From Leucothrix arctica (lineage in GTDB: Bacteria > Pseudomonadota > Gammaproteobacteria > Thiotrichales > Thiotrichaceae), in NCBI RefSeq assembly GCF_003172895.1, contig NZ_QGKL01000039.1, positions 124,001-188,000 of the forward strand: DNA of 64,000 nucleotides, given 5' to 3'. A program made the position numbers and the translations under genes. This document shows, piece after piece, positions 1 through 64,000 of the stretch. How positions within the stretch are numbered: the stretch's first letter is position 1; every line of letters begins with the position of its first letter. The notes below the pieces were generated by a model. That model searched no databases, was not told the DNA's origin, and saw only the letters and a program-made list of their open reading frames with translations.

Positions 1-944
1 ATCTGTAGCGTTGCATTAGCAAACAAGCGGTTGCCTGTACTGCCGGCAACAGAGTCCATAGCTTCTACCATAGGAACACCAGCTGCGAACATTGTTGATA
101 GGGTTCTAGAAAAGCGGGCTATAGCCGACTTCTCTATAATAATGCCCATGACAGGTATTTTTAATACAACAGTATCAATAAGCACATTGAACTTTTCTGA
201 TCGTAGCTTTGCTTGCTTAAATGCAAAGCCTATGACTACCACTCCTAAAATCGGTTGCCACCATGACGATTGCAACCATTCAGACAGGCCAATAACCCAT
301 AGGGTAAAGGCTGGTAAGTCGGCACCAAAGCCATCAAAGATACTTTGGAATTGTGGGATAACAAATATCAACATGATTGCAGATACTACTAAAGCCATAA
401 TTAACACCATGATTGGATACATCATGGCCTTTTTAACTTTGGCTTTCATCGATTCGGTTTTTTCTTTGTAAGTGGCTATTTTTTCTAGCATATCTTCAAG
501 TGCACCAGAGTGTTCACCGGCTTTTACTAGGCTTACAAATAAATCGTCAAAGTGTTTAGGGTGATAACTTAGTGCTGTTCCCAAGTCTGCACCGCTTTCT
601 ATATCTGAGCGAAGTTTTTTGATCAAGGTTTGCATTGCAGCATTCTCATGACCATTGCCAATTAGCTCTAAGGATTGCACAAGAGGTATACCAGAGCGCA
701 TCATTGCAGTAAGTTGTCTAGCAAAGTGTGCGATATCGGCAGGTTTAATTGTCCCCCCCATTAGTGGCTTACGCTTAGGTTTTATCCATTTAGGATTAAT
801 GCCTCGACGTCTCAATGTTGCACGTAGCATGTTGGCATTAGCCGACTGCTCCTCACCGCGAACTTTTACGCCAGCCTTATTCTTTCCCTCCCAAATAAAC
901 GTAGGAACTTCTTTCGGAGCAGAGCTTTTTGCTAGTGTTGCCAT
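1..944 (-). CDS. pilC: Type IV pilus inner-membrane platform protein PilC (partial, 3' end off window)
   Basis: The minus frame from the ATG at 942-944 stays open to the window edge, giving at least 314 residues. After a basic N-terminus (MATLAKSSAPKEVPTF) come two GspF-type repeats: a first cytoplasmic helical domain (around residues 60-170, with FARQLTAMMRSGIPL), a membrane segment rich in V, I, M and L, and the start of the second repeat (FSRTLSTMFAAGVPMVEAM). The family forms the inner-membrane platform on which the PilB ATPase acts to assemble pilin. It starts 2 bp after the pilB stop, with an AAGGAT ribosome site inside the pilB end, so the two are co-transcribed. A GspF paralogue of type II secretion is the alternative, but adjacency to PilB and the sequence favour PilC. 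Confidence 0.9.
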   Translation of the reverse strand, partial: MATLAKSSAPKEVPTFIWEGKNKAGVKVRGEEQSANANMLRATLRRRGINPKWIKPKRKPLMGGTIKPADIAHFARQLTAMMRSGIPLVQSLELIGNGHENAAMQTLIKKLRSDIESGADLGTALSYHPKHFDDLFVSLVKAGEHSGALEDMLEKIATYKEKTESMKAKVKKAMMYPIMVLIMALVVSAIMLIFVIPQFQSIFDGFGADLPAFTLWVIGLSEWLQSSWWQPILGVVVIGFAFKQAKLRSEKFNVLIDTVVLKIPVMGIIIEKSAIARFSRTLSTMFAAGVPMVEAMDSVAGSTGNRLFANATLQ

Positions 945-946
945 AA

Positions 947-2656
947 TTAATCCTTAGTCACTCGTTCGACTTCGTCTATTGTAGTAATACCTTCGCGTAC
1001 TTTTTCGAGGGCTGATTGTCTGAGGTCGCTGATGCCTTCTGTTTGTGCAAGTGCAGCAAGTTCAATAGCATTTCCGTTTTCCATTACCAGTTTTTCCATA
1101 TTTTCAGAGATGGGCATAACTTGGTAAATACCGACTCGACCTTTATATCCATTCGAACATTGTCCGCAGCCGACAGCCTCATATATCGTTAACGTATCAA
1201 GCTCACTTTCCTCAAACCCCATCTGGGTAAGTGTGTCATGTGGAATGTCAGCAGGACGTTTGCAGTGTTTGCATAGGCGTCGTCCAAGTCGCTGAGCAAC
1301 AATTAAATGTACTGTTGAAGCGATATTAAAAGGCGGGATACCCATGTTTAAAAGACGGGTCAATGTCTCAGGCGCACTGTTGGTATGTAGTGTTGATAGA
1401 ACCAAATGACCTGTCTGTGCCGCTTTGATTGAGATCTCAGCAGTAGGTAGGTCTCGTATCTCACCAACCATAATTATGTCGGGATCTTGACGAAGGAAGG
1501 CGCGAAGAGCGCTAGCAAATGTGAGTCCGACCTTCTCGTTAATATTTACCTGATTAATGCCCGCTACCTGAATTTCGGCAGGATCTTCAGCGGTTGAAAT
1601 ATTCTTCTCTGAAGAGTTAAGTAAGTTCAAGCAAGCATAGAGGCTTACGGTTTTACCACTACCTGTTGGGCCTGTAACGAGAACCATTCCGTCAGGTACT
1701 GAGATAGCCTCTAGTAAATCTGACTTTTGCTTAGGGCTAAAGCCTAGGTTCTCGATACCTAATGATGCAGTATCCGAATCTAAGATACGCATAACGATCT
1801 TTTCACCGTATAGCGTTGGTAATGTGTTTACACGAAAGTCGATGAACTTATCTTCGCCCATTTGAAAGTGAATACGGCCATCTTGTGGGATACGTCTTTC
1901 CGATGAATTAAGCTCTGACATCACTTTGATTCTAGAGGTCAATTTACGAGAAATGCCCTTTGGCGGCATACTAACAACCTGCAAGATGCCATCTATTCTA
2001 AAACGAACCCGAAGGATTTTTTCATAGGGCTCAATATGTATATCCGAAACGCCTTTTCTGATCGCGTGAGACAGTAGTTCATTAACAAACTTGGTGACGT
2101 CAATAACCTCATCATCGTCATCTTCGTCTTTCTTCTGAAGGGTTGCCGTTCCAACAACTAAATCTTGTGTGTGTGACGTTGAAGATATGACTAATCCAGT
2201 TGCAACATCTTCACCTCTGTCCGCCCCGAAAACCATTTTACATAGCTTGTCATGCTCAACGATGACGGGCTCAGGCACTAGTTTAGTGGTGACTTTTATA
2301 TCACCAAGCTCGAAACCAAAGTGAGGGTCTGATACAGCAATAAATAACGCACCACCTATTTGAAATAGGGGAACTGCCATGAGCTTGCGCATCATTTCTT
2401 CTGGGATTAACTGTTGTACTTCAATAGAAATATCGACTGCATCTAAATCAACTAAACTCAAACCGTATTGATTACTGCAAGCAACCGCTAGCTCTAAAGG
2501 GTCAACAAGTTGACGCTCCAGCATGTGAGTAACAATAGGTTTTTTTCGGTCAGCTGCATCTCGTACCGCACGAATTGCATCTTCACGATTAAGTTCGCCA
2601 CTAGTGACAAATGTCTGGACGATTGCGGGCAATGAGAGATCAGTATTAGTGGGCAT
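947..2656 (-). CDS. pilB: Type IV pilus assembly ATPase PilB
   Basis: 569 residues, the usual PilB length. An N-terminal MshEN-like domain (about 1-150) is followed by an acidic linker (DEDDDDE near 178-184) and the GspE/PilB ATPase core. Visible are Walker A GPTGSGKT at 329-336, an Asp box around 354-360, Walker B IIMVGEIRD near 394-402 and a His box (TGHLVLSTLHT near 415-425). Two CxxC pairs (462/465 and 497/500) match the zinc site of PilB/GspE proteins. It powers pilin polymerisation from the cytoplasmic face with PilC. There is no good Shine-Dalgarno before the ATG; the upstream bases are A/T only. PilB is preferred over GspE because of the neighbouring pilC, the length and the GspKLMN genes lying elsewhere. 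Confidence 0.92.
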   Translation of the reverse strand: MPTNTDLSLPAIVQTFVTSGELNREDAIRAVRDAADRKKPIVTHMLERQLVDPLELAVACSNQYGLSLVDLDAVDISIEVQQLIPEEMMRKLMAVPLFQIGGALFIAVSDPHFGFELGDIKVTTKLVPEPVIVEHDKLCKMVFGADRGEDVATGLVISSTSHTQDLVVGTATLQKKDEDDDDEVIDVTKFVNELLSHAIRKGVSDIHIEPYEKILRVRFRIDGILQVVSMPPKGISRKLTSRIKVMSELNSSERRIPQDGRIHFQMGEDKFIDFRVNTLPTLYGEKIVMRILDSDTASLGIENLGFSPKQKSDLLEAISVPDGMVLVTGPTGSGKTVSLYACLNLLNSSEKNISTAEDPAEIQVAGINQVNINEKVGLTFASALRAFLRQDPDIIMVGEIRDLPTAEISIKAAQTGHLVLSTLHTNSAPETLTRLLNMGIPPFNIASTVHLIVAQRLGRRLCKHCKRPADIPHDTLTQMGFEESELDTLTIYEAVGCGQCSNGYKGRVGIYQVMPISENMEKLVMENGNAIELAALAQTEGISDLRQSALEKVREGITTIDEVERVTKD

Positions 2657-2892
2657 TTTTTATAATTATTTTTATGATTTATAAGGTCATGCTACGACGA
2701 TTTAATGGCTGGAAAAAGCTTCATCAGATAGTCGGTTTGTCGTTACATCAACCTTGACAACTGCCATTTTTTATTTGTACTAAAGTATGCCTAATGCTTT
2801 TAAACCTCAGCTGAATAGCTACACACATAGTTCGAAGGCGCTAGTGATGGTAAGTATGTTATTATGCGTTAAAACAAAATAAAGAGAGATTC
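2657..2892. other. Intergenic region between divergent pilB and the ruvC leader ORF
   Basis: About 236 bases without a convincing gene. A perfect -35 hexamer TTGACA lies at 2754-2759 on the plus strand, but no well-spaced -10 follows: TACTAA is 18 bases on and TAAAGT 21 bases on. It is only a weak promoter candidate for the ruv transcript. The 40 bases before pilB are almost pure A/T. Confidence 0.4.
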
Positions 2893-3015
2893 ATGCCAGT
2901 ACACGGGGATAAGCGGGGGCTTTTTCAGCACAATAATACCGCTCACAATACGCACATCATGTGTATTGTAAAAAATGTTGAACAGTTTAATAGCGTTACA
3001 GGAGTATGTGTTTAA
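2893..3015 (+). CDS. Small ORF (40 residues) coupled to ruvC
   Basis: ATG at 2893 preceded by AAAGAGAGA opens a 40-codon frame. Its TAA stop (3013-3015) overlaps the preferred ruvC start codon (3015-3017) as TAATG. The peptide begins MPVHGDKRG and is rich in His, Asn and Val. It has no signal peptide, membrane segment or domain that I recognise. The one-base stop/start overlap and a purine-rich stretch upstream of the start are the only support. It could be a leader peptide whose translation sets ruvC expression, or a chance frame. No function is assigned. Confidence 0.35.
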   Translation: MPVHGDKRGLFQHNNTAHNTHIMCIVKNVEQFNSVTGVCV

Positions 3016-3521
3016 TGGCCATGACACGTATTATAGGTATAGATCCAGGTTCACGTATCATGGGTATTGGGATCATAGACAGTGATGGACGCTACAATAA
3101 ACACGTCTTCAGTACATGCGTTCGTATGGGTAAAGAGTCATTTCCAGAGCGCTTAGGTATTATCTACCGTGCGATTACAGATGTCATTCAAACTCACCAG
3201 CCACAGCAAATGTCGATAGAAGATGTTTTCGTATCCAATAACCCATCCTCCGCGTTAAAGCTTGGGCAAGCACGAGGGGCTGCGATTTGTGCTGGGGTTA
3301 TTAATGGGTTGGAAGTTCACGAATACACGGCGCGTGCGGTAAAGCAGTCAGTGGTGGGTAAAGGAAGTGCTGATAAAGACCAAGTTATGCACATGGTGAA
3401 GATATTATTAAACCTATCAGGCAAGCTTCAAGTGGACACTTCTGATGGCTTGGCTATTGCACTTTGCCACGCACACAACGGTGCCTATAAAACTAAAATT
3501 GCACAGGCCTTAGGAAAGTGA
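3015..3521 (+). CDS. ruvC: Holliday junction endonuclease RuvC
   Basis: 168 residues from the ATG at 3015. The N-terminal IIGIDPGSRIMGIG carries the first catalytic Asp of the RuvC RNase-H-like fold. The central MSIEDVF supplies a catalytic Glu, and the C-terminal DTSDGLAIALCHAH carries the acidic residues of the last motif. RuvC cleaves four-way junctions bound by RuvAB in recombinational repair. An upstream in-frame ATG at 3006 lies only one base after the AGGAG (3000-3004). The ATG at 3015 has 10 bases of spacing and matches the usual N-terminus, so it is chosen. It leads the ruvC-ruvA-ruvB cluster; the gap to ruvA is 40 bp. Confidence 0.95.
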   Translation: MAMTRIIGIDPGSRIMGIGIIDSDGRYNKHVFSTCVRMGKESFPERLGIIYRAITDVIQTHQPQQMSIEDVFVSNNPSSALKLGQARGAAICAGVINGLEVHEYTARAVKQSVVGKGSADKDQVMHMVKILLNLSGKLQVDTSDGLAIALCHAHNGAYKTKIAQALGK

Positions 3522-3561
3522 TAACAATGCCAATTATCTGTAAAACTAATGAGAAACTCGC

Positions 3562-4161
3562 ATGATAGGAATGCTCCGCGGCAAACTGATTTATCGACAA
3601 GCACCTGAGTTAATGCTGGACGTCAATGGTGTTGGTTACGAGCTACAAGCCTCGATGACAAGTTTTTATGACTTGCCTGAATTAGGGGAAGAGGTCACGC
3701 TTCATACTCACTTTATCGTTCGTGAAGATGCTCAGATACTGTACGCATTTAGCTCAACCACTGAGCGTGAACTATTCCGTACACTATTAAAAGTAAATGG
3801 TGTTGGTCCAAAAATGGCCTTAGCTATTGTCTCTGGAATGACAGTTAATGAATTTGCTGAACGTGTTCGTGCTGGTGATGCTGCAGGTTTAACGCGCCTA
3901 CCGGGAGTGGGTAAGAAAACAGCGGAACGTTTAATTATTGAGATGCGTGATCGCTTACCTAAAGATGATGGTACGACACAGTCGATACCAAAGCAGGATC
4001 AGCTTGACATGCAGAGTGACCCAGAGGAAGAGGCGATCAACGCCTTATTAGCGCTAGGTTACAAACCAACTGAAGCAAGTAAAATGATCAGTCGTCAAGG
4101 TAATCAAGGGTTTTCAGTGGAAGTCATGATTCGTAATGCGCTTAAGGACTCCTTGTCATGA
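3562..4161 (+). CDS. ruvA: Holliday junction branch-migration protein RuvA
   Basis: 199 residues, close to the family norm. The N-terminal OB fold begins MIGMLRGKL. The middle holds helix-hairpin-helix motifs ([10 protein letters not shown] and [12 protein letters not shown]) that bind the junction backbone. A short acidic linker leads to the C-terminal three-helix domain ([15 protein letters not shown]) that contacts RuvB. RuvA tetramers hold the junction open and load RuvB hexamers. The stop overlaps the ruvB start (4158-4161), so translation of the two is coupled. No LexA box was recognised upstream. Confidence 0.96.
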
Positions 4162-5174
4162 TGGAAGATGACGGTCGGGTAATTTCGCCTGTTGCAGGGC
4201 TAGAAGAGCTTGTTACGGAAGAAAAAATTCGTCCGCAGTATTTAAAAGACTATATTGGACAGCCCGCCGTTCGCGAGCAAATGGAAATATTTATTCCTGC
4301 GGCAAAGGCGCGAGGCGAAGCGCTGGATCATGTGCTAATTTTTGGCCCACCGGGTCTGGGTAAAACCACACTTTCACATATTATAGCTAACGAGTTAGGC
4401 GCTAATTTGCGTCAAACATCTGGGCCCGTGTTAGAAAAAGCCGGTGATTTAGCTGCATTGTTGACGAATTTAGAGCCTCATGATGTGCTATTCGTGGATG
4501 AGATCCATCGTCTTAGCCCTGTTGTAGAAGAGATTCTTTATCCTGCAATGGAGGACTTTCAGCTAGACATTATGATCGGAGAAGGGCCAGCCGCACGTTC
4601 AATTAAGTTAGACCTTCCGCCATTCACTCTTGTCGGTGCGACAACGCGAGCGGGTTTACTTACTTCTCCATTGCGTGACCGATTTGGTATTGTCCAGCGG
4701 CTTGAATTCTATAATGTTCCTGACTTACAATACATCGTATCTCGAGCTGCGGGTATTTTGGGTGTCGATATTGATGACGCAGGTGCTTATGAAATAGCCC
4801 GCCGTGCACGTGGAACGCCACGAATTGCTAACCGACTGTTAAGACGAGTGAGAGACTATGCTCAAGTAAAGGCTAACGGGTCTATTGATGCAGAGGTCGC
4901 AGATCAAGCATTGAATATGTTGAATGTAGATCAGCAGGGCTTTGATCACATGGATAGGCGGCTGCTATTAGCCGTGCTAGAAAAATTTGAAGGCGGGCCT
5001 GTGGGTGTGGATAATGTTGCTGCCGCCATTGGTGAAGAGCGTGGCACGATCGAAGATGTACTGGAGCCATACTTGATCCAGCAGGGTTATTTAATGCGCA
5101 CTCCTCGGGGTCGTATGGCGACTAAGCTTGCTTGGAATCATTTCTCACTCTCCATACCGGATGAGAAAAAGTAA
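4158..5174 (+). CDS. ruvB: Holliday junction branch-migration ATPase RuvB
   Basis: 338 residues, typical for RuvB. An AAA+ core carries Walker A GPPGLGKT at residues 63-70, Walker [11 protein letters not shown], sensor 1 GATTRAG and the arginine-finger segment SPLRDRFG. A winged-helix C-terminal domain follows ([21 protein letters not shown], then TPRGRMAT). It drives branch migration with RuvA, for later cutting by RuvC. The first of two adjacent ATG codons overlaps the ruvA stop; the second cannot be excluded as the start. Confidence 0.97.
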
Positions 5175-5234
5175 TCGTAAAGCTTTGTAAATGAAAAGGC
5201 TCCTTAAGTAATAAAATGATAATTTGGAGAAATT

Positions 5235-5684
5235 GTGCCGGACACTAAACTAAATCCAGAGTTGTTTGTATTTCCTCTACGGGTCTATTACGAAGATACC
5301 GATGCTGGAGGGGTGGTCTACCACTCTAATTATCTGAATTTTTTTGAACGATGCCGTACAGAATGGTTACGTCATTTAGGTTATGAGCAAGACGAATTGC
5401 GAGGTAGCCATTCCGTTCTGTTTGTTGTTCGTAATATAAATATAGATTATTTGAAACCAGCACGGTTTAATCAGCAACTAATGATCACAACTGAGGTCAC
5501 AGAGTTGGGTGCGTGTAACATTATCATGCATCAGCAGGTACTCCTTGGTCGAGGCTCAGGGGAAGTTGAGGTACTTGCAAAGGGCAGTGTTAGCCTAGTG
5601 AGTGTCGATAGTGAAAAATTTAAACCAAAACGGATTCCTGACATGATCAGGCAGTCATTATTATCAACGGAAGTTCAAACGTAG
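5235..5684 (+). CDS. ybgC: Tol-Pal-associated acyl-CoA thioesterase YbgC
   Basis: 149 residues with a hot-dog fold. The signature YYEDTDAGGVVYHSNYLNFFER carries the catalytic Asp of the 4-hydroxybenzoyl-CoA thioesterase group. The start is GTG at 5235 with TTGGAGA upstream; no ATG is better placed. YbgC hydrolyses acyl-CoA or acyl-ACP thioesters and, in known systems, associates with phospholipid synthesis enzymes at the inner membrane. It is the first gene of the tol-pal operon, 28 bp before tolQ. Confidence 0.93.
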   Translation: MPDTKLNPELFVFPLRVYYEDTDAGGVVYHSNYLNFFERCRTEWLRHLGYEQDELRGSHSVLFVVRNINIDYLKPARFNQQLMITTEVTELGACNIIMHQQVLLGRGSGEVEVLAKGSVSLVSVDSEKFKPKRIPDMIRQSLLSTEVQT

Positions 5685-5712
5685 CTTGCCAAACGCCAAG
5701 GGGAATACTTGA

Positions 5713-6393
5713 ATGTCATTTGACCATTCAATTTTGTCATTAATATTAGAAGCTAGCATCGTCGTGCAAGTTGTTATGGGGCTGTTGTTGTTAGTCTCGT
5801 TGATTTCTTGGGCTATCATTTTTGTTAAGTCTTCTCAGATTAGTAAAGCTCGACGCAGCCAAGAGCGTTTCGAAAAGCGTTTTTGGAGTGGTGTATCCCT
5901 CGATAAGCTTTACGATGATTTGTCTGCAACGCATGCTAAAAGCGGACTGGAAAAAATGTTCTTTAGCGGCTTTCACGAGTTTTTAAGAGCACGCCATACC
6001 GGCGGTGGGTTACAAGTGCCTGCTGTTGTTGGTGCACAGCGTGCGATGCGTGTAGCTGAGTCTCGTGAATTAGAAAAACTAGAAAACAACTTATCTTTCC
6101 TTGCAACCGTTGGTTCAACAAGTCCTTATGTAGGTCTTTTTGGAACGGTTTGGGGCATCATGAATTCCTTTTTGTCGCTTGGTCAAATGCAGCAAGCTTC
6201 TTTAGCCGTGGTTGCACCAGGTATTGCAGAAGCTTTGATTGCGACAGCAATGGGTCTTTTTGCAGCGATACCTGCAGTTATTGCCTACAATAAATTCAGT
6301 GATGGCGTCGACCGTGTTGCAACAAGTTATGAAAACTTCCGTGAAGAGTTTACGACCTTGCTAGAACGTAACAATAAATCTAGCGGAGTATAG
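5713..6393 (+). CDS. tolQ: Tol-Pal inner-membrane motor subunit TolQ
   Basis: 226 residues with three membrane segments: about 15-37 (VVQVVMGLLLLVSLISWAII), about 135-155 (VGLFGTVWGIMNSFLSL) and about 168-190 (GIAEALIATAMGLFAAIPAVI). The layout is that of the TolQ/ExbB/MotA proton-channel family. TolQ forms the pentameric stator around TolR and uses the proton motive force to energise TolA during outer-membrane constriction. tolR follows after 2 bp. Confidence 0.96.
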   Translation: MSFDHSILSLILEASIVVQVVMGLLLLVSLISWAIIFVKSSQISKARRSQERFEKRFWSGVSLDKLYDDLSATHAKSGLEKMFFSGFHEFLRARHTGGGLQVPAVVGAQRAMRVAESRELEKLENNLSFLATVGSTSPYVGLFGTVWGIMNSFLSLGQMQQASLAVVAPGIAEALIATAMGLFAAIPAVIAYNKFSDGVDRVATSYENFREEFTTLLERNNKSSGV

Positions 6394-6395
6394 TC

Positions 6396-6818
6396 ATGGC
6401 GCGTCGTAACCGTGGCGGTCGCAGAGCGATGGCTGAAATGAATGTTGTTCCCTATATTGACGTGATGTTGGTGCTGTTAGTTATCTTTATGGTAACTGCC
6501 CCAATGATGCAAACGGGTGTTGAGCTTAATCTGCCAAGTGCAGACACAACCCCTATCGTCAATGAGAGTGGTAATAGTGCATTGATTATTTCAGTGGATG
6601 AGTCTGGACAGTATTTTATTGATGATAGTGAAGCGTTGAACTTAGAAGGGCTAAGTGATCGAGTGAACTTGGAGCTTAAAGGTGTTACTACGCGACCTAT
6701 TTATATCCGTGCTGACAAGGAAGTCGCTTATGGCTTCCTGATGCAAGCAATGGCTGTTGCTCAGCAAGCGGGTGCAACTAATATCGGCCTGATGGCTGAT
6801 CCTGACGCGCTTAAATAA
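6396..6818 (+). CDS. tolR: Tol-Pal inner-membrane motor subunit TolR
   Basis: 140 residues, TolR/ExbD family. A short cytoplasmic basic N-terminus precedes a single membrane helix. The helix contains the proton-relay Asp in NVVPYIDVMLVLLVIFMVTAP, near residue 23. The periplasmic domain follows (PIYIRADKEVAYGFLMQAM). It works inside the TolQ pentamer to couple protons to TolA movement. It sits between tolQ (2 bp) and tolA (2 bp) in tight operon spacing. Confidence 0.96.
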   Translation: MARRNRGGRRAMAEMNVVPYIDVMLVLLVIFMVTAPMMQTGVELNLPSADTTPIVNESGNSALIISVDESGQYFIDDSEALNLEGLSDRVNLELKGVTTRPIYIRADKEVAYGFLMQAMAVAQQAGATNIGLMADPDALK

Positions 6819-6820
6819 TC

Positions 6821-8302
6821 ATGATTAAGTCGTTGCTCAGGCATCCAGTTGCGTTGCTGCTAACAATCATTTTACATGTGCTTATTGCGCTATTGTTTGT
6901 GGTTAGTTTCAATATTAATGTTATTGATAGTGGAGATGGTCAAGTAACGCCAGTGCAGCTTATTGTTGATAACGCTGCTGTGCCTAGTGTGACGTCAGAT
7001 GTTGCAGAGTCTTTAGCTGATCTAAAGCAATCTGAGTCGTTAAGAATTGCGGCAGAGGAGCTTGCAAAAGCAGAGCTGGAAAGGAAAGAGCAAGAAGACG
7101 CTGAAAAAGCATCAGCTGCAGCGGCAAGTCAGGCGGCAGTATTAAGAAAAGAAGCAGAGGATGCCGAAGCGCGTACTCAACGTGCGGCAGAGGAAGCGAA
7201 ACAAGCAAAGCTTGAGGCTGAGCAAGAATCGAAAACGAAAGCGGCGCAAGAGGCAAAAGTAAGAGCAGCACAGCTAGCTGAAGAAAAAGCTAAGCAGGCT
7301 GCGCAGGAAGAAGCAGATAGAAAGCGTGTTGCTGAGGTCGCTAGAAAAGAAGCGGCAGTTCAAGCAGCGTTAGCTGCAAAGAAAGTAAAGGAAGCTGCAG
7401 AAGCTAGAGCCGCGCAAGAAGCAAAGAAAAAAGCTGCTGAAGCTAAGCGGATACAAGAGATAGTTGCGGCCAAAGTACGTGCTGAAGCGTTAAAGAAAAA
7501 ACAAGAACAGGATAAAGCACGAGCCAAGGCAGCAAAAGAAGCCGAAGCATTACGTGCAAAAAAACAGCGAGAAGAGCAGGCGAGAATTGCCAAGCAAAAA
7601 GCTGAAGAAGAAAAGCGTAAACGGGATGCTGAAAATAAACGATTAGCCAAAGAGCGAGCTGATAAAGCATTGGTCGCTAAGCGTCGTGCTGAGTTTGAAG
7701 CTAAGAAAAAAGAAGATGCACGTCAGAAAAAATTAGCAGCAGATAAAGCTGCTGCTGAGAAGGTGCGTTTAGCGGCAGAAAAAGTGCGTTTAGCCGCCGA
7801 GCAGGCACGTAAGAAAAAAGAAGCAATTGCAAAAGCTCAGGCTGATAGGGCGCGTAAAGCAGCAGAAGCAAAGAGAGCGGCTGCGGCTGCGAAGAGGGCT
7901 CAAGAGGCAAAGAGAGCTAAGGCAGAAGCAGATCGAAAGCGTGTTGAAGCAGCCCGACGAAGAGCAGAAGAAAAACGTAAAATAGAGGCCGCTGCGGCAG
8001 CCGCTGCAAACCAGCGACGAGCAGATCAGCAAGCACAGCAAAGAGCGTTGAAGCAGTGGGGCGATCAGATAACCCGACACGTTAGGCAGCGTTGGTACCC
8101 GCCACCGGGTACGAGTGGGTTGTTAGCAAAAGTACAGGTTCAAGTGAGTTCAAGTGGGTATATTAAAGGGATTCGTTTTGTAGAGTGCCGTGATCAAGGT
8201 TTTTGTGCGTCCATTGAGGATGCCTTCAAGCGCTCGGAGCCTTTACCTAGCCCACCACGAAATGTATTTGAACGAACATTAATGATTACGATGGATAACT
8301 GA
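6821..8302 (+). CDS. tolA: Tol-Pal envelope-spanning protein TolA (long coiled-coil form)
   Basis: 493 residues, longer than the roughly 420 of E. coli TolA. One N-terminal membrane anchor (about 12-33) is followed by a very long, almost uninterrupted Ala/Lys/Glu/Arg-rich coiled coil (about 65-405). The C-terminal TolA domain III (about 405-493) contains WYPPPGTSGLLAKVQVQV and two Cys (CRDQGFC). The helix spans the periplasm so that domain III reaches TolB/Pal. The repetitive DNA generates several long antisense frames that are shadows. The stop overlaps the tolB start by one base. Confidence 0.95.
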   Translation: MIKSLLRHPVALLLTIILHVLIALLFVVSFNINVIDSGDGQVTPVQLIVDNAAVPSVTSDVAESLADLKQSESLRIAAEELAKAELERKEQEDAEKASAAAASQAAVLRKEAEDAEARTQRAAEEAKQAKLEAEQESKTKAAQEAKVRAAQLAEEKAKQAAQEEADRKRVAEVARKEAAVQAALAAKKVKEAAEARAAQEAKKKAAEAKRIQEIVAAKVRAEALKKKQEQDKARAKAAKEAEALRAKKQREEQARIAKQKAEEEKRKRDAENKRLAKERADKALVAKRRAEFEAKKKEDARQKKLAADKAAAEKVRLAAEKVRLAAEQARKKKEAIAKAQADRARKAAEAKRAAAAAKRAQEAKRAKAEADRKRVEAARRRAEEKRKIEAAAAAAANQRRADQQAQQRALKQWGDQITRHVRQRWYPPPGTSGLLAKVQVQVSSSGYIKGIRFVECRDQGFCASIEDAFKRSEPLPSPPRNVFERTLMITMDN

Positions 8303-9555
8303 TGAAAATTAATAAAATTCGTAGCTTGATATTTTTATTGGCAATAAGTGTCATGGGGTCTGCATTGGCAGATCTAGAATTAAGAATATCTAAGACAAGT
8401 AGCCGAGGTATTCCAGTCGTTATAGCGCCAATGGCTGGTGGAGCGCATGCGATTATTGAGGCTGATCTTAACCGAAGCGGTCGTTTTAAGATCGTTAGCT
8501 CACAGCGAGCTACAAATATGGCGACGTTTGGCGGTGCATTAGAGCCGGGGCGCTTAAAGATGCTAGGTGCTGCTTTCTTAGTCCGTGGAAGACGCACCGG
8601 TGCAGGTTTGGATATTGAGATTGTGTCAACAGCAACCGGTAAGCGTGATGCCAGTTATCGGATTGGCAATCTACCTAATCAGCGTAGAGTTGCTCACCAA
8701 GCGGCAGATAAGATATTTGAACAACTAGTAAAGATCAAAGGCGCATTTGATACGCGTTTAGTATACGTTACAGTAACAGGGCGAGCGATTAGTGATCGGG
8801 TATATAAGCTATTTGTTGCTGACGCAGATGGGTATAATCCACGTGCAATATTGACGTCTCGAAAGCCAGTAATGTCCCCAAGTTGGTCGGCTGATGGTAG
8901 TCAGATTGCTTATGTGTCATTTGAGCGCGGTACACCAGCCATTTATGTACAAAACATATTTACTGGTCAGAAGCGTATGGTATCTTCTCGACGTGGAATT
9001 AATGGTGCGCCAAGTTGGTCACCGGATGGAAGTAAGCTGGCTTTAAGTCTATCAGTTGATGGTAACCCTGAAGTCTATATATTGAGTCTTACTAACGGTG
9101 CTTTTAAGCGGCTGACTAATTCTCGTGCAATTGATACAGAGCCGAATTGGACGAAGGATGGTCGATCGATTATATTTACCTCTGATAGAGGCGGAAGACC
9201 ACAGCTTTATAAAATGTCAGCAAGTGGTGGCAGCTCGCGAAGAGTTACATTTGATGGTAGTTACAATTCAGCGGCAGATGTCGTTGGTGATAAAATCGCG
9301 TTTGTGCGCCGAGTGTCAGGTGCCTTTCGTGTTGCTATAATGGAGGACGGTCAGCGTGGGGCTAGAGTTGTGTCAGATGGGCGTTTTGACGAATCCCCTT
9401 CCTTAGCACCGAATGCAACAATGGTTGTATACGCCACGCAAAATAAAGGGCGCGGAACCTTATCGGTAGTTAGTGATAATGGTTACGCTAAGCAAGAATT
9501 ATTATCTCCAGGGGGCGACGTTCGCGAGCCTGCTTGGTCACCTTATTTAAGATAA
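8302..9555 (+). CDS. tolB: Tol-Pal periplasmic beta-propeller TolB
   Basis: 417 residues. A Sec signal peptide is visible (about 1-22, IRSLIFLLAISVMGSALA), then the N-terminal D1 domain, then the six-bladed propeller. WD40-like blades repeat as PSWSADGSQIAY, PSWSPDGSKLAL, PNWTKDGRSIIF and, degenerate, PSLAPNATMVVY. TolB shuttles between Pal and the OmpA/Lpp pool and lets TolA pull Pal. The start overlaps the tolA stop (TGATG), and pal follows after 13 bp with AAAAGGAAA upstream. Confidence 0.95.
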   Translation: MKINKIRSLIFLLAISVMGSALADLELRISKTSSRGIPVVIAPMAGGAHAIIEADLNRSGRFKIVSSQRATNMATFGGALEPGRLKMLGAAFLVRGRRTGAGLDIEIVSTATGKRDASYRIGNLPNQRRVAHQAADKIFEQLVKIKGAFDTRLVYVTVTGRAISDRVYKLFVADADGYNPRAILTSRKPVMSPSWSADGSQIAYVSFERGTPAIYVQNIFTGQKRMVSSRRGINGAPSWSPDGSKLALSLSVDGNPEVYILSLTNGAFKRLTNSRAIDTEPNWTKDGRSIIFTSDRGGRPQLYKMSASGGSSRRVTFDGSYNSAADVVGDKIAFVRRVSGAFRVAIMEDGQRGARVVSDGRFDESPSLAPNATMVVYATQNKGRGTLSVVSDNGYAKQELLSPGGDVREPAWSPYLR

Positions 9556-9568
9556 AAAGGAAATACCA

Positions 9569-10327
9569 ATGAAACCTATTAAATGGATGATTCCTCTGGT
9601 TGCGGTAAGCGTACTAGTGTTGAGTGGTTGTTCTCAAATGCAGCAAAAAGTTGAAACAGCTGAAGCTGGTAATCGTATTACAACGGGTACTGGGGCTAAC
9701 TTATCTGGTCGTACTGGTGTAACAACAGCAGGTAATGCGTTACGTGGATCATCTGCGTTAGGTAATCGCTCGACGTCTAGCTTTGGTGGTGCATCAAGCA
9801 GTACTTATGGTGATGGCCGTGGTAATCTAGTTAATGGCATCGGATCTAATGGATCATCTCCGTCTACTACTGGCTTAGGTGGTTCTGGAATTGGTGGGTC
9901 GAATTCTAGTAGCTTTGGTGCTTCTGATAACCGTTTAGGTGGTTCAGGCGGAGACTATAAGGTTACAGATCTTAATGACTCTAATAGTATCCTGTCTCGT
10001 CGTGTAATCTACTTTGCATATGACCAGTCGACTATTGAGCCAGAGTATTTTGAAATTCTTGATGCTCATTCTGAACTTTTAGCGAGTAATCCGAACCTAA
10101 CTGTTAGATTAGAGGGTCATGCTGACGAGCGTGGTTCACGTGAGTACAATGTGGCACTATCTGAGCGTCGTGCTCAGTCTGTTAAGCAGTTCATGGACTT
10201 GAAGGGTGTAGGTTCTGAACAGAATCAAACAGTTGCATACGGTGAAGAGCTTCCAGTTGATCCAGGTCATACTGAGGCTGCATGGAGTAAGAATCGCCGT
10301 GTGGAGATTAAATACATAGGACGTTAA
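9569..10327 (+). CDS. pal: Peptidoglycan-associated lipoprotein Pal with extended Ser/Gly/Asn linker
   Basis: 252 residues, against about 170 in E. coli. The lipobox LVLSGC puts the lipidated Cys at 21. The OmpA-like peptidoglycan-binding domain covers about 145-250 (LEGHADERGSREYNVALSERR). Between them lies a linker of about 110 residues made mostly of Ser, Gly, Asn and Thr, with tandem-like SSSFGGASSS and GGSGIGGSNSSS pieces. Pal ties the outer membrane to peptidoglycan and is recycled by TolB/TolA. The long linker is unusual and would extend the reach of the C-terminal domain. Confidence 0.95.
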   Translation: MKPIKWMIPLVAVSVLVLSGCSQMQQKVETAEAGNRITTGTGANLSGRTGVTTAGNALRGSSALGNRSTSSFGGASSSTYGDGRGNLVNGIGSNGSSPSTTGLGGSGIGGSNSSSFGASDNRLGGSGGDYKVTDLNDSNSILSRRVIYFAYDQSTIEPEYFEILDAHSELLASNPNLTVRLEGHADERGSREYNVALSERRAQSVKQFMDLKGVGSEQNQTVAYGEELPVDPGHTEAAWSKNRRVEIKYIGR

Positions 10328-10331
10328 TTAT

Positions 10332-11240
10332 ATGCTTTATATCTTGCGCAAATCTCTAATGAGCGCAGGTTTGCTGTTTGTGCTGGTGTCATCACCAGCA
10401 CAGGCTGTTACACCTGACGAATTATTTGAAGTATTGCAGCGTATTGAATCGCTAGAAAACGAAGTAAGATTTCTTCGTGGTGAAAATGAACAACTTCGAT
10501 ATGACATTGAAGATGTGAAGAGTACACAGAAGTCTACTTTCATCCGTATCGATGACAGAATGGATGACTTGATGCGATCAGTAAGCTCTTCAAGTTCACG
10601 TATGTCTGCACCTGTTGCGCCAAAAGTTCCTTTAGCACCTACTAAGCCAGCTAAAAAAGTGGTTAAACCTATGTTGCAGCAGGTTAGTGTTCCTGCAGTA
10701 GTTAAACCTGTTGTGAAGGTTGCTGAAGATAAAAAAAAAGCACCAAAAGTACAGTTGGTATCAAAGCCAGTAGTTAAGCAGGTAAAGCCTGTTGCGCCAT
10801 TGCCTATTGTTAAAGTATTGCCGGCTACAATAAAGCCAGTAACACCGGCGAAGCCAGAAGAGCAGCGTGAGTACAATATTGCATTTGCTAATATTAAACC
10901 AAAACCTTCTCAGGCAATTCGTCAGTTTCGTGATTTTCTAAAAAAGTACCCTAAGAGTCCACTTGCTGCAAATTCGCAGTATTGGTTGGGTGAGGTAATG
11001 TACTCAAGTAGGAATTATCGCGGTGCAATTGATGAGTTTGTGGTTGTACTTGAACAGTACAGTGATAGCTCAAAAGCACCTGATGCTGCTATTAAGTTGG
11101 GCTACAGTTTTTACGAAATGAAAAACTGGGTTTATGCGCGTCGAACATTGCAAGATGTTGTGCGTAATTTTCCAAAGACTCAGGCGGCTGGTTTAGCAGA
11201 AGCTCGTTTGGCAAAGATGAAGAAAGAGAACTTATATTAA
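10332..11240 (+). CDS. cpoB: Cell division coordinator CpoB (YbgF), tol-pal operon TPR protein
   Basis: 302 residues. A signal peptide (about 1-25, ending SSPAQA) is followed by a short coiled-coil trimerisation segment (LFEVLQRIESLENEVRFLRGENEQL). A Pro/Lys/Val-rich low-complexity linker (about 95-175) comes next, then a C-terminal TPR domain beginning near REYNIAFANIK, with repeats such as AANSQYWLGEVMYSSRNYRGAIDEF given here in part. In E. coli CpoB links PBP1B activity with Tol. It is the last gene of the operon, before the terminator at 11270-11300. Confidence 0.92.
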   Translation: MLYILRKSLMSAGLLFVLVSSPAQAVTPDELFEVLQRIESLENEVRFLRGENEQLRYDIEDVKSTQKSTFIRIDDRMDDLMRSVSSSSSRMSAPVAPKVPLAPTKPAKKVVKPMLQQVSVPAVVKPVVKVAEDKKKAPKVQLVSKPVVKQVKPVAPLPIVKVLPATIKPVTPAKPEEQREYNIAFANIKPKPSQAIRQFRDFLKKYPKSPLAANSQYWLGEVMYSSRNYRGAIDEFVVVLEQYSDSSKAPDAAIKLGYSFYEMKNWVYARRTLQDVVRNFPKTQAAGLAEARLAKMKKENLY

Positions 11241-11269
11241 GTTATAGTTTTTTAGTTTTCGATAGAAAC

Positions 11270-11300
11270 AAAAAAGCCTGATCATTGATCAGGCTTTTTT
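11270..11300. terminator. Bidirectional Rho-independent terminator between cpoB and rplI
   Basis: A perfect 9-bp stem (11275-11283 with 11287-11295, AGCCTGATC/GATCAGGCT) and a 3-base loop are flanked by an A run on the left and a T run on the right. The structure can end both the plus-strand tol-pal transcript and the minus-strand rpsF-rpsR-rplI transcript. Confidence 0.92.
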
Positions 11301-11326
11301 GTTGAAGCGGTTATTGAATAAAGAAA

Positions 11327-11830
11327 TTAATCTTCCTCAACAAACGTTCCGATTGCACCAACTTTTTCTCTCACTTCAATAACGTTATCTGAGTGAACAA
11401 CTACAGTAATTGCTGCAGTAACGTCAGTGAATAGGTGAACGCCAACTTCGTGCTCACCCACTGTGCGGATCGGGCCTTCTGGCATACGAATATCGCGACG
11501 CTCAACTTCAAAACCAAGTGCTTTAAGTGACTCTGCAACTTCGTGGTTTGTAATTGAACCGAACAGTTTACCTTCTTGACCAGCGTTAGCTTCAAGCTTG
11601 ATAACAGTACCGTCGATTTTAGCGCGGATAACTTCAGCAGCAGCAGTTGCTTCAGCAGCAACCTTTTCTAGTCCAGCACGAATCTCTTCAAAAGCTTCAA
11701 TGTTAGCTTTAGTTGCGATTTTAGCTTTACTACGTGGTACTAAATAGTTACGTGCAAAACCTGCACGTACGTTGACAACTTCGCCCAAAGAGCCAAGGTT
11801 ATCAATTTTTTCCATCAAAATGACTTGCAT
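11327..11830 (-). CDS. rplI: 50S ribosomal protein L9
   Basis: 167 residues, slightly longer than the 149 of E. coli. The N-terminal domain MQVILMEKIDNLGSLGEVVNV has the L9 signature. A central helix (about 40-75) and the C-terminal domain (KLFGSITNHEVAESL) follow. L9 binds 23S rRNA at the base of the L1 stalk. It is the last gene of rpsF-rpsR-rplI, 26 bp after rpsR, and ends before the shared terminator. Confidence 0.97.
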   Translation of the reverse strand: MQVILMEKIDNLGSLGEVVNVRAGFARNYLVPRSKAKIATKANIEAFEEIRAGLEKVAAEATAAAEVIRAKIDGTVIKLEANAGQEGKLFGSITNHEVAESLKALGFEVERRDIRMPEGPIRTVGEHEVGVHLFTDVTAAITVVVHSDNVIEVREKVGAIGTFVEED

Positions 11831-11856
11831 GATAATTTACCTATATTGAGCAGGTT

Positions 11857-12084
11857 TTACTTGTGCTGATCCGTATAAGGGATCAGAGCCAGGTAGCGCG
11901 CACGCTTGATAGCAGTAGCCAATTGGCGCTGGTATCTAGCTTTCGTGCCAGTTACACGACTAGGTACAATCTTACCTGTCTCAGTAATGTAGGCTTTTAG
12001 GGTATCAAGATCTTTATAATCGATCTCTTTAACGTTCTCCGCCGTGAAACGGCAGAATTTTTGACGTCGAAAATAACGTGACAT
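11857..12084 (-). CDS. rpsR: 30S ribosomal protein S18
   Basis: 75 residues, the exact E. coli length. The sequence has the S18 hallmarks [20 protein letters not shown] and the basic C-terminal [22 protein letters not shown]18 pairs with S6 on the 30S platform. It follows rpsF directly, with no priB between them as there is in enterobacteria. Confidence 0.98.
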
Positions 12085-12099
12085 AATTGACTCCGAGAA

Positions 12100-12468
12100 T
12101 TAGGCGTTAGAGACTGGTGCAGGCTTACGAGTAGGCTTCTCTTCAGCTTTTTCTTTGCTAAGCAAAGACGCTTCAGTATCAGCACCACCGTCGCGACGGA
12201 TTGTCAGATTACGCAAAACAGCATCGTTGAAACGGAAAAGATCTTCCAATTCAAATAATGTCTTGCTGTCACATTCGATGTTCATAAGAACGTAATGTGC
12301 TTTATGTAACTTAACAATTGGGTAAGCCAAAGGACGACGTCCCCAGTCTTCCAAGCGGTGTACAGCGCCGCCGTTGTCAGTCATCAACTTGCTATAACGC
12401 TCGATCATAGCAGGAACTTGTTCGCTCTGGTCTGGATGAACCAGGAACACAACTTCATAATGTCTCAT
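12100..12468 (-). CDS. rpsF: 30S ribosomal protein S6
   Basis: 122 residues. [25 protein letters not shown] is the S6 N-terminus, given here only as the family marker, and the core ends near [12 protein letters not shown]. The short tail is Lys/Glu/Pro-rich. S6 binds the 16S platform with S18. The gene leads the operon, with AAGGAAT as ribosome site, a leader of about 70 bases and a clear promoter at 12547-12575. Confidence 0.97.
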
Positions 12469-12493
12469 TTAGAGATTCCTTATGGTTTAAACA

Positions 12494-12516
12494 GCCCTCT
12501 ATATTTATAGGAGGGC
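12494..12516 (-). promoter_or_regulatory. Leader hairpin of the rpsF operon
   Basis: On the minus strand GCCCTC and GAGGGC pair around a U/A-rich top (CTATAAATATA), 25 bases before the rpsF start. rpsF leaders of many bacteria carry an S6:S18-binding autoregulatory structure, and this hairpin sits where such a site would be. The diagnostic CCG bulge was not confirmed, so the regulatory role is inference. Confidence 0.4.
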
Positions 12517-12546
12517 AAGGAAGGGCCGAAACCCAGTAGGGTCGCG

Positions 12547-12575
12547 ATTATCTTTGAATTAGCGAGTGTTGTCAA
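12547..12575 (-). promoter_or_regulatory. Sigma-70 promoter of rpsF-rpsR-rplI
   Basis: Read on the minus strand: perfect -35 TTGACA (12570-12575), 17-base spacer, -10 GATAAT (12547-12552). The expected start point gives a leader of about 70 bases before rpsF. Confidence 0.85.
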
Positions 12576-12596
12576 TGCGTAGAATACGCCACTGCT

Positions 12597-12902
12597 TTAG
12601 TCGGAGATTTTTTCGAGTGAATCGTGAATTTTTGACTGCAAGTCATCAAGCCGAGTAATCACATCAATGTCGATGTTTTGAACCTGGCTTTGTGACTTCA
12701 ACATGTCATGGGCTATATTGATAGCGGCCATAACAGCAATCCGCTCAATCCCAATCACTTTGCCGGTATTGCGGATTTCGCGCATTTTTTTATCGACGTG
12801 CTCTACGGACGCCAGTAATGCGTCCTGCTCACTCGGTGGGCAGGAAATATTGTATTCTTTATCAAGAATTTTTGCTGCAACGGGTATTGGAGTGTCAGAC
12901 AT
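12597..12902 (-). CDS. zapA: Cell division protein ZapA
   Basis: 101 residues, ZapA family. The N-terminal strand region VAAKILDKEYNISCPPSEQDALLAS and the long C-terminal helix (VQNIDIDVITRLDDLQSKI) match the known fold that bundles FtsZ filaments. It lies 14 bp after the ZapB-like gene and is probably co-transcribed with it. In E. coli zapA is followed by 6S RNA and fau; here the rpsF promoter follows instead and no 6S-like RNA was seen. Confidence 0.9.
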   Translation of the reverse strand: MSDTPIPVAAKILDKEYNISCPPSEQDALLASVEHVDKKMREIRNTGKVIGIERIAVMAAINIAHDMLKSQSQVQNIDIDVITRLDDLQSKIHDSLEKISD

Positions 12903-12916
12903 ATAATATTTAGGTC

Positions 12917-13147
12917 CTAGGAATTTTCCATGGCTTTCAAACGCATAATCATTGCTTCCACTTGGGTGCGAATTTTATCGTTCTTGGCATGCAGCTCGGC
13001 ACGGTCTTTAATGAGCTGCGTTTCTTTGAGTTTCAAGGACTGATTATCCTCAAACAAGCGATTACTTATTAGCATCAGCTTCTCTAAGGTTTGTTCCAAT
13101 TCAAGCACTTGTTCTTTTAGTCGTGCGTCTGTGTTGTTTGTATCCAT
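12917..13147 (-). CDS. ZapB-like coiled-coil protein (TIGR02449 type)
   Basis: 76 residues, essentially one long coiled coil (LKEQVLELEQTLEKLMLISN and onward) with no membrane segment. Small coiled-coil proteins of this type precede zapA in many gammaproteobacteria and are thought to work with ZapA at the FtsZ ring. The gene has its own promoter (13156-13185) and is divergent from ygfB. The family assignment is from memory of sequence and context. Confidence 0.75.
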   Translation of the reverse strand: MDTNNTDARLKEQVLELEQTLEKLMLISNRLFEDNQSLKLKETQLIKDRAELHAKNDKIRTQVEAMIMRLKAMENS

Positions 13148-13155
13148 AATAACTC

Positions 13156-13185
13156 ATCTTAGTCTAGAGCAGAAAGGCGGGTCAA
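13156..13185 (-). promoter_or_regulatory. Sigma-70 promoter for the zapB-like/zapA pair
   Basis: On the minus strand: -35 TTGACC (13180-13185), 18-base spacer, -10 TAAGAT (13156-13161), a few bases before the start codon at 13147. The leader would be very short or nearly absent. Confidence 0.5.
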
Positions 13186-13238
13186 ACAATTTGCTAAATG
13201 ATACTATAGGCCACCTTTAAATGTATCAGAAGATTGTT

Positions 13239-13799
13239 ATGGATCAAGCACTCAATTACGCCGATGTGGCAGACTGTTTAGATAGAGCCGGCCTAGATGT
13301 ACTTGCTTCTGAAGTACATGCTATTGCCTGTGGTATTTTAATAGGCAACATCTCGGCAGATAAAATCAAATGGGTACAAGAGTTAGTGCCTAACCTAGAA
13401 GCTGGCGATGTGCTGCAGCAACAAGGTGTGCGTGAGTTAGGTAAGCTGTTTGATAGCGCTCAGCGCGATCTGCAAGATAGCCAACTGCGTTTTGAACTTT
13501 TTTTACCTGACGAAGAAGAATCACTTGTAAGTCGTATGGAAGCATTGCAGGACTGGTGTCAGGGCCTTATTCTTGGCTTAACCATGGCCGGCATTACAGA
13601 TTACAAAAACTTACCTGAAGACTCTCGAGATTTACTAGAAGACTTCGTGAATATCGGCACATCCGGTGAGTTTGATTTTGATGCGGACGATCAAGAGTCT
13701 GAAATAGCTTATACCGATATCTCACAATATGTACGCGTTGGTGTGTTGCTCATTAATGAAGAGTTACAACCAATGAAACAGAGTAATACAATTCACTAA
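13239..13799 (+). CDS. ygfB: UPF0149 family protein YgfB
   Basis: 186 residues from the ATG at 13239, which has AGAAG eight bases upstream. An in-frame ATG at 13221 has no ribosome site. The YgfB/YecA helical fold is recognised from SEVHAIACGILIGN, LFLPDEEESLVSRMEALQDW and the C-terminal VRVGVLLINEEL. The molecular role of YgfB is not settled generally. In enterobacteria it precedes pepP-ubiH-ubiI exactly as here, so it probably leads this operon. Confidence 0.9.
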   Translation: MDQALNYADVADCLDRAGLDVLASEVHAIACGILIGNISADKIKWVQELVPNLEAGDVLQQQGVRELGKLFDSAQRDLQDSQLRFELFLPDEEESLVSRMEALQDWCQGLILGLTMAGITDYKNLPEDSRDLLEDFVNIGTSGEFDFDADDQESEIAYTDISQYVRVGVLLINEELQPMKQSNTIH

Positions 13800-13816
13800 T
13801 TTGTTGGAACGAAGGT

Positions 13817-15160
13817 ATGAAAAATAATAATCCCAATTTACCTGCGACAGAATTTGCGGAACGTCGCAAACAGCTGATGGAAATGGTCGGGCCTGACGGT
13901 ATTGTGATTGTGCCATCAGCGAGTTTACTCACCCGTAATCGTGATGCTGAGTTTCCATTTCGTCAAGATAGTAGCTTTCAATACCTGACTAATTTTAATG
14001 AGCCAAGTGCCGTTGCTGTCTTTATTCCAGAGCGTGAAGAAGGAGAGTTCATACTCTTTTGTCGTGAAAAAGACCCACTGACAGAGCGCTGGACTGGCCG
14101 TATGGCAGGTCTTGAGGGAGCAAAAGCTGATTATCAAGCAGATGACGCATTCCCAATAGATGATATTGACGAAATTTTGCCAGGCTTATTAGATCGTCGC
14201 GAAACAGTTCACTATAGTATGGGTGAAAATACTGAGTTTGATCAAAAGGTTATGTCTTGGGTGAATACCCTTAAAGCACAAGTCAGACGGGGTGGCCATC
14301 CGCCACAAGAGTTCATATCGCTCGACTTAATTTTACACGATATGCGTTTGTACAAAACTAAAGCTGAAATCAAATTAATGAAGCATGCTGCAAAAACATC
14401 GGTGAAAGCCCATGAGCGTGCAATGACAATTTGTGAACCAGGTTTAAATGAAGGCCAGCTAGACGCTGAATTCTTACATGCATTTCGTTGGGATGGCATG
14501 GTGCCTGCCTACACTTCTATTGTTGGCGGTGGTGAAAATGCCTGCGTCCTGCATTATATAGATAATAATGAAGTGCTAAATGATGGTGACTTAGTGCTTA
14601 TTGATGCAGGTGCTGAATACCACTGTTACGCGAGTGACATCACACGTACCTTTCCAGTAAACGGTAAGTTTAGTGAGCCGCAGCGTCAAATTTATCAGTT
14701 AGTTTTAGACTCACAATACGCTTCGATTGAAGCCTCTCAACCCGGTAACACTTGGGATGCACCACACTCAGCCGCAGTTGAAGTCATTAGTAAAGGGTTG
14801 ATTGAGTTAGGCTTACTCGAAGGTGACCTAGAAAGTGTCATTGAGTCTGGCGCGTACCGTGAATTCTTTATGCACAAAACTGGCCATTGGTTAGGTTTGG
14901 ACGTACACGATGTTGGTGATTACAAAATTGACGATGAGTGGCGTGTACTTGAAGCAGGTATGGTACTGACGGTTGAGCCGGGTATTTATATTTCTCCTAG
15001 TGATACTGTTGATAAAAAATGGTGGAATATCGGCGTTCGTATCGAAGATGATGTTGTCATTACACGTAAAGGTAATGAGGTACTTACCGGAGCTCTAATT
15101 AAAGAGGTGGCTGATATCGAAGCGCTGATGGCAAAAGGTCAGGCCGCTAGAGGCGGGTAA
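13817..15160 (+). CDS. pepP: Xaa-Pro aminopeptidase PepP
   Basis: 447 residues. An N-terminal creatinase-like domain (about 1-175) precedes the pita-bread metallopeptidase domain. Visible metal-site segments are LIDAGAEYHCYASDITRTFP (two Asp), HKTGHWLGLDVHDVG (His), VLTVEPGIYI (Glu) and GVRIEDDVVIT (Glu). It removes N-terminal residues preceding proline and uses two Mn ions. It sits between ygfB and ubiH with 4 bp to the latter, the usual gammaproteobacterial order. Confidence 0.95.
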   Translation: MKNNNPNLPATEFAERRKQLMEMVGPDGIVIVPSASLLTRNRDAEFPFRQDSSFQYLTNFNEPSAVAVFIPEREEGEFILFCREKDPLTERWTGRMAGLEGAKADYQADDAFPIDDIDEILPGLLDRRETVHYSMGENTEFDQKVMSWVNTLKAQVRRGGHPPQEFISLDLILHDMRLYKTKAEIKLMKHAAKTSVKAHERAMTICEPGLNEGQLDAEFLHAFRWDGMVPAYTSIVGGGENACVLHYIDNNEVLNDGDLVLIDAGAEYHCYASDITRTFPVNGKFSEPQRQIYQLVLDSQYASIEASQPGNTWDAPHSAAVEVISKGLIELGLLEGDLESVIESGAYREFFMHKTGHWLGLDVHDVGDYKIDDEWRVLEAGMVLTVEPGIYISPSDTVDKKWWNIGVRIEDDVVITRKGNEVLTGALIKEVADIEALMAKGQAARGG

Positions 15161-15164
15161 ATTC

Positions 15165-16412
15165 ATGCAAACAGCTTCCTATGATGTGTTGATTGCAGGT
15201 GGTGGAATGGTAGGCGCAAGCCTAGCCGTTGCACTGAGTCGTTTACCCTTAAAAATTGCTTTAGTGGAAGCGTATCCTTTAAACGATAGTGGTCAGACAG
15301 CTTATGATGATCGAGCCATTGCACTGTCTTATGGCTCTAGCCAAATCCTTAAAGGTATGGGTGTTTGGTCTTCGATAGAGGCTGCTGCTAGCGCAATTAA
15401 CAGTATTCATATCTCTGATCGTGGTCACTTTGGTGCGACACGTTTAACGGCTGAGCAACAAAAAGTGCCAGCGTTGGGTTACCTGATTCAAAGCCGTGAT
15501 TATGGGGAGGTCTTGCAGCAAGCTTTAATCGATAGTGATGTCAGTCTGCTGCAACCTGCTTCTGTTTCAGGGTTATTAAATAATCACTCTGAAATTGAAG
15601 TCTCTATTCAAAATAACGATGACAAGCTTGATGTTAAACAGGTGACAACAAAACTACTCGTCGCTTGTGATGGTGCTAACTCAGCAATAAGAGAAATGTC
15701 TGGGATAGAGTCTACCGTTCATGATTACCAGCAAGTCGCTATCATCGCGAATATCAGTACGAGTAAACCCCACAAAAACCAAGCGTTTGAACGTTTTACC
15801 GAGCAAGGGCCAATCGCGCTGTTGCCAATGTCTAAAAATCGAAGCTCCTTAGTTTGGACGCTTACAGTCGATAATTACCAAGCAATTTTAGACTTAGATG
15901 ATGCTTCATTTTTAAAAGCTCTAGGCGAAGCGTTTGGTTATCGCCTCGGTCGCTTTACTAAGGTTGGAGCGCGTAGTGCCTTTCCTTTAAAGCTAACGAC
16001 CGCGAATAATCTGATTGCTCCTCGTGTTGCGATTGTCGGTAATGCAGCGCATGCACTTCACCCCGTTGCAGGACAAGGTCTGAATTTAGCGTTGCGTGAC
16101 GTTGCCGATTTGGCAGAACAAGTAGCACAAGCGTTAGATAATGATCAGGATATCGGCAGTATGAGTGTGTTGCACGAGTATGCTGAACAACGACAGTCAG
16201 ATACCCAAGCGACGGTACGTTACACCGACTCGTTAGTTAAACTATTTTCCAATGATAACTTTTTGCTTGGTCACGCACGTGCGGTAGGCCTAATGGCGGT
16301 CGATCGTTTGCCACTATTTAGACAGTTATTAGCCAAACAAAGTATGGGTTTAACGCACCGTAAATCGCGCCTGTCGCGAGGCTTACCCTTACTAAAGGAG
16401 CCGTTAAAATGA
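15165..16412 (+). CDS. ubiH: 2-octaprenyl-6-methoxyphenol hydroxylase UbiH
   Basis: 415 residues, a flavin monooxygenase of the UbiH/Coq6 family. The N-terminal FAD motif is VLIAGGGMVGASLAVALSR. The UbiH-like stretch YDDRAIALSYGS comes next, and the C-terminal FAD-binding GD-type motif is VAIVGNAAHALHPVAGQGLN. It hydroxylates a ring position in aerobic ubiquinone synthesis at the inner membrane. The last 4 bases overlap the next hydroxylase gene. The exact ring position is inferred from order and from resemblance to E. coli ubiH. Confidence 0.9.
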   Translation: MQTASYDVLIAGGGMVGASLAVALSRLPLKIALVEAYPLNDSGQTAYDDRAIALSYGSSQILKGMGVWSSIEAAASAINSIHISDRGHFGATRLTAEQQKVPALGYLIQSRDYGEVLQQALIDSDVSLLQPASVSGLLNNHSEIEVSIQNNDDKLDVKQVTTKLLVACDGANSAIREMSGIESTVHDYQQVAIIANISTSKPHKNQAFERFTEQGPIALLPMSKNRSSLVWTLTVDNYQAILDLDDASFLKALGEAFGYRLGRFTKVGARSAFPLKLTTANNLIAPRVAIVGNAAHALHPVAGQGLNLALRDVADLAEQVAQALDNDQDIGSMSVLHEYAEQRQSDTQATVRYTDSLVKLFSNDNFLLGHARAVGLMAVDRLPLFRQLLAKQSMGLTHRKSRLSRGLPLLKEPLK

Positions 16413-17590
16413 GTGTGAAGACTCAAGAGTTTGACGTCGTTATTATTGGTGCTGGAATAGTCGGTGCTACTTTAGCTTCGCTCTTAGCAAAGACGAAATG
16501 TAAAATTGCAGTGGTTGAGTCAAAGCTTGCAGAAACGTTTAACCCTGACAGTGACTTTGATTTGCGGGTTTCTGCTATTAGCCGTGCCTCTCAGCGAGCG
16601 CTAGAAAGCGCAGGGGCTTGGCAAAGTATCTTAGACAAACGTGCTCACCCTTATCAGACTATGCATGTCTGGGATCAGGGTGGTAGTGGTGAAATACGGT
16701 TTGACGCACAAGATGTTGGTGAGCCAGATATTGGTTGTATTATTGAAAATACCGTCATTCAAAGTAGTTTGTTTGAAGTGTTACAAGCAAGTACCGCGAT
16801 ACAGCTTTTTTGCCCATCACAACTGACGAGTTTATCCCAAAGTGGTGATGCGCATATTGTTATTTTAGACACGGGTGAGCAACTCAAGTCACGACTAGTG
16901 ATTGGTGCGGATGGTCCTAGATCACCAGTGCGTGAGCTAGCAGGTTTGTCAGTCAGTCGTGAAGACTATGCTCAGAAAGGGTTGGTTACTGTTGTTAAAA
17001 CAGAAAAACCTCATCAAGATACTGCATGGCAGCGTTTTTTGTCAGGCGGCCCATTAGCCTTTTTACCGCTAAATCAAGGCTATAGCTCAATCGTTTGGTC
17101 ATTACCTGCAGATGTGGCTGACCGTATGTTGACGCTTGATGATGATGAATTTAAGCGCCAACTAGCAGAAGCTTTTGAGAATAAACTTGGGCAGGTGACA
17201 GAGGTAAGTACGCGTGTCGCTTTTCCTTTGGTCGGCTCTCATGCTGAACATTATGTTGTACCAGGTGTTGCCTTATTGGGTGACGCTGCTCATACCATTC
17301 ACCCGCTAGCAGGTCAGGGTGTAAATTTGGGGATTAAGGATGCAGTTGCCTTGGCTGACATACTATTGCCGCTATCAACACGAGAGTGGGGGAGCTTTAA
17401 GCGATTGCGTCAATATGAACGTGCTCGTAAAGGCGATAATCTCGTCACGCTAAAAGCAATGGAAGGGTTTAAACTACTGTTTGGACACCATTCTTCTATC
17501 GTAAAACAGACTCGTAATACGGGGCTGAACGTACTTAACGCCATGCCTATGGTTAAGCAAAAAATAATGCGTCAGGCGATGGGCTTATAA
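16409..17590 (+). CDS. ubiI: UbiH/UbiF/VisC-family ubiquinone hydroxylase, probably UbiI
   Basis: 393 residues, paralogue of the preceding gene. The FAD motif VVIIGAGIVGATLASLL opens the protein, with DLRVSAISRASQ in the middle and the second FAD motif GVALLGDAAHTIHPLAGQGVN near residue 285. In E. coli ubiI (visC) follows ubiH in the same operon and acts at ring C5. Position supports UbiI, but UbiF-like activity cannot be excluded from sequence alone. The start overlaps the ubiH stop by 4 bases. Confidence 0.85.
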   Translation: MSVKTQEFDVVIIGAGIVGATLASLLAKTKCKIAVVESKLAETFNPDSDFDLRVSAISRASQRALESAGAWQSILDKRAHPYQTMHVWDQGGSGEIRFDAQDVGEPDIGCIIENTVIQSSLFEVLQASTAIQLFCPSQLTSLSQSGDAHIVILDTGEQLKSRLVIGADGPRSPVRELAGLSVSREDYAQKGLVTVVKTEKPHQDTAWQRFLSGGPLAFLPLNQGYSSIVWSLPADVADRMLTLDDDEFKRQLAEAFENKLGQVTEVSTRVAFPLVGSHAEHYVVPGVALLGDAAHTIHPLAGQGVNLGIKDAVALADILLPLSTREWGSFKRLRQYERARKGDNLVTLKAMEGFKLLFGHHSSIVKQTRNTGLNVLNAMPMVKQKIMRQAMGL

Positions 17591-17619
17591 AACACTTATA
17601 AAAAGTAAGAAGGGTACAA

Positions 17620-18855
17620 ATGGATCTGATTCAAACATTTGCAGCACTCATTAGTTTAGCCGCCTTGTTTAGTTATATAAATCATCGCTTTGTGAAATTG
17701 CCAACGACTATTGGTCTACTCGTGATTTCGCTATTGCTTTCTTTGGCTTTAATCGGCTTAGGTAAGCTGGGTTTTCCGTTAGAGTCTTACGCTCAAGCGT
17801 TGCTCGAGGAAGTAGATTTTAACAAAGCACTGATGCAAGGGATGTTGAGTGCCTTGCTCTTTGCGGGTGCTTTGCACGTTAGTTTAGAGTCACTGAAAGA
17901 ACAGCGATGGCTAGTGGCAGTACTGGCTAGTGTGGGCGTTATAAGCTCCACGTTTATGGTTGGCTTCGCGTCCTTCTATGTTTTTGAGTGGTTTGGGCTG
18001 GGCATTCCGTTGATTTACTGCTTGCTGTTCGGTTCATTGATTTCACCAACAGACCCGATTGCCGTACTCGGTATTCTTAAGCATTTAGGTGCACCTAAGT
18101 CACTTGAAACTAAGATCGCTGGTGAGTCGTTATTTAATGACGGAATCGCGGTTGTAGTGTTCTTAGTGTTGCTTGGCATCGCAGGGGCAGGTCATGACAG
18201 CGAGCCTGTCAGTGTATCAAGCGTGATGATCTTGTTCCTTCAAGAAGCCGTTGGTGGTGTTGGTTTTGGTTTGATCGCGGGTTATATCGTATTCCGTATG
18301 CTGGCTAGTATTGATAATTACCAAGTAGAAATTTTGCTAACTCTGGGTTTAGTCTTCGGTGGTTACGCGCTAGCAAGTGCGTTGCATATCTCAGGGCCAA
18401 TCTTCGTTGTTGTTGCAGGTTTGCTAATCGGTAATCGTGGCCGTAAATATGCAATGTCAGACAAGACTCGTGAGCATCTAGATGACTTCTGGGAACTGAT
18501 CGACGAAATTTTAAATGCGATTTTATTCGTGTTAATTGGTTTAGAAGTACTAGTATTAAGCTTTGATGTGACATACATCTATGCTGGTTTAGTGATGATT
18601 CCATTGACGCTTACCGCACGTTTCATCAGTGTGGGTATTCCCGTTTCAATCATGAAAAAGCATAAGACATTCACACCTAAAATTATTCGTATTTTGACAT
18701 GGGGTGGTTTGCGTGGTGGTATTTCAATTGCTTTGGCACTAACGCTGCCTGTTGGCGAGTCACGAGAAGCATTACTAGTCATCACTTATGTTGTTGTTAT
18801 CTTCTCAATTATTGTTCAAGGTCTAACCATTGGTAAATTGGTTAACCCAGAGTAG
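17620..18855 (+). CDS. CPA1-type Na+/H+ antiporter (NhaP-like)
   Basis: 411 residues with about 12 membrane segments. The CPA1 ion-site motifs are visible: SPTDPIAVLGILK and GESLFNDGIAVVVF, the latter with the essential Asn-Asp pair. The protein exchanges Na+ or K+ for protons across the inner membrane for pH and salt homeostasis. The soluble C-terminal tail of some family members is absent. It starts 30 bp after ubiI with an AAGAAGG ribosome site. The ion preference cannot be judged. Confidence 0.88.
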   Translation: MDLIQTFAALISLAALFSYINHRFVKLPTTIGLLVISLLLSLALIGLGKLGFPLESYAQALLEEVDFNKALMQGMLSALLFAGALHVSLESLKEQRWLVAVLASVGVISSTFMVGFASFYVFEWFGLGIPLIYCLLFGSLISPTDPIAVLGILKHLGAPKSLETKIAGESLFNDGIAVVVFLVLLGIAGAGHDSEPVSVSSVMILFLQEAVGGVGFGLIAGYIVFRMLASIDNYQVEILLTLGLVFGGYALASALHISGPIFVVVAGLLIGNRGRKYAMSDKTREHLDDFWELIDEILNAILFVLIGLEVLVLSFDVTYIYAGLVMIPLTLTARFISVGIPVSIMKKHKTFTPKIIRILTWGGLRGGISIALALTLPVGESREALLVITYVVVIFSIIVQGLTIGKLVNPE

Positions 18856-19013
18856 TCACTTTACATTTCTAGTGACTTGTTGAATAATTAATACACAAAA
18901 TAATGGTTTTTATCTTCCCCCCGATTATAGATAAAGATCATTATTACTTTTGAATGATGTTGTGTGTGTGTAAATGGATTTGCAGGCACACGGTTGATAC
19001 CAGAGGTTTTAAA

Positions 19014-19241
19014 ATGCACGAAATTATTCTACCTGTATTTGTCGGTGTATTACTTGGCTTAGCGATAGCCCTTGTGACGTTTAGACTTGCATCTAATCAA
19101 CAGATCAAAAAAGCCAAGGAAACAGGCATGCACACGATCTATGAAGAGATAGTGCTTAAGCGAAAGCATGGTGACTATCAGTACAGCCCTGAGACCAAAC
19201 GAGTCATGGAGAAAGTTCATCTTTCCCAGATTTTAGAATAA
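19014..19241 (+). CDS. Small single-pass membrane protein, unknown function
   Basis: 75 residues from the ATG at 19014, which has AGAGG seven bases upstream. A longer frame from 18954 has no ribosome site. A single N-terminal membrane helix (about 4-25, IILPVFVGVLLGLAIALVTF) is followed by a charged cytoplasmic tail. I do not recognise the family. It lies about 160 bp after the antiporter, possibly as a separate transcript, and converges on the AlkC-like gene. Confidence 0.6.
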   Translation: MHEIILPVFVGVLLGLAIALVTFRLASNQQIKKAKETGMHTIYEEIVLKRKHGDYQYSPETKRVMEKVHLSQILE

Positions 19242-19259
19242 CGTGTGTGAGCGCGATTT

Positions 19260-20390
19260 TTAGTGCTCGCTCATTATTAGATCAAACTCGATATAGCCAA
19301 AGTCATTACCGTTGATACGTAACGACAGTGCATGTAACCCTGCATAGCAGCGGCGTGTTGTAATTGGTTTAATGGCGTGCCTTTTTTGAAACTGGTAACT
19401 TGCTCCAGCTTCAAGCGTCACTTTCGTTCCCTTGAATACCTTGGGTGCTAGTTTGCCGTTCGCTTTTAAGAAGTGAATGCTGTAATCGATAATTAATTGC
19501 TGTGCTTTATCACTGTTTGATTTCAAGTTCACGTTAAATTCCAAGCTACTTCCGAACGCTACTGTGCTACTTGTAAGGCTTAGGTCTATTAGCGTGATGT
19601 CTGGAGGCTCTATTCCAAATGCTTTCAGTGCCAGTGGGTGTCCTTGTTTTATTAGCGAGCGACAGGCGTGACGAATGAGTTTTTCACGATTTTTATCCGC
19701 ACCTTTCATCCAGTCATTCGCAATTGTCGCAACCAAGTCAGGATGGTCTTTAGCAATATCATTGAGATGGTTAGCAACCGAGCGCCTAACATATTCTTCT
19801 TTATCGTCACGAAGGGCTTCAAGCACAGGCAGCATCGGTGTTGGGTCTTTTATCAACTCAGGTAGTTGTTTGCCCCAAGGTAAGCGAGGGCGTGTACCTT
19901 CAGAAATTAATCGGCGTACATGTTTATTAGGGTCCGTTAGCCATTGCTGCAGAACCATGAGTGCTTTGCTTTGATCAGCTATCAGTAAGTCGCGAATACC
20001 GAACTCAGATGTAAAGCGCTTAGTCATGGCCTTAAGGAGAAGTAGTGACTCCTCAATATCGTGTGTGCCATGTTGGCCGACGACTAGTGTGAGCGGGAAA
20101 ATTCCCCAATTTCGAATGCCATCCTCATCACTTGGTTTATCGCCATTATCTAATTCTTCAGGGTGCAATATGGTGTAGAGAACTTTTTGTCGTGCCTTGT
20201 CGTCATTGGGTAAAACCACATGTAACTGATCTGAAATTAACTGTGCTCGACCTTTCAGTTCAAGTGTTTCTAAGGTCTCCAGAATATTATTTTCAAACCC
20301 TTCGGCGTCAAAGTTAATGATGTGTTTGTTTAGATGAAAAGCGATGCACTTAACAAGGCTAGGTGAGAATAAGTTCTTGAATGGTTCCAT
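19260..20390 (-). CDS. DNA alkylation repair glycosylase of the AlkC type
   Basis: 376 residues. The N-terminal two thirds consist of HEAT-like helical repeats (for example KHVRRLISEGTRPRLPW and EEYVRRSVANHLNDIAKDHPD), the fold of the AlkC/AlkD glycosylases. The last third (about 275-376) is beta-rich, with IDLSLTSSTVAFGSSLEFNV and a hydrophobic strand pattern, consistent with the Ig-like domain known in part of the AlkC family. Such enzymes excise bulky N-alkylated bases such as 3-methyladenine without flipping. It is a single gene on the minus strand with no repair partner beside it. Confidence 0.8.
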   Translation of the reverse strand: MEPFKNLFSPSLVKCIAFHLNKHIINFDAEGFENNILETLETLELKGRAQLISDQLHVVLPNDDKARQKVLYTILHPEELDNGDKPSDEDGIRNWGIFPLTLVVGQHGTHDIEESLLLLKAMTKRFTSEFGIRDLLIADQSKALMVLQQWLTDPNKHVRRLISEGTRPRLPWGKQLPELIKDPTPMLPVLEALRDDKEEYVRRSVANHLNDIAKDHPDLVATIANDWMKGADKNREKLIRHACRSLIKQGHPLALKAFGIEPPDITLIDLSLTSSTVAFGSSLEFNVNLKSNSDKAQQLIIDYSIHFLKANGKLAPKVFKGTKVTLEAGASYQFQKRHAIKPITTRRCYAGLHALSLRINGNDFGYIEFDLIMSEH

Positions 20391-20598
20391 ATCTAACTCA
20401 CTTCAGTCATGCAAAAAAGGGTTTGATTAAACTGTAACATACGTTTTTTTTTACTCGCGTGTAGTGAAATTGACTTAATCATTTAAAAAACACATACCTT
20501 AGATAATTAATAATAAGCGTCATTTTTTAAGCAAAGTAGATGTATTACATGTGATAAATTAGTGGGCTCTTAGTGTCTTAGCTTATAAGGTTTAGGGT

Positions 20599-20922
20599 AT
20601 GGGTGTATGTGGAGCAGATTTTTTCTGCGATTTTTTATCCCAATATATAAAAATATATTCGCCATTACAGTACACACTAATTCAGGTCACATTGACTGTG
20701 ACAGTAGTACTTGGCTCGTTTCTCTTTGGTAGAGTCTATGCGACCGCCAGCGGAAAAAAAGATAAAGAAGAGGCTTTTATTAATGGCATTATGTACCACA
20801 TAAACATTCTGGCTTATAATGACGCTAAAATCCCCCATAAGCACGACGCTGAAAGTGATGAGCACTTGGTTAAAGCACAGAGTCGTCTTGCTAAGAAAAT
20901 AAAGCCGAAATTACCCTCATGA
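20599..20922 (+). CDS. Unknown small membrane protein, first of a coupled pair
   Basis: 107 residues with one clear membrane segment (about 23-45, LQYTLIQVTLTVTVVLGSFLFG) and a basic, His-containing cytoplasmic tail. No family is recognised. The ATG at 20599 has only a weak AGGGT upstream, but the stop overlaps the ATG of the next gene by 4 bases, which supports real translation. A -35-like TTGACT lies at 20470-20475 without a good -10. Confidence 0.55.
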   Translation: MGVCGADFFCDFLSQYIKIYSPLQYTLIQVTLTVTVVLGSFLFGRVYATASGKKDKEEAFINGIMYHINILAYNDAKIPHKHDAESDEHLVKAQSRLAKKIKPKLPS

Positions 20923-21341
20923 AAGATAAAAAAATTGCAGCTTATTCGACCGTTGGAATTGGTGTATTCGTCGTATTAATACTACTACTTTGTCCGCCTG
21001 AAATTTGGGCAAAAGTGGGCGCTACAGGAATGTCAAGCGGTGCTGCGATATCTAAGACGTTCCGTTCATGGGATGTAGGTGGTCGAGAACGAGTGGTAAC
21101 AGCTGCACGTCCAGCAAATACTAGGCCGCAGAATTACTCAACTCGAAAAAGGCCTGCCTGTTTTAGGTGGCATACGGTGCAGCGTGGCCAGACACAATGG
21201 TTTCTTGCGACGGCTTACTCTCAACAAAAAGACAAACAGCAATGGCTTCGTAGCATGCGATGGATATCGCGAAAGTATCAGGGTGACACCAAATTGAGCG
21301 TAGGGGAGTCAGTTTGTGTGCGTTGGGCAAGTACAAGCTGA
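20919..21341 (+). CDS. Unknown membrane-anchored protein with degenerate LysM-like C-terminus
   Basis: 140 residues. A membrane helix or uncleaved signal covers about 8-32 (VGIGVFVVLILLLCPPEIWA). A basic linker follows, and the C-terminal 55 residues begin WHTVQRGQTQWFLATAY and end KLSVGESVCVRW. This resembles the start (HTVxxGQTxWxIA) and end (LxxGxxVCV) of a LysM peptidoglycan-binding repeat, with a longer middle. It is coupled to the preceding gene by a 4-base overlap. A periplasmic wall-contacting role is an inference. Confidence 0.55.
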   Translation: MKDKKIAAYSTVGIGVFVVLILLLCPPEIWAKVGATGMSSGAAISKTFRSWDVGGRERVVTAARPANTRPQNYSTRKRPACFRWHTVQRGQTQWFLATAYSQQKDKQQWLRSMRWISRKYQGDTKLSVGESVCVRWASTS

Positions 21342-21356
21342 CCCCCTGTTAAAGTC

Positions 21357-21842
21357 TTAGTCGTATGACTTGAAGTACTCAACATGGCAAGTATAACCAC
21401 CTGGATTCTTCACTAAATAATCTTGGTGATAATCTTCAGCGCTATAAAAAATATCAAGCGGCTCCAATGTCGTCACTACAGGGTTAGGCCATTTACCTGA
21501 CTCGTTTACAAAATCAATCATGTCTTCCGCATCAGTTTTTTCTTCATCATCCTGAAAAAAAATAGCGGAGCGATATGAGCTACCTTTGTCATTACCTTGA
21601 CGATTCACTGTAGTTGGGTTGTGAATACGGAAGAAAAACTCTAATAACTGACGGTATCTTGTTACTTCGTCATCATACTCAATCAGCATCGCTTCAGCGT
21701 GGCCTTCATGGTTACGATAAGTTGGATTTGGCGCTTCGCCACCGGTGTAACCAACTTCAGTATTAGTGACACCATTTTCTTTTCGAAAAAGGTCTTCAAG
21801 ACCCCAAAAACAGCCACCTGCTAAATATGCTTTCTTAATCAT
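21357..21842 (-). CDS. msrA: Peptide methionine-S-sulfoxide reductase MsrA
   Basis: 161 residues. The catalytic GCFWG has its Cys at residue 11, and the conserved VGYTGG and [21 protein letters not shown] follow, including the substrate-pocket aromatic and acidic residues and the His-rich end. The enzyme reduces S-epimers of methionine sulfoxide in proteins. It is a single gene; no msrB is fused or adjacent. Confidence 0.96.
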
Positions 21843-21896
21843 GTCACTTTCCTTTTAAAGTTAACTCAATACTACATTGAGCAATAAGCAGATACA

Positions 21897-21932
21897 AAAA
21901 AGGCAGTAATCGTTAAGGATTACTGCCTTTTT
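21897..21932 (-). terminator. Rho-independent terminator downstream of yebC
   Basis: A perfect 10-bp stem GGCAGTAATC/GATTACTGCC (21902-21911 with 21918-21927) has a 6-base loop, T run on the plus side and A run on the other. It terminates yebC on the minus strand and could work in both directions. Confidence 0.9.
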
Positions 21933-21958
21933 ATAAACACCGAAACGTAGTAACCGTT

Positions 21959-22678
21959 TTAGACTTCTACGTTATGGTAAACATTTTGTACGTCGTCTAA
22001 TTCATTTAGCATGTCCATGAATTTTTCAAACATAGCGATATCTTCTTCATCCGTCAGCTTAGTTTCAGCTTGTGGCAAGAACTGAATCTCGTCTACGTCA
22101 AAGTCAACATCTGGAATGGTCGCAACGATTGCTTGTCTGGTTTTTCCATACTGATCATCAGGTGCGAATACAGAAATTTTACCGCCATCGCTTTCGATAT
22201 CAGTCACATCAACATCTGCTTCCATCAACGCATCAAGAATTGCTTCTTCATCATCGCCTGCGAATACAAAAATCGATAAGTGATCAAACATGTGGCTAAC
22301 AGAGCCTTGAGTACCGATTTTGCTGTTTGTCTTAGTGAAACAAACACGAACATCACCAAATGTACGATTTGGGTTGTCAGTTAAGCACTCAATAATTGCC
22401 ATGCAGCTACCCGGGCCATACCCTTCGTAACGTGCTGGAGCGAAGTCTTCACCGCCGCCGCCTTTGGCTTTATCAATCGCTTTGTCGATAACATGTGTCG
22501 GTACTTGGTCTTTCTTCGCTTTGTCGATAAGACTTCTTAGCGCCAAGTTACCGTCAGTGTCAACACCACCTGCTTTAGCGCAAACATAGATCTCACGTCC
22601 GTATTTACTATAAACCCTGGCTTTTTGGTCTGACGTTTTCGCCATAGATTCTTTACGGTTTTGATACGCTCTTCCCAT
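21959..22678 (-). CDS. yebC: YebC/PmpR family probable transcriptional regulator
   Basis: 239 residues, the usual length. The N-terminus reads [20 protein letters not shown], and the conserved [23 protein letters not shown] lies in the middle, which is diagnostic. YebC-like proteins have been described as DNA-binding regulators and, more recently, as translation factors for proline-rich stretches. In many bacteria it lies beside ruvC; here it is about 18 kb away and stands alone with its own terminator. Confidence 0.93.
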
Positions 22679-22775
22679 TACGCTTATGCTCCATTGAAAC
22701 TGATCAAAAATAGAATTCTAACGCGTTGCTCCGACAGAGGGAATATATAATGTGTAAGCATTACCGACTGCGAGG

Positions 22776-22781
22776 TATAAT
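22776..22781 (+). promoter_or_regulatory. -10 element before the SafE/UreH-like gene
   Basis: A perfect TATAAT lies about 30 bases before the start region. The -35 position has only a weak TGTAAG at 17-base spacing, so the promoter assignment is tentative. Confidence 0.35.
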
Positions 22782-22812
22782 TCACACTGTTATTAATTAA
22801 ACCGACAGGGCT

Positions 22813-23544
22813 TTGCTTACCGTGGGATTTCTCTCAGCCATATTATTAGGCCTTTTGGCTAGCTTACATTGCGCAGGAATGTGTGGTGGCTTGCAAGCAG
22901 CGCTTAATCGTCCGCAAGCACTTCGCAAGCCAATAGAAAATCAGCTTCATTTGTTATCAATGAACTTGGGGCGAGTGACGCTTTATATCATTGCTGGCAC
23001 AATTATTGGTTTTGTAGGTTTAAGTCTAGGCTCTGTACTCGACTTTCCTGACTGGTCAACATGGTTACGCAGGCTTGCGGCCATTATGATTATTGTTATC
23101 GGCTTTCAGCTACTCTTTAGTATTGATAAACCGTTTAGCTTTTTGGAAAAGTACGGCAATAAGCTATGGGAAAAAGTTAAACCTTACTTAAATATAGTGA
23201 CGCCAACCACTTATGTGCAGTCATTTAGACAAGGTTTAGTATGGGGTTTCTTGCCCTGCGGGCTGGTATATTCGGTGTTATCGGTTGCAAGCTTAAGCGG
23301 TTCCGCGTGGGGCGGAGCGATAACGATGCTTGGATTTGGAATTGGAACATTACCGGCCATGTTATTAACAGGGCAGATGTTCTGGGGATTCAAACGTGTA
23401 TTGCAAAAAGGGGCTGTACAGAAAAGTGGTGGTGTATTTTTTATTTTAGTCGGAACACTAATATTCTTAGCGCCTCAGTTGGCAAGCCACAAAGGCTTAC
23501 AGCAACATCCCATTTTTCATACTTTAGCTAGCTGTTTTCTTTAA
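22813..23544 (+). CDS. Sulfite exporter TauE/SafE (UreH-like) family membrane protein
   Basis: About 243 residues with six membrane segments. The N-terminal motif GLLASLHCAGMCGG and the second Cys-containing motif WGFLPCGLVYSVL are typical of the UreH/SafE-like group often found with cytochrome oxidase and heavy-metal handling genes. No ATG start exists. A TTG at 22813 and a GTG at 22822 both follow GACAGGG (22804-22810), with the GTG at the more usual spacing. Transport of metal or reductant is plausible, but no adjacent genes help to settle it. Confidence 0.8.
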   Translation: MLTVGFLSAILLGLLASLHCAGMCGGLQAALNRPQALRKPIENQLHLLSMNLGRVTLYIIAGTIIGFVGLSLGSVLDFPDWSTWLRRLAAIMIIVIGFQLLFSIDKPFSFLEKYGNKLWEKVKPYLNIVTPTTYVQSFRQGLVWGFLPCGLVYSVLSVASLSGSAWGGAITMLGFGIGTLPAMLLTGQMFWGFKRVLQKGAVQKSGGVFFILVGTLIFLAPQLASHKGLQQHPIFHTLASCFL

Positions 23545-23710
23545 ACGGTGTATGCGCAACTGACGTTGCCATCATGTTGCGCTTACTTATTCCGTTTGAG
23601 ACTCGGTGTATCCGAACCACACATTGATGCCTTTATCGCGCCAATGTAATGTGTGTTACAACAAGAGTTACCTTGGATGTTCAACAATTGACTCATTAAT
23701 AGTTTCTTTC

Positions 23711-23729
23711 AATTGACGGTTAGTCAATT
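23711..23729 (-). terminator. Weak hairpin downstream of the DUF1127 gene
   Basis: AATTGAC/GTCAATT form a 7-bp stem around a 5-base loop just after the DUF1127 stop. Only a broken T run follows on the minus strand, so termination is uncertain. Confidence 0.4.
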
Positions 23730-23737
23730 AACAGAAA

Positions 23738-24088
23738 TTAAGCTGCGTGGAAAGAATCGTCGTTACGACCGTTGATTACTGCATCTTCGATTTCATAACG
23801 TGCGATACCGATATCTGCAAGATCTCTGTCGTTGTAAGCTTGAAGTTCTGCGATTGCTTCTTTGATTTCTTGAGATGTTGCGCGAGTTTCAGTAAGTGTC
23901 GCCAAGTTATCAAAATCTTGTGCTTTCCAAGGAAATGCTGCAAGACCTTGGTTCATTAGTTCACGTGAAAAACCTAAGTCTTCAAGTTGGCTGTCACCTA
24001 ATGAGTTAAGGTAGCTAAGTGTCTTGCTACGACCTGATAATTCAAAAGCTGTCATTACTGCGCTAGATAGTTTGCTTAAAAAAGACAT
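23738..24088 (-). CDS. Protein with two DUF1127-like motifs
   Basis: 116 residues, about twice the size of most DUF1127 proteins. Two copies of the helical signature are visible: YLNSLGDSQLEDLGFSREL (about 26-44) and LQAYNDRDLADIGIARYEI (about 82-100). DUF1127 segments in other bacteria bind RNA or protein partners and affect phosphate and carbon metabolism. No membrane segment is present. It has a good promoter (24133-24160) and stands alone. Function is not assigned. Confidence 0.75.
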   Translation of the reverse strand: MSFLSKLSSAVMTAFELSGRSKTLSYLNSLGDSQLEDLGFSRELMNQGLAAFPWKAQDFDNLATLTETRATSQEIKEAIAELQAYNDRDLADIGIARYEIEDAVINGRNDDSFHAA

Positions 24089-24132
24089 TTTAATTACTCC
24101 GTTTGTTTGTTAGTGATGTTGCGTTGGAAGTA

Positions 24133-24160
24133 ATAATATGCTTTTGGGATTTTCTCACAA
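24133..24160 (-). promoter_or_regulatory. Sigma-70 promoter of the DUF1127 gene
   Basis: On the minus strand: -35 TTGTGA (24155-24160), 16-base spacer, -10 TATTAT (24133-24138), giving a leader of about 40 bases. Confidence 0.55.
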
Positions 24161-24181
24161 GCGACATGTTTTTGTCTTTTG

Positions 24182-24198
24182 GGTTAGAAAATCTAACC
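24182..24198. other. Stem-loop straddling the stop codon of the DUF2520 gene
   Basis: GGTTAGA and TCTAACC pair perfectly around AAA. The minus-strand TAG stop (24193-24195) is in the stem. No T run follows, so it may act in mRNA end stability rather than termination. Confidence 0.4.
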
Positions 24199-25065
24199 TT
24201 TCTCCAGTAAGTCCCGTATTTGCTTGAGTTTGGTTATATCTGCGCCTTCTTTTTTACTTGCAATATCTACAGAGACCTTACCCAATAGCTGATAAACGGT
24301 TGCAAAGTCTTGATTCCAATCACTAATTGCATTTAATTGATTAGATACGATATCTTTATCTCCCCGTGCGATAGGGCCGGTTAATGAAGAAACTGTACCC
24401 AGAGTAAAGATATTCTCTACTGTTCCTCGCACGATGGGCTGCAAAATCGCCATCGCCTGTCCTCTTTCTATCCCTGCTTGTGCAAAGGTATTAATACTCA
24501 GCTCTTGAAGTGCGACTAAGTAGTTACAAGCAATCACACTGGCTGCATGATAAAGCGACTTATTGTCAGAGTTTATTTTTACCAACCGAGCACCAATGTT
24601 GTTAAACAAAGGTTCGAGCTTTTGCAAAGCTATCTCGTCACCTTCCATGCCACAATACGTTCCTTCAAAGCTATCTACTGCAAGTTGAACGTTAGCAAAG
24701 CTCTTGATAGGGTGGATACTGGCAATATAAACGCCTTTATCTTTGCAAGCGCTAAGTAGTGAAGCAGGCTGAGCACCACTGCAATGGAAGACAATGCCAC
24801 CTTGTTTTAATAGACCACTATTTGCAAGATCCTGACTGCATTGTTCAATCGAATCATCACCGCAACCAATCATATACACATCAGCGCACGTCATATGCAC
24901 AAGGTTATCCACAGGTTTTCCAGCGTTAATCACTTCTACTGCCGTTTCTGAGCTTAGCAGTGACTGATTAAGCACGTCACCAATTTTAAGATGACTCCCT
25001 TTGTGCCAGAGCTTTCCTAGTGTTTTTCCTACTTGTCCGCAGCCAATAAAGTTTATACGTAGCAT
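24193..25065 (-). CDS. Rossmann-fold DUF2520 oxidoreductase-like protein
   Basis: 290 residues. The N-terminal dinucleotide motif INFIGCGQVGKTLGKL opens a Rossmann domain similar to ketopantoate and pyrroline-5-carboxylate reductases. VFHCSGAQPASLL and IASIHPIKSFA are characteristic of the Rossmann-like/DUF2520 pair. The C-terminal helical half (LYHAASVIACNYLVALQELS) is the DUF2520 part, which resembles reductase dimerisation domains. The substrate is unknown. It lies between DUF1127 and pyrE, with a terminator separating it from pyrE. Confidence 0.78.
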   Translation of the reverse strand: MLRINFIGCGQVGKTLGKLWHKGSHLKIGDVLNQSLLSSETAVEVINAGKPVDNLVHMTCADVYMIGCGDDSIEQCSQDLANSGLLKQGGIVFHCSGAQPASLLSACKDKGVYIASIHPIKSFANVQLAVDSFEGTYCGMEGDEIALQKLEPLFNNIGARLVKINSDNKSLYHAASVIACNYLVALQELSINTFAQAGIERGQAMAILQPIVRGTVENIFTLGTVSSLTGPIARGDKDIVSNQLNAISDWNQDFATVYQLLGKVSVDIASKKEGADITKLKQIRDLLEKG

Positions 25066-25127
25066 TTTTATTAATTTCCTTTACTGCTCTGAGGTATTCA
25101 TTTTAAACGGTTTATAGCGGATAAAGA

Positions 25128-25163
25128 AAACCCTCAGTCTATATTAATAAACTAAGGGTTTTT
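25128..25163 (-). terminator. Rho-independent terminator downstream of pyrE
   Basis: AAACCCT (25128-25134) pairs with AGGGTTT (25154-25160) and the stem can continue inward with AGT/ACT. Read on the minus strand it ends in a T-rich tract (GGGTTTTCTTT) after the pyrE stop. Confidence 0.7.
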
Positions 25164-25200
25164 TTAAAACGTTGGGCGCTTAATAGGCGTGCTCTAATCG

Positions 25201-25848
25201 CTAGTCAGTCACACCGTACGTATTTCTGTACTCAGTAACACGTGCCAGAAGATCAGCATCATTAGCAGTCGCTTCAATGTGCTTCACGACTTCTTGAAGT
25301 GCGATGATGTGTAGCACTTTAATACCGTAAGAATCTTCAAATTCTTGAACGGCTGACTTCGTGCCGGTACCACGTTCTTGGCGATCTAATGAAATAGCAA
25401 TACCAGCAAGCTCCGCACCGTTTGCCGCAACAATATCAGCCGCTTCACGACAAGCTGTTCCTGCACTAATCACGTCATCAACAATCAACACACGACCTTG
25501 AAGTGGTGCGCCAACAATCGTTCCACCTTCACCATGAGCCTTTGCTTCTTTACGGTTGTATGCGTAAGGAAGGTCGATGCCGTGCTTTTCATAAAGAGTT
25601 GCAGCAACGACTGAAACAAGTGGAATACCTTTGTACGCAGGGCCAAATAACATGTCGAACTTAAGGCCAGAGTCGACAATCGCTTGTGCGTAGTAGTCAC
25701 CCAAGCGTGCAAGTGCCGAGCCTGTTTGAAATAGTCCGAAGTTGAAGAAATAAGGACTAAGACGGCCCGACTTAAGTGTGAACTCACCAAAGCTAAGTAC
25801 GTTGTTATCGATGGCAAAGTTAAGGAATTCGTTCTGATAATCTTTCAT
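25201..25848 (-). CDS. pyrE: Orotate phosphoribosyltransferase
   Basis: 215 residues, standard for PyrE. The N-terminal [16 protein letters not shown] and the PRPP-binding loop [17 protein letters not shown] identify the enzyme. Lys residues of the flexible loop lie in [13 protein letters not shown]. It converts orotate and PRPP into OMP in pyrimidine synthesis. It is not linked to rph here as it is in E. coli. Confidence 0.97.
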
Positions 25849-26011
25849 AGGTAGCGTCGCTATAGGCCAAAAGAGGCGTGATTATAGCGGCCACAGGTAA
25901 CGTTATAAAGGCATGTAATACAAACTGCTAATTTCATGACTTTGATTTACAATAGCGACACTGCGCATCGGCGCAAATAAACAGTGATATGTAATAGGAA
26001 GTAAAATCAGC

Positions 26012-26230
26012 ATGGCATCAAGTACAAAATACTCCGTAATTCTTGAAGAAGACGAAAATATTTGGACATCAAATGTAGTTCGTCGCGCCTCACGTAAAGA
26101 GCTTATCGTTTCTAAAACAGAAACAGGCTTTAAGACTGAGGAAGAAGCACAGGCTTGGGGCGACGAAGCGCTAAAAGAGTTTGTTGAACAGCAAGGTACA
26201 CGTAACAAGCGTCATAACGAAAAGCGTTAA
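26012..26230 (+). CDS. DUF3622 family protein
   Basis: 72 residues with AGGAAG before the ATG. The pattern KYSVILEEDENIWTSNVVRRASRKEL, TGFKTEEEAQAWG and the basic end RNKRHNEKR matches the small DUF3622 family known mainly from marine gammaproteobacteria such as Vibrio. It is probably cytoplasmic. Function is unknown. It is a single gene followed by a hairpin. Confidence 0.7.
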   Translation: MASSTKYSVILEEDENIWTSNVVRRASRKELIVSKTETGFKTEEEAQAWGDEALKEFVEQQGTRNKRHNEKR

Positions 26231-26243
26231 GACGTCTTGAATT

Positions 26244-26276
26244 AGACACTGCTTCTATGTTTTTTAAGCAGTGTCT
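26244..26276. terminator. Hairpin between convergent DUF3622 and DUF1963 genes
   Basis: An 11-bp perfect stem AGACACTGCTT/AAGCAGTGTCT surrounds an 11-base T-rich loop. Neither side has a long T run after the stem, so it is a probable but not classical terminator for both genes. Confidence 0.6.
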
Positions 26277-26288
26277 AATATCTAACAA

Positions 26289-27059
26289 TTACCCACACGC
26301 CCAAGCGATAGTTAATTGTTCTTTGTGCTCTTCGCACTGAGTGATGTGAGCGCAGCCAGCGTCTCCAAACATAAACGGCAGGTTATCTTCTGAGTCTATT
26401 TGGAAGACTAATTTCATCGCCTTGTTACACTCTGGGCAGCTTGGATATTCCACGCCTTGTATCCAGTTAGGCCACCCAAGTAGTTTATCTTTCTCCCTCG
26501 GAAAACCCATTTCACGCATTACGCTTACGTGTTCTTCTGTGAGTTTAACGCCTAAGTCTTCTAGCTCTTCCCAGTTAGGATAGTCATCTTGCGCTTCCCA
26601 ATCGGTAATTTGCTTCTCTGGGAATGTTTCTTCTACTAGGTTTCCAGTGTGTTCAACCAACTCACTTTCATCTAAGGAGATCAAACGTGCTGATGTTGCT
26701 TTGCTAAAAGGGAAGTATGACTCACAAATTTCGTCGCACTCATCTTCTGAATTAGTGCAATAAAAGGCCTGTAACAACCCATCACCAAAGATACCTTTGA
26801 CCGAGTCAGGAAGGTTGTTTGAATTGAGTTGTACAAATAATTGCATAGGTTTTTTGCAACTACCGCAGCACGGCCATTCTTCACCTTTAAGCAATGCTGG
26901 AATACCTGAAAACTTTGAAGCAAGGTAGCTAGTACTGCCTTTTGTAGTTGCAGGAACCCACGTTTCTTTTTTGTAAGGGGCAACAAGTGGCTCAACTTCA
27001 CTCCATAACTCAGGAGGAGTATCACTTTTATTTTTAAAAATATCGAATATTTTAGTCAT
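26289..27059 (-). CDS. DUF1963 (YwqG-like) protein with Cys pairs
   Basis: 256 residues. The family core is seen in SKFSGIPALLKGEEWPCCGSCKKPMQLFVQLN, of which the WPxCxxC is the marker, followed by GLLQAFYCTN. A second CPEC pair and LVFQIDSEDNLPFMFGDAG near the end repeat the same theme. The paired CxxC units suggest zinc binding. DUF1963 proteins have no settled function. It lies alone between DUF3622 and ugd. Confidence 0.7.
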   Translation of the reverse strand: MTKIFDIFKNKSDTPPELWSEVEPLVAPYKKETWVPATTKGSTSYLASKFSGIPALLKGEEWPCCGSCKKPMQLFVQLNSNNLPDSVKGIFGDGLLQAFYCTNSEDECDEICESYFPFSKATSARLISLDESELVEHTGNLVEETFPEKQITDWEAQDDYPNWEELEDLGVKLTEEHVSVMREMGFPREKDKLLGWPNWIQGVEYPSCPECNKAMKLVFQIDSEDNLPFMFGDAGCAHITQCEEHKEQLTIAWACG

Positions 27060-27251
27060 TAATGCTTACCAAGTCGGGGGTCTCAGTGTTAGTTGTTTTT
27101 AGTAACGATCATGATTGAAAGTACTGATGGATTGTATATTTACAGTGGATTAATCAGATAGCAAGTACCTAACGATATTAGGTGTGATTTATGGGCAGTC
27201 GTTACTTTGTCATTGAATAACAACAACTCCTCTAGAGTCAGAGCATACAAG

Positions 27252-27280
27252 TTGTATAACGCCAGATAGTTTGATCTAAT
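27252..27280 (+). promoter_or_regulatory. Candidate promoter of ugd
   Basis: TTGTAT (27252-27257), 17-base spacer, TCTAAT (27275-27280). This lies in the 288-bp gap between the DUF1963 gene and ugd, which otherwise shows only A/T-rich sequence. The leader would be about 60 bases. Confidence 0.35.
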
Positions 27281-27347
27281 CTCTACCCACTGACCTGCTC
27301 AATTTTAAATATTAATTGGGTCGAATGAAGCTAACACTGGAGCATCT

Positions 27348-28514
27348 ATGAAAATTGCAGTCGCGGGAACAGGCTATGTGGGCCTTTCTAATGCTGTGCT
27401 TTTATCGCAAAACCATGAAGTTGTATCTTTAGATATCGACCCTCGTAAAATAGAGCTGTTAAATGCGGGTAAAGCACCGATTGAAGATGCTGAAATCGAA
27501 ATGTTTCTGGCGAGTGGTAAGCTGAATTTGATTGCAACACTTGATAAGCAGCTGGCTTATGAAGGTGCAGACTTCGTCATTATTGCAACACCAACAGATT
27601 ATGATGAGGTGACTAATACCTTCAATACAAAATCTGTTGAGTCAGTCATGCGGGATGTTATTGCTATCAACCCAAGTGCGGTGATGGTGATTAAATCAAC
27701 GGTACCTGTTGGCTACACGAAAAGTGTTAAAGAGAAATTGGGTTGCGACAATATTATGTTTAGCCCTGAATTTTTACGTGAAGGTAAGGCGCTATATGAC
27801 AACCTTCATCCATCACGTATTGTCGTTGGAGAGGACTCTGACAGAGCGCGTGCTTTTGCTGATTTATTAGTAGAAGGCGCGGAAAAGACAGAAATTGAAG
27901 TTCTCTTTACTGATTCAACCGAAGCAGAAGCGGTCAAGCTGTTCTCTAATACATACCTTGCGATGCGTGTTGCTTACTTCAATGAGTTAGACACTTACTG
28001 TCAAGCGCATGAGTTGAATACTAAGCAGGTAATCGATGGTGTCAGTTTAGATCCACGCATCGGTAATCACTACAATAATCCGTCATTTGGTTATGGCGGC
28101 TACTGCTTACCGAAAGACACTAAGCAGTTGCTAGCTAATTACAATGAAGTGCCAAACAACTTGATTGGTGCGATTGTTGAAGCGAATAAAACGCGTAAGA
28201 ACTTTATCGCTGACTCAGTGTTAAAGCGTGAACCGAAAGTTGTTGGTATTTATCGTTTAACCATGAAAACAGGGTCTGATAACTTCAGAGCGTCTTCTAT
28301 TCAAGATGTCATGAAATTGATTAGAGCAGAAGGCGTAGAAGTCGTTATTTATGAGCCAGAGCTGCATGAAACAGACTTTAACGGTTTTCAGGTTGTTGCT
28401 GACTTCGAAGCCTTTAAAGAGCAGTCAGATGTTATTGTGGCGAATAGAATCACTGATGAGATTCGAGATATCAAAGATAAAGTTTATACCCGCGACTTAT
28501 ACACTCGAGACTAA
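27348..28514 (+). CDS. ugd: UDP-glucose 6-dehydrogenase
   Basis: 388 residues, the exact length of the E. coli enzyme. The N-terminal NAD motif is [29 protein letters not shown] and the catalytic Cys in [11 protein letters not shown] are clear, with [13 protein letters not shown] in the C-terminal UDP-binding domain. It oxidises UDP-glucose to UDP-glucuronate for surface polysaccharide or lipid A decoration. A ribosome site CTGGAG precedes the ATG. It is monocistronic, with a strong terminator after it; no sugar-transferase genes flank it. Confidence 0.95.
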
Positions 28515-28536
28515 TTTAGTCTAGTGTTGAGGCATA

Positions 28537-28566
28537 AAAAATGCGACCTAATAGGGTCGCTTTTTT
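28537..28566 (+). terminator. Rho-independent terminator downstream of ugd
   Basis: Stem GCGACC/GGTCGC (28543-28548 with 28555-28560), 6-base loop, A run before and six T after. Because of the flanking A run it can also serve the convergent minus-strand MDR gene. Confidence 0.9.
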
Positions 28567-28624
28567 GTATCTACGATAAAGAGAAAGTCGTATTTATCGT
28601 ATGATGAATGTCACCGTTTTTTGA

Positions 28625-29629
28625 TTAAAAGCCAGCTAGTACAATCTTACCTTTTGACTTGCCTGACTCTAATAAAGCATGTGCTTTCATTAAGTTTTCC
28701 GCATTGATCTTACCAAAGTCACTTGCCACCGTCGTCGCTAGCGCACCAGCATCCATCATTCGTGCGACTTTAGATAAAAGCTTATGCTGCTCAATCATGT
28801 CATCTGTTTGGTATAACGATCGTGTGTACATAAACTCCCAATGTACAGAGACGCTTTTTGACTTAAATGGCATGATATCAAACGAAGCAGGGTCGTCTAT
28901 CAATGCAAACTTACCTTGTGGTGCAATGACGTCAACAATCGCTGGCATGTGCTGGTCAGTATGGGTGAGGCCGGCAATATAAGACACGCTATCAAAGCCT
29001 ATTGCTTTTAGCTCCTCGTTAAGCGGCTTGCTGTGATCAATAACGTAATCAGCGCCAGTCTGTTTAACCCACTCCTGTGTTTCAGGGCGAGAAGCTGTAC
29101 CTATGACGGTGAGCTTAGTTAGCTTCTTGGCAAGCTGAACCATGATAGATCCAACACCTCCTGATGCACCAATGACAAGTAGCTCGCCTGTACTGTCTGA
29201 ATTGAGTGCTAAACGATCAAATAACATCTCCCACGCTGTAATCGTCGTGAGTGGCATGGCTGCTGCTTGGACAAAGCTGAAAGAACTTGGCATTTTTGAC
29301 ACGATACGCTCATCAACAAGGTGATACTCCGCATTAGAGCCTGAACGATCAATTGCACCTGCGTACCAAACTTTATCACCTGCTTTGAATAGGGTGACGT
29401 CTTCACCGACAGACTCAACAACACCTGCGGCATCCCAGCCTAAAACTTTGTATTCACCCTCTGGCGGCTGAGCACGCATACGTATTTTAGTATCGACTGG
29501 GTTTACTGATACTGCGGCTACGCGCACTAGAATGTCTTTACCCGTTGCGACAGGTGTTGGTAACTCAATATCCAGCAATGCGTTTGGTGAGTCGATTGTC
29601 AGTGATTCTTGGTAGCCGATTGCTTTCAT
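28625..29629 (-). CDS. Zinc-type alcohol dehydrogenase-like (MDR superfamily) oxidoreductase
   Basis: 334 residues. The GroES-like N-terminal domain contains VAAVSVNPVDTKIR, and the NADP-binding region is LLVIGASGGVGSIMVQLAKKL. The catalytic and structural zinc Cys clusters of true alcohol dehydrogenases are missing, as in quinone-oxidoreductase-like MDR proteins. It probably reduces a quinone or enone with NADPH; the substrate is unknown. It converges on ugd and lies 22 bp after the Fic gene, so the two may share a transcript. Confidence 0.85.
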   Translation of the reverse strand: MKAIGYQESLTIDSPNALLDIELPTPVATGKDILVRVAAVSVNPVDTKIRMRAQPPEGEYKVLGWDAAGVVESVGEDVTLFKAGDKVWYAGAIDRSGSNAEYHLVDERIVSKMPSSFSFVQAAAMPLTTITAWEMLFDRLALNSDSTGELLVIGASGGVGSIMVQLAKKLTKLTVIGTASRPETQEWVKQTGADYVIDHSKPLNEELKAIGFDSVSYIAGLTHTDQHMPAIVDVIAPQGKFALIDDPASFDIMPFKSKSVSVHWEFMYTRSLYQTDDMIEQHKLLSKVARMMDAGALATTVASDFGKINAENLMKAHALLESGKSKGKIVLAGF

Positions 29630-29651
29630 GGTGTGTCCTTTGGAAGTTACG

Positions 29652-30641
29652 TTATCTTGGTAAAGTGGTTTTTCTGTACTTTTGTTTAGGGCTGCGTGGT
29701 GACTCAGGGTAACGCATCTCGATTAAACCTAACGCTAGGGTAGGGTTTAAGTAATTTTTGCGGAAACTGGTGCGATGGGTAAGTGATAATAGCTCCATCA
29801 TTTCAGGTACGCTCAAGTAGTCTTCAGTCAATGTCGCGAGTAGTATTTTTACTTGGTCACTTACTTGGTCACTGTCGGCAGCTATGTTCTGTCTGTTTTC
29901 CTGAAGCACACTATCAATTGCGTCGAGAATAAATTCAATAAAAGGCAGGCTATCGGTTACATCATCTGCTTTTTCTAAAGCATCGTAATATGCCTGCTGA
30001 CGGTCTTTGATTACACTTTCAAGCGGCAATAGAAAAAATATTGGTTTCCATTGCCCAAGTAATAGCGTCTGCCATAAACGCCCAATACGGCCATTACCAT
30101 CCATAAAAGGGTGAATGAATTCCAGCTCGTAATGTACGACACTACTAATAATCAGCGGGTGTTGATCTGACGTTTTTGCCCAGTCAAATAAATCAGCGAC
30201 CAAGTGAGGTACACGACCTGCGGGTGGGGCGATATGGACGACTTGCTTACCCTTATGTATACCAACACTTTTGTTTCTAAACTTTCCAGCATCGCTGAGA
30301 ATTTCTCTCATCAGCAAACCATGTGCTGCGAGAAAGTCTGCTTCACTACTAGCATCCCATTCGGTTAGCTTTTCATAAGCAGCAATTGCACCATGAACCT
30401 CGGCAATTTCCTTCGGCTCTCCAAGTACACTCTTACCATCTACAATTGCGGTGACTTGCTCCAGACTCAGCGTGTTGCCTTCAATTGCGAGTGTCCCCGC
30501 GATAGTTTTAATACGGTTTTGCTTTCGAAGCTGTGGTGAACTTTGCAAGTGTTCTTGGTTTATTTCGCCCAGCGCCTCACTAATGCTACTCACCAAATGA
30601 ATAACTTTTGCTGACAGAGTAAATGGAGGTTGGTATGGCAT
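29652..30641 (-). CDS. Fic family protein (probable AMPylating toxin-like enzyme)
   Basis: 329 residues. The catalytic Fic loop HPFMDGNGRIGR (177-188) is complete with His177. The inhibitory helix motif [ST]xxxE[GN] is present upstream at 50-55 (TLAIEG), so the enzyme should be autoinhibited, as in class II Fic proteins. The C-terminal ~70 residues (SDQVSDQVKILLATL onward, then LSLTHRTSFRKNY) form a winged-helix-like domain. Fic proteins usually transfer AMP to a hydroxyl of a target protein. The upstream region has palindromes that may be operators. Confidence 0.9.
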   Translation of the reverse strand: MPYQPPFTLSAKVIHLVSSISEALGEINQEHLQSSPQLRKQNRIKTIAGTLAIEGNTLSLEQVTAIVDGKSVLGEPKEIAEVHGAIAAYEKLTEWDASSEADFLAAHGLLMREILSDAGKFRNKSVGIHKGKQVVHIAPPAGRVPHLVADLFDWAKTSDQHPLIISSVVHYELEFIHPFMDGNGRIGRLWQTLLLGQWKPIFFLLPLESVIKDRQQAYYDALEKADDVTDSLPFIEFILDAIDSVLQENRQNIAADSDQVSDQVKILLATLTEDYLSVPEMMELLSLTHRTSFRKNYLNPTLALGLIEMRYPESPRSPKQKYRKTTLPR

Positions 30642-30795
30642 AACTAGGCCGCGTTGAGTGAGACTGATTAAGCATAATTATACTATAGTTTCTCACTTAT
30701 AGCGGAGTCTTCAGTGTTAGGGACTGTTAACGACTTTCAGTTATCTTTTGCGCTTAAACTTAAAATGTATAGACATACTCTAGCTATAAATGATT

Positions 30796-30811
30796 TGAAG
30801 TCTAGACTTCA
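30796..30811. promoter_or_regulatory. Perfect 16-bp palindrome between fic and the Phd/ParE pair
   Basis: TGAAGTCTAGACTTCA is its own reverse complement. It lies between divergent fic and the toxin-antitoxin genes. It is a likely dimer-binding operator for a regulator, perhaps the Fic winged helix or the Phd antitoxin; neither is shown. The rest of the 269-bp gap is A/T-rich, with a shared ACTATAGT word at 30682-30689 and 30876-30883. Confidence 0.5.
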
Positions 30812-30870
30812 TTTACTATGTATTATGGGTGTGATGTACACAATAGGCTATTTGATCTACTTGGTTTAAA

Positions 30871-30888
30871 GTGTCACTATAGTGATAC
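30871..30888. promoter_or_regulatory. Palindromic operator/promoter of the Phd/ParE pair
   Basis: GTGTCACTATAGTGATAC is a near-perfect inverted repeat with a perfect 12-bp core (30874-30885). A -10-like TATAGT lies in its centre (30878-30883), 23 bases before the antitoxin start. Toxin-antitoxin operons of this family are autorepressed at such sites. Confidence 0.6.
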
Positions 30889-30910
30889 TATTTAAGTAGA
30901 GGCAGGCCTT

Positions 30911-31168
30911 ATGAAAGTTGAACTTGTTACAACCTTGAAGCGGCAAGCAACAAGAATTCTCAGCGAACTTCAAGCTTCAAAAGAACCGGTGTTGATCACT
31001 GAGCACGGCCGACCATCTGCCTACCTAATTGATGTTGAAGACTATGAGTTTATGCAGCAACGCTTAGAGCTGCTAGAAGGTATTGCTCGTGGTGAAAAAG
31101 CGATTACGGAAGGAAGAACCCTCTCTAAAGAGAAAGCAAAAGAAAGAATGTCTAAATGGCTGAGCTAA
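30911..31168 (+). CDS. Antitoxin of the Phd/YefM family
   Basis: 85 residues. The N-terminal DNA-binding part (VTTLKRQATRILSELQASKEPVLITEHGRPSAYLIDVEDYE) fits Phd/YefM antitoxins and is quoted only in part here: the marker is EPVLITEHGRPSAYL. The C-terminal tail (LSKEKAKERMSKWL) would wrap the toxin. The gene overlaps the following toxin gene by 13 bases, has GAGGCAGG before the ATG, and follows a palindromic operator. Confidence 0.88.
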   Translation: MKVELVTTLKRQATRILSELQASKEPVLITEHGRPSAYLIDVEDYEFMQQRLELLEGIARGEKAITEGRTLSKEKAKERMSKWLS

Positions 31169-31458
31169 TTTGGACGGAGCCAGCCTTAGCCGATTTAGAT
31201 GAAATTGCAGACTACATTGCTTTAAGTAATTTGCCAGCCGCTAAAGAGTTAGTGGGACGAGTGTTTGGTACGGTAGATCGCTTAGAGCAGTTTCCTGAGT
31301 TAGGGCGTGTTCCGCCTGAGTTGGAAGGGTTTAGTTATCGAGAGGTGATAGTTAATCCTTGTCGAGTACTTTACAAGGTTGAGTCTGAAAGTGTGCTTAT
31401 TCTGCATGTTGTTAGGCAAGAGAGGGAGTTGAGGCGTTTTATTTCAGCTCGAGTGTGA
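31156..31458 (+). CDS. RelE/ParE family toxin
   Basis: 100 residues. LIWTEPALADLDEIADYIAL and the C-terminal REVIVNPCRVLYKVE plus VLILHVVRQERELRRF fit the RelE/ParE fold. The closest look is ParE-like: a long N-terminal helix pair and an Arg-rich end. ParE poisons gyrase, while RelE cuts mRNA on the ribosome; sequence alone leaves this open. It is translated from an overlap with the antitoxin gene. Confidence 0.85.
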   Translation: MAELIWTEPALADLDEIADYIALSNLPAAKELVGRVFGTVDRLEQFPELGRVPPELEGFSYREVIVNPCRVLYKVESESVLILHVVRQERELRRFISARV

Positions 31459-31553
31459 ATCTAATATAACGCTACTGGATAATAAATTATCATTTTCTTG
31501 TTTCTTTCCCTCATTTGTGGAATGATAATCGGAAAATGGTAACTGGTAGAAAT

Positions 31554-32234
31554 ATGCATTTATTTGAAAATAGTATTTTAAATGGTTTTATTGAAGAGCG
31601 AGAAGTTGATACAGAGTTAAATAAGCTGTTAGGTATTGATGATCAAGAAATTCTGGTTGAAGTTCTGAACAGAGCGATTGCTAAATGGCGTGGTGCTATT
31701 ACGCCCAACCATCCGGCAACAGCTAAAGGTGATGATTTTTATAACCACTCTGTAGTGGCTTTAAGGGAGATGTTAAAACCATTTGGTTTTGCTCCGTTGT
31801 CAAAAAGCAACGTTCAACTAACTATCAATAAGGAGAGAGGGGTTGCCATTTATTGCTGTAGAGGAGATGAAAGAATAGGTATATCAGAGGGGAAGCCAAG
31901 AACTTTAAGAGCTCGAGGAGATTGTACTTTGAACTTATTAGGCTTATCCGAAGATACTGACCCAACAAGTCTTGATCTTTTTCCAAGCGACCCTGAGTTG
32001 AGGCTAGCAGACTTTGATGTTTGGGTTCTTTTGACCTATATTGATCAAAGTGGTGGAAGATCTAGTTTTAGGGCTGAACTTTCACATCCCAAATCTCATA
32101 CGAAAGGCTTTATTAATTCTTTTGACAAAAGAATAATCTTAAATACAACGTCACGAGATGTAGTTGAGGAAAAGTCAGGTTCAGAAAGTTTCAATGATGC
32201 TATAGACTTCGACCTCCCCGAAAAGACAGCCTAA
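31554..32234 (+). CDS. Unknown protein, partner of the HTH-M78 peptidase
   Basis: 226 residues from the ATG at 31554, with GGTAG upstream. The frame extends to a TTG at 31515 and has another ATG at 31536, both with poorer sites. No domain is recognised. It is acidic and soluble, with a central Cys pair (AIYCCRGDERIG) and a strand-rich part (FDVWVLLTYIDQSGG, then FRAELSHPK). It is 5 bp from the HTH-M78 gene, so the two form one unit. By analogy with other HTH-M78 pairs it may be a toxin, an antitoxin or the peptidase substrate; this is inference. The base composition is A/T-rich. Confidence 0.65.
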   Translation: MHLFENSILNGFIEEREVDTELNKLLGIDDQEILVEVLNRAIAKWRGAITPNHPATAKGDDFYNHSVVALREMLKPFGFAPLSKSNVQLTINKERGVAIYCCRGDERIGISEGKPRTLRARGDCTLNLLGLSEDTDPTSLDLFPSDPELRLADFDVWVLLTYIDQSGGRSSFRAELSHPKSHTKGFINSFDKRIILNTTSRDVVEEKSGSESFNDAIDFDLPEKTA

Positions 32235-32239
32235 AGAAA

Positions 32240-33358
32240 ATGTTTAACAGTGAAAGATTGAAAATTGCTCGTGAGCGACGTGGTATGACTAAAAAGGCTT
32301 TGGCAGACGCAGCAGGTATTAGTTCTAGAACATTGTCGACTTTTGAGAATGCTGGTTATGGTACGCCTCCAGAAAGTGAAACACTGTCAAAGATCAGTCA
32401 GGCTTTATCTTATCCAGTAAATTTCTTTTTTTCTGATTCAGTTTATGAAATTGACCAGACAGGGATTAGTTTTAGAGCTATGAGCAAGTTGAGTGCAGCC
32501 AAAAAAAATGCGGCTGTTAGTGCCATTCCTATAGCTCTAGAAATCAATAAATGGATAGAAAACCGATTCAATCTCCCTGAGCCAAACTTAGAAGACTACA
32601 GCGCGGATTCCTACGCAGACCCTGAGAGCTCGGCACGAGATTTACGTGAGCGTTGGGGGCTGGGAGAGCTATCTATATCGAATATGGTGCACTTATTAGA
32701 GCTACATGGAATTAGAGTGTTTTCTCTGGCTGAAAATTGCCTTGAAGTTGATGCTTACTCCTTTTGGAGAGATGAGGTACCTTTTGTCTTTTTGAATACT
32801 ATGAAGACTCCCGAGCGTAGCAGGTTTGATGCAGCACATGAGTTAGGGCACTTAGTTTTGCATAAGCATTCTTCAAACCATGGCCGGCAAGCTGAGGAGC
32901 AGGCAGATAAGTTTGCATCGGCTTTTTTGATGCCGAGGAGTGCTGTGATTGCAGCTGTTCCTAATAGTCCCACGTTAAGTGAATTGATTGAATTGAAAAA
33001 GCGTTGGAAAGTATCACTCTCAGCATTGGTGAGGCGTTGTTTTGATTTAGGTTTGGCTTCGGAGTGGCACTATAGACAGCTTAGCATTGAGCTATCTGGA
33101 AAAGGTTATCGAAAGAGTGAACCAAATGGACTTAGAGATCGAGAAACATCTTTAGTCATCAAAAAAGTGCTCGAAAAGATTAAATCAAAAAGTCTCTCTA
33201 GGTCTAGTTTATTAAAAGAGCTAAATCTTCCTAGTGATGAAGTAAGTGCACTTACATTTAACAATATATTGTTTGATATGGAACTAGTTTCTAGTAATAA
33301 GAATAGTCCAAAAAGAAGCCAGCCAATCCCTTCTTTTTTAAAAGTAGTGGATAAGTAG
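32240..33358 (+). CDS. XRE-type HTH protein fused to ImmA/IrrE (M78) metallopeptidase
   Basis: 372 residues. An N-terminal helix-turn-helix (about 5-60, RLKIARERRGMTKKALADAAGI) is joined to an M78 peptidase with the zinc motif HELGH at 200-204 and a likely third ligand in the following EEQADKFASAFLMP. ImmA/IrrE peptidases cleave phage-type repressors or stress regulators. Two-gene HTH-M78 modules have also been reported as toxin-antitoxin defence systems. The C-terminal ~110 residues (about 260-372) are unassigned. It is the last gene of an accessory pocket before polA. Confidence 0.85.
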   Translation: MFNSERLKIARERRGMTKKALADAAGISSRTLSTFENAGYGTPPESETLSKISQALSYPVNFFFSDSVYEIDQTGISFRAMSKLSAAKKNAAVSAIPIALEINKWIENRFNLPEPNLEDYSADSYADPESSARDLRERWGLGELSISNMVHLLELHGIRVFSLAENCLEVDAYSFWRDEVPFVFLNTMKTPERSRFDAAHELGHLVLHKHSSNHGRQAEEQADKFASAFLMPRSAVIAAVPNSPTLSELIELKKRWKVSLSALVRRCFDLGLASEWHYRQLSIELSGKGYRKSEPNGLRDRETSLVIKKVLEKIKSKSLSRSSLLKELNLPSDEVSALTFNNILFDMELVSSNKNSPKRSQPIPSFLKVVDK

Positions 33359-33372
33359 GCCGCTTCTGAAAA

Positions 33373-33442
33373 GTATCAGGTGTTTACTTCGCGTAGACCT
33401 TCCGAGCAGAGCGAGGGGCGAAGCGAAGTGAATACCTGATAC
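33373..33442. repeat. Large inverted repeat between the HTH-M78 gene and polA
   Basis: The left arm 33373-33392 (starts GTATCAGGTG) and right arm 33423-33442 (ends ACCTGATAC) pair over 20 bp. The two non-Watson-Crick positions are G-U/U-G in plus-strand RNA. The loop is 30 bases and purine-rich, with GCGAAGCGAAG at its right side. No T run follows. It could stop both convergent genes, or be a dispersed REP/MITE-like element or island edge. Confidence 0.75.
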
Positions 33443-33457
33443 GACTAGGTTCGAAGC

Positions 33458-36217
33458 TTAATGCGCCTCATCCCAATTAATACCAACGCCAGTATCAACC
33501 ACCAACGGCACAGCCAAATCAGCCGCATTAGTCATCAGTTCAACCACCTTATTGCGCACCAAATCCAACTCATCATTATCAACCTCAAACACCAATTCAT
33601 CATGCACCTGCATAATCATCTTAGTATTCGTCGTCCCTTCACGCAACCAGTCAGCAACCGCTAACATCGCCAGCTTAATAATATCCGCAGCTGTTCCCTG
33701 CATTGGCGCGTTGATCGCAGTACGCTCAGCATGGTTACGCAACATGGCATTGTTCGCATTGATGTTCGGCAAGTACAAACGACGTCCAAACAAGGTCTCA
33801 ACATAGTCAGCTTCTTTAGCCTGTTCGCGAGTATCTTCCATATACGCTTTCACGCCAGGGTAGCGCGCAAAGTAAAGGTCTACATATTTCTTAGCTTCAC
33901 CACGTGATACATTCAACTGCTTGGCTAAACCAAACGCTGACATGCCGTAAATCAAACCGAAGTTAACTGCTTTTGCCGCACGACGTTGATCAACAACGAC
34001 CTCTTCAAGTGGCACACCAAATATCTCAGCAGCCGTCGCTTTATGGATGTCTGTACCAGAAGAGAATGCGCTCAATAAGCCTTCATCACCTGACAAGTGC
34101 GCCATAATACGCAGCTCAACTTGAGAGTAATCGGCCGCCAATATGCAGCGACCTTCAGGTGCAACAAATGCCTGACGAATACGACGACCTTCAGTATTTC
34201 GCACCGGGATATTTTGTAGGTTAGGCTCGGATGATGACAAACGACCCGTTGCCGCAACCGCTTGGTGATACGAGGTATGAATACGGCCAGTCGTGTCATT
34301 AATCTGTAGTGGTAGCTTGTCTGTATAAGTCGATTTCAACTTGCTCAAACTACGGTGTTCTAGCAATAAACGCGGCACTTCATGCTCTAGCGCCAGTTCT
34401 TGCAGCACATCTTCCGCAGTTGACGGTTGGCCTTTTGGCGTCTTCTTGATAATAGGAAGGTTGAGCTTTTCCTCATCAAAGAAAATCGCCTGAATCTGCT
34501 TAGGCGAGCCAAGGTTAAATTCTTCACCGGCTTGCTCGAAGATTTCTTTTTCCAGCTCAGCCATGCGAGTCGTTAGCTCGACACTTTGAACAGCCAGCAT
34601 TTCTTTGTTAACTAATACACCGTTACGCTCGATATCCGATAATACTTTTAATAATGGGATTTCGATTTCGCGATATAGCTTTTCTTGGTTAGGTACGTCG
34701 CTCTTTAGTGCTCTAATTTGTGGTGCAAAGAAACGGTGTAAACGTAAAGTTACATCCGCATCTTCCGCCGCGTAAGGCGTGGCTTCTTCAAGTGTGACTT
34801 GGTTAAACGTCAGCTGCTTTTTACCTTTACCCGCGATGTCTTCAAACTTAATGGTTTGATGATTGAGATGCTTTGAACACAGTGTATCCATGTCGTGACG
34901 GTTTGAAACCGAGTCCAATACATAAGACTCCAGCATCGTGTCGTGCACGATACCTTTTAACTCAATGCCGTGGTTTAGCAACACAGAGCGGTCATATTTT
35001 AGATTTTGACCGACTTTGAGCACAGTAGGGTCTTCAAGTAATGGTTTGAAACGTGCCAATACCATGTCGTAATCCAACTGCTGTGGCACGTCTATGTAGT
35101 CGTGACCAATCGGCAGGTAAGCAGCTTTGCCAGGTTCGATAGAGAAACAAAGTCCAACAACACGCGCATCCATGTAGTTCAGGCTTGTCGTTTCAGTATC
35201 AAATGAAACCAGCTTTGTAGTGCTTAGCTTGTCCATCCACTCGTCTAACTGTTCTTCTGTGAGGATGCATTGGTAATCAACGTCAGTGATCTCCTCAACT
35301 ATCGGCATGCCGCCTTCTGTAGGCGCTAATTCGCCTAACTCAGCCATCACTTCAGGATTGCTTTCTTTTAGCTTTGACAAACGAGTACGGAAGCCGAACT
35401 CTTCATATAACTCAACCAAGCGAGCGGTATTTTCCTTAGTAAAACTAAGTGATTCACCCGTGCAGCTAAGGTCAAGGTCACATTTGATTGTCACTAGCTC
35501 ATAAGACAGCGGTAAACGTGGAATCGCTTCACGAAGGTATTCACCGACTTTGCCTTTAAACTTGTCAGCGTTGGCAATGATGTTGTCTAGTGTTTCGTAT
35601 TCGGCGAGCCATTTTACGGCTGTTTTAGGGCCAACTTTGTCAACACCGGGAATGTTATCGACCTTATCGCCCATCAGCGTTAGATAGTCTTTTATTTGGT
35701 CAGGACGCACGCCGTACTTATCAATAACCCCTTGAATATCATGGAAAGCATCATTCATGGTGTTGATCAAGCTAACGCGTTCGTTAACCAACTGCGCCAT
35801 GTCTTTATCACCAGTGGAGATGATGACGTCGCCGTCATAGCCCGTTGCTAATGTTCCGATAACATCATCCGCTTCCACGTCAGGGACGACCAACATTGGG
35901 TAACCTTGCGCTAAAACAATCTCGTGCAGCGGCTCGATTTGGTAGCGAAGCTCCTCAGGCATTGGCGGGCGCGTTGCCTTGTATTCAGGGTATAAGTCGT
36001 TACGGAACGTTTTTCCTTTGGCATCAAATACCACCACCATGTGCTCAGGGTCATACTTTTTACGCAAGCTGTCGAGCATGTTGAGCACGCCGTGTATCGC
36101 GTTGGTTTGTCTACCATCTGGCCCTGTTAAGGTGTTCGGCATGCCGAAAAAGGCACGGAATAGATAGGAGGAACCATCAACGAGTACAAGCGGCTTTCGA
36201 GTATTTTTATCTGTCAT
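33458..36217 (-). CDS. polA: DNA polymerase I
   Basis: 919 residues, close to E. coli PolA (928). Three domains are visible: the 5'-3' nuclease (MTDKNTRKPLVLVDGSSYLFRAFFG, quoted only as marker LVDGSSYLFRAF, then GDKVDNIPGVDKVGPKTA), the 3'-5' proofreading domain (VSFDTETTSLNYMDARVVG, with the Asp-x-Glu) and the polymerase domain (DYSQVELRIMAHLS, RRAAKAVNFGLIYGMS and MQVHDELVFEV). It fills gaps and removes RNA primers. It is divergent from nadA, with a 46-bp intergenic region. Confidence 0.97.
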   Translation of the reverse strand: MTDKNTRKPLVLVDGSSYLFRAFFGMPNTLTGPDGRQTNAIHGVLNMLDSLRKKYDPEHMVVVFDAKGKTFRNDLYPEYKATRPPMPEELRYQIEPLHEIVLAQGYPMLVVPDVEADDVIGTLATGYDGDVIISTGDKDMAQLVNERVSLINTMNDAFHDIQGVIDKYGVRPDQIKDYLTLMGDKVDNIPGVDKVGPKTAVKWLAEYETLDNIIANADKFKGKVGEYLREAIPRLPLSYELVTIKCDLDLSCTGESLSFTKENTARLVELYEEFGFRTRLSKLKESNPEVMAELGELAPTEGGMPIVEEITDVDYQCILTEEQLDEWMDKLSTTKLVSFDTETTSLNYMDARVVGLCFSIEPGKAAYLPIGHDYIDVPQQLDYDMVLARFKPLLEDPTVLKVGQNLKYDRSVLLNHGIELKGIVHDTMLESYVLDSVSNRHDMDTLCSKHLNHQTIKFEDIAGKGKKQLTFNQVTLEEATPYAAEDADVTLRLHRFFAPQIRALKSDVPNQEKLYREIEIPLLKVLSDIERNGVLVNKEMLAVQSVELTTRMAELEKEIFEQAGEEFNLGSPKQIQAIFFDEEKLNLPIIKKTPKGQPSTAEDVLQELALEHEVPRLLLEHRSLSKLKSTYTDKLPLQINDTTGRIHTSYHQAVAATGRLSSSEPNLQNIPVRNTEGRRIRQAFVAPEGRCILAADYSQVELRIMAHLSGDEGLLSAFSSGTDIHKATAAEIFGVPLEEVVVDQRRAAKAVNFGLIYGMSAFGLAKQLNVSRGEAKKYVDLYFARYPGVKAYMEDTREQAKEADYVETLFGRRLYLPNINANNAMLRNHAERTAINAPMQGTAADIIKLAMLAVADWLREGTTNTKMIMQVHDELVFEVDNDELDLVRNKVVELMTNAADLAVPLVVDTGVGINWDEAH

Positions 36218-36228
36218 GGTTTATTTGG

Positions 36229-36270
36229 TATGATGTTCGGAAATAATAGACCGAGTATAAGCGATGTCCA
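36229..36270. promoter_or_regulatory. Divergent promoters between polA and nadA
   Basis: For nadA (plus), an extended -10 TGGTATGAT ends at 36234. For polA (minus), -35 TGGACA (36265-36270) and -10 TATTAT (36243-36248) have a 16-base spacer. The polA -35 overlaps the nadA start region, so the two may interfere. Confidence 0.4.
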
Positions 36271-37334
36271 CCCAAGTAACAGCCCCTGTTCTACCTGAGA
36301 TTATTTATCCTGCGACTGCAAAGATTGAGTCTTTGCGTCCTGTGTACTCGCCAGAGCAAAAAGTTGAAGTTAAGGCAAAGATCAAAAAACTGCTTAAAGA
36401 GCAAGACGCTGTCTTGGTTGCTCATTATTATGTGAGTCAAGAGTTACAAGAGTTAGCGGAAGAGACGGGCGGTTATGTGTCTGACTCGTTGGATATGGCA
36501 CGCTTTGGTAATGAGCATCCTGCAAAGACATTGATTGTTGCTGGTGTGCGCTTCATGGGAGAGACTGCAAAAATTCTAACCCCTGACAAGCGTGTACTGA
36601 TGCCAACGCTAGAAGCTGAGTGTTCATTAGACCTTGGTTGCCCAATTGATGAGTTCAATGAGTTTTGTGATAAACACCCTGATCACACTGTGGTGGTTTA
36701 TGCCAACACCAGTGCAGAAGTTAAAGCCCGTGCTGACTACGTGGTGACATCAGGCATCGCATTGGATCTCGTGTCTTGGTTAGCTGATCAAGGTAAGAAA
36801 ATTTTGTGGGCGCCAGATCGTCACTTAGGGACTTACATTCAACGTGCTACTCAAGTTGAAATGGTTCGCTGGCAGGGTGCTTGTATCGTTCATGATGAGT
36901 TTAAATCAAAAGCTTTAGCTGAATTAATTGAACAAAATCCGGATGCAGGTGTACTAGTACATCCAGAGTCACCAACAGATATTATTGCTTTAGCAGATTA
37001 TGTGGGTTCAACCTCTCAGATTATTAAGGCTGCTCAAACGTTACCAAATAAAAAGTTTATTGTGGCAACAGATAAAGGCATCTTCTATAAAATGAAGAAA
37101 GCGGCTCCCGATAAAGAGTTCATTGAAGCGCCAACTAATGGTGCGGGTGCAACCTGTAAAAGTTGTGCGCACTGTCCTTGGATGGCGATGAACGGGCTGG
37201 ATAACTTACTGTCTGTGCTAGAAAATGGTGGTAATGAGGTATTTGTGGACGAGGACGTACGTGTTAAAGCGTTGCGCTCGACACAGCGAATGTTAGATTT
37301 TGCTGAAGATCGTGATGCTGGAAAGCATAGCTAA
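36264..37334 (+). CDS. nadA: Quinolinate synthase
   Basis: 356 residues, NadA family. Marker segments are [20 protein letters not shown] (near 50-70) and the three Cys ligands of the 4Fe-4S cluster in [14 protein letters not shown], in [10 protein letters not shown] and in [16 protein letters not shown]. It condenses iminoaspartate with dihydroxyacetone phosphate to quinolinate in NAD synthesis. nadB and nadC are not in the window. Confidence 0.96.
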
Positions 37335-37346
37335 GGTTTTTTAGCG

Positions 37347-37375
37347 TTACCGGCCTGAAGGATACGGGCCGGTAA
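37347..37375 (+). terminator. GC-rich hairpin downstream of nadA
   Basis: A 9-bp stem TTACCGGCC/GGCCGGTAA has an 11-base loop and sits between the nadA stop and the glycosidase-like gene. No T run follows, so it may attenuate rather than stop the transcript. Confidence 0.45.
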
Positions 37376-37394
37376 ATTAATTATGGAATAATAA

Positions 37395-39905
37395 ATGCGC
37401 TTGTTAAAAGATGTAGTTTTATATGTCTCGTTTTTTGGGATGCTCTGCTTTGCAGGGCTGTCCTATTATTTGTTTTCAAAGTCAAACCAAGCTCCCATGC
37501 TTGTGAGTACTGCTAATAACGCTCAGTTGAACACACAAAAAGCAGGTATTGGCGACCCTTTTGCTGAGCCAACTATCCCTTTGTCACGGACTAGTGATGT
37601 TGCTATTCGTATGCCACCTGTTGTTCAGGAGACTGAAGTCCGTGGTGACACCACAGGCTTTAGACGTGCCAGCAATATTATGGGAATCAATACGGCTGAC
37701 ATCAAAGAAGATACCTCTGCTATTCAGTTTGTAGATCTCTTTAGATCATCAATCCCGTTTTCGGAGACCTCACCGTGGGGTAGTGGAAAGCAGGTTGTTT
37801 ACGATAAACATGGTTGGCCAACAGACTTAAAGGGTGGCCAGGCATTGACTAAATTCTTAAACCGTTTGCCTGCAAAGACAGTGCCCGACGGTTTCTATAC
37901 CGTACTTTTCGATGGTAAAGGTACGATTCATTACGGTAACGATGCCTCGTTGGTCGCTCACCGAAATGGTATGGATATTATCGAGATCAAAGCGGGTAAA
38001 GACGAAATATTGAATGCGTCATTGGTTATTAGAGAAACCGATGCCACAGACTATATTCGAAATATTCGTGTGCTACTTCCTGGTGGTATTTGTAACGGTA
38101 ACCCTTATATTCGAGTGGACGATGAAACGGAGTGTAACCCGGGTCAATACATGTCGTTTGCTATGCACCACGAAGAGATTCGTTACAACCCTGAGTACCT
38201 GAACTTCGTCAAAGATTTTCAAGTTATCCGCTTCATGAATATGAGTGGTATGACTCGTAACCCTATTGAAAAGTGGGAAGATCGTCATAACATGCAGGAG
38301 TCAACGTGGGGTGGCCGTGAGGGTACTTATTCACGTGGCGCGCCTGCTGAGATCATGATTGATATTGCTAACCGTGTGAACTCAGATGCGTGGTTCTCTA
38401 TGCCTTTTAAGGCCAATGATGACTACGTGCGTAACTTTGCACGACTCGTTAGCAAGGAACTCAAACCGGGTTTGAAAGCGTATATTGAGTACAGTAATGA
38501 AATCTGGAACCCAATCTTCTCACACCATGATTATGCGATTAATCAGGGTTTAAAACTGGGTCTTTCTAAAGACAAAAACCGTGCGCGTGAGAAGTACCAT
38601 TCTTATCGTAGTGTGGAAGTGTTTGATATATGGGAAGAGGAGTTTGGTGGTACTGACCGCTTAGTTCGCGTGATGGGTGCTTGGACAAGTAACCCACGTA
38701 TGTCGAACGCTATTTTGAGTTACCGTGACGCCTTTAAAAAGACCGATGCGTTAGCAGTTGCTCCTTACTTTGGCGCTACGATTAAAGAAATTCAACGCGC
38801 TAAAAATGTTGATGACATATTTAAAGCAATTAACGACAAAAACTCTAAGAAGGGTTTCGCCGCAAGTGTTCGTCAAATGCAGCAGCAGGCGAAAGTCGCT
38901 GAAGTGTTTAACGTCGATTTGATCGCTTATGAAGGTGGTCAACACTTGGTAGATTGGAACACACGTAAGGCGAGTGATGGTAACAACGAGTTATTGTACA
39001 AGGCTAATCGTGATCATCGCATGGGTGAGCTGTATAAGAAGTACCTTGCAGCATGGGAAAAAGCGGGCGGTAAGATGTTCGTTCAGTTCAGTGCACCACG
39101 TATCTTTAGTTGGTATGGAAGCTGGGGTATTAAAGAGTATATTTCTCAGTCACGCTCAGAAGCACCAAAGTACGATGCAATCTTGAGTTATATGGAAGAG
39201 AAGGCGGGTATTGAGTCTCCTGACTTCAATGTTTCAAAAATGAATACGTCAACAGCACGAAATGGCGTATCAATTGCTAAGGTGACATCACCCGATGAAA
39301 TTTGGTCCTTGGATGATTACTGGCCGATTTATGCGGCAACAAAAGATTCGTCAAAACCAACATCCGTTGCCGCTAAATGGCAGGCACATTGGGATGAGCG
39401 AAACCTTTATCTCAGTATCTCTGTGAATGACGGTCATGTGGAAACAGGTGACGGTGTCGAGGTAGTTATTGAAGCAGAGGGGCAGCGAAACGAATTAAGT
39501 ATGATGTTCACTGAAGACGTAACAACCAATACCTTGTTTACTGAAATTGATAGCGGTTATCACATCACATCCGTTATTCCGTGGAAAGACGTGAAGGGTA
39601 AGCCTCCGGAAGTAGACAACGTTGAGACAGCGGAAAAGCCTGCGGCAAAGACGACATCTAAAACTGAGGAAGAAGTGGTTCCTGAAAAGGTTGTTCCAGA
39701 GTCTGGTAGTAGCATCTACTTCGATATTAAGATATTTGATGTAGACAAGGAACGTGAGAAAAAGCCGCTCTACTTTGCTGACCGAGTGGACTCTAAAGCA
39801 GGCGATAGAAAGTTGATAACGTCTGTTGTGAGTAGCGCAAAAAAACTAGGTCACAAAGAGCAAGAAATCGAGAACCACTTAAAGCAGGTCATACTTGTAG
39901 ATTAA
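37395..39905 (+). CDS. Membrane-anchored clan-A-like glycosidase with CBM9-like C-terminus
   Basis: 836 residues. A single N-terminal membrane anchor (about 8-28) directs the rest to the periplasm or surface. A Pro/Thr-rich linker precedes a large domain (about 95-605). There, EYSNEIWNP places an Asn-Glu pair (368-369), as in the acid/base strand of clan GH-A barrels, and LIAYEGGQH (Glu513) could be the nucleophile strand. Trp and Tyr residues are frequent (FSWYGSWG). The C-terminal part (about 630-830) contains WSLDDYWPIY and AHWDERNLYLSISVND, similar to CBM9-type sugar-binding modules, interrupted by a Lys/Glu/Pro-rich insert. Family and substrate are not recognised. It is followed by a four-TM protein and a GGDEF-EAL protein. 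Confidence 0.65.
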   Translation: MRLLKDVVLYVSFFGMLCFAGLSYYLFSKSNQAPMLVSTANNAQLNTQKAGIGDPFAEPTIPLSRTSDVAIRMPPVVQETEVRGDTTGFRRASNIMGINTADIKEDTSAIQFVDLFRSSIPFSETSPWGSGKQVVYDKHGWPTDLKGGQALTKFLNRLPAKTVPDGFYTVLFDGKGTIHYGNDASLVAHRNGMDIIEIKAGKDEILNASLVIRETDATDYIRNIRVLLPGGICNGNPYIRVDDETECNPGQYMSFAMHHEEIRYNPEYLNFVKDFQVIRFMNMSGMTRNPIEKWEDRHNMQESTWGGREGTYSRGAPAEIMIDIANRVNSDAWFSMPFKANDDYVRNFARLVSKELKPGLKAYIEYSNEIWNPIFSHHDYAINQGLKLGLSKDKNRAREKYHSYRSVEVFDIWEEEFGGTDRLVRVMGAWTSNPRMSNAILSYRDAFKKTDALAVAPYFGATIKEIQRAKNVDDIFKAINDKNSKKGFAASVRQMQQQAKVAEVFNVDLIAYEGGQHLVDWNTRKASDGNNELLYKANRDHRMGELYKKYLAAWEKAGGKMFVQFSAPRIFSWYGSWGIKEYISQSRSEAPKYDAILSYMEEKAGIESPDFNVSKMNTSTARNGVSIAKVTSPDEIWSLDDYWPIYAATKDSSKPTSVAAKWQAHWDERNLYLSISVNDGHVETGDGVEVVIEAEGQRNELSMMFTEDVTTNTLFTEIDSGYHITSVIPWKDVKGKPPEVDNVETAEKPAAKTTSKTEEEVVPEKVVPESGSSIYFDIKIFDVDKEREKKPLYFADRVDSKAGDRKLITSVVSSAKKLGHKEQEIENHLKQVILVD

Positions 39906-40009
39906 TGGTTCTCTAACGAGCTGCGCACTTATCGGGTAAACATTGCCAAGTGAGTGCGTAGCCTGTTTAAATCTAGGTATCGATAATTATAAAAATAAGG
40001 TGCCCCACG

Positions 40010-40801
40010 ATGGAGATGCTTACATTTCCAGTAATTATAGCGGTTTTTTTAGTCACGCTATTTCTTACTAGTCACATTGCCAAGCAAGTACACGGTAAGT
40101 ATTGGAAGATGCCAGTGGTCTTTATGTCATGGGTTGTGGGTGGTCTGCTTGCTTTCCTAGCGTTAGTTTCAATTGACGTGTTGCCGGTTGCAGAGCTTGA
40201 TCCAACGATTATTTTAGTTCTGAAATATGCACTTCCGTTCTTAGTCTCTACTATCGTATTAATGGTGCTAGTCCGTCTGGACTTCATGAGTGCGTTTACC
40301 GTTAATGCAGCCGGTTTATTCATCGGTTTAATATTAGCGGTAGTGGCTATCGTCAGTTTAGGTCACTCGATTGAAAGCACCGTCAACACTGGAAATATCG
40401 TGCTACAAACGGCTAAAGCAAATGTCGTTTCGATGATTACTGGAAAGCCAGTTAACCAAGAAGCATTGGCGAAACTAAGTCCCGTTGAAGTAGAAGAAGA
40501 GATCGAATTAGAGCCAGTCTATACAACGAAGGATTTCTTACCACCAAGCGCACAAAAGGCGCTAGAAGTTAAAGAGCAAAAGATTTATACCCAACCGCAT
40601 TATCGAGATATCAATGTATTGAACGCTCGCCGAGTGATTGGCAAGCGTGTCCGTGCCTCATGGAGAGACGGGAAAGTTTCAGTAGGTAAGCTTGAAGCGG
40701 TAGAGGGTGGTGATCTCATTGTCAGCTTACGTCGTGAAGAGGGTATTGCCCAAGTACCGATTTCGATGTCCAGCCTGAAGAAGCTCGAAGTTTTTAGATA
40801 A
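40010..40801 (+). CDS. Unknown four-TM membrane protein with C-terminal SH3-like/beta domain
   Basis: 263 residues with an AAGGTG ribosome site. Four hydrophobic segments lie near 5-24, 36-56, 67-89 and 94-118. After a Glu/Pro-rich linker the last ~60 residues (VIGKRVRASWRDGKVSVGKLEAVEGGDLIVSLRREEGIA, marker GKLEAVEGGDLIVSL) look like a small beta-barrel. No family is recognised. It lies 104 bp after the glycosidase-like gene and probably belongs with it. Confidence 0.6.
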   Translation: MEMLTFPVIIAVFLVTLFLTSHIAKQVHGKYWKMPVVFMSWVVGGLLAFLALVSIDVLPVAELDPTIILVLKYALPFLVSTIVLMVLVRLDFMSAFTVNAAGLFIGLILAVVAIVSLGHSIESTVNTGNIVLQTAKANVVSMITGKPVNQEALAKLSPVEVEEEIELEPVYTTKDFLPPSAQKALEVKEQKIYTQPHYRDINVLNARRVIGKRVRASWRDGKVSVGKLEAVEGGDLIVSLRREEGIAQVPISMSSLKKLEVFR

Positions 40802-40963
40802 ACGAGTTTCCTCTAACGTCAGGCTCACAGTTAATCTTGAAAGACTTAATTTAGATGGTGCTGGTGAGTTTTGGTATATAAGCATAAATAGTGCTTTTAA
40901 GGTTGTAGACCGTTTGTGCCCTAACAAGTGAAATAGTTAGAGAGAATCTGTATAGGTATATAA

Positions 40964-42925
40964 ATGATACGTTGGCAATCCACAGAGAAGGGCTCACCTT
41001 TTTTAATGAAAATGTTTCAAAGGATTCTGATTTTTTGCCAGGTTGCAATGATATCAGGGGCTTTGATTTCTTTATTTTTAGGCGTGGCCGCTGTTGAAGG
41101 CAATAGTGTACTTGGCGTTCGCTACATGACTATTGCGCTATCGACGGGGGCTTTATTGTTGCTCTATTGCTTCAAGTTACTGAGAGATGGCAAGCAGGTG
41201 CAAGCGGGTGCCGTATTTCTTTGGGTGACAACGTTTGTTATTAGCTATGCGGCTTGGGTGGGTGGTGGGCTACTAAGTATCTCTATAGTGTGTTTTCCTG
41301 TGTTGCTCCTATTCGCCGGTTTATTTGCCGAAGCATTTGTTTTCTTCTCCGTCGGTTCTTTCCTTGTTGGCGTGGTTGTTTACTTGGGAATGATGGATGT
41401 TTTAGATACCTCCTTTAATCCCATTGAAGCACTTGTTCCTGCTGAAGCGCGTCTGGGTGGTTTTGTATCTATCCTGTTAACGTCCGGCTTTTGTGGCTGG
41501 ACTTTTGGTCGTGACATGCGTGGCGCGTTTAAAGCGCTTAATAGCGAACACCAACTTGTTGTTGAGTCTCAGGCTGTGATTCAAGAACTAGCTTACAAGG
41601 ATGCATTGACGGGACTTTTAAATAGAGCCGCGGCAAAAGAAGCTTACGAAATAATGCTGACAAACATAAATTTCAATGAGGAACGTATCGCGTTCTACTT
41701 TATTGATCTTGATAATTTTAAAGTAATCAATGATCTATTTGATCACGAAGCAGGTGATCAGTTGTTGATTACGATTGCCAATCGGCTTCAACGGCTAACA
41801 CGTCAAGAGGACATTGCTTGTCGCTTGGGTGGTGATGAGTTTGTTGTGTTTGTCAGAGCTAAAGCGAGTTTTGATTTTGACGGTTTAGCGCAAAGAGCGA
41901 TGAGTGCCGTTGCACAACCGCATTATATTTTGGGGGCTGAGGCAGAGGTGACAGCCTCCATAGGTATAGCCCTTGTTTCTGAAAAAGGCCTAAGCTTTGA
42001 TGAGGTGCGAAAAAAGTCTGACATGGCAATGTACAAGGCCAAGCAGTCAGGAAAAAATAAATACCACTATTACAGCGAGTCACTTCATACCGAATATATG
42101 AAAAGTCTTAATGTATTGAATGGTTTAAAAGACGCGTTATCAGAAGGTTTCCTCGACTTATACTTTCAGCCTCAGATTAATTTAGAAACAAACAAAATAG
42201 ACAGCGCTGAAGCCTTGTTACGTTGGAACAGAGGTAACCCTTACGGCTTTAATCCCGATGATTTTATACCTGTTATTGAGTCGACTGAGTTGATTCATGA
42301 TATTGGCGCGTGGGTGATACAAGAAGCATGCCGGGCCTGTAAAAAATGGCACGAACAAGGTCATCATATTAGTATCGCAGTCAATGTTTCAGCACTACAA
42401 ATTACCCGTTTTAACTTTTACTCTATCGTAGAGGATGCTTTAAAAGAGAGTGGTTTAGACGCTAATTTTTTAGAAATAGAACTCACAGAGCATGTTCTGT
42501 TAACTGAAAACATGGAAGTGCGATCACGACTGAAAGCGTTGAAAGATTTGGGTATCAAATTAGCCATTGATGATTTTGGCACTGGTTACTCAAATATGAA
42601 TTACCTGACTCGCCTGAGGGTTGACGTGCTTAAGCTTGATAAGAGTTTTATATCCGAGATCAATGTATCCAAAGACTCACGTGTCATCGTTACAGCGATT
42701 ATTGAAATGGCGAATGTTTTAGGTATGCAGGTAATTGCGGAAGGTGTTGAATCAATCATTCAGCGAAATACATTAAGAGAGCTTGGTTGTGGTTTAGGGC
42801 AAGGTTTTTTATGGTCCAAAGCATTGCCTAACCTGGCCTTACTGGCGTTTTTAGATAGTTCTCTAAAGAGTGGCTATTTGAAGGTTCTTGATGATTATGA
42901 ACAGAGTAACTCCGTACTAAACTAA
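40964..42925 (+). CDS. Membrane GGDEF-EAL protein (c-di-GMP turnover)
   Basis: 653 residues. The N-terminal third (about 22-185) has about six membrane segments. The GGDEF motif is intact at 289-293, preceded five residues upstream by an RQED I-site (280-283). The EAL domain has EALLRW (EAL at 416-418), the metal-site ELTEH and DDFGTGYSN, so phosphodiesterase activity is also likely. The protein may be bifunctional, with product inhibition at the I-site. Start choice: the ATG at 40964 has AGGT upstream; ATG 41006 is an alternative. It is the last gene of the polysaccharide-like cluster. Confidence 0.9.
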   Translation: MIRWQSTEKGSPFLMKMFQRILIFCQVAMISGALISLFLGVAAVEGNSVLGVRYMTIALSTGALLLLYCFKLLRDGKQVQAGAVFLWVTTFVISYAAWVGGGLLSISIVCFPVLLLFAGLFAEAFVFFSVGSFLVGVVVYLGMMDVLDTSFNPIEALVPAEARLGGFVSILLTSGFCGWTFGRDMRGAFKALNSEHQLVVESQAVIQELAYKDALTGLLNRAAAKEAYEIMLTNINFNEERIAFYFIDLDNFKVINDLFDHEAGDQLLITIANRLQRLTRQEDIACRLGGDEFVVFVRAKASFDFDGLAQRAMSAVAQPHYILGAEAEVTASIGIALVSEKGLSFDEVRKKSDMAMYKAKQSGKNKYHYYSESLHTEYMKSLNVLNGLKDALSEGFLDLYFQPQINLETNKIDSAEALLRWNRGNPYGFNPDDFIPVIESTELIHDIGAWVIQEACRACKKWHEQGHHISIAVNVSALQITRFNFYSIVEDALKESGLDANFLEIELTEHVLLTENMEVRSRLKALKDLGIKLAIDDFGTGYSNMNYLTRLRVDVLKLDKSFISEINVSKDSRVIVTAIIEMANVLGMQVIAEGVESIIQRNTLRELGCGLGQGFLWSKALPNLALLAFLDSSLKSGYLKVLDDYEQSNSVLN

Positions 42926-42976
42926 AGGATATCGTTAAACTACCTTAAATGTAATGAGTGGGTTAGTTGATGTTAG

Positions 42977-43210
42977 CTAGTCTGGTTTTTTCTTTTCTAA
43001 TGGCGGTACAGGATCGTAGCCCCAAGTACCCCAAGGCTGGCACTTTACTACTCGTTTCAAAGTCAGCCATAAACCTTTCAGTGCACCAAATCGTTCAATC
43101 GCTTCAAAGGAATACCGTGAACACGTTGGTTCATGTCGGCAGTTTGCGCCGATAACAGGGCTCAGCACTAGCTGATAACCCCGAATCATCCAGAGTAAAA
43201 CTCGTTTCAT
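42977..43210 (-). CDS. yidD: Membrane protein insertion efficiency factor YidD
   Basis: 77 residues. The YidD signature is complete: LIRGYQLVLSP-type start (MIRGYQLVLSPVIGANCR), the CRHEPTCSRYSFEAIERFG Cys pair and CQPWGTWGYDPVP. YidD assists YidC in membrane protein insertion. In most bacteria it sits in rpmH-rnpA-yidD-yidC near the replication origin; here it is the last gene of an hslVU operon, overlapping hisI by 4 bases. Confidence 0.93.
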   Translation of the reverse strand: MKRVLLWMIRGYQLVLSPVIGANCRHEPTCSRYSFEAIERFGALKGLWLTLKRVVKCQPWGTWGYDPVPPLEKKKPD

Positions 43211-43632
43211 TTACCGTAAAGTGTAGAAGGGTCGATAAGCGGCTCAGAGTCCGTTTTAAGCGTACTGCCTTCAACGACACGGTAGAAACACGTTCGGCGA
43301 CCTGTGTGGCACGCTGGGCCAGTCTGATCCACTTCTAGTAGCAATGTATCGGCATCACAATCAACGCGGAAGGCTTTTAACATTTGTACCTGTCCAGAGC
43401 TTTCGCCTTTACGCCACAGTGACTGACGAGAGCGTGACCAGTAACAGACACGATAATTACTGAGCGTTTCACGAATCGATGTTTCATTCATCCATGCCAT
43501 CATTAACACTTCACCCGTGTCATGCTGCTGAGCAATCGCTGGTATCAAACCATCGTCATTAAATGTCAGCTGCTTGATGAAGTCCTCAACAAACTCAGGA
43601 CTAGGAATGATCGGTTGTGTCTCTGTACTCAT
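43207..43632 (-). CDS. hisI: Phosphoribosyl-AMP cyclohydrolase HisI
   Basis: 141 residues, the stand-alone HisI form without a fused HisE domain. VLMMAWMNETSIRETLSN and the zinc/catalytic segments RQSLWRKGESSGQ, FRVDCDADTLLLEV and GPACHTGRRTCFYR are clear. It opens the purine ring in histidine synthesis. No other his genes are nearby. It overlaps both neighbours by 4 bases, a tight DUF971-hisI-yidD unit. Confidence 0.95.
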   Translation of the reverse strand: MSTETQPIIPSPEFVEDFIKQLTFNDDGLIPAIAQQHDTGEVLMMAWMNETSIRETLSNYRVCYWSRSRQSLWRKGESSGQVQMLKAFRVDCDADTLLLEVDQTGPACHTGRRTCFYRVVEGSTLKTDSEPLIDPSTLYGK

Positions 43633-44000
43633 GATGGGTCGCTCTGTTCGGTAGTGTTACGGACATAGTTTGCTTTATCGCAACGGCTTAGGTAGTCAGC
43701 CCAATGTTCGGCTTGCTTATCACCAAGGTCGCGAAGGTAGTTCCAGTCAAATAAGCCACTGTCATGGCCATCGTCAAAGGTGATTTTAATAGCGTAATGA
43801 CCAACAGGATCAATCGCAGTGATGTTCACCTGTTCTTTACCTATTTGTAGTGTTGCCTGACCAACGCCGTGTCCACGCACTTCCGCAGAAGGTGAGTAGA
43901 CACGGAGCAGTTCGCACGGAAGTTGATGCACCACATCGTCAGGCCAAGTCAGTTCGAGTAGGCGTGACTTTTGGTGTAGGGCTATTTCAGAGGGTGTCAT
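43629..44000 (-). CDS. DUF971 (gamma-butyrobetaine hydroxylase-like N-terminal) protein
   Basis: 123 residues. The motif ELTWPDDVVHQLPCELLRVYSPSAEVRGHG (marker LPCELLRVYSPSAEV) and HYAIKITFDDGHDSGLFDWNYLRDLG, of which SGLFDWNYLRDLG is diagnostic, place it in DUF971. The family often follows hslU in proteobacteria. Its suggested roles in Fe-S handling are not proven. It lies 31 bp after hslU and overlaps hisI by 4 bases. Confidence 0.85.
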   Translation of the reverse strand: MTPSEIALHQKSRLLELTWPDDVVHQLPCELLRVYSPSAEVRGHGVGQATLQIGKEQVNITAIDPVGHYAIKITFDDGHDSGLFDWNYLRDLGDKQAEHWADYLSRCDKANYVRNTTEQSDPS

Positions 44001-44031
44001 AACAAGCTTCCGTGTAATTAATCCGCTAACT

Positions 44032-45399
44032 TTACAAGATGTAGCGAGATAGGTCTTCGTCTTTCACCAATTCGCCTAAAGTATCGTCAACTTTCTTAGC
44101 ATCAACAAGTACCGTTGCTTCACAGTCTGGCGCGCGGAATAATTCATCTTCCAGCAAACGCTCAACAATAGTGTGTAGACGACGTGCACCAATGTTCTCA
44201 GTAGACTCATTCACATCAAACGCATGTTGTGCAAGACGCTCAATACCGTCAGCCGTGAAAGTCAAATCAACACCTTCAGTCTTTAGTAGACCAATGTACT
44301 GCTCAGTCAATGACGCGTTAGGCTCAACCAAAATACGCTCAAAGTCTTTAGCCGTTAATGCTTCTAACTCAACACGAATCGGTAGACGACCCTGTAACTC
44401 AGGAATCAAGTCAGACGGTTTCGCAAGGTGGAATGCACCCGATGCAATAAACAAAATGTGATCCGTTTTGATAACGCCGTATTTAGTCGTTACAGAACAA
44501 CCTTCAATCAGTGGTAGCAAGTCACGCTGAACACCTTCACGAGAAACATCTGCGCCGCCGCTATTGCTTCCTTTACGAACGACTTTGTCGATCTCATCAA
44601 GGAATACAATACCGTTTTGCTCAACGTTATGAACGGCTTTTTGCTTAATCTCTTCTTCGTTAAGCATCTTCAGCGCTTCGTCATCAGCAAGCAGTTTCAA
44701 CGCTTCTTTGATTTTAACTTTACGCTTTTGTGTTTTGCCTTTGCCCATATTGGCAAACATGCCCTGAAGCTGGTCAGCCATGTCTTCCATGCCTGGAGGC
44801 GCCATAATGTCTACGTTGCCTGCAGCTTGGGCGACATCGATTTCAATCTCTTTGTCGTCTAGCGTGCCTTCACGTAATTTCTTACGGAATTTTTGGCGCG
44901 TAGCATTATTTTCAGGAACTTTTGCTTCACCATCGTCATTATCAAACCAGCTGTCACCATTATCAGGAGCAGTCGACTTTGGTGATGGCAATAAAATGTC
45001 TAATACGCGCTCTTCAGCAGCATCTTCAGCACGGTATTTGTGCTTCTTTACTTCTTGTTCGCGAGTCAGTTTGATCGCAATCTCTGCTAAGTCACGAATA
45101 ATGGTATCGACTTCTTTACCGACATAACCCACTTCTGTGAACTTAGTGGCTTCAACTTTAATGAATGGCGCGTTTGCTAGCTTAGCTAGACGACGAGCAA
45201 TTTCTGTTTTACCAACACCGGTTGGCCCAATCATCAAAATATTTTTTGGTGTTACTTCGTGACGTAGCTCTTTGCCCAACTGCTGACGACGCCAGCGGTT
45301 ACGTAACGCAATAGCAACAGCACGTTTAGCATTTGCTTGACCTACAACGTGGTTGTCGAGTTCCTGTACGATTTCTCTAGGAGTCATTGACATGATCAT
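44032..45399 (-). CDS. hslU: ATP-dependent protease ATPase subunit HslU
   Basis: 455 residues at most. Walker [16 protein letters not shown] is near residue 55, Walker [11 protein letters not shown] near 265, and the C-terminal sensor region [15 protein letters not shown] follows. The I-domain (about 110-245) contains [15 protein letters not shown]. HslU unfolds substrates and feeds HslV. ATG 45399 is 3 bases after the AGGA; ATG 45393 ([12 protein letters not shown]) has better spacing and is the likelier start. hslV ends 6 bp upstream. Confidence 0.97.
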
Positions 45400-45405
45400 G
45401 TTTCC

Positions 45406-45939
45406 TTAAAGTTCTTCAATAGTTCGGTTGTGATTGGTATAGATACAGATGTCAGCCGCAATGCCGAGACCTTTCTCGACGATGTCACGCGCTTCCATAT
45501 CTGTATTGTCCATTAGCGCACGTGCTGCAGACTGAGCAAATGGACCACCTGAACCTATCGCAATCAAGTTATCTTCTGGTTCGATAACATCCCCATTACC
45601 CGTAATGATTAATGACGTCTCACTGTCAGCAACCGCTAGTAATGCTTCTAGCTTCCGCATAGCGCGGTCACTTCGCCAATCTTTTGCAAGCTCAATGGCT
45701 GCACGGGTTAGGTTACCATTATGTTCGCCGAGTTTTGCTTCAAAGCGTTCAAATAGAGTAAAGGCATCCGCAGTACCACCAGCAAACCCCGCAATGACTG
45801 TTCCATTGTGCAAACGTCTTACTTTTTTTGCGTTGCCTTTCATGACGGTATTGCCTAATGACACCTGTCCATCACCACCGATTACTACTTTGCCGTTACG
45901 GCGAACCGACAGAATGGTTGTACCTCGATATTGCTCCAC
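45406..45939 (-). CDS. hslV: ATP-dependent protease peptidase subunit HslV
   Basis: 177 residues from the GTG at 45939, seven bases after CGGAG; a TTG at 45945 is too close to it. The product begins [14 protein letters not shown], so processing would expose the catalytic Thr at position 7, as in other HslV proteins with a short propeptide. [26 protein letters not shown] (marker [12 protein letters not shown]) and [14 protein letters not shown] are family segments. HslV forms the proteolytic double hexamer with HslU. A sigma-32-type promoter lies about 35 bases upstream. Confidence 0.96.
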
Positions 45940-45974
45940 GATCAAACTCCGTTTTTATTTGGTTTAAGGGTTTT

Positions 45975-46003
45975 ATGTTGGGGTTGAAAGAACGTATTTC
46001 AAG
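45975..46003 (-). promoter_or_regulatory. Sigma-32 (RpoH) heat-shock promoter of hslVU
   Basis: On the minus strand: -35 CTTGAAA (45997-46003), 13-base spacer, -10 CCCCAACAT (45975-45983). This matches the sigma-32 consensus CTTGAAA-N11-16-CCCCATnT closely and sits about 35 bases before the hslV start. Confidence 0.85.
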
Positions 46004-46020
46004 CATGTTGCAAAATTGGG

Positions 46021-46026
46021 TATACT
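46021..46026 (+). promoter_or_regulatory. -10 element of lptM-lysA
   Basis: TATACT lies about 30 bases before lptM. A weak -35 TTCAAG (45998-46003) at 17-base spacing overlaps the -35 of the opposite hslV promoter. Confidence 0.45.
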
Positions 46027-46056
46027 GCCTCCTTTATAAAGCGCAGGGAGATTTCC

Positions 46057-46206
46057 ATGGTTAAGAATATTTGCTTCGGAAACTGGGTTTTTTTATTCAT
46101 TTCGGTTGGCCTGTTAACTGTCACACTTAGTGGTTGTGGCAACAAGGGTGATTTGTATTTACCTGATACAACAGAGACGACCAAAGACAAGAAGAAAGTA
46201 AATTAA
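46057..46206 (+). CDS. lptM: LPS-assembly lipoprotein LptM (YifL-like)
   Basis: 49 residues with GCAGGGAG as ribosome site. A hydrophobic signal (VFLFISVGLLTVTLSGC) ends in a lipobox with LSGC, followed by the family hallmark CGNKGDLYLP and a short Lys/Thr tail. LptM assists maturation of the LptD/E translocon at the outer membrane in enterobacteria. Its position directly before lysA, with the stop overlapping the lysA ATG by one base, is the usual arrangement. Confidence 0.88.
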   Translation: MVKNICFGNWVFLFISVGLLTVTLSGCGNKGDLYLPDTTETTKDKKKVN

Positions 46207-47456
46207 TGGATTATTTTAACTATAAGCAAGGCCAGCTTTATGCTGAAGATGTATCGGTAAAGGCGATTGCAAATACTTACGGTACACCTTGTTATATCTA
46301 CTCTCGTGCCACGTTAGAGCGTCATTGGCATGCATTTAATGATGCATTTGGTGATCAAGATCACCTGATTTGTTATTCAGTGAAAGCGTGTTCAAACATT
46401 GCGATCCTTAACTTGTTTGCACGTTTAGGCTCAGGCTTTGACATTGTGTCAGTGGGTGAGTTGGAGCGTGTCCTTGCTGCCGGTGGGGACCCAAGTAAGG
46501 TCGTTTTCTCTGGTGTTGGTAAGCGTGAAGATGAAATGCGCCGTGCGCTTGAAGTCGGCATTCGCTGTTTCAACATAGAGTCAGAAGGCGAATTAGATCG
46601 CTTGAATAATGTGGCTCGCGAAATGGGTAAAGCTGCTGCGATCTCTATTCGTGTAAATCCTGACGTTGATGCGCAGACTCACCCATACATCTCTACAGGC
46701 TTAAAAGAGAACAAGTTTGGTATCGATATTGATGTGGTTGAAGACGTTTATCTTCGCGCTGAAGGGATGCCTAATATCAAAGTTGACGGTATTGATTGCC
46801 ACATTGGTTCTCAGTTGACAGAAGTTGCGCCATTTTTAGACGCGTTAGATCGTGTACTTGATCTTGCTGATCGCTTGAAAGAGAAGGGTGTTGAGATACA
46901 TCATCTTGATCTAGGTGGCGGATTAGGTGTGCGTTATAAAGATGAAACGCCACCACTGCCTGCTGAATACATGCAGAAGATGATGGAAAACACACGTCTA
47001 AAAGACTACCAAGTATTGATTGAGCCAGGTCGTGCGATTGCGGCTAACTCTGCGATTTTGGTGTCTCGTGTTGAGTACTTGAAGCCGGGTGAAGAGAAGA
47101 GCTTCGCGATTATTGATGCAGCGATGAATGACTTGATTCGTCCATCACTTTACCAAGCTTGGCAGAATATTATTCCAGTAGTTGAAGTCGCGGAAGATGC
47201 AGCAACGTCTTGCTACGACGTGGTTGGCCCAATCTGTGAGACAGGTGACTTCTTGGGTAAAGATCGTGACTTGAGTCTGAAGCAAGGTGACTTGGTAGCA
47301 ATTCGCTCATCAGGTGCTTATGGTTTCACTATGGCTTCAAACTACAACACTCGTCCACGTGCCTGTGAAGTGTTGGTTGATGGCGATCAGGTGCACCAGA
47401 TTCGTCGTCGCGAGACGATAGAAGAGTTATTTGCTGGCGAAACATTACTACCTTAA
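46206..47456 (+). CDS. lysA: Diaminopimelate decarboxylase
   Basis: 416 residues. The PLP lysine is Lys60 in CYSVKACSN. HIGSQLTEVAPF, LDLGGGLGVRY and the phosphate/substrate segment IEPGRAIAAN are visible, with CDE-type C-terminal residues in VGPICETGDFLGKDR. It makes L-lysine from meso-diaminopimelate. The start overlaps the lptM stop (TAATG). dapF, which often follows, is replaced here by an esterase gene. Confidence 0.97.
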   Translation: MDYFNYKQGQLYAEDVSVKAIANTYGTPCYIYSRATLERHWHAFNDAFGDQDHLICYSVKACSNIAILNLFARLGSGFDIVSVGELERVLAAGGDPSKVVFSGVGKREDEMRRALEVGIRCFNIESEGELDRLNNVAREMGKAAAISIRVNPDVDAQTHPYISTGLKENKFGIDIDVVEDVYLRAEGMPNIKVDGIDCHIGSQLTEVAPFLDALDRVLDLADRLKEKGVEIHHLDLGGGLGVRYKDETPPLPAEYMQKMMENTRLKDYQVLIEPGRAIAANSAILVSRVEYLKPGEEKSFAIIDAAMNDLIRPSLYQAWQNIIPVVEVAEDAATSCYDVVGPICETGDFLGKDRDLSLKQGDLVAIRSSGAYGFTMASNYNTRPRACEVLVDGDQVHQIRRRETIEELFAGETLLP

Positions 47457-47505
47457 TTTAGTTGCCTTTTATTGGTACAAACCTGTTTAACAAGAAGATC
47501 AAGTC

Positions 47506-48165
47506 ATGAAGCTAAAACGAGAAACGTTAGAACTTGGAAGTAATATTCAACATGCCGTGATTTGGTTGCATGGCTTAGGTGCGGATGGGAATGATTTTGT
47601 GCCTATCGTGCCTGAGTTGGGTTTGCCAAAAGATGCAGGTGTGCGGTTTATATTTCCACACGCGCCATCACGTCCAGTGACCTTAAACAACGGCATGTCT
47701 ATGCCAGCTTGGTATGACATTATTTCGCTAGACCGAACCAAAAATGTTGAGATGGATGACCTTTTGGCGACTGTTGATTGGATCAGTGTTTTGATCGATG
47801 AGCAGGTTGCGTTAGGTATTGATCCTGAGAATATTATTTTGGCGGGCTTCTCTCAGGGTGGAGTGCTTGCACTGCATACTGCGCTGCGTTATTCAAAACG
47901 TTTGGGCGGTATTGTGGCGCTGTCTACATACTTCCCGTTTGCAGACGAGACAATTGCAGAAATGCCTAAGGGATATGAGCAGATCCCTGTGTTTACTGCA
48001 CATGGTACGCATGACCCTGTTATTCCTGTGACATGGTGGCATGATTATGCGCCTAAGTTGGAAGAACAGGGTTTTTCTGTTGTTGCAAAGAGTTATCCTA
48101 TGGAGCACTCAGTGCATCCGCAGGAGATTGTGGATTTGGGTGCTTGGTTTAAAGACCAATTGTAA
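47506..48165 (+). CDS. Carboxylesterase/phospholipase of the alpha/beta hydrolase type (EstB-like)
   Basis: 219 residues. VIWLHGLGADGNDFVPIV and PHAPSRPVTLNNGMSMPAWYDI (marker MPAWYDI) are typical of the phospholipase/carboxylesterase family. The nucleophile is Ser116 in GFSQGG, with GTHDPVIPV and MEHSVHP supplying Asp and His. It hydrolyses short-chain esters or thioester-like acyl bonds in the cytoplasm. The spacing of 49 bp from lysA permits read-through. Confidence 0.93.
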   Translation: MKLKRETLELGSNIQHAVIWLHGLGADGNDFVPIVPELGLPKDAGVRFIFPHAPSRPVTLNNGMSMPAWYDIISLDRTKNVEMDDLLATVDWISVLIDEQVALGIDPENIILAGFSQGGVLALHTALRYSKRLGGIVALSTYFPFADETIAEMPKGYEQIPVFTAHGTHDPVIPVTWWHDYAPKLEEQGFSVVAKSYPMEHSVHPQEIVDLGAWFKDQL

Positions 48166-48224
48166 GCTCGTTAATTGTACAAGTTGGTCTGTCTATCTTT
48201 CGAGAGATTGCAAGTTTTCATACT

Positions 48225-48244
48225 TATGCGCATAATGGTGCGCA
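48225..48244. promoter_or_regulatory. Palindromic operator region of ccdAB
   Basis: A perfect palindrome TATGCGCATA (48225-48234) is followed by a second TGCGCA (48239-48244), centred 12 bases on. The pair lies 25 bases before the ccdA start and fits autorepression by the CcdA/CcdB complex. Confidence 0.5.
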
Positions 48245-48268
48245 TGAATATGAAGTAGGAGAAAAGTA

Positions 48269-48514
48269 ATGGACTTTCTATATGATATGCAGGCTCCAAA
48301 AAAGGCGACTAACTTAAGTATCAACAGCGACCTTTTGAGCCGAGCGCGTTCGCTTAATATCAATCTATCTTCCACACTTGAATCGGTACTTAAGCAGTTA
48401 TTGGCTGAGGAACAAGCTAAGCAATGGAAAGTTGAAAACCGTAAAGCCGTTCAAGCCTACAATCATTTTTTAGAAGAAAATGGTTGTTTTAGTGATGAGT
48501 ACCGTACTTTTTAA
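48269..48514 (+). CDS. ccdA: CcdA-type antitoxin
   Basis: 81 residues with AGGAG before the ATG. The N-terminal ribbon-helix-helix-like part (ATNLSINSDLLSRARSLNINLSSTLE, marker NLSINSDLLSRARSLNINLS) and the C-terminal toxin-binding tail (KWKVENRKAVQAYNHFLEENGCFSDEYR, marker NHFLEENGCFSDEYR) match CcdA. The last base of the stop overlaps the toxin ATG. It is chromosomal, downstream of lysA and an esterase. Confidence 0.9.
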   Translation: MDFLYDMQAPKKATNLSINSDLLSRARSLNINLSSTLESVLKQLLAEEQAKQWKVENRKAVQAYNHFLEENGCFSDEYRTF

Positions 48515-48831
48515 TGTCTCAATTTACTGTTTACCAAAACCCGAATGCTGCATCTCGCAAAGCGTATCCGTATATTTTAGACGTACAAAATAGTGTGATT
48601 GATGAGCTTTCAACTAGAATTGTGATTCCGTTAGGAAGGTTAAATGATTTCGGGAGTCAGCAAATGAAAACGCTATCGCCAGTTGTTGAGCATGACGGAG
48701 AGAAGTTTGTGCTGCTGACTAGTCAAATCACTTCTATTCCTTTGCGGCTGCTTAAAAAGCCAGTTGGCTCATTAAGTGTTATGAGGTCAGAAATTGTTTC
48801 TGCGATTGATTTCGCTATTACTGGAATTTAA
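48514..48831 (+). CDS. ccdB: CcdB-type gyrase toxin
   Basis: 105 residues. QFTVYQNPNAASRKAYPYILDVQ, RIVIPLGRL and the C-terminal SAIDFAITGI match CcdB, which traps DNA gyrase. The F-plasmid protein ends in Trp-Gly-Ile, needed for poisoning; here the end is Thr-Gly-Ile, as a few chromosomal homologues also lack that Trp, so toxicity may be reduced. The stop overlaps the stop of the convergent GH114 gene. Confidence 0.88.
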   Translation: MSQFTVYQNPNAASRKAYPYILDVQNSVIDELSTRIVIPLGRLNDFGSQQMKTLSPVVEHDGEKFVLLTSQITSIPLRLLKKPVGSLSVMRSEIVSAIDFAITGI

Positions 48832-49646
48832 GAACAACTAAGTTGTAAATTACTATCTAGTTCTTCGTTTAAAATCAATGTACTAAATTTTAAACGTCTG
48901 GATCTTTCACAAATCGTGTTTTTCGCTTTTTCGGTAATAAAGTACTTACTATGATATTCGGCATTAAAAACCGCTTTATCTGCTTGAGTAAACGACGCTA
49001 AGCGTTCGCATTCCTCATATTCAAAGCACTGCTCGTTGACCGCAAAGTCAAAATGACCCACCAGCTGCTCGATTTGATCTAAATTGTTTTTCAAGCCAAT
49101 AGCCAAGCCTCTTTCATGGGCTTGTTCAGCTAGCCATTTGTTGTAGTTGAGTTGGTCATTTGCGGTGAGCTTGAAGCCAGATTCATTTGCATAGCCATCG
49201 ACATTATCAGGCTCAACCCCATCACAGTCTTTCTGCTTAGCAAGGTCTAGCCTTGCAGTCATGATTGGTTTTAAGCTATCCGAGCGAACGTCTAGCCACT
49301 GCTCATCCTCCCAACCATCTAAGATAGAACCGAGCGCGGCTTTATCAAATTGCTGTGCATCATCTCGCCAGTTTTCATAAGAGCCAGCAGAGAAGTAGCA
49401 AATGACTTTTTTGCCGTTGCCGTGAAGGGTGTTGATTAAAGACTTTGGAGAGTCGAAGAGGTCTATATCATAAATATCGACGGGCAAGTTTGGATTGATC
49501 TCTCCCTGTAACTGCCAGTGCCAAGTACTTGATGTAGTAGGTTGATACCATGAGGTTCTAGCATCGAGATTATTTGAGTTTTCTTGCGCGTTGCAGGCAC
49601 CAATCATTAATGTGAATAAACACACGAGTATCTTTTTTAGTCTCAT
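48828..49646 (-). CDS. GH114-like endo-alpha-1,4-polygalactosaminidase lipoprotein
   Basis: 272 residues from the ATG at 49646, which begins a lipoprotein signal (MRLKKILVCLFTLMIGACN, lipobox IGAC). An upstream TTG (49676) would disrupt it. The catalytic-type segments VICYFSAGSYENWR, DGVEPDNVDGY and FAVNEQCFEYEEC fit the GH114 family, which cleaves N-acetylgalactosamine-containing polysaccharides. It is probably anchored in the outer membrane. It converges on ccdB with overlapping stops. No polysaccharide synthesis genes are beside it. Confidence 0.85.
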   Translation of the reverse strand: MRLKKILVCLFTLMIGACNAQENSNNLDARTSWYQPTTSSTWHWQLQGEINPNLPVDIYDIDLFDSPKSLINTLHGNGKKVICYFSAGSYENWRDDAQQFDKAALGSILDGWEDEQWLDVRSDSLKPIMTARLDLAKQKDCDGVEPDNVDGYANESGFKLTANDQLNYNKWLAEQAHERGLAIGLKNNLDQIEQLVGHFDFAVNEQCFEYEECERLASFTQADKAVFNAEYHSKYFITEKAKNTICERSRRLKFSTLILNEELDSNLQLSCS

Positions 49647-49703
49647 ATAGATTGGCCACTGATTTGTAGAGGCCAATGATTCTATCTGTTTTCACCTTAA
49701 GTA

Positions 49704-49731
49704 ATAAGCCTACAACGGACGGTAGGCTTAT
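49704..49731 (-). terminator. Hairpin terminator downstream of maiA
   Basis: A 10-bp stem ATAAGCCTAC/GTAGGCTTAT has an 8-base loop and lies after the maiA stop at the end of the catabolic operon. The T-tract is short (TTATTACTT on the minus strand). Confidence 0.65.
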
Positions 49732-49735
49732 ATAG

Positions 49736-50362
49736 TTACTCACTTACAGGTGCTGCTTTCTGAAATGCATCAAGCTGTTCACATTGCTCGGTTATAGCGA
49801 CTAATCTAGGATAAGGTGAAAGGTTGCATTCAAAACGTCGAGCATTGAACATCTGCCCGACTAAACAGACATCCGCCAAGGTGGGACTATCCCCAAAGCA
49901 GTAGGTGCTTTGAAGACGTTGCTGTAGTAATGCTTCCAAAGCAGTAAAGCCTTCGGCAACCCAGTGTCGATAAAATGTGAGCTTGGTACTTTCCTCTGCT
50001 CCCATTTCATTCACCAGATACTTCAATACCCGCAGGTTATTCAACGGATGAATATCGCAGGCAATGACTTGAGCAAAGGCGCGTACCTCTGCTCTTTGTA
50101 TCGGGTCGGCAGGTAATAAGGCGTTTTCTGGATATACCTCTTCCAAATATTCACAAATTGCCAGTGACTGAGTCAGTACCTGACCATTATCCAACCGTAG
50201 CGCAGGCACTAAGCCTTGAGGGTTGAACCGTAAGTAATCACTACTGCCTTCCTCGCCTTGCAATAAGTTAATTACCTGAGTTTGGTAGTCAATACCTTTG
50301 AGGTTCAAAACTATACGAACGCGGTAGGCAGCAGTAGAGCGAAAGTAGTCATATAAAAGCAT
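49736..50362 (-). CDS. maiA: Maleylacetoacetate isomerase (zeta-class GST)
   Basis: 208 residues. The N-terminal glutathione site reads YFRSTAAYRVRIVLNLKG, and NPQGLVPAL and LTQSLAICEYLEEVYP complete the thioredoxin-like half. The C-terminal helical half includes HPLNNLRVLKYL and SPTLADVCLVGQ. The enzyme isomerises maleylacetoacetate to fumarylacetoacetate with glutathione as cofactor. It follows fumarylacetoacetase by 33 bp and is the last gene of the operon. Confidence 0.93.
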   Translation of the reverse strand: MLLYDYFRSTAAYRVRIVLNLKGIDYQTQVINLLQGEEGSSDYLRFNPQGLVPALRLDNGQVLTQSLAICEYLEEVYPENALLPADPIQRAEVRAFAQVIACDIHPLNNLRVLKYLVNEMGAEESTKLTFYRHWVAEGFTALEALLQQRLQSTYCFGDSPTLADVCLVGQMFNARRFECNLSPYPRLVAITEQCEQLDAFQKAAPVSE

Positions 50363-50395
50363 CTGCTAGTCCTTACTGAGAGCTACTTAAAAGTG

Positions 50396-51709
50396 TCATA
50401 ACTTTGGTAGTACTGTACTTTCGACACTTCCCAAGCCAATTCGACGCTTGCCATCTTGCTCACACCAAGCACGCATAATGACTTTGTCTCCATCTTCTAG
50501 GAAGGTACGCATTTCTCCATTGCCTAGATCAACAGGCTCTTTACCGCCCCTAGTTCGCTCAATTAAAGCACCTTCCTGACCAGTATCTGGACCAGACATA
50601 GTCCCACTACCAAGGAGATCACCTGCTCGCAGATTACAACCGTTGACGGTGTGATGTGCGACCATCTGAGCCACTGTCCAATAGGAGTAGTCAAAGTTAG
50701 TCAGTCCTATGCTGATTGGTGCTGTGCCTTCATTGCGCATTTTTTTAGTTTCAATAAGCACTTCTAGTTTCAAGTCAAAACCACCCTGTTGTCGGTTTTG
50801 GTCCGAATCAAGGTAATCTAATGGTTGTGGGTCTTCCTCAGGGCGTGTCCAATTGGTTCTGAATGGCGCGAGCGCTTCCGTGGTGATAATCCACGGTGAC
50901 AGTGTCGACGCAAAGTTTTTGGCTAAAAATGGCCCTAGTGGCTGGTATTCCCATGCTTGCATATCGCGTGCTGACCAGTCATTTAAAACACATAAACCAA
51001 ATACATGGTCTTCTGCTTTATCGATGGTAATTGCTTGGCCTTGCTTATTACCCTTACCAATGTAAATACCGACTTCTAACTCATAATCCAGACGTTTAGA
51101 GGCAGCGTAAACGGGTATATCAGCATCTGGTGCTTTGATCTGACCACAAGGTCGAGGGAAATCAGCGCCTGAAACATCTAATGATGAGCTACGACCATGA
51201 TAACCAATAGGTACCCATTGGTAGTTTGGAAGCAGTGGGTTGTCTGGGCGGAACAGGGAGCCAATGTTTCTGGCATGATGAATCGATGCGTAAAAGTCTG
51301 TGTAATCGCCGATTTGAGCAGGTAGTGCGTACTCAGCGTCAGCTTGTGCAACTAAACATGTTTCAAGTTGTGACTGTTCGCTAGCGCCTTCTCGTAGGGA
51401 GCGTGAAAGTGCTAAACGTAATGCTGACCACGTCTCTTTACCCATATCCATGAAACGGTTTAAGCGACTTTCGGCAGCAGCGTCCAGTGCTTTGCCTGCG
51501 AGTCCGTCGTACAGGCCTGTAGTCTGAAGCGCAGCTAAATCAACGATTTGATCGCCAATGGCAACACCACCACGAAAAGCTTCGTCAGTGCCTTGGCGAC
51601 GAAACGCTGCAAACGGCAGGTTTTGAATCGAAAAGTCAGTGCCTGATTCGTTAGCAGAGGCAACCCAGCTTTGTAGGCTAGGGTCATGTGTTTCATTAAG
51701 CATTATCAT
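50396..51709 (-). CDS. fahA: Fumarylacetoacetase
   Basis: 437 residues from the ATG at 51709 (MIMLNETHDPS), one base after the preceding stop; the frame extends further upstream without a site. The full-length FAH architecture is present: an N-terminal SH3-like domain (about 15-120) and a C-terminal FAH fold with DFYASIHHARNIG, YELEVGIYIGKGN, VLNDWSARDMQAWEYQPLGPF (marker NDWSARDMQAWE) and GSGTMSGPD. It hydrolyses fumarylacetoacetate to fumarate and acetoacetate in the homogentisate route. It lies between a VOC gene and maiA. Confidence 0.93.
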   Translation of the reverse strand: MIMLNETHDPSLQSWVASANESGTDFSIQNLPFAAFRRQGTDEAFRGGVAIGDQIVDLAALQTTGLYDGLAGKALDAAAESRLNRFMDMGKETWSALRLALSRSLREGASEQSQLETCLVAQADAEYALPAQIGDYTDFYASIHHARNIGSLFRPDNPLLPNYQWVPIGYHGRSSSLDVSGADFPRPCGQIKAPDADIPVYAASKRLDYELEVGIYIGKGNKQGQAITIDKAEDHVFGLCVLNDWSARDMQAWEYQPLGPFLAKNFASTLSPWIITTEALAPFRTNWTRPEEDPQPLDYLDSDQNRQQGGFDLKLEVLIETKKMRNEGTAPISIGLTNFDYSYWTVAQMVAHHTVNGCNLRAGDLLGSGTMSGPDTGQEGALIERTRGGKEPVDLGNGEMRTFLEDGDKVIMRAWCEQDGKRRIGLGSVESTVLPKL

Positions 51710-51710
51710 T

Positions 51711-52244
51711 TTAGTCGTGACTCCCATCATGTAACCATGACGCATGTTTTGGGGCGCGTTTGGTTTCTGCCCATTCGTTTAACATATTCCACTTAACCAC
51801 ATCCAATTTGGCATTCATTTCAGCGGTACTAGTATCAACTGCAAGCTCTAGACGGTGACCATTTGGGTCAAAAAAGTAGATGGATTTAAACAGTACGTGA
51901 TTTGTTGGCCCAATGACTTCGATGCCGTCTGCTTCGAGTAGTGCTTTGGTGTTAATTAAATCGTCCAAGCTATCTGCTTTAAGCGCTAGGTGCTGTACCC
52001 ACGCAGGTGTGTTTTCATCGCGCCCCATCTCTGGCTGCTCTGGCAGCTCAAAGAATGCCAAGACATTGCCATTACCCGCATCTAAAAACACGTGCATGTA
52101 AGGGTCATAAGCACCTGTTGAAGGGACGTGGTCTTCTGCAAAAGCCAGTTGATAGTCCATGTTTAGATACTTTTCGTACCAAACTACGGTCTCTTTGGCA
52201 TCCTTGCAGCGATACGCTACATGATGCACTCCCGAAAGTTTCAT
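51711..52244 (-). CDS. VOC-superfamily protein of the catabolic operon
   Basis: 177 residues from the ATG at 52244, which has GGAG eight bases upstream; an ATG at 52259 has none. Two VOC modules (beta-alpha-beta-beta-beta) carry His8, Glu66, His85 and Glu133 as likely metal ligands (GVHHVAYR, AFFELP, VQHLALK, HRLELAV). Such proteins are glyoxalases, isomerases, epimerases or extradiol dioxygenases. The presence of Glu66 fits a four-ligand site better than the three-ligand dioxygenase site. Its place between sulfatase and fumarylacetoacetase suggests a step of the same pathway; the reaction is not known. Confidence 0.75.
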   Translation of the reverse strand: MKLSGVHHVAYRCKDAKETVVWYEKYLNMDYQLAFAEDHVPSTGAYDPYMHVFLDAGNGNVLAFFELPEQPEMGRDENTPAWVQHLALKADSLDDLINTKALLEADGIEVIGPTNHVLFKSIYFFDPNGHRLELAVDTSTAEMNAKLDVVKWNMLNEWAETKRAPKHASWLHDGSHD

Positions 52245-52267
52245 TGGGTTGTTCTCCATTAATAATA

Positions 52268-53839
52268 TTAGGCGCGGTATGCGGGCAGCGGCGCACGATC
52301 TTGTAATTCAATCATTTGACGAACCATAGTTTCCATCAGCTCGTGTTTCACCGATTGGCTATCAGGGTCATCAAATAAGTTATTCATTTCATCTGGGTCA
52401 TTTTCTAAGTCATATAGCTCATGCCAATCTTCACCTTGTCGTAATGACATTCGGTAACGTTCAGTGACAACGGTACGTACCCGCTGAGGCTTATCAAAGC
52501 CTGTCATGGTGCGCTGGCTATCTTCTTCAACAATTGCAGCTAATGGCGGCTCACTGTTAAATAAGTCACGCCCTTGGATGCCGTTGTAAGCTTGAACGCC
52601 TGCGCGTGCCAGGATGGTGGAGGCAATATCAATCGATGAAGCAAGTTCAGAGCATAGTGGTTGATCAGCTGATTGTGTTGGGTCAGACCAAATGAATGGC
52701 ACTTTGATTAAACCTTGATAGTGCATTAGTAACTTCAACATCAAACCGTGATCACCCATGTAATCGCCGTGATCACTAGTAAAGATAACGATAGTGTTAT
52801 CGGCAACGCCGAGCGTTTCTAGCTGTTCCAAAACGCGACCGATTGCATCGTCGACCATCGTGATTAAGCCGTAAGTGAGGGCGAGAATATTGCGTGTTTC
52901 ATCTGCGGTGACGGCAAAAGGGCTTTGGTTATCCCGAGGATCTGTACCGTTTTCCATTGCTTCACGCATTGCGACTAGTGGCGGTAACTCTCCTTTTCCA
53001 AATGACGCGGGTAATTCCATATCTGCAGGGTCATACATGTCCCAGTATTTTCCTGGTGGATTAAATGGGTGGTGTGGGTCAGGAAACGACATTTTCAAAA
53101 AGAACGGCTTGTCGGTTTTTGTTTGATCGGCTAGCCACTGCTCTGATTGTTGGGCAATCCAGTTAGTTGAATAAAGCGCCTCAGGAACAGCAGTTCGCCA
53201 TGCTTGAGGTGCTTCCATGCCTTCAAAAGGTAGTGCATTTTCTTTGCCGACAAGAGACTCAAAGTCAGGGTGTTGCTGTTTCGCCCACAGTAAATAATCC
53301 CCACCGGCATGATCGCCATGGTCAGTCGCTACTTCCACATGCTCAAAGCCGTAGAAGTTGTCGTCTATTCGTTCGGCTAGGGGGCGCTCCCATTTTGTAG
53401 TGTCTTCAAGGTCATATTCGCTTCCATGACGATTATTTTTAAAGGCATCACGCAGTGGTGTTGGTGGTGTGTGTAGCTTTTCATTAGGTGTGTAAGCGTT
53501 GGTTGCGGGTAGCCCTGTGAAGCTTTGTAAGTGCGATTTTCCGATGAGTGCGGTGCTGTAACCCGCCTCTCTTAGTAGCTCAACAAAGGTTGTATGGTCG
53601 TGAGATAGTGGAATACCGTTATGCCGTGAGCCATGCAGCGACGACATACGACCTGTCATTATCGACGCACGATTGGGCATACAAATAGGGTTCGCGACAT
53701 AAAAGCGATCCCAGCGGGTTCCCGTTGCAGCAACCTTGTCGATATTCGGCGTTTTGACTATTTTATTGCCATAGCAACCTAGATGATCCGCACGATGCTG
53801 ATCGGTCATGATGAACAGAAAGTTAGGTTGTTTTTTCAT
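52268..53839 (-). CDS. Sulfatase (formylglycine-dependent)
   Basis: 523 residues of the alkaline-phosphatase superfamily. The FGly precursor motif CMPNRASIMTGR has Cys53 and Arg57; Asn replaces the more frequent Ser in CxPSR. Metal residues are in IMTDQHRADHLGCYGN and IVIFTSDHGDYMGDHG. No signal peptide is seen, so it acts in the cytoplasm, as expected for a transported substrate. It resembles choline-sulfatase and phosphonate-monoesterase relatives as well as arylsulfatases. It overlaps the TRAP gene by 4 bases. No anaerobic or FGE-type activating enzyme gene is in the window. Confidence 0.9.
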   Translation of the reverse strand: MKKQPNFLFIMTDQHRADHLGCYGNKIVKTPNIDKVAATGTRWDRFYVANPICMPNRASIMTGRMSSLHGSRHNGIPLSHDHTTFVELLREAGYSTALIGKSHLQSFTGLPATNAYTPNEKLHTPPTPLRDAFKNNRHGSEYDLEDTTKWERPLAERIDDNFYGFEHVEVATDHGDHAGGDYLLWAKQQHPDFESLVGKENALPFEGMEAPQAWRTAVPEALYSTNWIAQQSEQWLADQTKTDKPFFLKMSFPDPHHPFNPPGKYWDMYDPADMELPASFGKGELPPLVAMREAMENGTDPRDNQSPFAVTADETRNILALTYGLITMVDDAIGRVLEQLETLGVADNTIVIFTSDHGDYMGDHGLMLKLLMHYQGLIKVPFIWSDPTQSADQPLCSELASSIDIASTILARAGVQAYNGIQGRDLFNSEPPLAAIVEEDSQRTMTGFDKPQRVRTVVTERYRMSLRQGEDWHELYDLENDPDEMNNLFDDPDSQSVKHELMETMVRQMIELQDRAPLPAYRA

Positions 53840-55785
53840 GACTGTGGCTCCTTATTAGCAGCGACTGCTACATGAGTGGGTATTAGCTTCTTGGCTCGGT
53901 TGACGTCGAAATAGATCAGTGCTGCACCTATTAATATGGCAGGGATATGAAATATTGGATCTGTCATTAACATGACAAAAGCAGCCGTAAAGCGCAGTAC
54001 AACTTCAGGAATGCTGAGCTTTACGCGGTCATAAGCTGATAGTGCGGATGAGAATAGCCAGATGCAGAACATGGTACGGAGGACGATCCATACAAAGCTC
54101 AATAGGTTAAATTCTTCAATAATCAATAACGTAGGGTAGAACGCAAAGATGAATGGAATAATGAACTTTGCCATACCTAGTCGGAATGCCATGAATGAAG
54201 TAATGAGTGGATTAGCCATCGCGATAGGGGCGGCGGCGTAGGCGGCGATGGCAACCGGTGGGGTCAAGGAAGAAGCAACACCATAGTAGAATACGAACAT
54301 ATGTGCCGTTAGCATTGATAGGCCGAGTTCCTGAATCGCAGGCCCCATGACTAATATGATAATGAGGTAAGCCGGTAGTGTTGGCATACCCATACCTAGT
54401 ACTAGTGCGCCACACATCGCAACTAATAAAGCAGAGAATAAGCTTTCACCGCGGATGGCAGCGATCACATTGGCCAGCTTTAGTCCTAGCCCTGTTGAGT
54501 CAAGTGCGCCCACCAAAATGCCGATGGCTGCGATTGCGATGAGTAGTGTCGCACCTGATTCAGCACCCTTTAAAAACGAGTGCCAGAGACGTATTGGATG
54601 TGCTCTAACTTTAGGGTTAATGACCGATAGAGCAACTAACACAATGACGGCATAGAAGCCGGCAGCAGCCGTTGAAAGCCCCATTAGCATGGTAGTAATA
54701 ACGGTTGCAATAGGCGCGACGAATAAGATGGAGTTAATCATATCCACCCGTGTGATCTTGTCATCGGTAGTCATGTCCTGAACTTCGATGCCTTGGCGAC
54801 GTGCTTCAACGGTAACTGCCGCAAATAAACTGAAATAGTAAAATAGTGCAGGTACTAGCGCCGCAACAATGATGCTGAGGTAGCCGACACCCGTTAGGTC
54901 TGCCATGACTAAGGCAGCAGCCCCCATAATTGGCGGCATAATCTGTCCACCTGATGATGCAGTTGCTTCAACACCCGCTGCAAACTCCGGTGAAAAACCA
55001 CGCTTTTTAATCATTGGAATGGTGAACGTTCCCGTACCAACAATATTGGCAACGGTCGAGCCTGACATTGTTCCGAATAATGATGACGCTACAATGGCGG
55101 CATGTGCTGGGCCACCACGGGTTTTACGCGTCAAGAGAAATGCGAATTTTAGGAGTGTGTCTCCTGCTCCTGTACCTTCGAGTAGCACGCCAAAGATAAT
55201 AAAGATAAAGACGGTGGCAAGTACGATATTAGTAATCGAACCAAACACACCCTTGTTGGTGTTGTACCAAAGCGCTTCAGACATCTCAACGACTGAAAAG
55301 CCGGAGTGTGCCATGATGCCCGGTAGATCTTGCCCGAATATCAAATAAATGACGGCAAGTGATCCGACGGCAAACAGTCCCCAGCCCCATAAACGACGAG
55401 TCAGCTCTAAGAAAACAACGAGTCCTGCGATGGCAGGCCATGCATCAGCATTGCTTACATCGTACAAGAACTCTTCCATTTGAGTCTGCACAGAATAGAA
55501 AGACCATATAGACCATAAACCCGCGATGAGTAAGATCGCATCAATGATAATGTGCATCTTTGCCTTGGGTACCCCGTCAGGGTTGGCAATACGACGTCGC
55601 GTATGTGCTGCCGCGATACCTGCGATTAGCGCGAGGGCAAAGCCAATAGCGCGATGCCACTTTGGGTCTACGAGGCCCATGCCTGAGCTATACAGTGCTA
55701 ACACGCCGAGTAGCGCGCAGGCACAGCCAGCTATAATGTAGTACAGGCGTGTGACGCCTTCAGTATTGTTAGTCACTGTGGTCAT
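53836..55785 (-). CDS. TRAP transporter fused permease (TAXI type)
   Basis: 649 residues with about 16-18 membrane segments, the fused small (4 TM) and large (12 TM) permease form. Marker segments are FGTMSGSTVANIVGTGTFTIPMIKKRGF (marker GSTVANIVGTGTF), ASSGGQIMPPIMGAAALVMAD (marker GGQIMPPIMGAAA) and GMGMPTLPAYLI. TRAP systems import organic acids with a binding protein and a sodium or proton gradient. Its partner TAXI gene lies 83 bp upstream, with a strong hairpin between. Confidence 0.93.
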   Translation of the reverse strand: MTTVTNNTEGVTRLYYIIAGCACALLGVLALYSSGMGLVDPKWHRAIGFALALIAGIAAAHTRRRIANPDGVPKAKMHIIIDAILLIAGLWSIWSFYSVQTQMEEFLYDVSNADAWPAIAGLVVFLELTRRLWGWGLFAVGSLAVIYLIFGQDLPGIMAHSGFSVVEMSEALWYNTNKGVFGSITNIVLATVFIFIIFGVLLEGTGAGDTLLKFAFLLTRKTRGGPAHAAIVASSLFGTMSGSTVANIVGTGTFTIPMIKKRGFSPEFAAGVEATASSGGQIMPPIMGAAALVMADLTGVGYLSIIVAALVPALFYYFSLFAAVTVEARRQGIEVQDMTTDDKITRVDMINSILFVAPIATVITTMLMGLSTAAAGFYAVIVLVALSVINPKVRAHPIRLWHSFLKGAESGATLLIAIAAIGILVGALDSTGLGLKLANVIAAIRGESLFSALLVAMCGALVLGMGMPTLPAYLIIILVMGPAIQELGLSMLTAHMFVFYYGVASSLTPPVAIAAYAAAPIAMANPLITSFMAFRLGMAKFIIPFIFAFYPTLLIIEEFNLLSFVWIVLRTMFCIWLFSSALSAYDRVKLSIPEVVLRFTAAFVMLMTDPIFHIPAILIGAALIYFDVNRAKKLIPTHVAVAANKEPQS

Positions 55786-55827
55786 AATGAAACTCTTTCA
55801 ATGAAGATGATATTGAATGACTGAGGT

Positions 55828-55852
55828 GCAGAGCCTGAACGGCAGGCTCTGC
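55828..55852 (-). promoter_or_regulatory. Intercistronic hairpin between TAXI protein and permease genes
   Basis: A perfect 10-bp GC-rich stem GCAGAGCCTG/CAGGCTCTGC has a 5-base loop. No T run follows in either direction, so it is unlikely to be a full terminator. It may protect the upstream binding-protein mRNA or partly stop the transcript. Confidence 0.65.
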
Positions 55853-55868
55853 GAGTAACGATCAGAAT

Positions 55869-56867
55869 TTAAGGGCGAAGGTTGTCAGGAATCTCAAAGC
55901 CTGCTTCTTCATAGTAACGAATAGCGCCTGGGTGTAATGGCACATTGATTGCTGTGAAAGCCGTTTCTTTGGTGACATCTTTCAAGAAGAAAGCGGTGTT
56001 TTGTACTTCTTTGATGTTGTCCCAAAACCCTTTGGTTGCCTTATACACAACATCATCGGATAAACCAGAATGTGTACCCACAAACTGGAAGAAACCAAGC
56101 GAGTTAATATTGCCCTTGGTTAGCTGGCCTTTGTAAATTCCACCATCAAACTTAGTCATGCCTCGTCCTGCGGCACCCAGCTGTTTTTTCATGCCTTCTT
56201 TTTCCATTGATGCTTCAGGGATAGATAGCACTCTGAACTCACCCGATAAACCAAATTGCTCAATACGTGATGAGCCAATTTCTGCAGGACGAATCATCAT
56301 GTCGATTTTCTTGTCAGATAGTGCGGCAATTCCTTCACCCCAACTTAGACGAACGGCTTTGTAGTCTTTGCCCGCTTCATAACCAGTAATATTTTTGATT
56401 AATGCTTCTGAAGTAGCAGAAGCTGAGCCTGCTGGTGGACCTGTAAATACGGTCTTTCCCTTGATGTCTTCCCAGTTCTCAATGCCGGACCCTGCAAGTG
56501 TTACTGGGTGGTAAGCGCCTGCTTCAAAGCCAAAAATAGATCTTAAGTTTTTAGATAGCTCAGGTGCTTCATCGATTTTTGCGTACATTCTTTGCTGGCC
56601 AGCCATAAGGTTGACTAGACTAGGTACAGTGGAGAAAAAGTCGATTTGACCTTTAGCGCCTTTAAGCATGGATTTTGTTAATGTCTGTCCCGCATTAACC
56701 TGAATTTCCACATCGTTTTTACCCGCTTGGTTGCTGAATGAAACGAATACAGTATGGACTGGGTCACCAACACCTGCTGTCTCACCTTTGTGAATTTCAG
56801 CATTAGCAACGTTATGGCTTAGCGCTAGGACTAAGGCAGCACTGGCTAGTCTCTTTAGTAAAATCAT
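55869..56867 (-). CDS. TAXI family TRAP transporter solute-binding protein
   Basis: 332 residues with an N-terminal signal peptide (LKRLASAALVLALSHNVANA). The TAXI family core covers about 35-330, with GSASATSEALIKNITGYEAGKDYKAV and LSWGEGIAALSDKKIDMMIRP visible in part. It binds the substrate in the periplasm. The ribosome site GGAGG is strong. It opens the operon, divergent from a LysR gene, with an inverted repeat in the promoter region. Confidence 0.92.
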   Translation of the reverse strand: MILLKRLASAALVLALSHNVANAEIHKGETAGVGDPVHTVFVSFSNQAGKNDVEIQVNAGQTLTKSMLKGAKGQIDFFSTVPSLVNLMAGQQRMYAKIDEAPELSKNLRSIFGFEAGAYHPVTLAGSGIENWEDIKGKTVFTGPPAGSASATSEALIKNITGYEAGKDYKAVRLSWGEGIAALSDKKIDMMIRPAEIGSSRIEQFGLSGEFRVLSIPEASMEKEGMKKQLGAAGRGMTKFDGGIYKGQLTKGNINSLGFFQFVGTHSGLSDDVVYKATKGFWDNIKEVQNTAFFLKDVTKETAFTAINVPLHPGAIRYYEEAGFEIPDNLRP

Positions 56868-56896
56868 ATAACCTCCTCAATTGGTTATTTCCAGTA

Positions 56897-56914
56897 TATA
56901 CAAGTAGATGTATA
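56897..56914. promoter_or_regulatory. LysR-type operator in the divergent promoter region
   Basis: TATACA-N6-TGTATA is a perfect 6-6-6 inverted repeat and contains a T-N11-A box. A perfect TATAAT lies at 56918-56923 for the plus-strand LysR gene. LysR proteins commonly bind such sites to control the divergent operon. Confidence 0.6.
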
Positions 56915-56955
56915 AGATATAATACCAGTTCACAAGTAACTCATAACATTTTGGT

Positions 56956-57848
56956 ATGAAACTAGATCCCCGCCACTTAGCGCAACTGTCGGTAATTCTT
57001 GAAGCGGGTTCTTATCAACTTGCTGCGGAAAAGTTGGGCGTTACGCAGCCTGCGCTTAGTCGAAATATTAAAACTTTGGAAGAGCGTTTAGGCGGTGCTG
57101 TTTTTGATCGATCAGGTCGAAAAGCAGTTCCTACAGAGCTAGGGCGTCGTCTCGCGCGGTCAGGTTTTTCTATTCGCATCGCGGAAGAACAGGCGAGTGC
57201 TTACGCTGCTTTAGTTACCGAAGGCACGGCTGGCGAGCTTCGTATTGGTGCTCCACCCATTGTGGCGGGCCGCTTTATACAGGCACGCTGGCAAAACTGT
57301 TGAATAACAACCCAGATGTTATTACAGAGCTTCGTGTGGGGTTAGTGCATGAATTACGTTCGTTATTGGAGCGTGGACGAATAGATTTAGTGATTGGTCC
57401 GCGTAGTTTGGCGGAAACAGAAGCAGGCTTAACATTTGAGCCGATTGTGGATGACCGAGTGGGAATTTGGTGCAATGTGGAACACGAGTTAACCAAGTGT
57501 CAGGATTTATCTCTTAAGCAATTAGAGCGTCAGCGATGGGTGATGCACTCTAGGGGGAGTATGTTACGTCAGCAAACTGAAACGGCATTGATTTCGATGG
57601 GGCTTGAGCGGTTTCATATTGGTTGCGAAACGGATTCTATCCGTACGGTACTAGAGTTAGTTGAGAAAACCGACATGATCACAACCATGCCGAGAGAGTC
57701 AACCACGCCTTATATTGAAAATAAGCTGGTCTTCTTGGACTTTGATCAGTCTCAGTTTCATCGACCTATTGGCGCAATCAGTCGACGGGATCAAGAAGTC
57801 AGTCAGTTGGGAAAACGATTTATTGCGATGTTAAAAGAGCGGCGGTGA
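56956..57848 (+). pseudogene. LysR-family regulator interrupted by a one-base frameshift
   Basis: Two overlapping frames encode one LysR protein. The first (56956-57303, 115 residues) has the helix-turn-helix GSYQLAAEKLGVTQPALSRNIKTLEERLGG and the start of the effector domain, then leaves frame at ARWQNC. The second frame gives the continuation LAKLLNNNPDVITELRVG and a full effector domain (to 57848, with IDLVIGPRSLAE and MITTMPRES). Adding one base near 57286-57288 (GCACGCTGG) would restore the frame. It is either a recent mutation, a programmed shift or a sequencing error. The regulator would control the divergent TAXI operon. Confidence 0.88.
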
Positions 57849-57895
57849 CGTGATTTTAACCAGCTGTAGGAAAAGCGTTTTTAAGAGATAGTCGC

Positions 57896-58687
57896 TTACT
57901 TTTTACCTTGAGGCGCAGGCTGTGGACGCTCAAAGACCCACTTGTTGTCAGTAGAAAGACTAGGCGCATATTTATAACCCGCCGTATCAAAGTCCTGAAT
58001 ACCTTCTGGTGTTTCAATACGATTCCGCAAGATAAAGTCAGCCATCATGCCGCGTGCTTTCTTCGCATAAATTGCAACAATGCGCGTTTTACCCTCTTTC
58101 GTTTCTTTGAAGTCAATATTCAAAATACGGCCTTTTACCTGCTTAGGCTTGACCGACTTGTAATATTCATTGGAAGCAAGATTAACCAATACCGCTTCCT
58201 GCTGTTTCGCAAGCTCAGTATTCAAGCTATCAGTGATTTGATCACCCCAGAACTCATACAAGTTAGCACCACGAGGGTTCTCTAACTTAGTCTTCATTTC
58301 TAGACGATAGGCTTGTATCAAGTCCATTGGGCGAAGCGCGCCGTATAGGCCAGACAAAATACGTAGATGATCTTGAGCATAAGCCAAGTCATCAGGTGTC
58401 ATCGTTGCAGCTTCAATACCGCTATACACATCACCTTTAAACGCAAACAGCGCAGGGCGTGCATTGTCTGGGTTAAAAGGCGTGTGGAACTGCTGAAAAC
58501 GCTCAAAGTTTAACTTTGCAAGGTTTTCACTAATGCTCATTAACGACTCAATACGAGCAGGTTCGTAGTCACGTAACTGGTCAACCAGTAGTTGTGATTG
58601 ATCTAACTGCTTAGGCAGGCTGAAATCACCATTTGGCATGGGGATATCAAAGTCCTGACCTTTTGAAGGAGAGAGAGTAACGAGCAT
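57896..58687 (-). CDS. yaaA: Peroxide stress protein YaaA (DUF328/UPF0246)
   Basis: 263 residues, standard for the family. LVTLSPSKGQDF, FKGDVYSGIEA, LRILSGLYGALRPMDLIQAYRLEM (marker GLYGALRPMDLI) and NLYEFWGDQIT are diagnostic, with VNLASNEYYKSV near the centre. In E. coli YaaA limits free iron and oxidative DNA damage under peroxide stress. It is followed within 35 bp (in reverse order) by the ferredoxin gene. Confidence 0.95.
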   Translation of the reverse strand: MLVTLSPSKGQDFDIPMPNGDFSLPKQLDQSQLLVDQLRDYEPARIESLMSISENLAKLNFERFQQFHTPFNPDNARPALFAFKGDVYSGIEAATMTPDDLAYAQDHLRILSGLYGALRPMDLIQAYRLEMKTKLENPRGANLYEFWGDQITDSLNTELAKQQEAVLVNLASNEYYKSVKPKQVKGRILNIDFKETKEGKTRIVAIYAKKARGMMADFILRNRIETPEGIQDFDTAGYKYAPSLSTDNKWVFERPQPAPQGKK

Positions 58688-58720
58688 TAGCGTATTCCTG
58701 AGCGGTTTATTCTTTTAACC

Positions 58721-58984
<264 letters not shown>

Positions 58985-59050
58985 TTACAAATTCAATAAT
59001 GGGGCTAAGTCTAACAGTGCAGCGCGGCAAAAAACATTATTCCCTACAGA

Positions 59051-61375
59051 CTACTGACCAAATACATCCATTTGGCGCTGAGTAAGGCGCTCAAACGAGG
59101 TATCTAGAAAATATAAAATGCTGTCTGCAACAGGCTGTAACTGCTTATCTTGGTAATGCTGATAATCGGGGATGGCCGTAAGGTTTTCAAGAGGCTCAGG
59201 GCCATTCAGGGTCATTACGTACTGTATACGCCGACCGGGGTTCTTCATTTTACGTGCCGCTTTAACTTGTGGTGGCTGACTGCTGACGTAACTTTCGAGC
59301 GGGCGCCTTAGTCGTTTGGTATAGGTTAGTTGGTCGTCAAATTTGCCAGCGTACAGCTGTTCACTAATTTCACGCACATAGTCCGCATAAGGTAAGTCGT
59401 TAAATATTCGTCGATAAAGCTCTTGCTGAAAGACCTTGGCAAGCATGGTCCAATCGGAGCGAACGGTTTCCAGTCCTTTAAACACCATTTCAGTGTCGCC
59501 ATTTTGACGAATAGCACCTGCATAGCGTTTCTTACTACCCGCTTCACTGCCGCGAATAGTGGGCATTAGAAAGCGTAAGTAGTGTGTTTCAAACTCGATT
59601 TCTAAGCATGACTCAATTTTAAAGCGTTGTTGCAGTTGCTCCTGCCAAAATATATTGAGTTTTCTCGCCAGTTCATCACCAATGGCTTCTGATTGAGGCT
59701 CATCTAAGTCGTCATGGAGGTGAACAAATACTGAGTCAGTATCACCATAGATTACCGAGTAACCTTCCTGCTCAATAAAAGTGGCGCTTTGCTGAATGAT
59801 TTCATGACCGCGTCGAGTGATACTGCTGGCTAGCTGAGGATTGAAAAAACGACAGCCCGATGAACCAAGGACACCATAAAATGAATTCATAATGATTTTT
59901 ATGGCATATGAAAGTGGCGCGTTTTTAACCTTCTTTGCTGCGTCTCTATCCTGCCAAAGTTGCGTGACTAGCTCAGGTAATATGTGCTGCTCTCGTGAAA
60001 ACTGAGCGTTCAAAAATCCCGGAATAGTGTTGGTCTCGTCACTGACTAAGCCGACTGACAAGCCCATTGGGTCAATCTTAAACGTGCGAATAATGCTTGG
60101 GTATAGGCTCTTGAAGTCTAGAACCAATACGTTCTTATACAAACCTGGCGTTGAGTCCATGACGTAGCCACCGGGGCTACTGGTGACGTTACTTTGACTC
60201 CCGATGTCTGGTGCAACAAAGCCTTGGCGATGTAGGCGAGGCAGGTAGAGGTTATCAAAGGCTGCAGTAGAGCCACCTTGTCTATCTATCGCTAAGCCGG
60301 TCATTCTGGCACGTTCTAGGGAAAAGTTGATGAGGTCTTTTTCTTCAAATATGCGCGCCACTAACTCACAATCTTGCAGGTTATAAGCGGCTAAGCCCAC
60401 GGGGTCTTCAAGGTATTGTCTGCGAATCTCTTCTAACTTATTTCCTTCCTCTATCAGCTTGTCTTGTCCAAGTATGTGTTGTGCAACAAAACCCAGTGCG
60501 TAGTGGTCGAAAAACATGAAGGCACTTTTGAGCGCTGCAATGCCGTCTAACACAATGCGCCCAGGTACTCGGGCTACTGCAATTTGGCCAGCCATTTGTG
60601 ACTCTAAAACGGTCGCAGTTTCACCGCCGCGCCCTAAGGCAAAAGGAATTTTAAGTTCTTGGCATTTCCACTTAAGAAAACTCAGGTCAAAGCCGATGAC
60701 ATTCCAACCAATAATAACGTCAGGATCGTAGTTTCTAATCCATGATAAGCTTTGCTCAACGGCACTTTGTTCGTCGTCGCACCATGTGATATTCAATTCG
60801 CTAGCTTTCGCAGGCGCTTGGTCAGGGTGTTTTACCATGAATATTTGGTGACTATCGACAGTACTCACAGCAATGGAATAGAGTTGCCCACGCAGATCGT
60901 GCGTTTCAATATCTAAAGAAATCCAGCGTAGTGACGGTGTATATTTTGCCGGTTTGAGTTTTGGTTGACGTATCTCTCTAAAGCTATCGCGCTGGATAAC
61001 CTGACCTTGCACGGTCATTGGTGCAGTGATAAACCGCTCCATCAAGTAACGCTCAGTTGGCTTTACCTCAGACTCATAGAGTTGGGATTTGTCATAAGCT
61101 AAGTGGTCGCGTATCGCTTGTAAATCACGCTGTTGACGGAAGTAGAGACCATCCATGTCAGCATGGTCAAAGTCTTTGAGTGCGAGTGCTTTTCGATGTG
61201 CAGTGTGCGGAATTTTGAGCAGGTTATCTCGTCGCACAAAACAAACCGCGCGTTCGTTTTCAATGACTAGGCGAACAGGGTCTTGATCAGTGGCTAGCCA
61301 GAAGCTTAGCTCAATACCGTTTTTGGTATCTCGCCACTGTCGTGAAAGTAAAAAACCGTCAATCAAAGAAGTCAT
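59051..61375 (-). CDS. polB: DNA polymerase II (family B)
   Basis: 774 residues, close to E. coli Pol II (783). The exonuclease part has WISLDIETHDLRGQLYSIAV (marker LDIETHD) and VIIGWNVIGFDLSFLK. Polymerase motif A is LDFKSLYPSIIRTF, motif B includes SYAIKIIMNSFYGVLG and motif C is VIYGDTDSVF. It acts in DNA repair and restart. It is a single gene 78 bp after the ferredoxin gene on the same strand in genomic order. No LexA box was recognised upstream. Confidence 0.96.
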   Translation of the reverse strand: MTSLIDGFLLSRQWRDTKNGIELSFWLATDQDPVRLVIENERAVCFVRRDNLLKIPHTAHRKALALKDFDHADMDGLYFRQQRDLQAIRDHLAYDKSQLYESEVKPTERYLMERFITAPMTVQGQVIQRDSFREIRQPKLKPAKYTPSLRWISLDIETHDLRGQLYSIAVSTVDSHQIFMVKHPDQAPAKASELNITWCDDEQSAVEQSLSWIRNYDPDVIIGWNVIGFDLSFLKWKCQELKIPFALGRGGETATVLESQMAGQIAVARVPGRIVLDGIAALKSAFMFFDHYALGFVAQHILGQDKLIEEGNKLEEIRRQYLEDPVGLAAYNLQDCELVARIFEEKDLINFSLERARMTGLAIDRQGGSTAAFDNLYLPRLHRQGFVAPDIGSQSNVTSSPGGYVMDSTPGLYKNVLVLDFKSLYPSIIRTFKIDPMGLSVGLVSDETNTIPGFLNAQFSREQHILPELVTQLWQDRDAAKKVKNAPLSYAIKIIMNSFYGVLGSSGCRFFNPQLASSITRRGHEIIQQSATFIEQEGYSVIYGDTDSVFVHLHDDLDEPQSEAIGDELARKLNIFWQEQLQQRFKIESCLEIEFETHYLRFLMPTIRGSEAGSKKRYAGAIRQNGDTEMVFKGLETVRSDWTMLAKVFQQELYRRIFNDLPYADYVREISEQLYAGKFDDQLTYTKRLRRPLESYVSSQPPQVKAARKMKNPGRRIQYVMTLNGPEPLENLTAIPDYQHYQDKQLQPVADSILYFLDTSFERLTQRQMDVFGQ

Positions 61376-61398
61376 GCGGTCAGTTTACCCGTTAAGCC

Positions 61399-62172
61399 TC
61401 ACTGGTATAAAGGAATAGGTTGGATCGAGCCTTTGCGGTTAATCCTGATGCTACCGTCAGCTGATGGCTTGCTACCACCTGCGGCATTACGTAAGACGTT
61501 ATTAATCAGTGGGTTTAAACCCGGCTTAGCCTTGGCTAAAATATCCGCTTCGTAAACCCATTCATTAGTAATGCTCGCTAAGCCACTCAGGTCAATAGGG
61601 CCGTCAGAGGCGCTAATATCAGCGGTCAACTTGTCTTTAGAAGAACGAATGTCAGCACGATAATTTGCAGGGTCTAATCTAAGCGGAGAGGTTAGGCTGC
61701 CTTGTGCCCAGTTTAAAACACCGTCAATAATTGGGAATACATTGGGCTCTAGTTCAGCTGATTGGATCAACCCTTGAAAGCTACCGCCAAGACGGAAGTT
61801 TCTCTGAAACTTAGAAGCGATACTCGCGTCTGCTTCAAACGTTGTGTCAGTTAAGCGGATAGTGCGATCTAAACCGTAAGCGGCTAAACCTTCTGCTGTT
61901 AACTCTTCGCCATTAATATTAAAGTCAGACACAAGAGACAAACTCATCAAGCTCTTAAGTGGGCGTACTTTCCACTTAACACGGCCAAGGTTTAAGTTAT
62001 CAATGCGTAAGTTGGCCGCTTGGCCATTCCAGATAGTGCCAGTGCTATTATCAATAACGATATTAGGTGCTGCCTTTTCTAAGTGCGGCTCTACGAAGGA
62101 TACGGGTGTTAGTGCAAACGCTGTTACTAGAAACGTAACTAGGCCCAATAAAATTAGCTTAAACGTTTTCAT
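61399..62172 (-). CDS. gspN: Type II secretion system protein N
   Basis: 257 residues with a signal/anchor (about 5-22, LILLGLVTFLVTAFAL). GspN-like features are SGTIWNGQAANLRIDNLNLGRVKWKVRPL (marker GTIWNGQAANLRI) and an overall beta-rich periplasmic body. Its precise role in type II secretion is not well defined. It is the last gene of the gspK-L-M-N block and overlaps gspM by 4 bases. Confidence 0.85.
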   Translation of the reverse strand: MKTFKLILLGLVTFLVTAFALTPVSFVEPHLEKAAPNIVIDNSTGTIWNGQAANLRIDNLNLGRVKWKVRPLKSLMSLSLVSDFNINGEELTAEGLAAYGLDRTIRLTDTTFEADASIASKFQRNFRLGGSFQGLIQSAELEPNVFPIIDGVLNWAQGSLTSPLRLDPANYRADIRSSKDKLTADISASDGPIDLSGLASITNEWVYEADILAKAKPGLNPLINNVLRNAAGGSKPSADGSIRINRKGSIQPIPLYQ

Positions 62173-62651
62173 TTTGCCTCCAAAGTAATTGAGGCGTTGG
62201 CGATACCAATGTCCTTAGTTGGTTTTAGCGAGAGTAATTTAACCGCTAAACCATGTTTGTTTTCGATGTCATACAAAAAGCGCATGATGTTGTCCGCTTC
62301 TGCATCTCTCAAATTCAACTTCACTGTTGTACTGTTTGGTGCGCTCATCACCCCTAAGTTTGGTCTTAGTCGCCATGTTCGAAGGGCACTCTCAACTTTC
62401 TGCTGAGGGTTTCCACGACTGACTTTAGGTGCGTTGCCACCGGTACGTTTTAGCAGTTTTATTTCACCACTAAGGCCACGCATTTGTTGCAGCATTTCGC
62501 TACGGTCGGTGATCTGAGAGTCGAGTACCTTGCGTTTATTCATCGTTGGTTGAAGTAGTACCAACCAAAATAGCAGAATAGGGACAACGACAGCGGCGAT
62601 ACTCACCAGTGTTTTTTCGCGCGAACTTAACATCATAAACCACTGTTTCAT
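62169..62651 (-). CDS. gspM: Type II secretion system protein M
   Basis: 160 residues with one membrane anchor (about 14-33, TLVSIAAVVVPILLFWLVLL) and a ferredoxin-like periplasmic domain. WFMMLSSREKTLVSIAA and QPTMNKRKVLDSQI fit GspM. It stabilises GspL in the inner-membrane platform. It overlaps gspL and gspN by 4 bases each. Confidence 0.9.
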   Translation of the reverse strand: MKQWFMMLSSREKTLVSIAAVVVPILLFWLVLLQPTMNKRKVLDSQITDRSEMLQQMRGLSGEIKLLKRTGGNAPKVSRGNPQQKVESALRTWRLRPNLGVMSAPNSTTVKLNLRDAEADNIMRFLYDIENKHGLAVKLLSLKPTKDIGIANASITLEAK

Positions 62652-63853
62652 TCTGCGGTTTCCTCAATAACTAGGGTAGATGCGACACTGTCGGCCGTTG
62701 TTTTTGATGAGCGAATAGACACGCTAAGTTGCGCCTTTTCAGCTGTTTGTTTGAACTGGTCAAGCATGCCTAAGTTAGGTGCTTCGACTTTAAGCTCGAT
62801 TTTGTTTTGTTTGAACGCTACTTCTTGGATTTCCATTTTAGGAAAGCGCTTTAACTGTGGTGCTAAGCGAGCAATGATAGGTAGAGGCGACTTATTTGCG
62901 GAGTCTGGATTACCTTCTAACTGTCTGCGTAAACTTCTCATGGAAGATAGCTGTGCGTCTGCATCGGTCAAGCTGCCATTCGCAACGGCAGAGCGGTAGA
63001 CCTTAGTGATCTCACTTTCAATAGCGGTAAGCTTTTGCTCAGACTGATGGTTATGCCACATAAACATGCCTAACCACGTTGCCAGTAATAAACCCGCAAT
63101 AACCCCGACAGGCTTCCAAGGCGACCAGTTAATAGACTTAAGCGCACTCTCACCACGGTTGTAGTTATTGAGTAAACTCAGTGGAAGTGTTGGCTGCAAG
63201 TCTTTCAGTTGAATCAGTGATGGTGCGTTACCCGCACGTATTTCAATATCTTGGCCTTGAAGCAGGCGCGTCATTCGTAAACTATCGCCACTCACGTCGA
63301 TGACTTGTGGTGAGTGCTCTTCAAGTTGACTAGGTAAAACATAGTCCAGCACATCTAAGTCACACGCAAAGCCGCTAAACATGCCTTGACGTACTTGCGC
63401 TTCGTTTTCGGTGACCGCAACAGACCAGCCTTCGCTCGCGACAGGTAGGGCGAACATGGCGGGTAAAATATAGTGAACATTGATGTCATGTTCCTTAAGA
63501 AGGTCAATCCAAAAACCTAAACGTTCATGGTTGATGATCGCTGCTTTGACGGGTAAATCATCTGACTCACGCAGTGCGCTGAAGTGTAGTTTTTCAACAT
63601 CTTCAGCAAGGCTTTCTTCTAAGGCAAACGGCAGTGCTTGCAGCATTTGCTTTTTATTTTTACTAGGAATGATTGTTTCGGCAAGCGAGACTTCATTGTC
63701 CGGAATCAGCAGTACGACTTTCTGACCACGCTGTTTACTACGGACAGTAGCCCAGTCTGAACTAACAAAATTGTCTTCAGTAATTTTGTCCCCAATACTT
63801 GCAACAAGTGGGGGAGCGTCTGGCGATGTAAGTTTAATTATTAGCAGCTTCAT
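62648..63853 (-). CDS. gspL: Type II secretion system protein L
   Basis: 401 residues. The actin-like cytoplasmic part (about 1-230) is followed by one membrane helix (about 247-268, PVGVIAGLLLATWLGMFMW) and a periplasmic ferredoxin-like domain. VVLLIPDNEVSLAETIIP and ALPFALEESLAEDVEKLHF (markers) fit GspL, which recruits the GspE ATPase. It starts 13 bp after the gspK stop. Confidence 0.9.
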   Translation of the reverse strand: MKLLIIKLTSPDAPPLVASIGDKITEDNFVSSDWATVRSKQRGQKVVLLIPDNEVSLAETIIPSKNKKQMLQALPFALEESLAEDVEKLHFSALRESDDLPVKAAIINHERLGFWIDLLKEHDINVHYILPAMFALPVASEGWSVAVTENEAQVRQGMFSGFACDLDVLDYVLPSQLEEHSPQVIDVSGDSLRMTRLLQGQDIEIRAGNAPSLIQLKDLQPTLPLSLLNNYNRGESALKSINWSPWKPVGVIAGLLLATWLGMFMWHNHQSEQKLTAIESEITKVYRSAVANGSLTDADAQLSSMRSLRRQLEGNPDSANKSPLPIIARLAPQLKRFPKMEIQEVAFKQNKIELKVEAPNLGMLDQFKQTAEKAQLSVSIRSSKTTADSVASTLVIEETAE

Positions 63854-63866
63854 TTATCTTATTTAT

Positions 63867-64000
63867 CTACAACTGTTGATTACTGAAATCTCTAGAAATG
63901 ACGGTCACTTTAGCACCATCTCTATGCAGAATACTATTGATATAGAGCCGAGCGGCACCTATGTTGATCTCGCCTTGAAGAAGGAAGTATTGGCTAGTGA
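63867..64000 (-). CDS. gspK: Type II secretion minor pseudopilin GspK (partial, C-terminal end)
   Basis: Only the last 43-44 codons are in the window. The end SQYFLLQGEINIGAARLYIN and VTVISRDFSNQQL is typical of GspK C-termini. GspK caps the pseudopilus tip. The gene runs off the right edge, so the rest of the type II secretion operon lies beyond it. Confidence 0.88.
   Translation of the reverse strand, partial: TSQYFLLQGEINIGAARLYINSILHRDGAKVTVISRDFSNQQL

Follow-up and report, generated by a model that had tools for sequence, protein, structure and literature searches.

A RosmerTA gene pair of Leucothrix arctica with a conserved promoter palindrome and a predicted soluble toxin

A stretch of 64,000 nucleotides from the genome of Leucothrix arctica (hereafter the window) carries a gene for a 226-residue protein directly upstream of a gene for an HTH-M78 peptidase, which raises the question of what the first protein does beside such a partner. 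The first-pass annotation, made from the sequence alone, had described the two genes as 5 bp apart, and the ORF listing agrees: both reading frames are present on the same strand, with 5 bp from the rmrT stop codon to the rmrA start codon (Table 1). An in-frame TTG at position 31515 would extend the rmrT product to 239 residues. However, the ATG is the likelier start because the TTG resides within the conserved, operator-like palindrome and because homologues begin near the ATG. The pair is a sound, ordinary member of the RosmerTA systems, and the useful additions are its promoter palindrome and the predicted fold of its toxin.

The rmrT product matches the PADLOC RmrT model PDLC03935 (E 1.8e-41), and the rmrA product matches the RmrA model PDLC03949 (E 3e-145). 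The strength of both matches bears out the name RosmerTA, which had already been suggested. Every one of the 110 proteins in the toxin alignment also matches some PADLOC RmrT model, in a set of models that may partly reflect gene association. The earlier remark that the first protein lacks a known family holds for Pfam, NCBIfam and PHROGs, where profile searches with the RmrT family gave no match, and fails for PADLOC, where the family is RmrT. A search of the RmrT sequence profile against the PDB returned chance-level matches only, and none of the toxin's sequence relatives has a known function. Housekeeping families, a match to which would speak against the proposed module, were looked for and none fits. 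RosmerTA loci are recognized by an antitoxin with HTH and M78 (ImmA-like) domains, which Pfam and PADLOC detect here together with an intact HExxH motif, and by an adjoining toxin gene of the RmrT family, which is the PDLC03935 match 5 bp upstream of rmrA. The pair shares with RosmerTA the gene order, the HTH-M78 partner, the two-gene operon and matches to both profiles, and no architectural difference was found.

Linkage of the two genes was assessed in a sample led by RmrA, consisting of the best 80 loci from bacterial genomes and the best 80 from viral contigs. An RmrT homologue is located immediately upstream of RmrA in 158 of these 160 relatives, which are the closest RmrA matches, such that more distant RmrA proteins with other toxins fall outside the sample and orphan toxins (rmrT without rmrA) cannot be revealed by it. 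The genes are usually separated by less than 30 bp or overlap slightly, and the hosts include Pseudomonadota, Actinomycetota, Acidobacteriota, Gemmatimonadota and Nitrospirota, among others. Thus, the linkage in other genomes on which the first-pass annotation had made its proposal depend is near-complete, and the pairing of rmrT with rmrA is far beyond chance. RmrT is rare, with PDLC03935 matched in three of 369 genomes of the class, that of L. arctica included. Relatives also occur in 11 plasmid records and two phage-collection records, and an XRE/M78 gene is found directly downstream of every toxin match inspected among plasmid, phage and genome loci. Genome contigs searched with the toxin protein alone yielded no relatives; these came from the RmrA-led search.

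A toxin-antitoxin pair predicts that broken toxins will be found beside intact partners, and this arrangement is present in three independent lineages. The only two of the 160 relatives that lack an upstream RmrT homologue (L115 and L116) are sister copies with an open rmrA, in which only the last residues of the toxin, PDIDIPLIRRA (the same as in L109), have escaped replacement. In another locus (L176), only the C-terminal third of the toxin is left and rmrA is open. Likewise, rmrT is frameshifted beside an open rmrA on the Pseudomonas aeruginosa plasmid pPA942-IMP45 (L014:2983-3622). Repeated breakage of the toxin while RmrA stays open fits a gene order of toxin first and antitoxin second. 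Among the three roles that had been considered for the first protein, namely toxin, antitoxin or substrate of the peptidase, this pattern and the RmrT assignment favour its being the toxin and the second protein the antitoxin, as judged from sequence.

RmrA comprises an HTH domain at about residues 5-61 (matched over 7-61) and an M78 domain at residues 155-267 (Pfam HTH_3 and Peptidase_M78), with a zinc motif formed by H200-E201-xx-H204 plus a conserved E219. The HExxH motif is kept in all 160 RmrA relatives (best 80 per collection), and 15 aligned RmrA sequences show no variation at H200, E201, H204 or E219, which suggests that peptidase activity is probably under selection. Retention of the zinc motif is also consistent with an ImmA/ImmR-like or IrrE-like switch, rather than a toxin-antitoxin system, in which the HTH-M78 protein would have the first protein as its substrate, antirepressor or co-regulator; the cleavage of HTH repressors by M78 proteins, ImmA for example, is discussed in PMC2701414. 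However, the pocket holds neither an integrase gene nor a separate repressor gene, loss of RmrT with retention of RmrA has occurred repeatedly, and PADLOC assigns the pair to RosmerTA, such that a switch of this kind is improbable. Within the preferred toxin-antitoxin reading, ImmA-like cleavage of the HTH has been suggested as a means of regulation in Rosmer-like systems (PMC10440598).

An operator-like palindrome precedes rmrT and is imperfect, with 14 of 24 possible pairs formed. Regions upstream of homologous toxins carry the motif CTTGTTT-N5-CCTC-N4-GAGG with outer complementary arms, often followed by TATAAA. When up to three mismatches to the 15 fixed bases are permitted, this motif is found in 60 of 144 upstream regions versus approximately 0.1% of control windows. 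The Leucothrix site has one mismatch, and none of approximately 1440 control windows had one or fewer. Scoring that makes no use of the motif gives a similar picture, as 15 or more of the 22 possible pairs of a 44-bp palindrome are formed in 86 of 143 regions, compared to 2.1% of controls, and the axis is mostly situated 30-50 bp 5′ of the toxin start codon in these 143 upstream regions. Furthermore, the arms co-vary between subgroups of homologues, as expected for a site that is read by a symmetric repressor. In many homologues, the core of the palindrome sits between -35-like and -10-like boxes that are 17 bp apart, an arrangement in which binding by RmrA would block the promoter. A sigma-70 pattern scan upstream of rmrT found no consensus promoter, and the promoter reading for the Leucothrix operon therefore draws on its homologues. 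Most homologous operons have a long palindrome across the promoter of the toxin gene, which suggests that RmrA probably represses its own operon through this site, in the manner of type II toxin-antitoxin autoregulation. We found no description of the site in the literature searched.

Table 1. Positions of the gene pair, its upstream elements and the surrounding pocket in the 64,000-nucleotide window
Feature	Position	Strand	Remarks
variable pocket, ADH gene to polA	28625-33457		Fic, Phd/YefM-ParE, RosmerTA
Fic-family gene	29652-30641		Fic-like C-terminal domain; PADLOC SoFic E 2.7e-41
Phd/YefM antitoxin and ParE toxin genes	30911-31458		13-bp overlap; directly before rmrT
operator-like palindrome	31491-31538	.	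candidate RmrA site; outer arms CATTTTC (31491-31497) and GAAAATG (31532-31538)
-35-like TTGTTT	31498-31503	.	within operator-like palindrome
palindrome core CCTCATTTGTGG	31509-31520	.	centre 31514.5
rmrT	31554-32234	+	ATG to TAA, 226 aa; predicted toxin
rmrA	32240-33358	+	ATG to TAG, 372 aa; predicted HTH-M78 antitoxin/repressor

Together, these features make it very probable that the locus is a two-gene RosmerTA module in which RmrT is a soluble toxin and RmrA serves as both antitoxin and operon repressor, with freed RmrT causing abortive infection. RmrA, which combines HTH and M78 metallopeptidase domains, would neutralize RmrT and would keep the operon repressed by binding the promoter palindrome. 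Presumably, RmrA is removed or inactivated when a phage infects or some other disturbance occurs, whereupon free RmrT would stop the growth of the infected cell.

To evaluate how RmrT might act, its structure was predicted from 110 homologues with AF2 (pLDDT 88, pTM 0.82), and a model was also obtained for the L078 homologue (pLDDT 91.9). The RmrT model is a globular alpha/beta protein in which three helices are followed by three strands, a helix and three more strands. No membrane helix or hydrophobic segment is evident in RmrT, for which the highest 19-residue Kyte-Doolittle mean is 0.78. The toxin D5 of the Gordonia phage Kita system of the same name is predicted to be membrane-localized and depolarizes membranes (PMC10440598), whereas the Leucothrix protein lacks a membrane helix, and so the activity of RmrT need not equal that of D5. 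Moreover, gp34 of Gordonia phage Eyes, which is RmrA-linked but is not equated with the Kita toxin, has no detectable similarity to the family of Leucothrix RmrT. Despite the shared name, action of RmrT on the membrane in the manner of D5 is therefore quite unlikely.

Foldseek searches with both models returned nothing below E 0.014, and a BFVD search with RmrT gave no usable match. In VIA-align, NaeI ranks first for both RmrT (Z 7.5, 134 residues) and the L078 protein (Z 6.9, 130 residues), at an rmsd of 3.7. Next are chains of EcoRV, SfiI, SwaI, ThaI, Hjc, HincII, BglII, SSO0001, SPARDA and hantavirus endonuclease. These matches belong mostly to the PD-(D/E)XK superfamily, whose core fold is alpha-beta-beta-beta-alpha-beta, and have Z values of 4-7.5 and Foldseek E values above 0.01, but human Rep15 also appears (Z 5.5-6.2), and a Z below 8 can reflect a common arrangement and is not proof of kinship. 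The most conserved RmrT residues are E175 (100%), R193 (99%) and R71 (98%), followed by G122, P115, P179, S177, K121 and D105. In the superfamily, core strands 2 and 3 supply an acidic residue and the (D/E)xK motif. However, predicted strands 87-92 and 97-104 of RmrT carry neither a conserved acidic residue nor a conserved lysine, and the canonical (D/E)xK expected on the third strand is missing. Due to this absence and to the Z values below 8, RmrT is not filed in the PD-(D/E)XK superfamily.

Judging from these models, action on nucleic acids is the likeliest activity of RmrT, and our best guess, held tentatively, is a protein that acts on nucleic acids and has a restriction-endonuclease-like fold. 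More specifically, and as one version of the RosmerTA module favoured above, RmrT might possibly be a nuclease with a PD-(D/E)XK-like fold and a relocated or unusual active site, which would cut DNA or RNA once freed from RmrA; E175, S177, R193, R71, K121 and D105 are the candidate residues. With somewhat greater reserve, we suggest that the RmrT family as a whole might be composed of soluble toxins of this kind, with a non-canonical active site, whose antitoxin recognizes a promoter palindrome that is conserved across phyla. If so, a single type of HTH-M78 antitoxin would be paired, within RosmerTA, with toxins whose mechanisms are unrelated. The literature searched includes one RosmerTA toxin of known mechanism, which is membrane depolarization, and Leucothrix RmrT does not resemble a membrane protein; no description of toxic activity was found there for the RmrT subfamily to which it belongs. 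The confident predicted structure, the near-invariant E175, R193 and R71, and the conserved palindrome make the activity and regulation of RmrT directly testable.

Among known systems, the Kita RosmerTA pair (toxin D5, antitoxin D25) likewise has an HTH/ImmA-type antitoxin adjoining a toxin of no known family, and it is toxic and anti-phage (PMC10440598). Homologues from S. thermophilus are also anti-phage, with narrow activity (PMC12322248). Xre-COG2856 fusions (Makarova 2009, PMC2701414) similarly place an HTH-M78 protein beside a toxin gene, but the partner is a PIN or RelE toxin rather than RmrT. RmrA also matches the PADLOC capP model (7e-21), and the CapH and CapP proteins of CBASS carry the same HTH and M78 domains. 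However, these are two separate proteins encoded in CBASS operons, whereas RmrA is one fused protein with no adjoining CBASS gene. Elsewhere in the L. arctica genome (L188:1423-3025), there is a second HTH-M78 gene whose product is 29% identical to RmrA. It comes first and is followed by an overlapping gene for a 160-residue PIN-like protein, and by eye the two resemble an Xre-COG2856/PIN pair.

The first-pass annotation had placed the pair in an accessory pocket, and what lies between the ADH gene and polA indeed differs among genomes of the genus. In one congener (G004), ADH and polA occupy the same places with a GmrSD_N-HNH gene between them (L182:13989-15524). Another (G003, L183) has a DUF6414 gene beside polA, and in a third (G001, L185) a short contig has polA beside the tail of the ADH gene. 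The last was considered as a clean empty site and rejected, because polA lies next to only the tail of the ADH gene, which indicates a deletion rather than a proven empty site. Defence-like genes are abundant in this variable ADH-polA pocket. The neighbouring ORFs showed no integrase, and the window contains no tRNA. Between rmrA and polA (33372-33442) is an imperfect palindrome of approximately 70 bp, with two more copies in the genome that are 79-85% identical, and this is perhaps a REP-like element.
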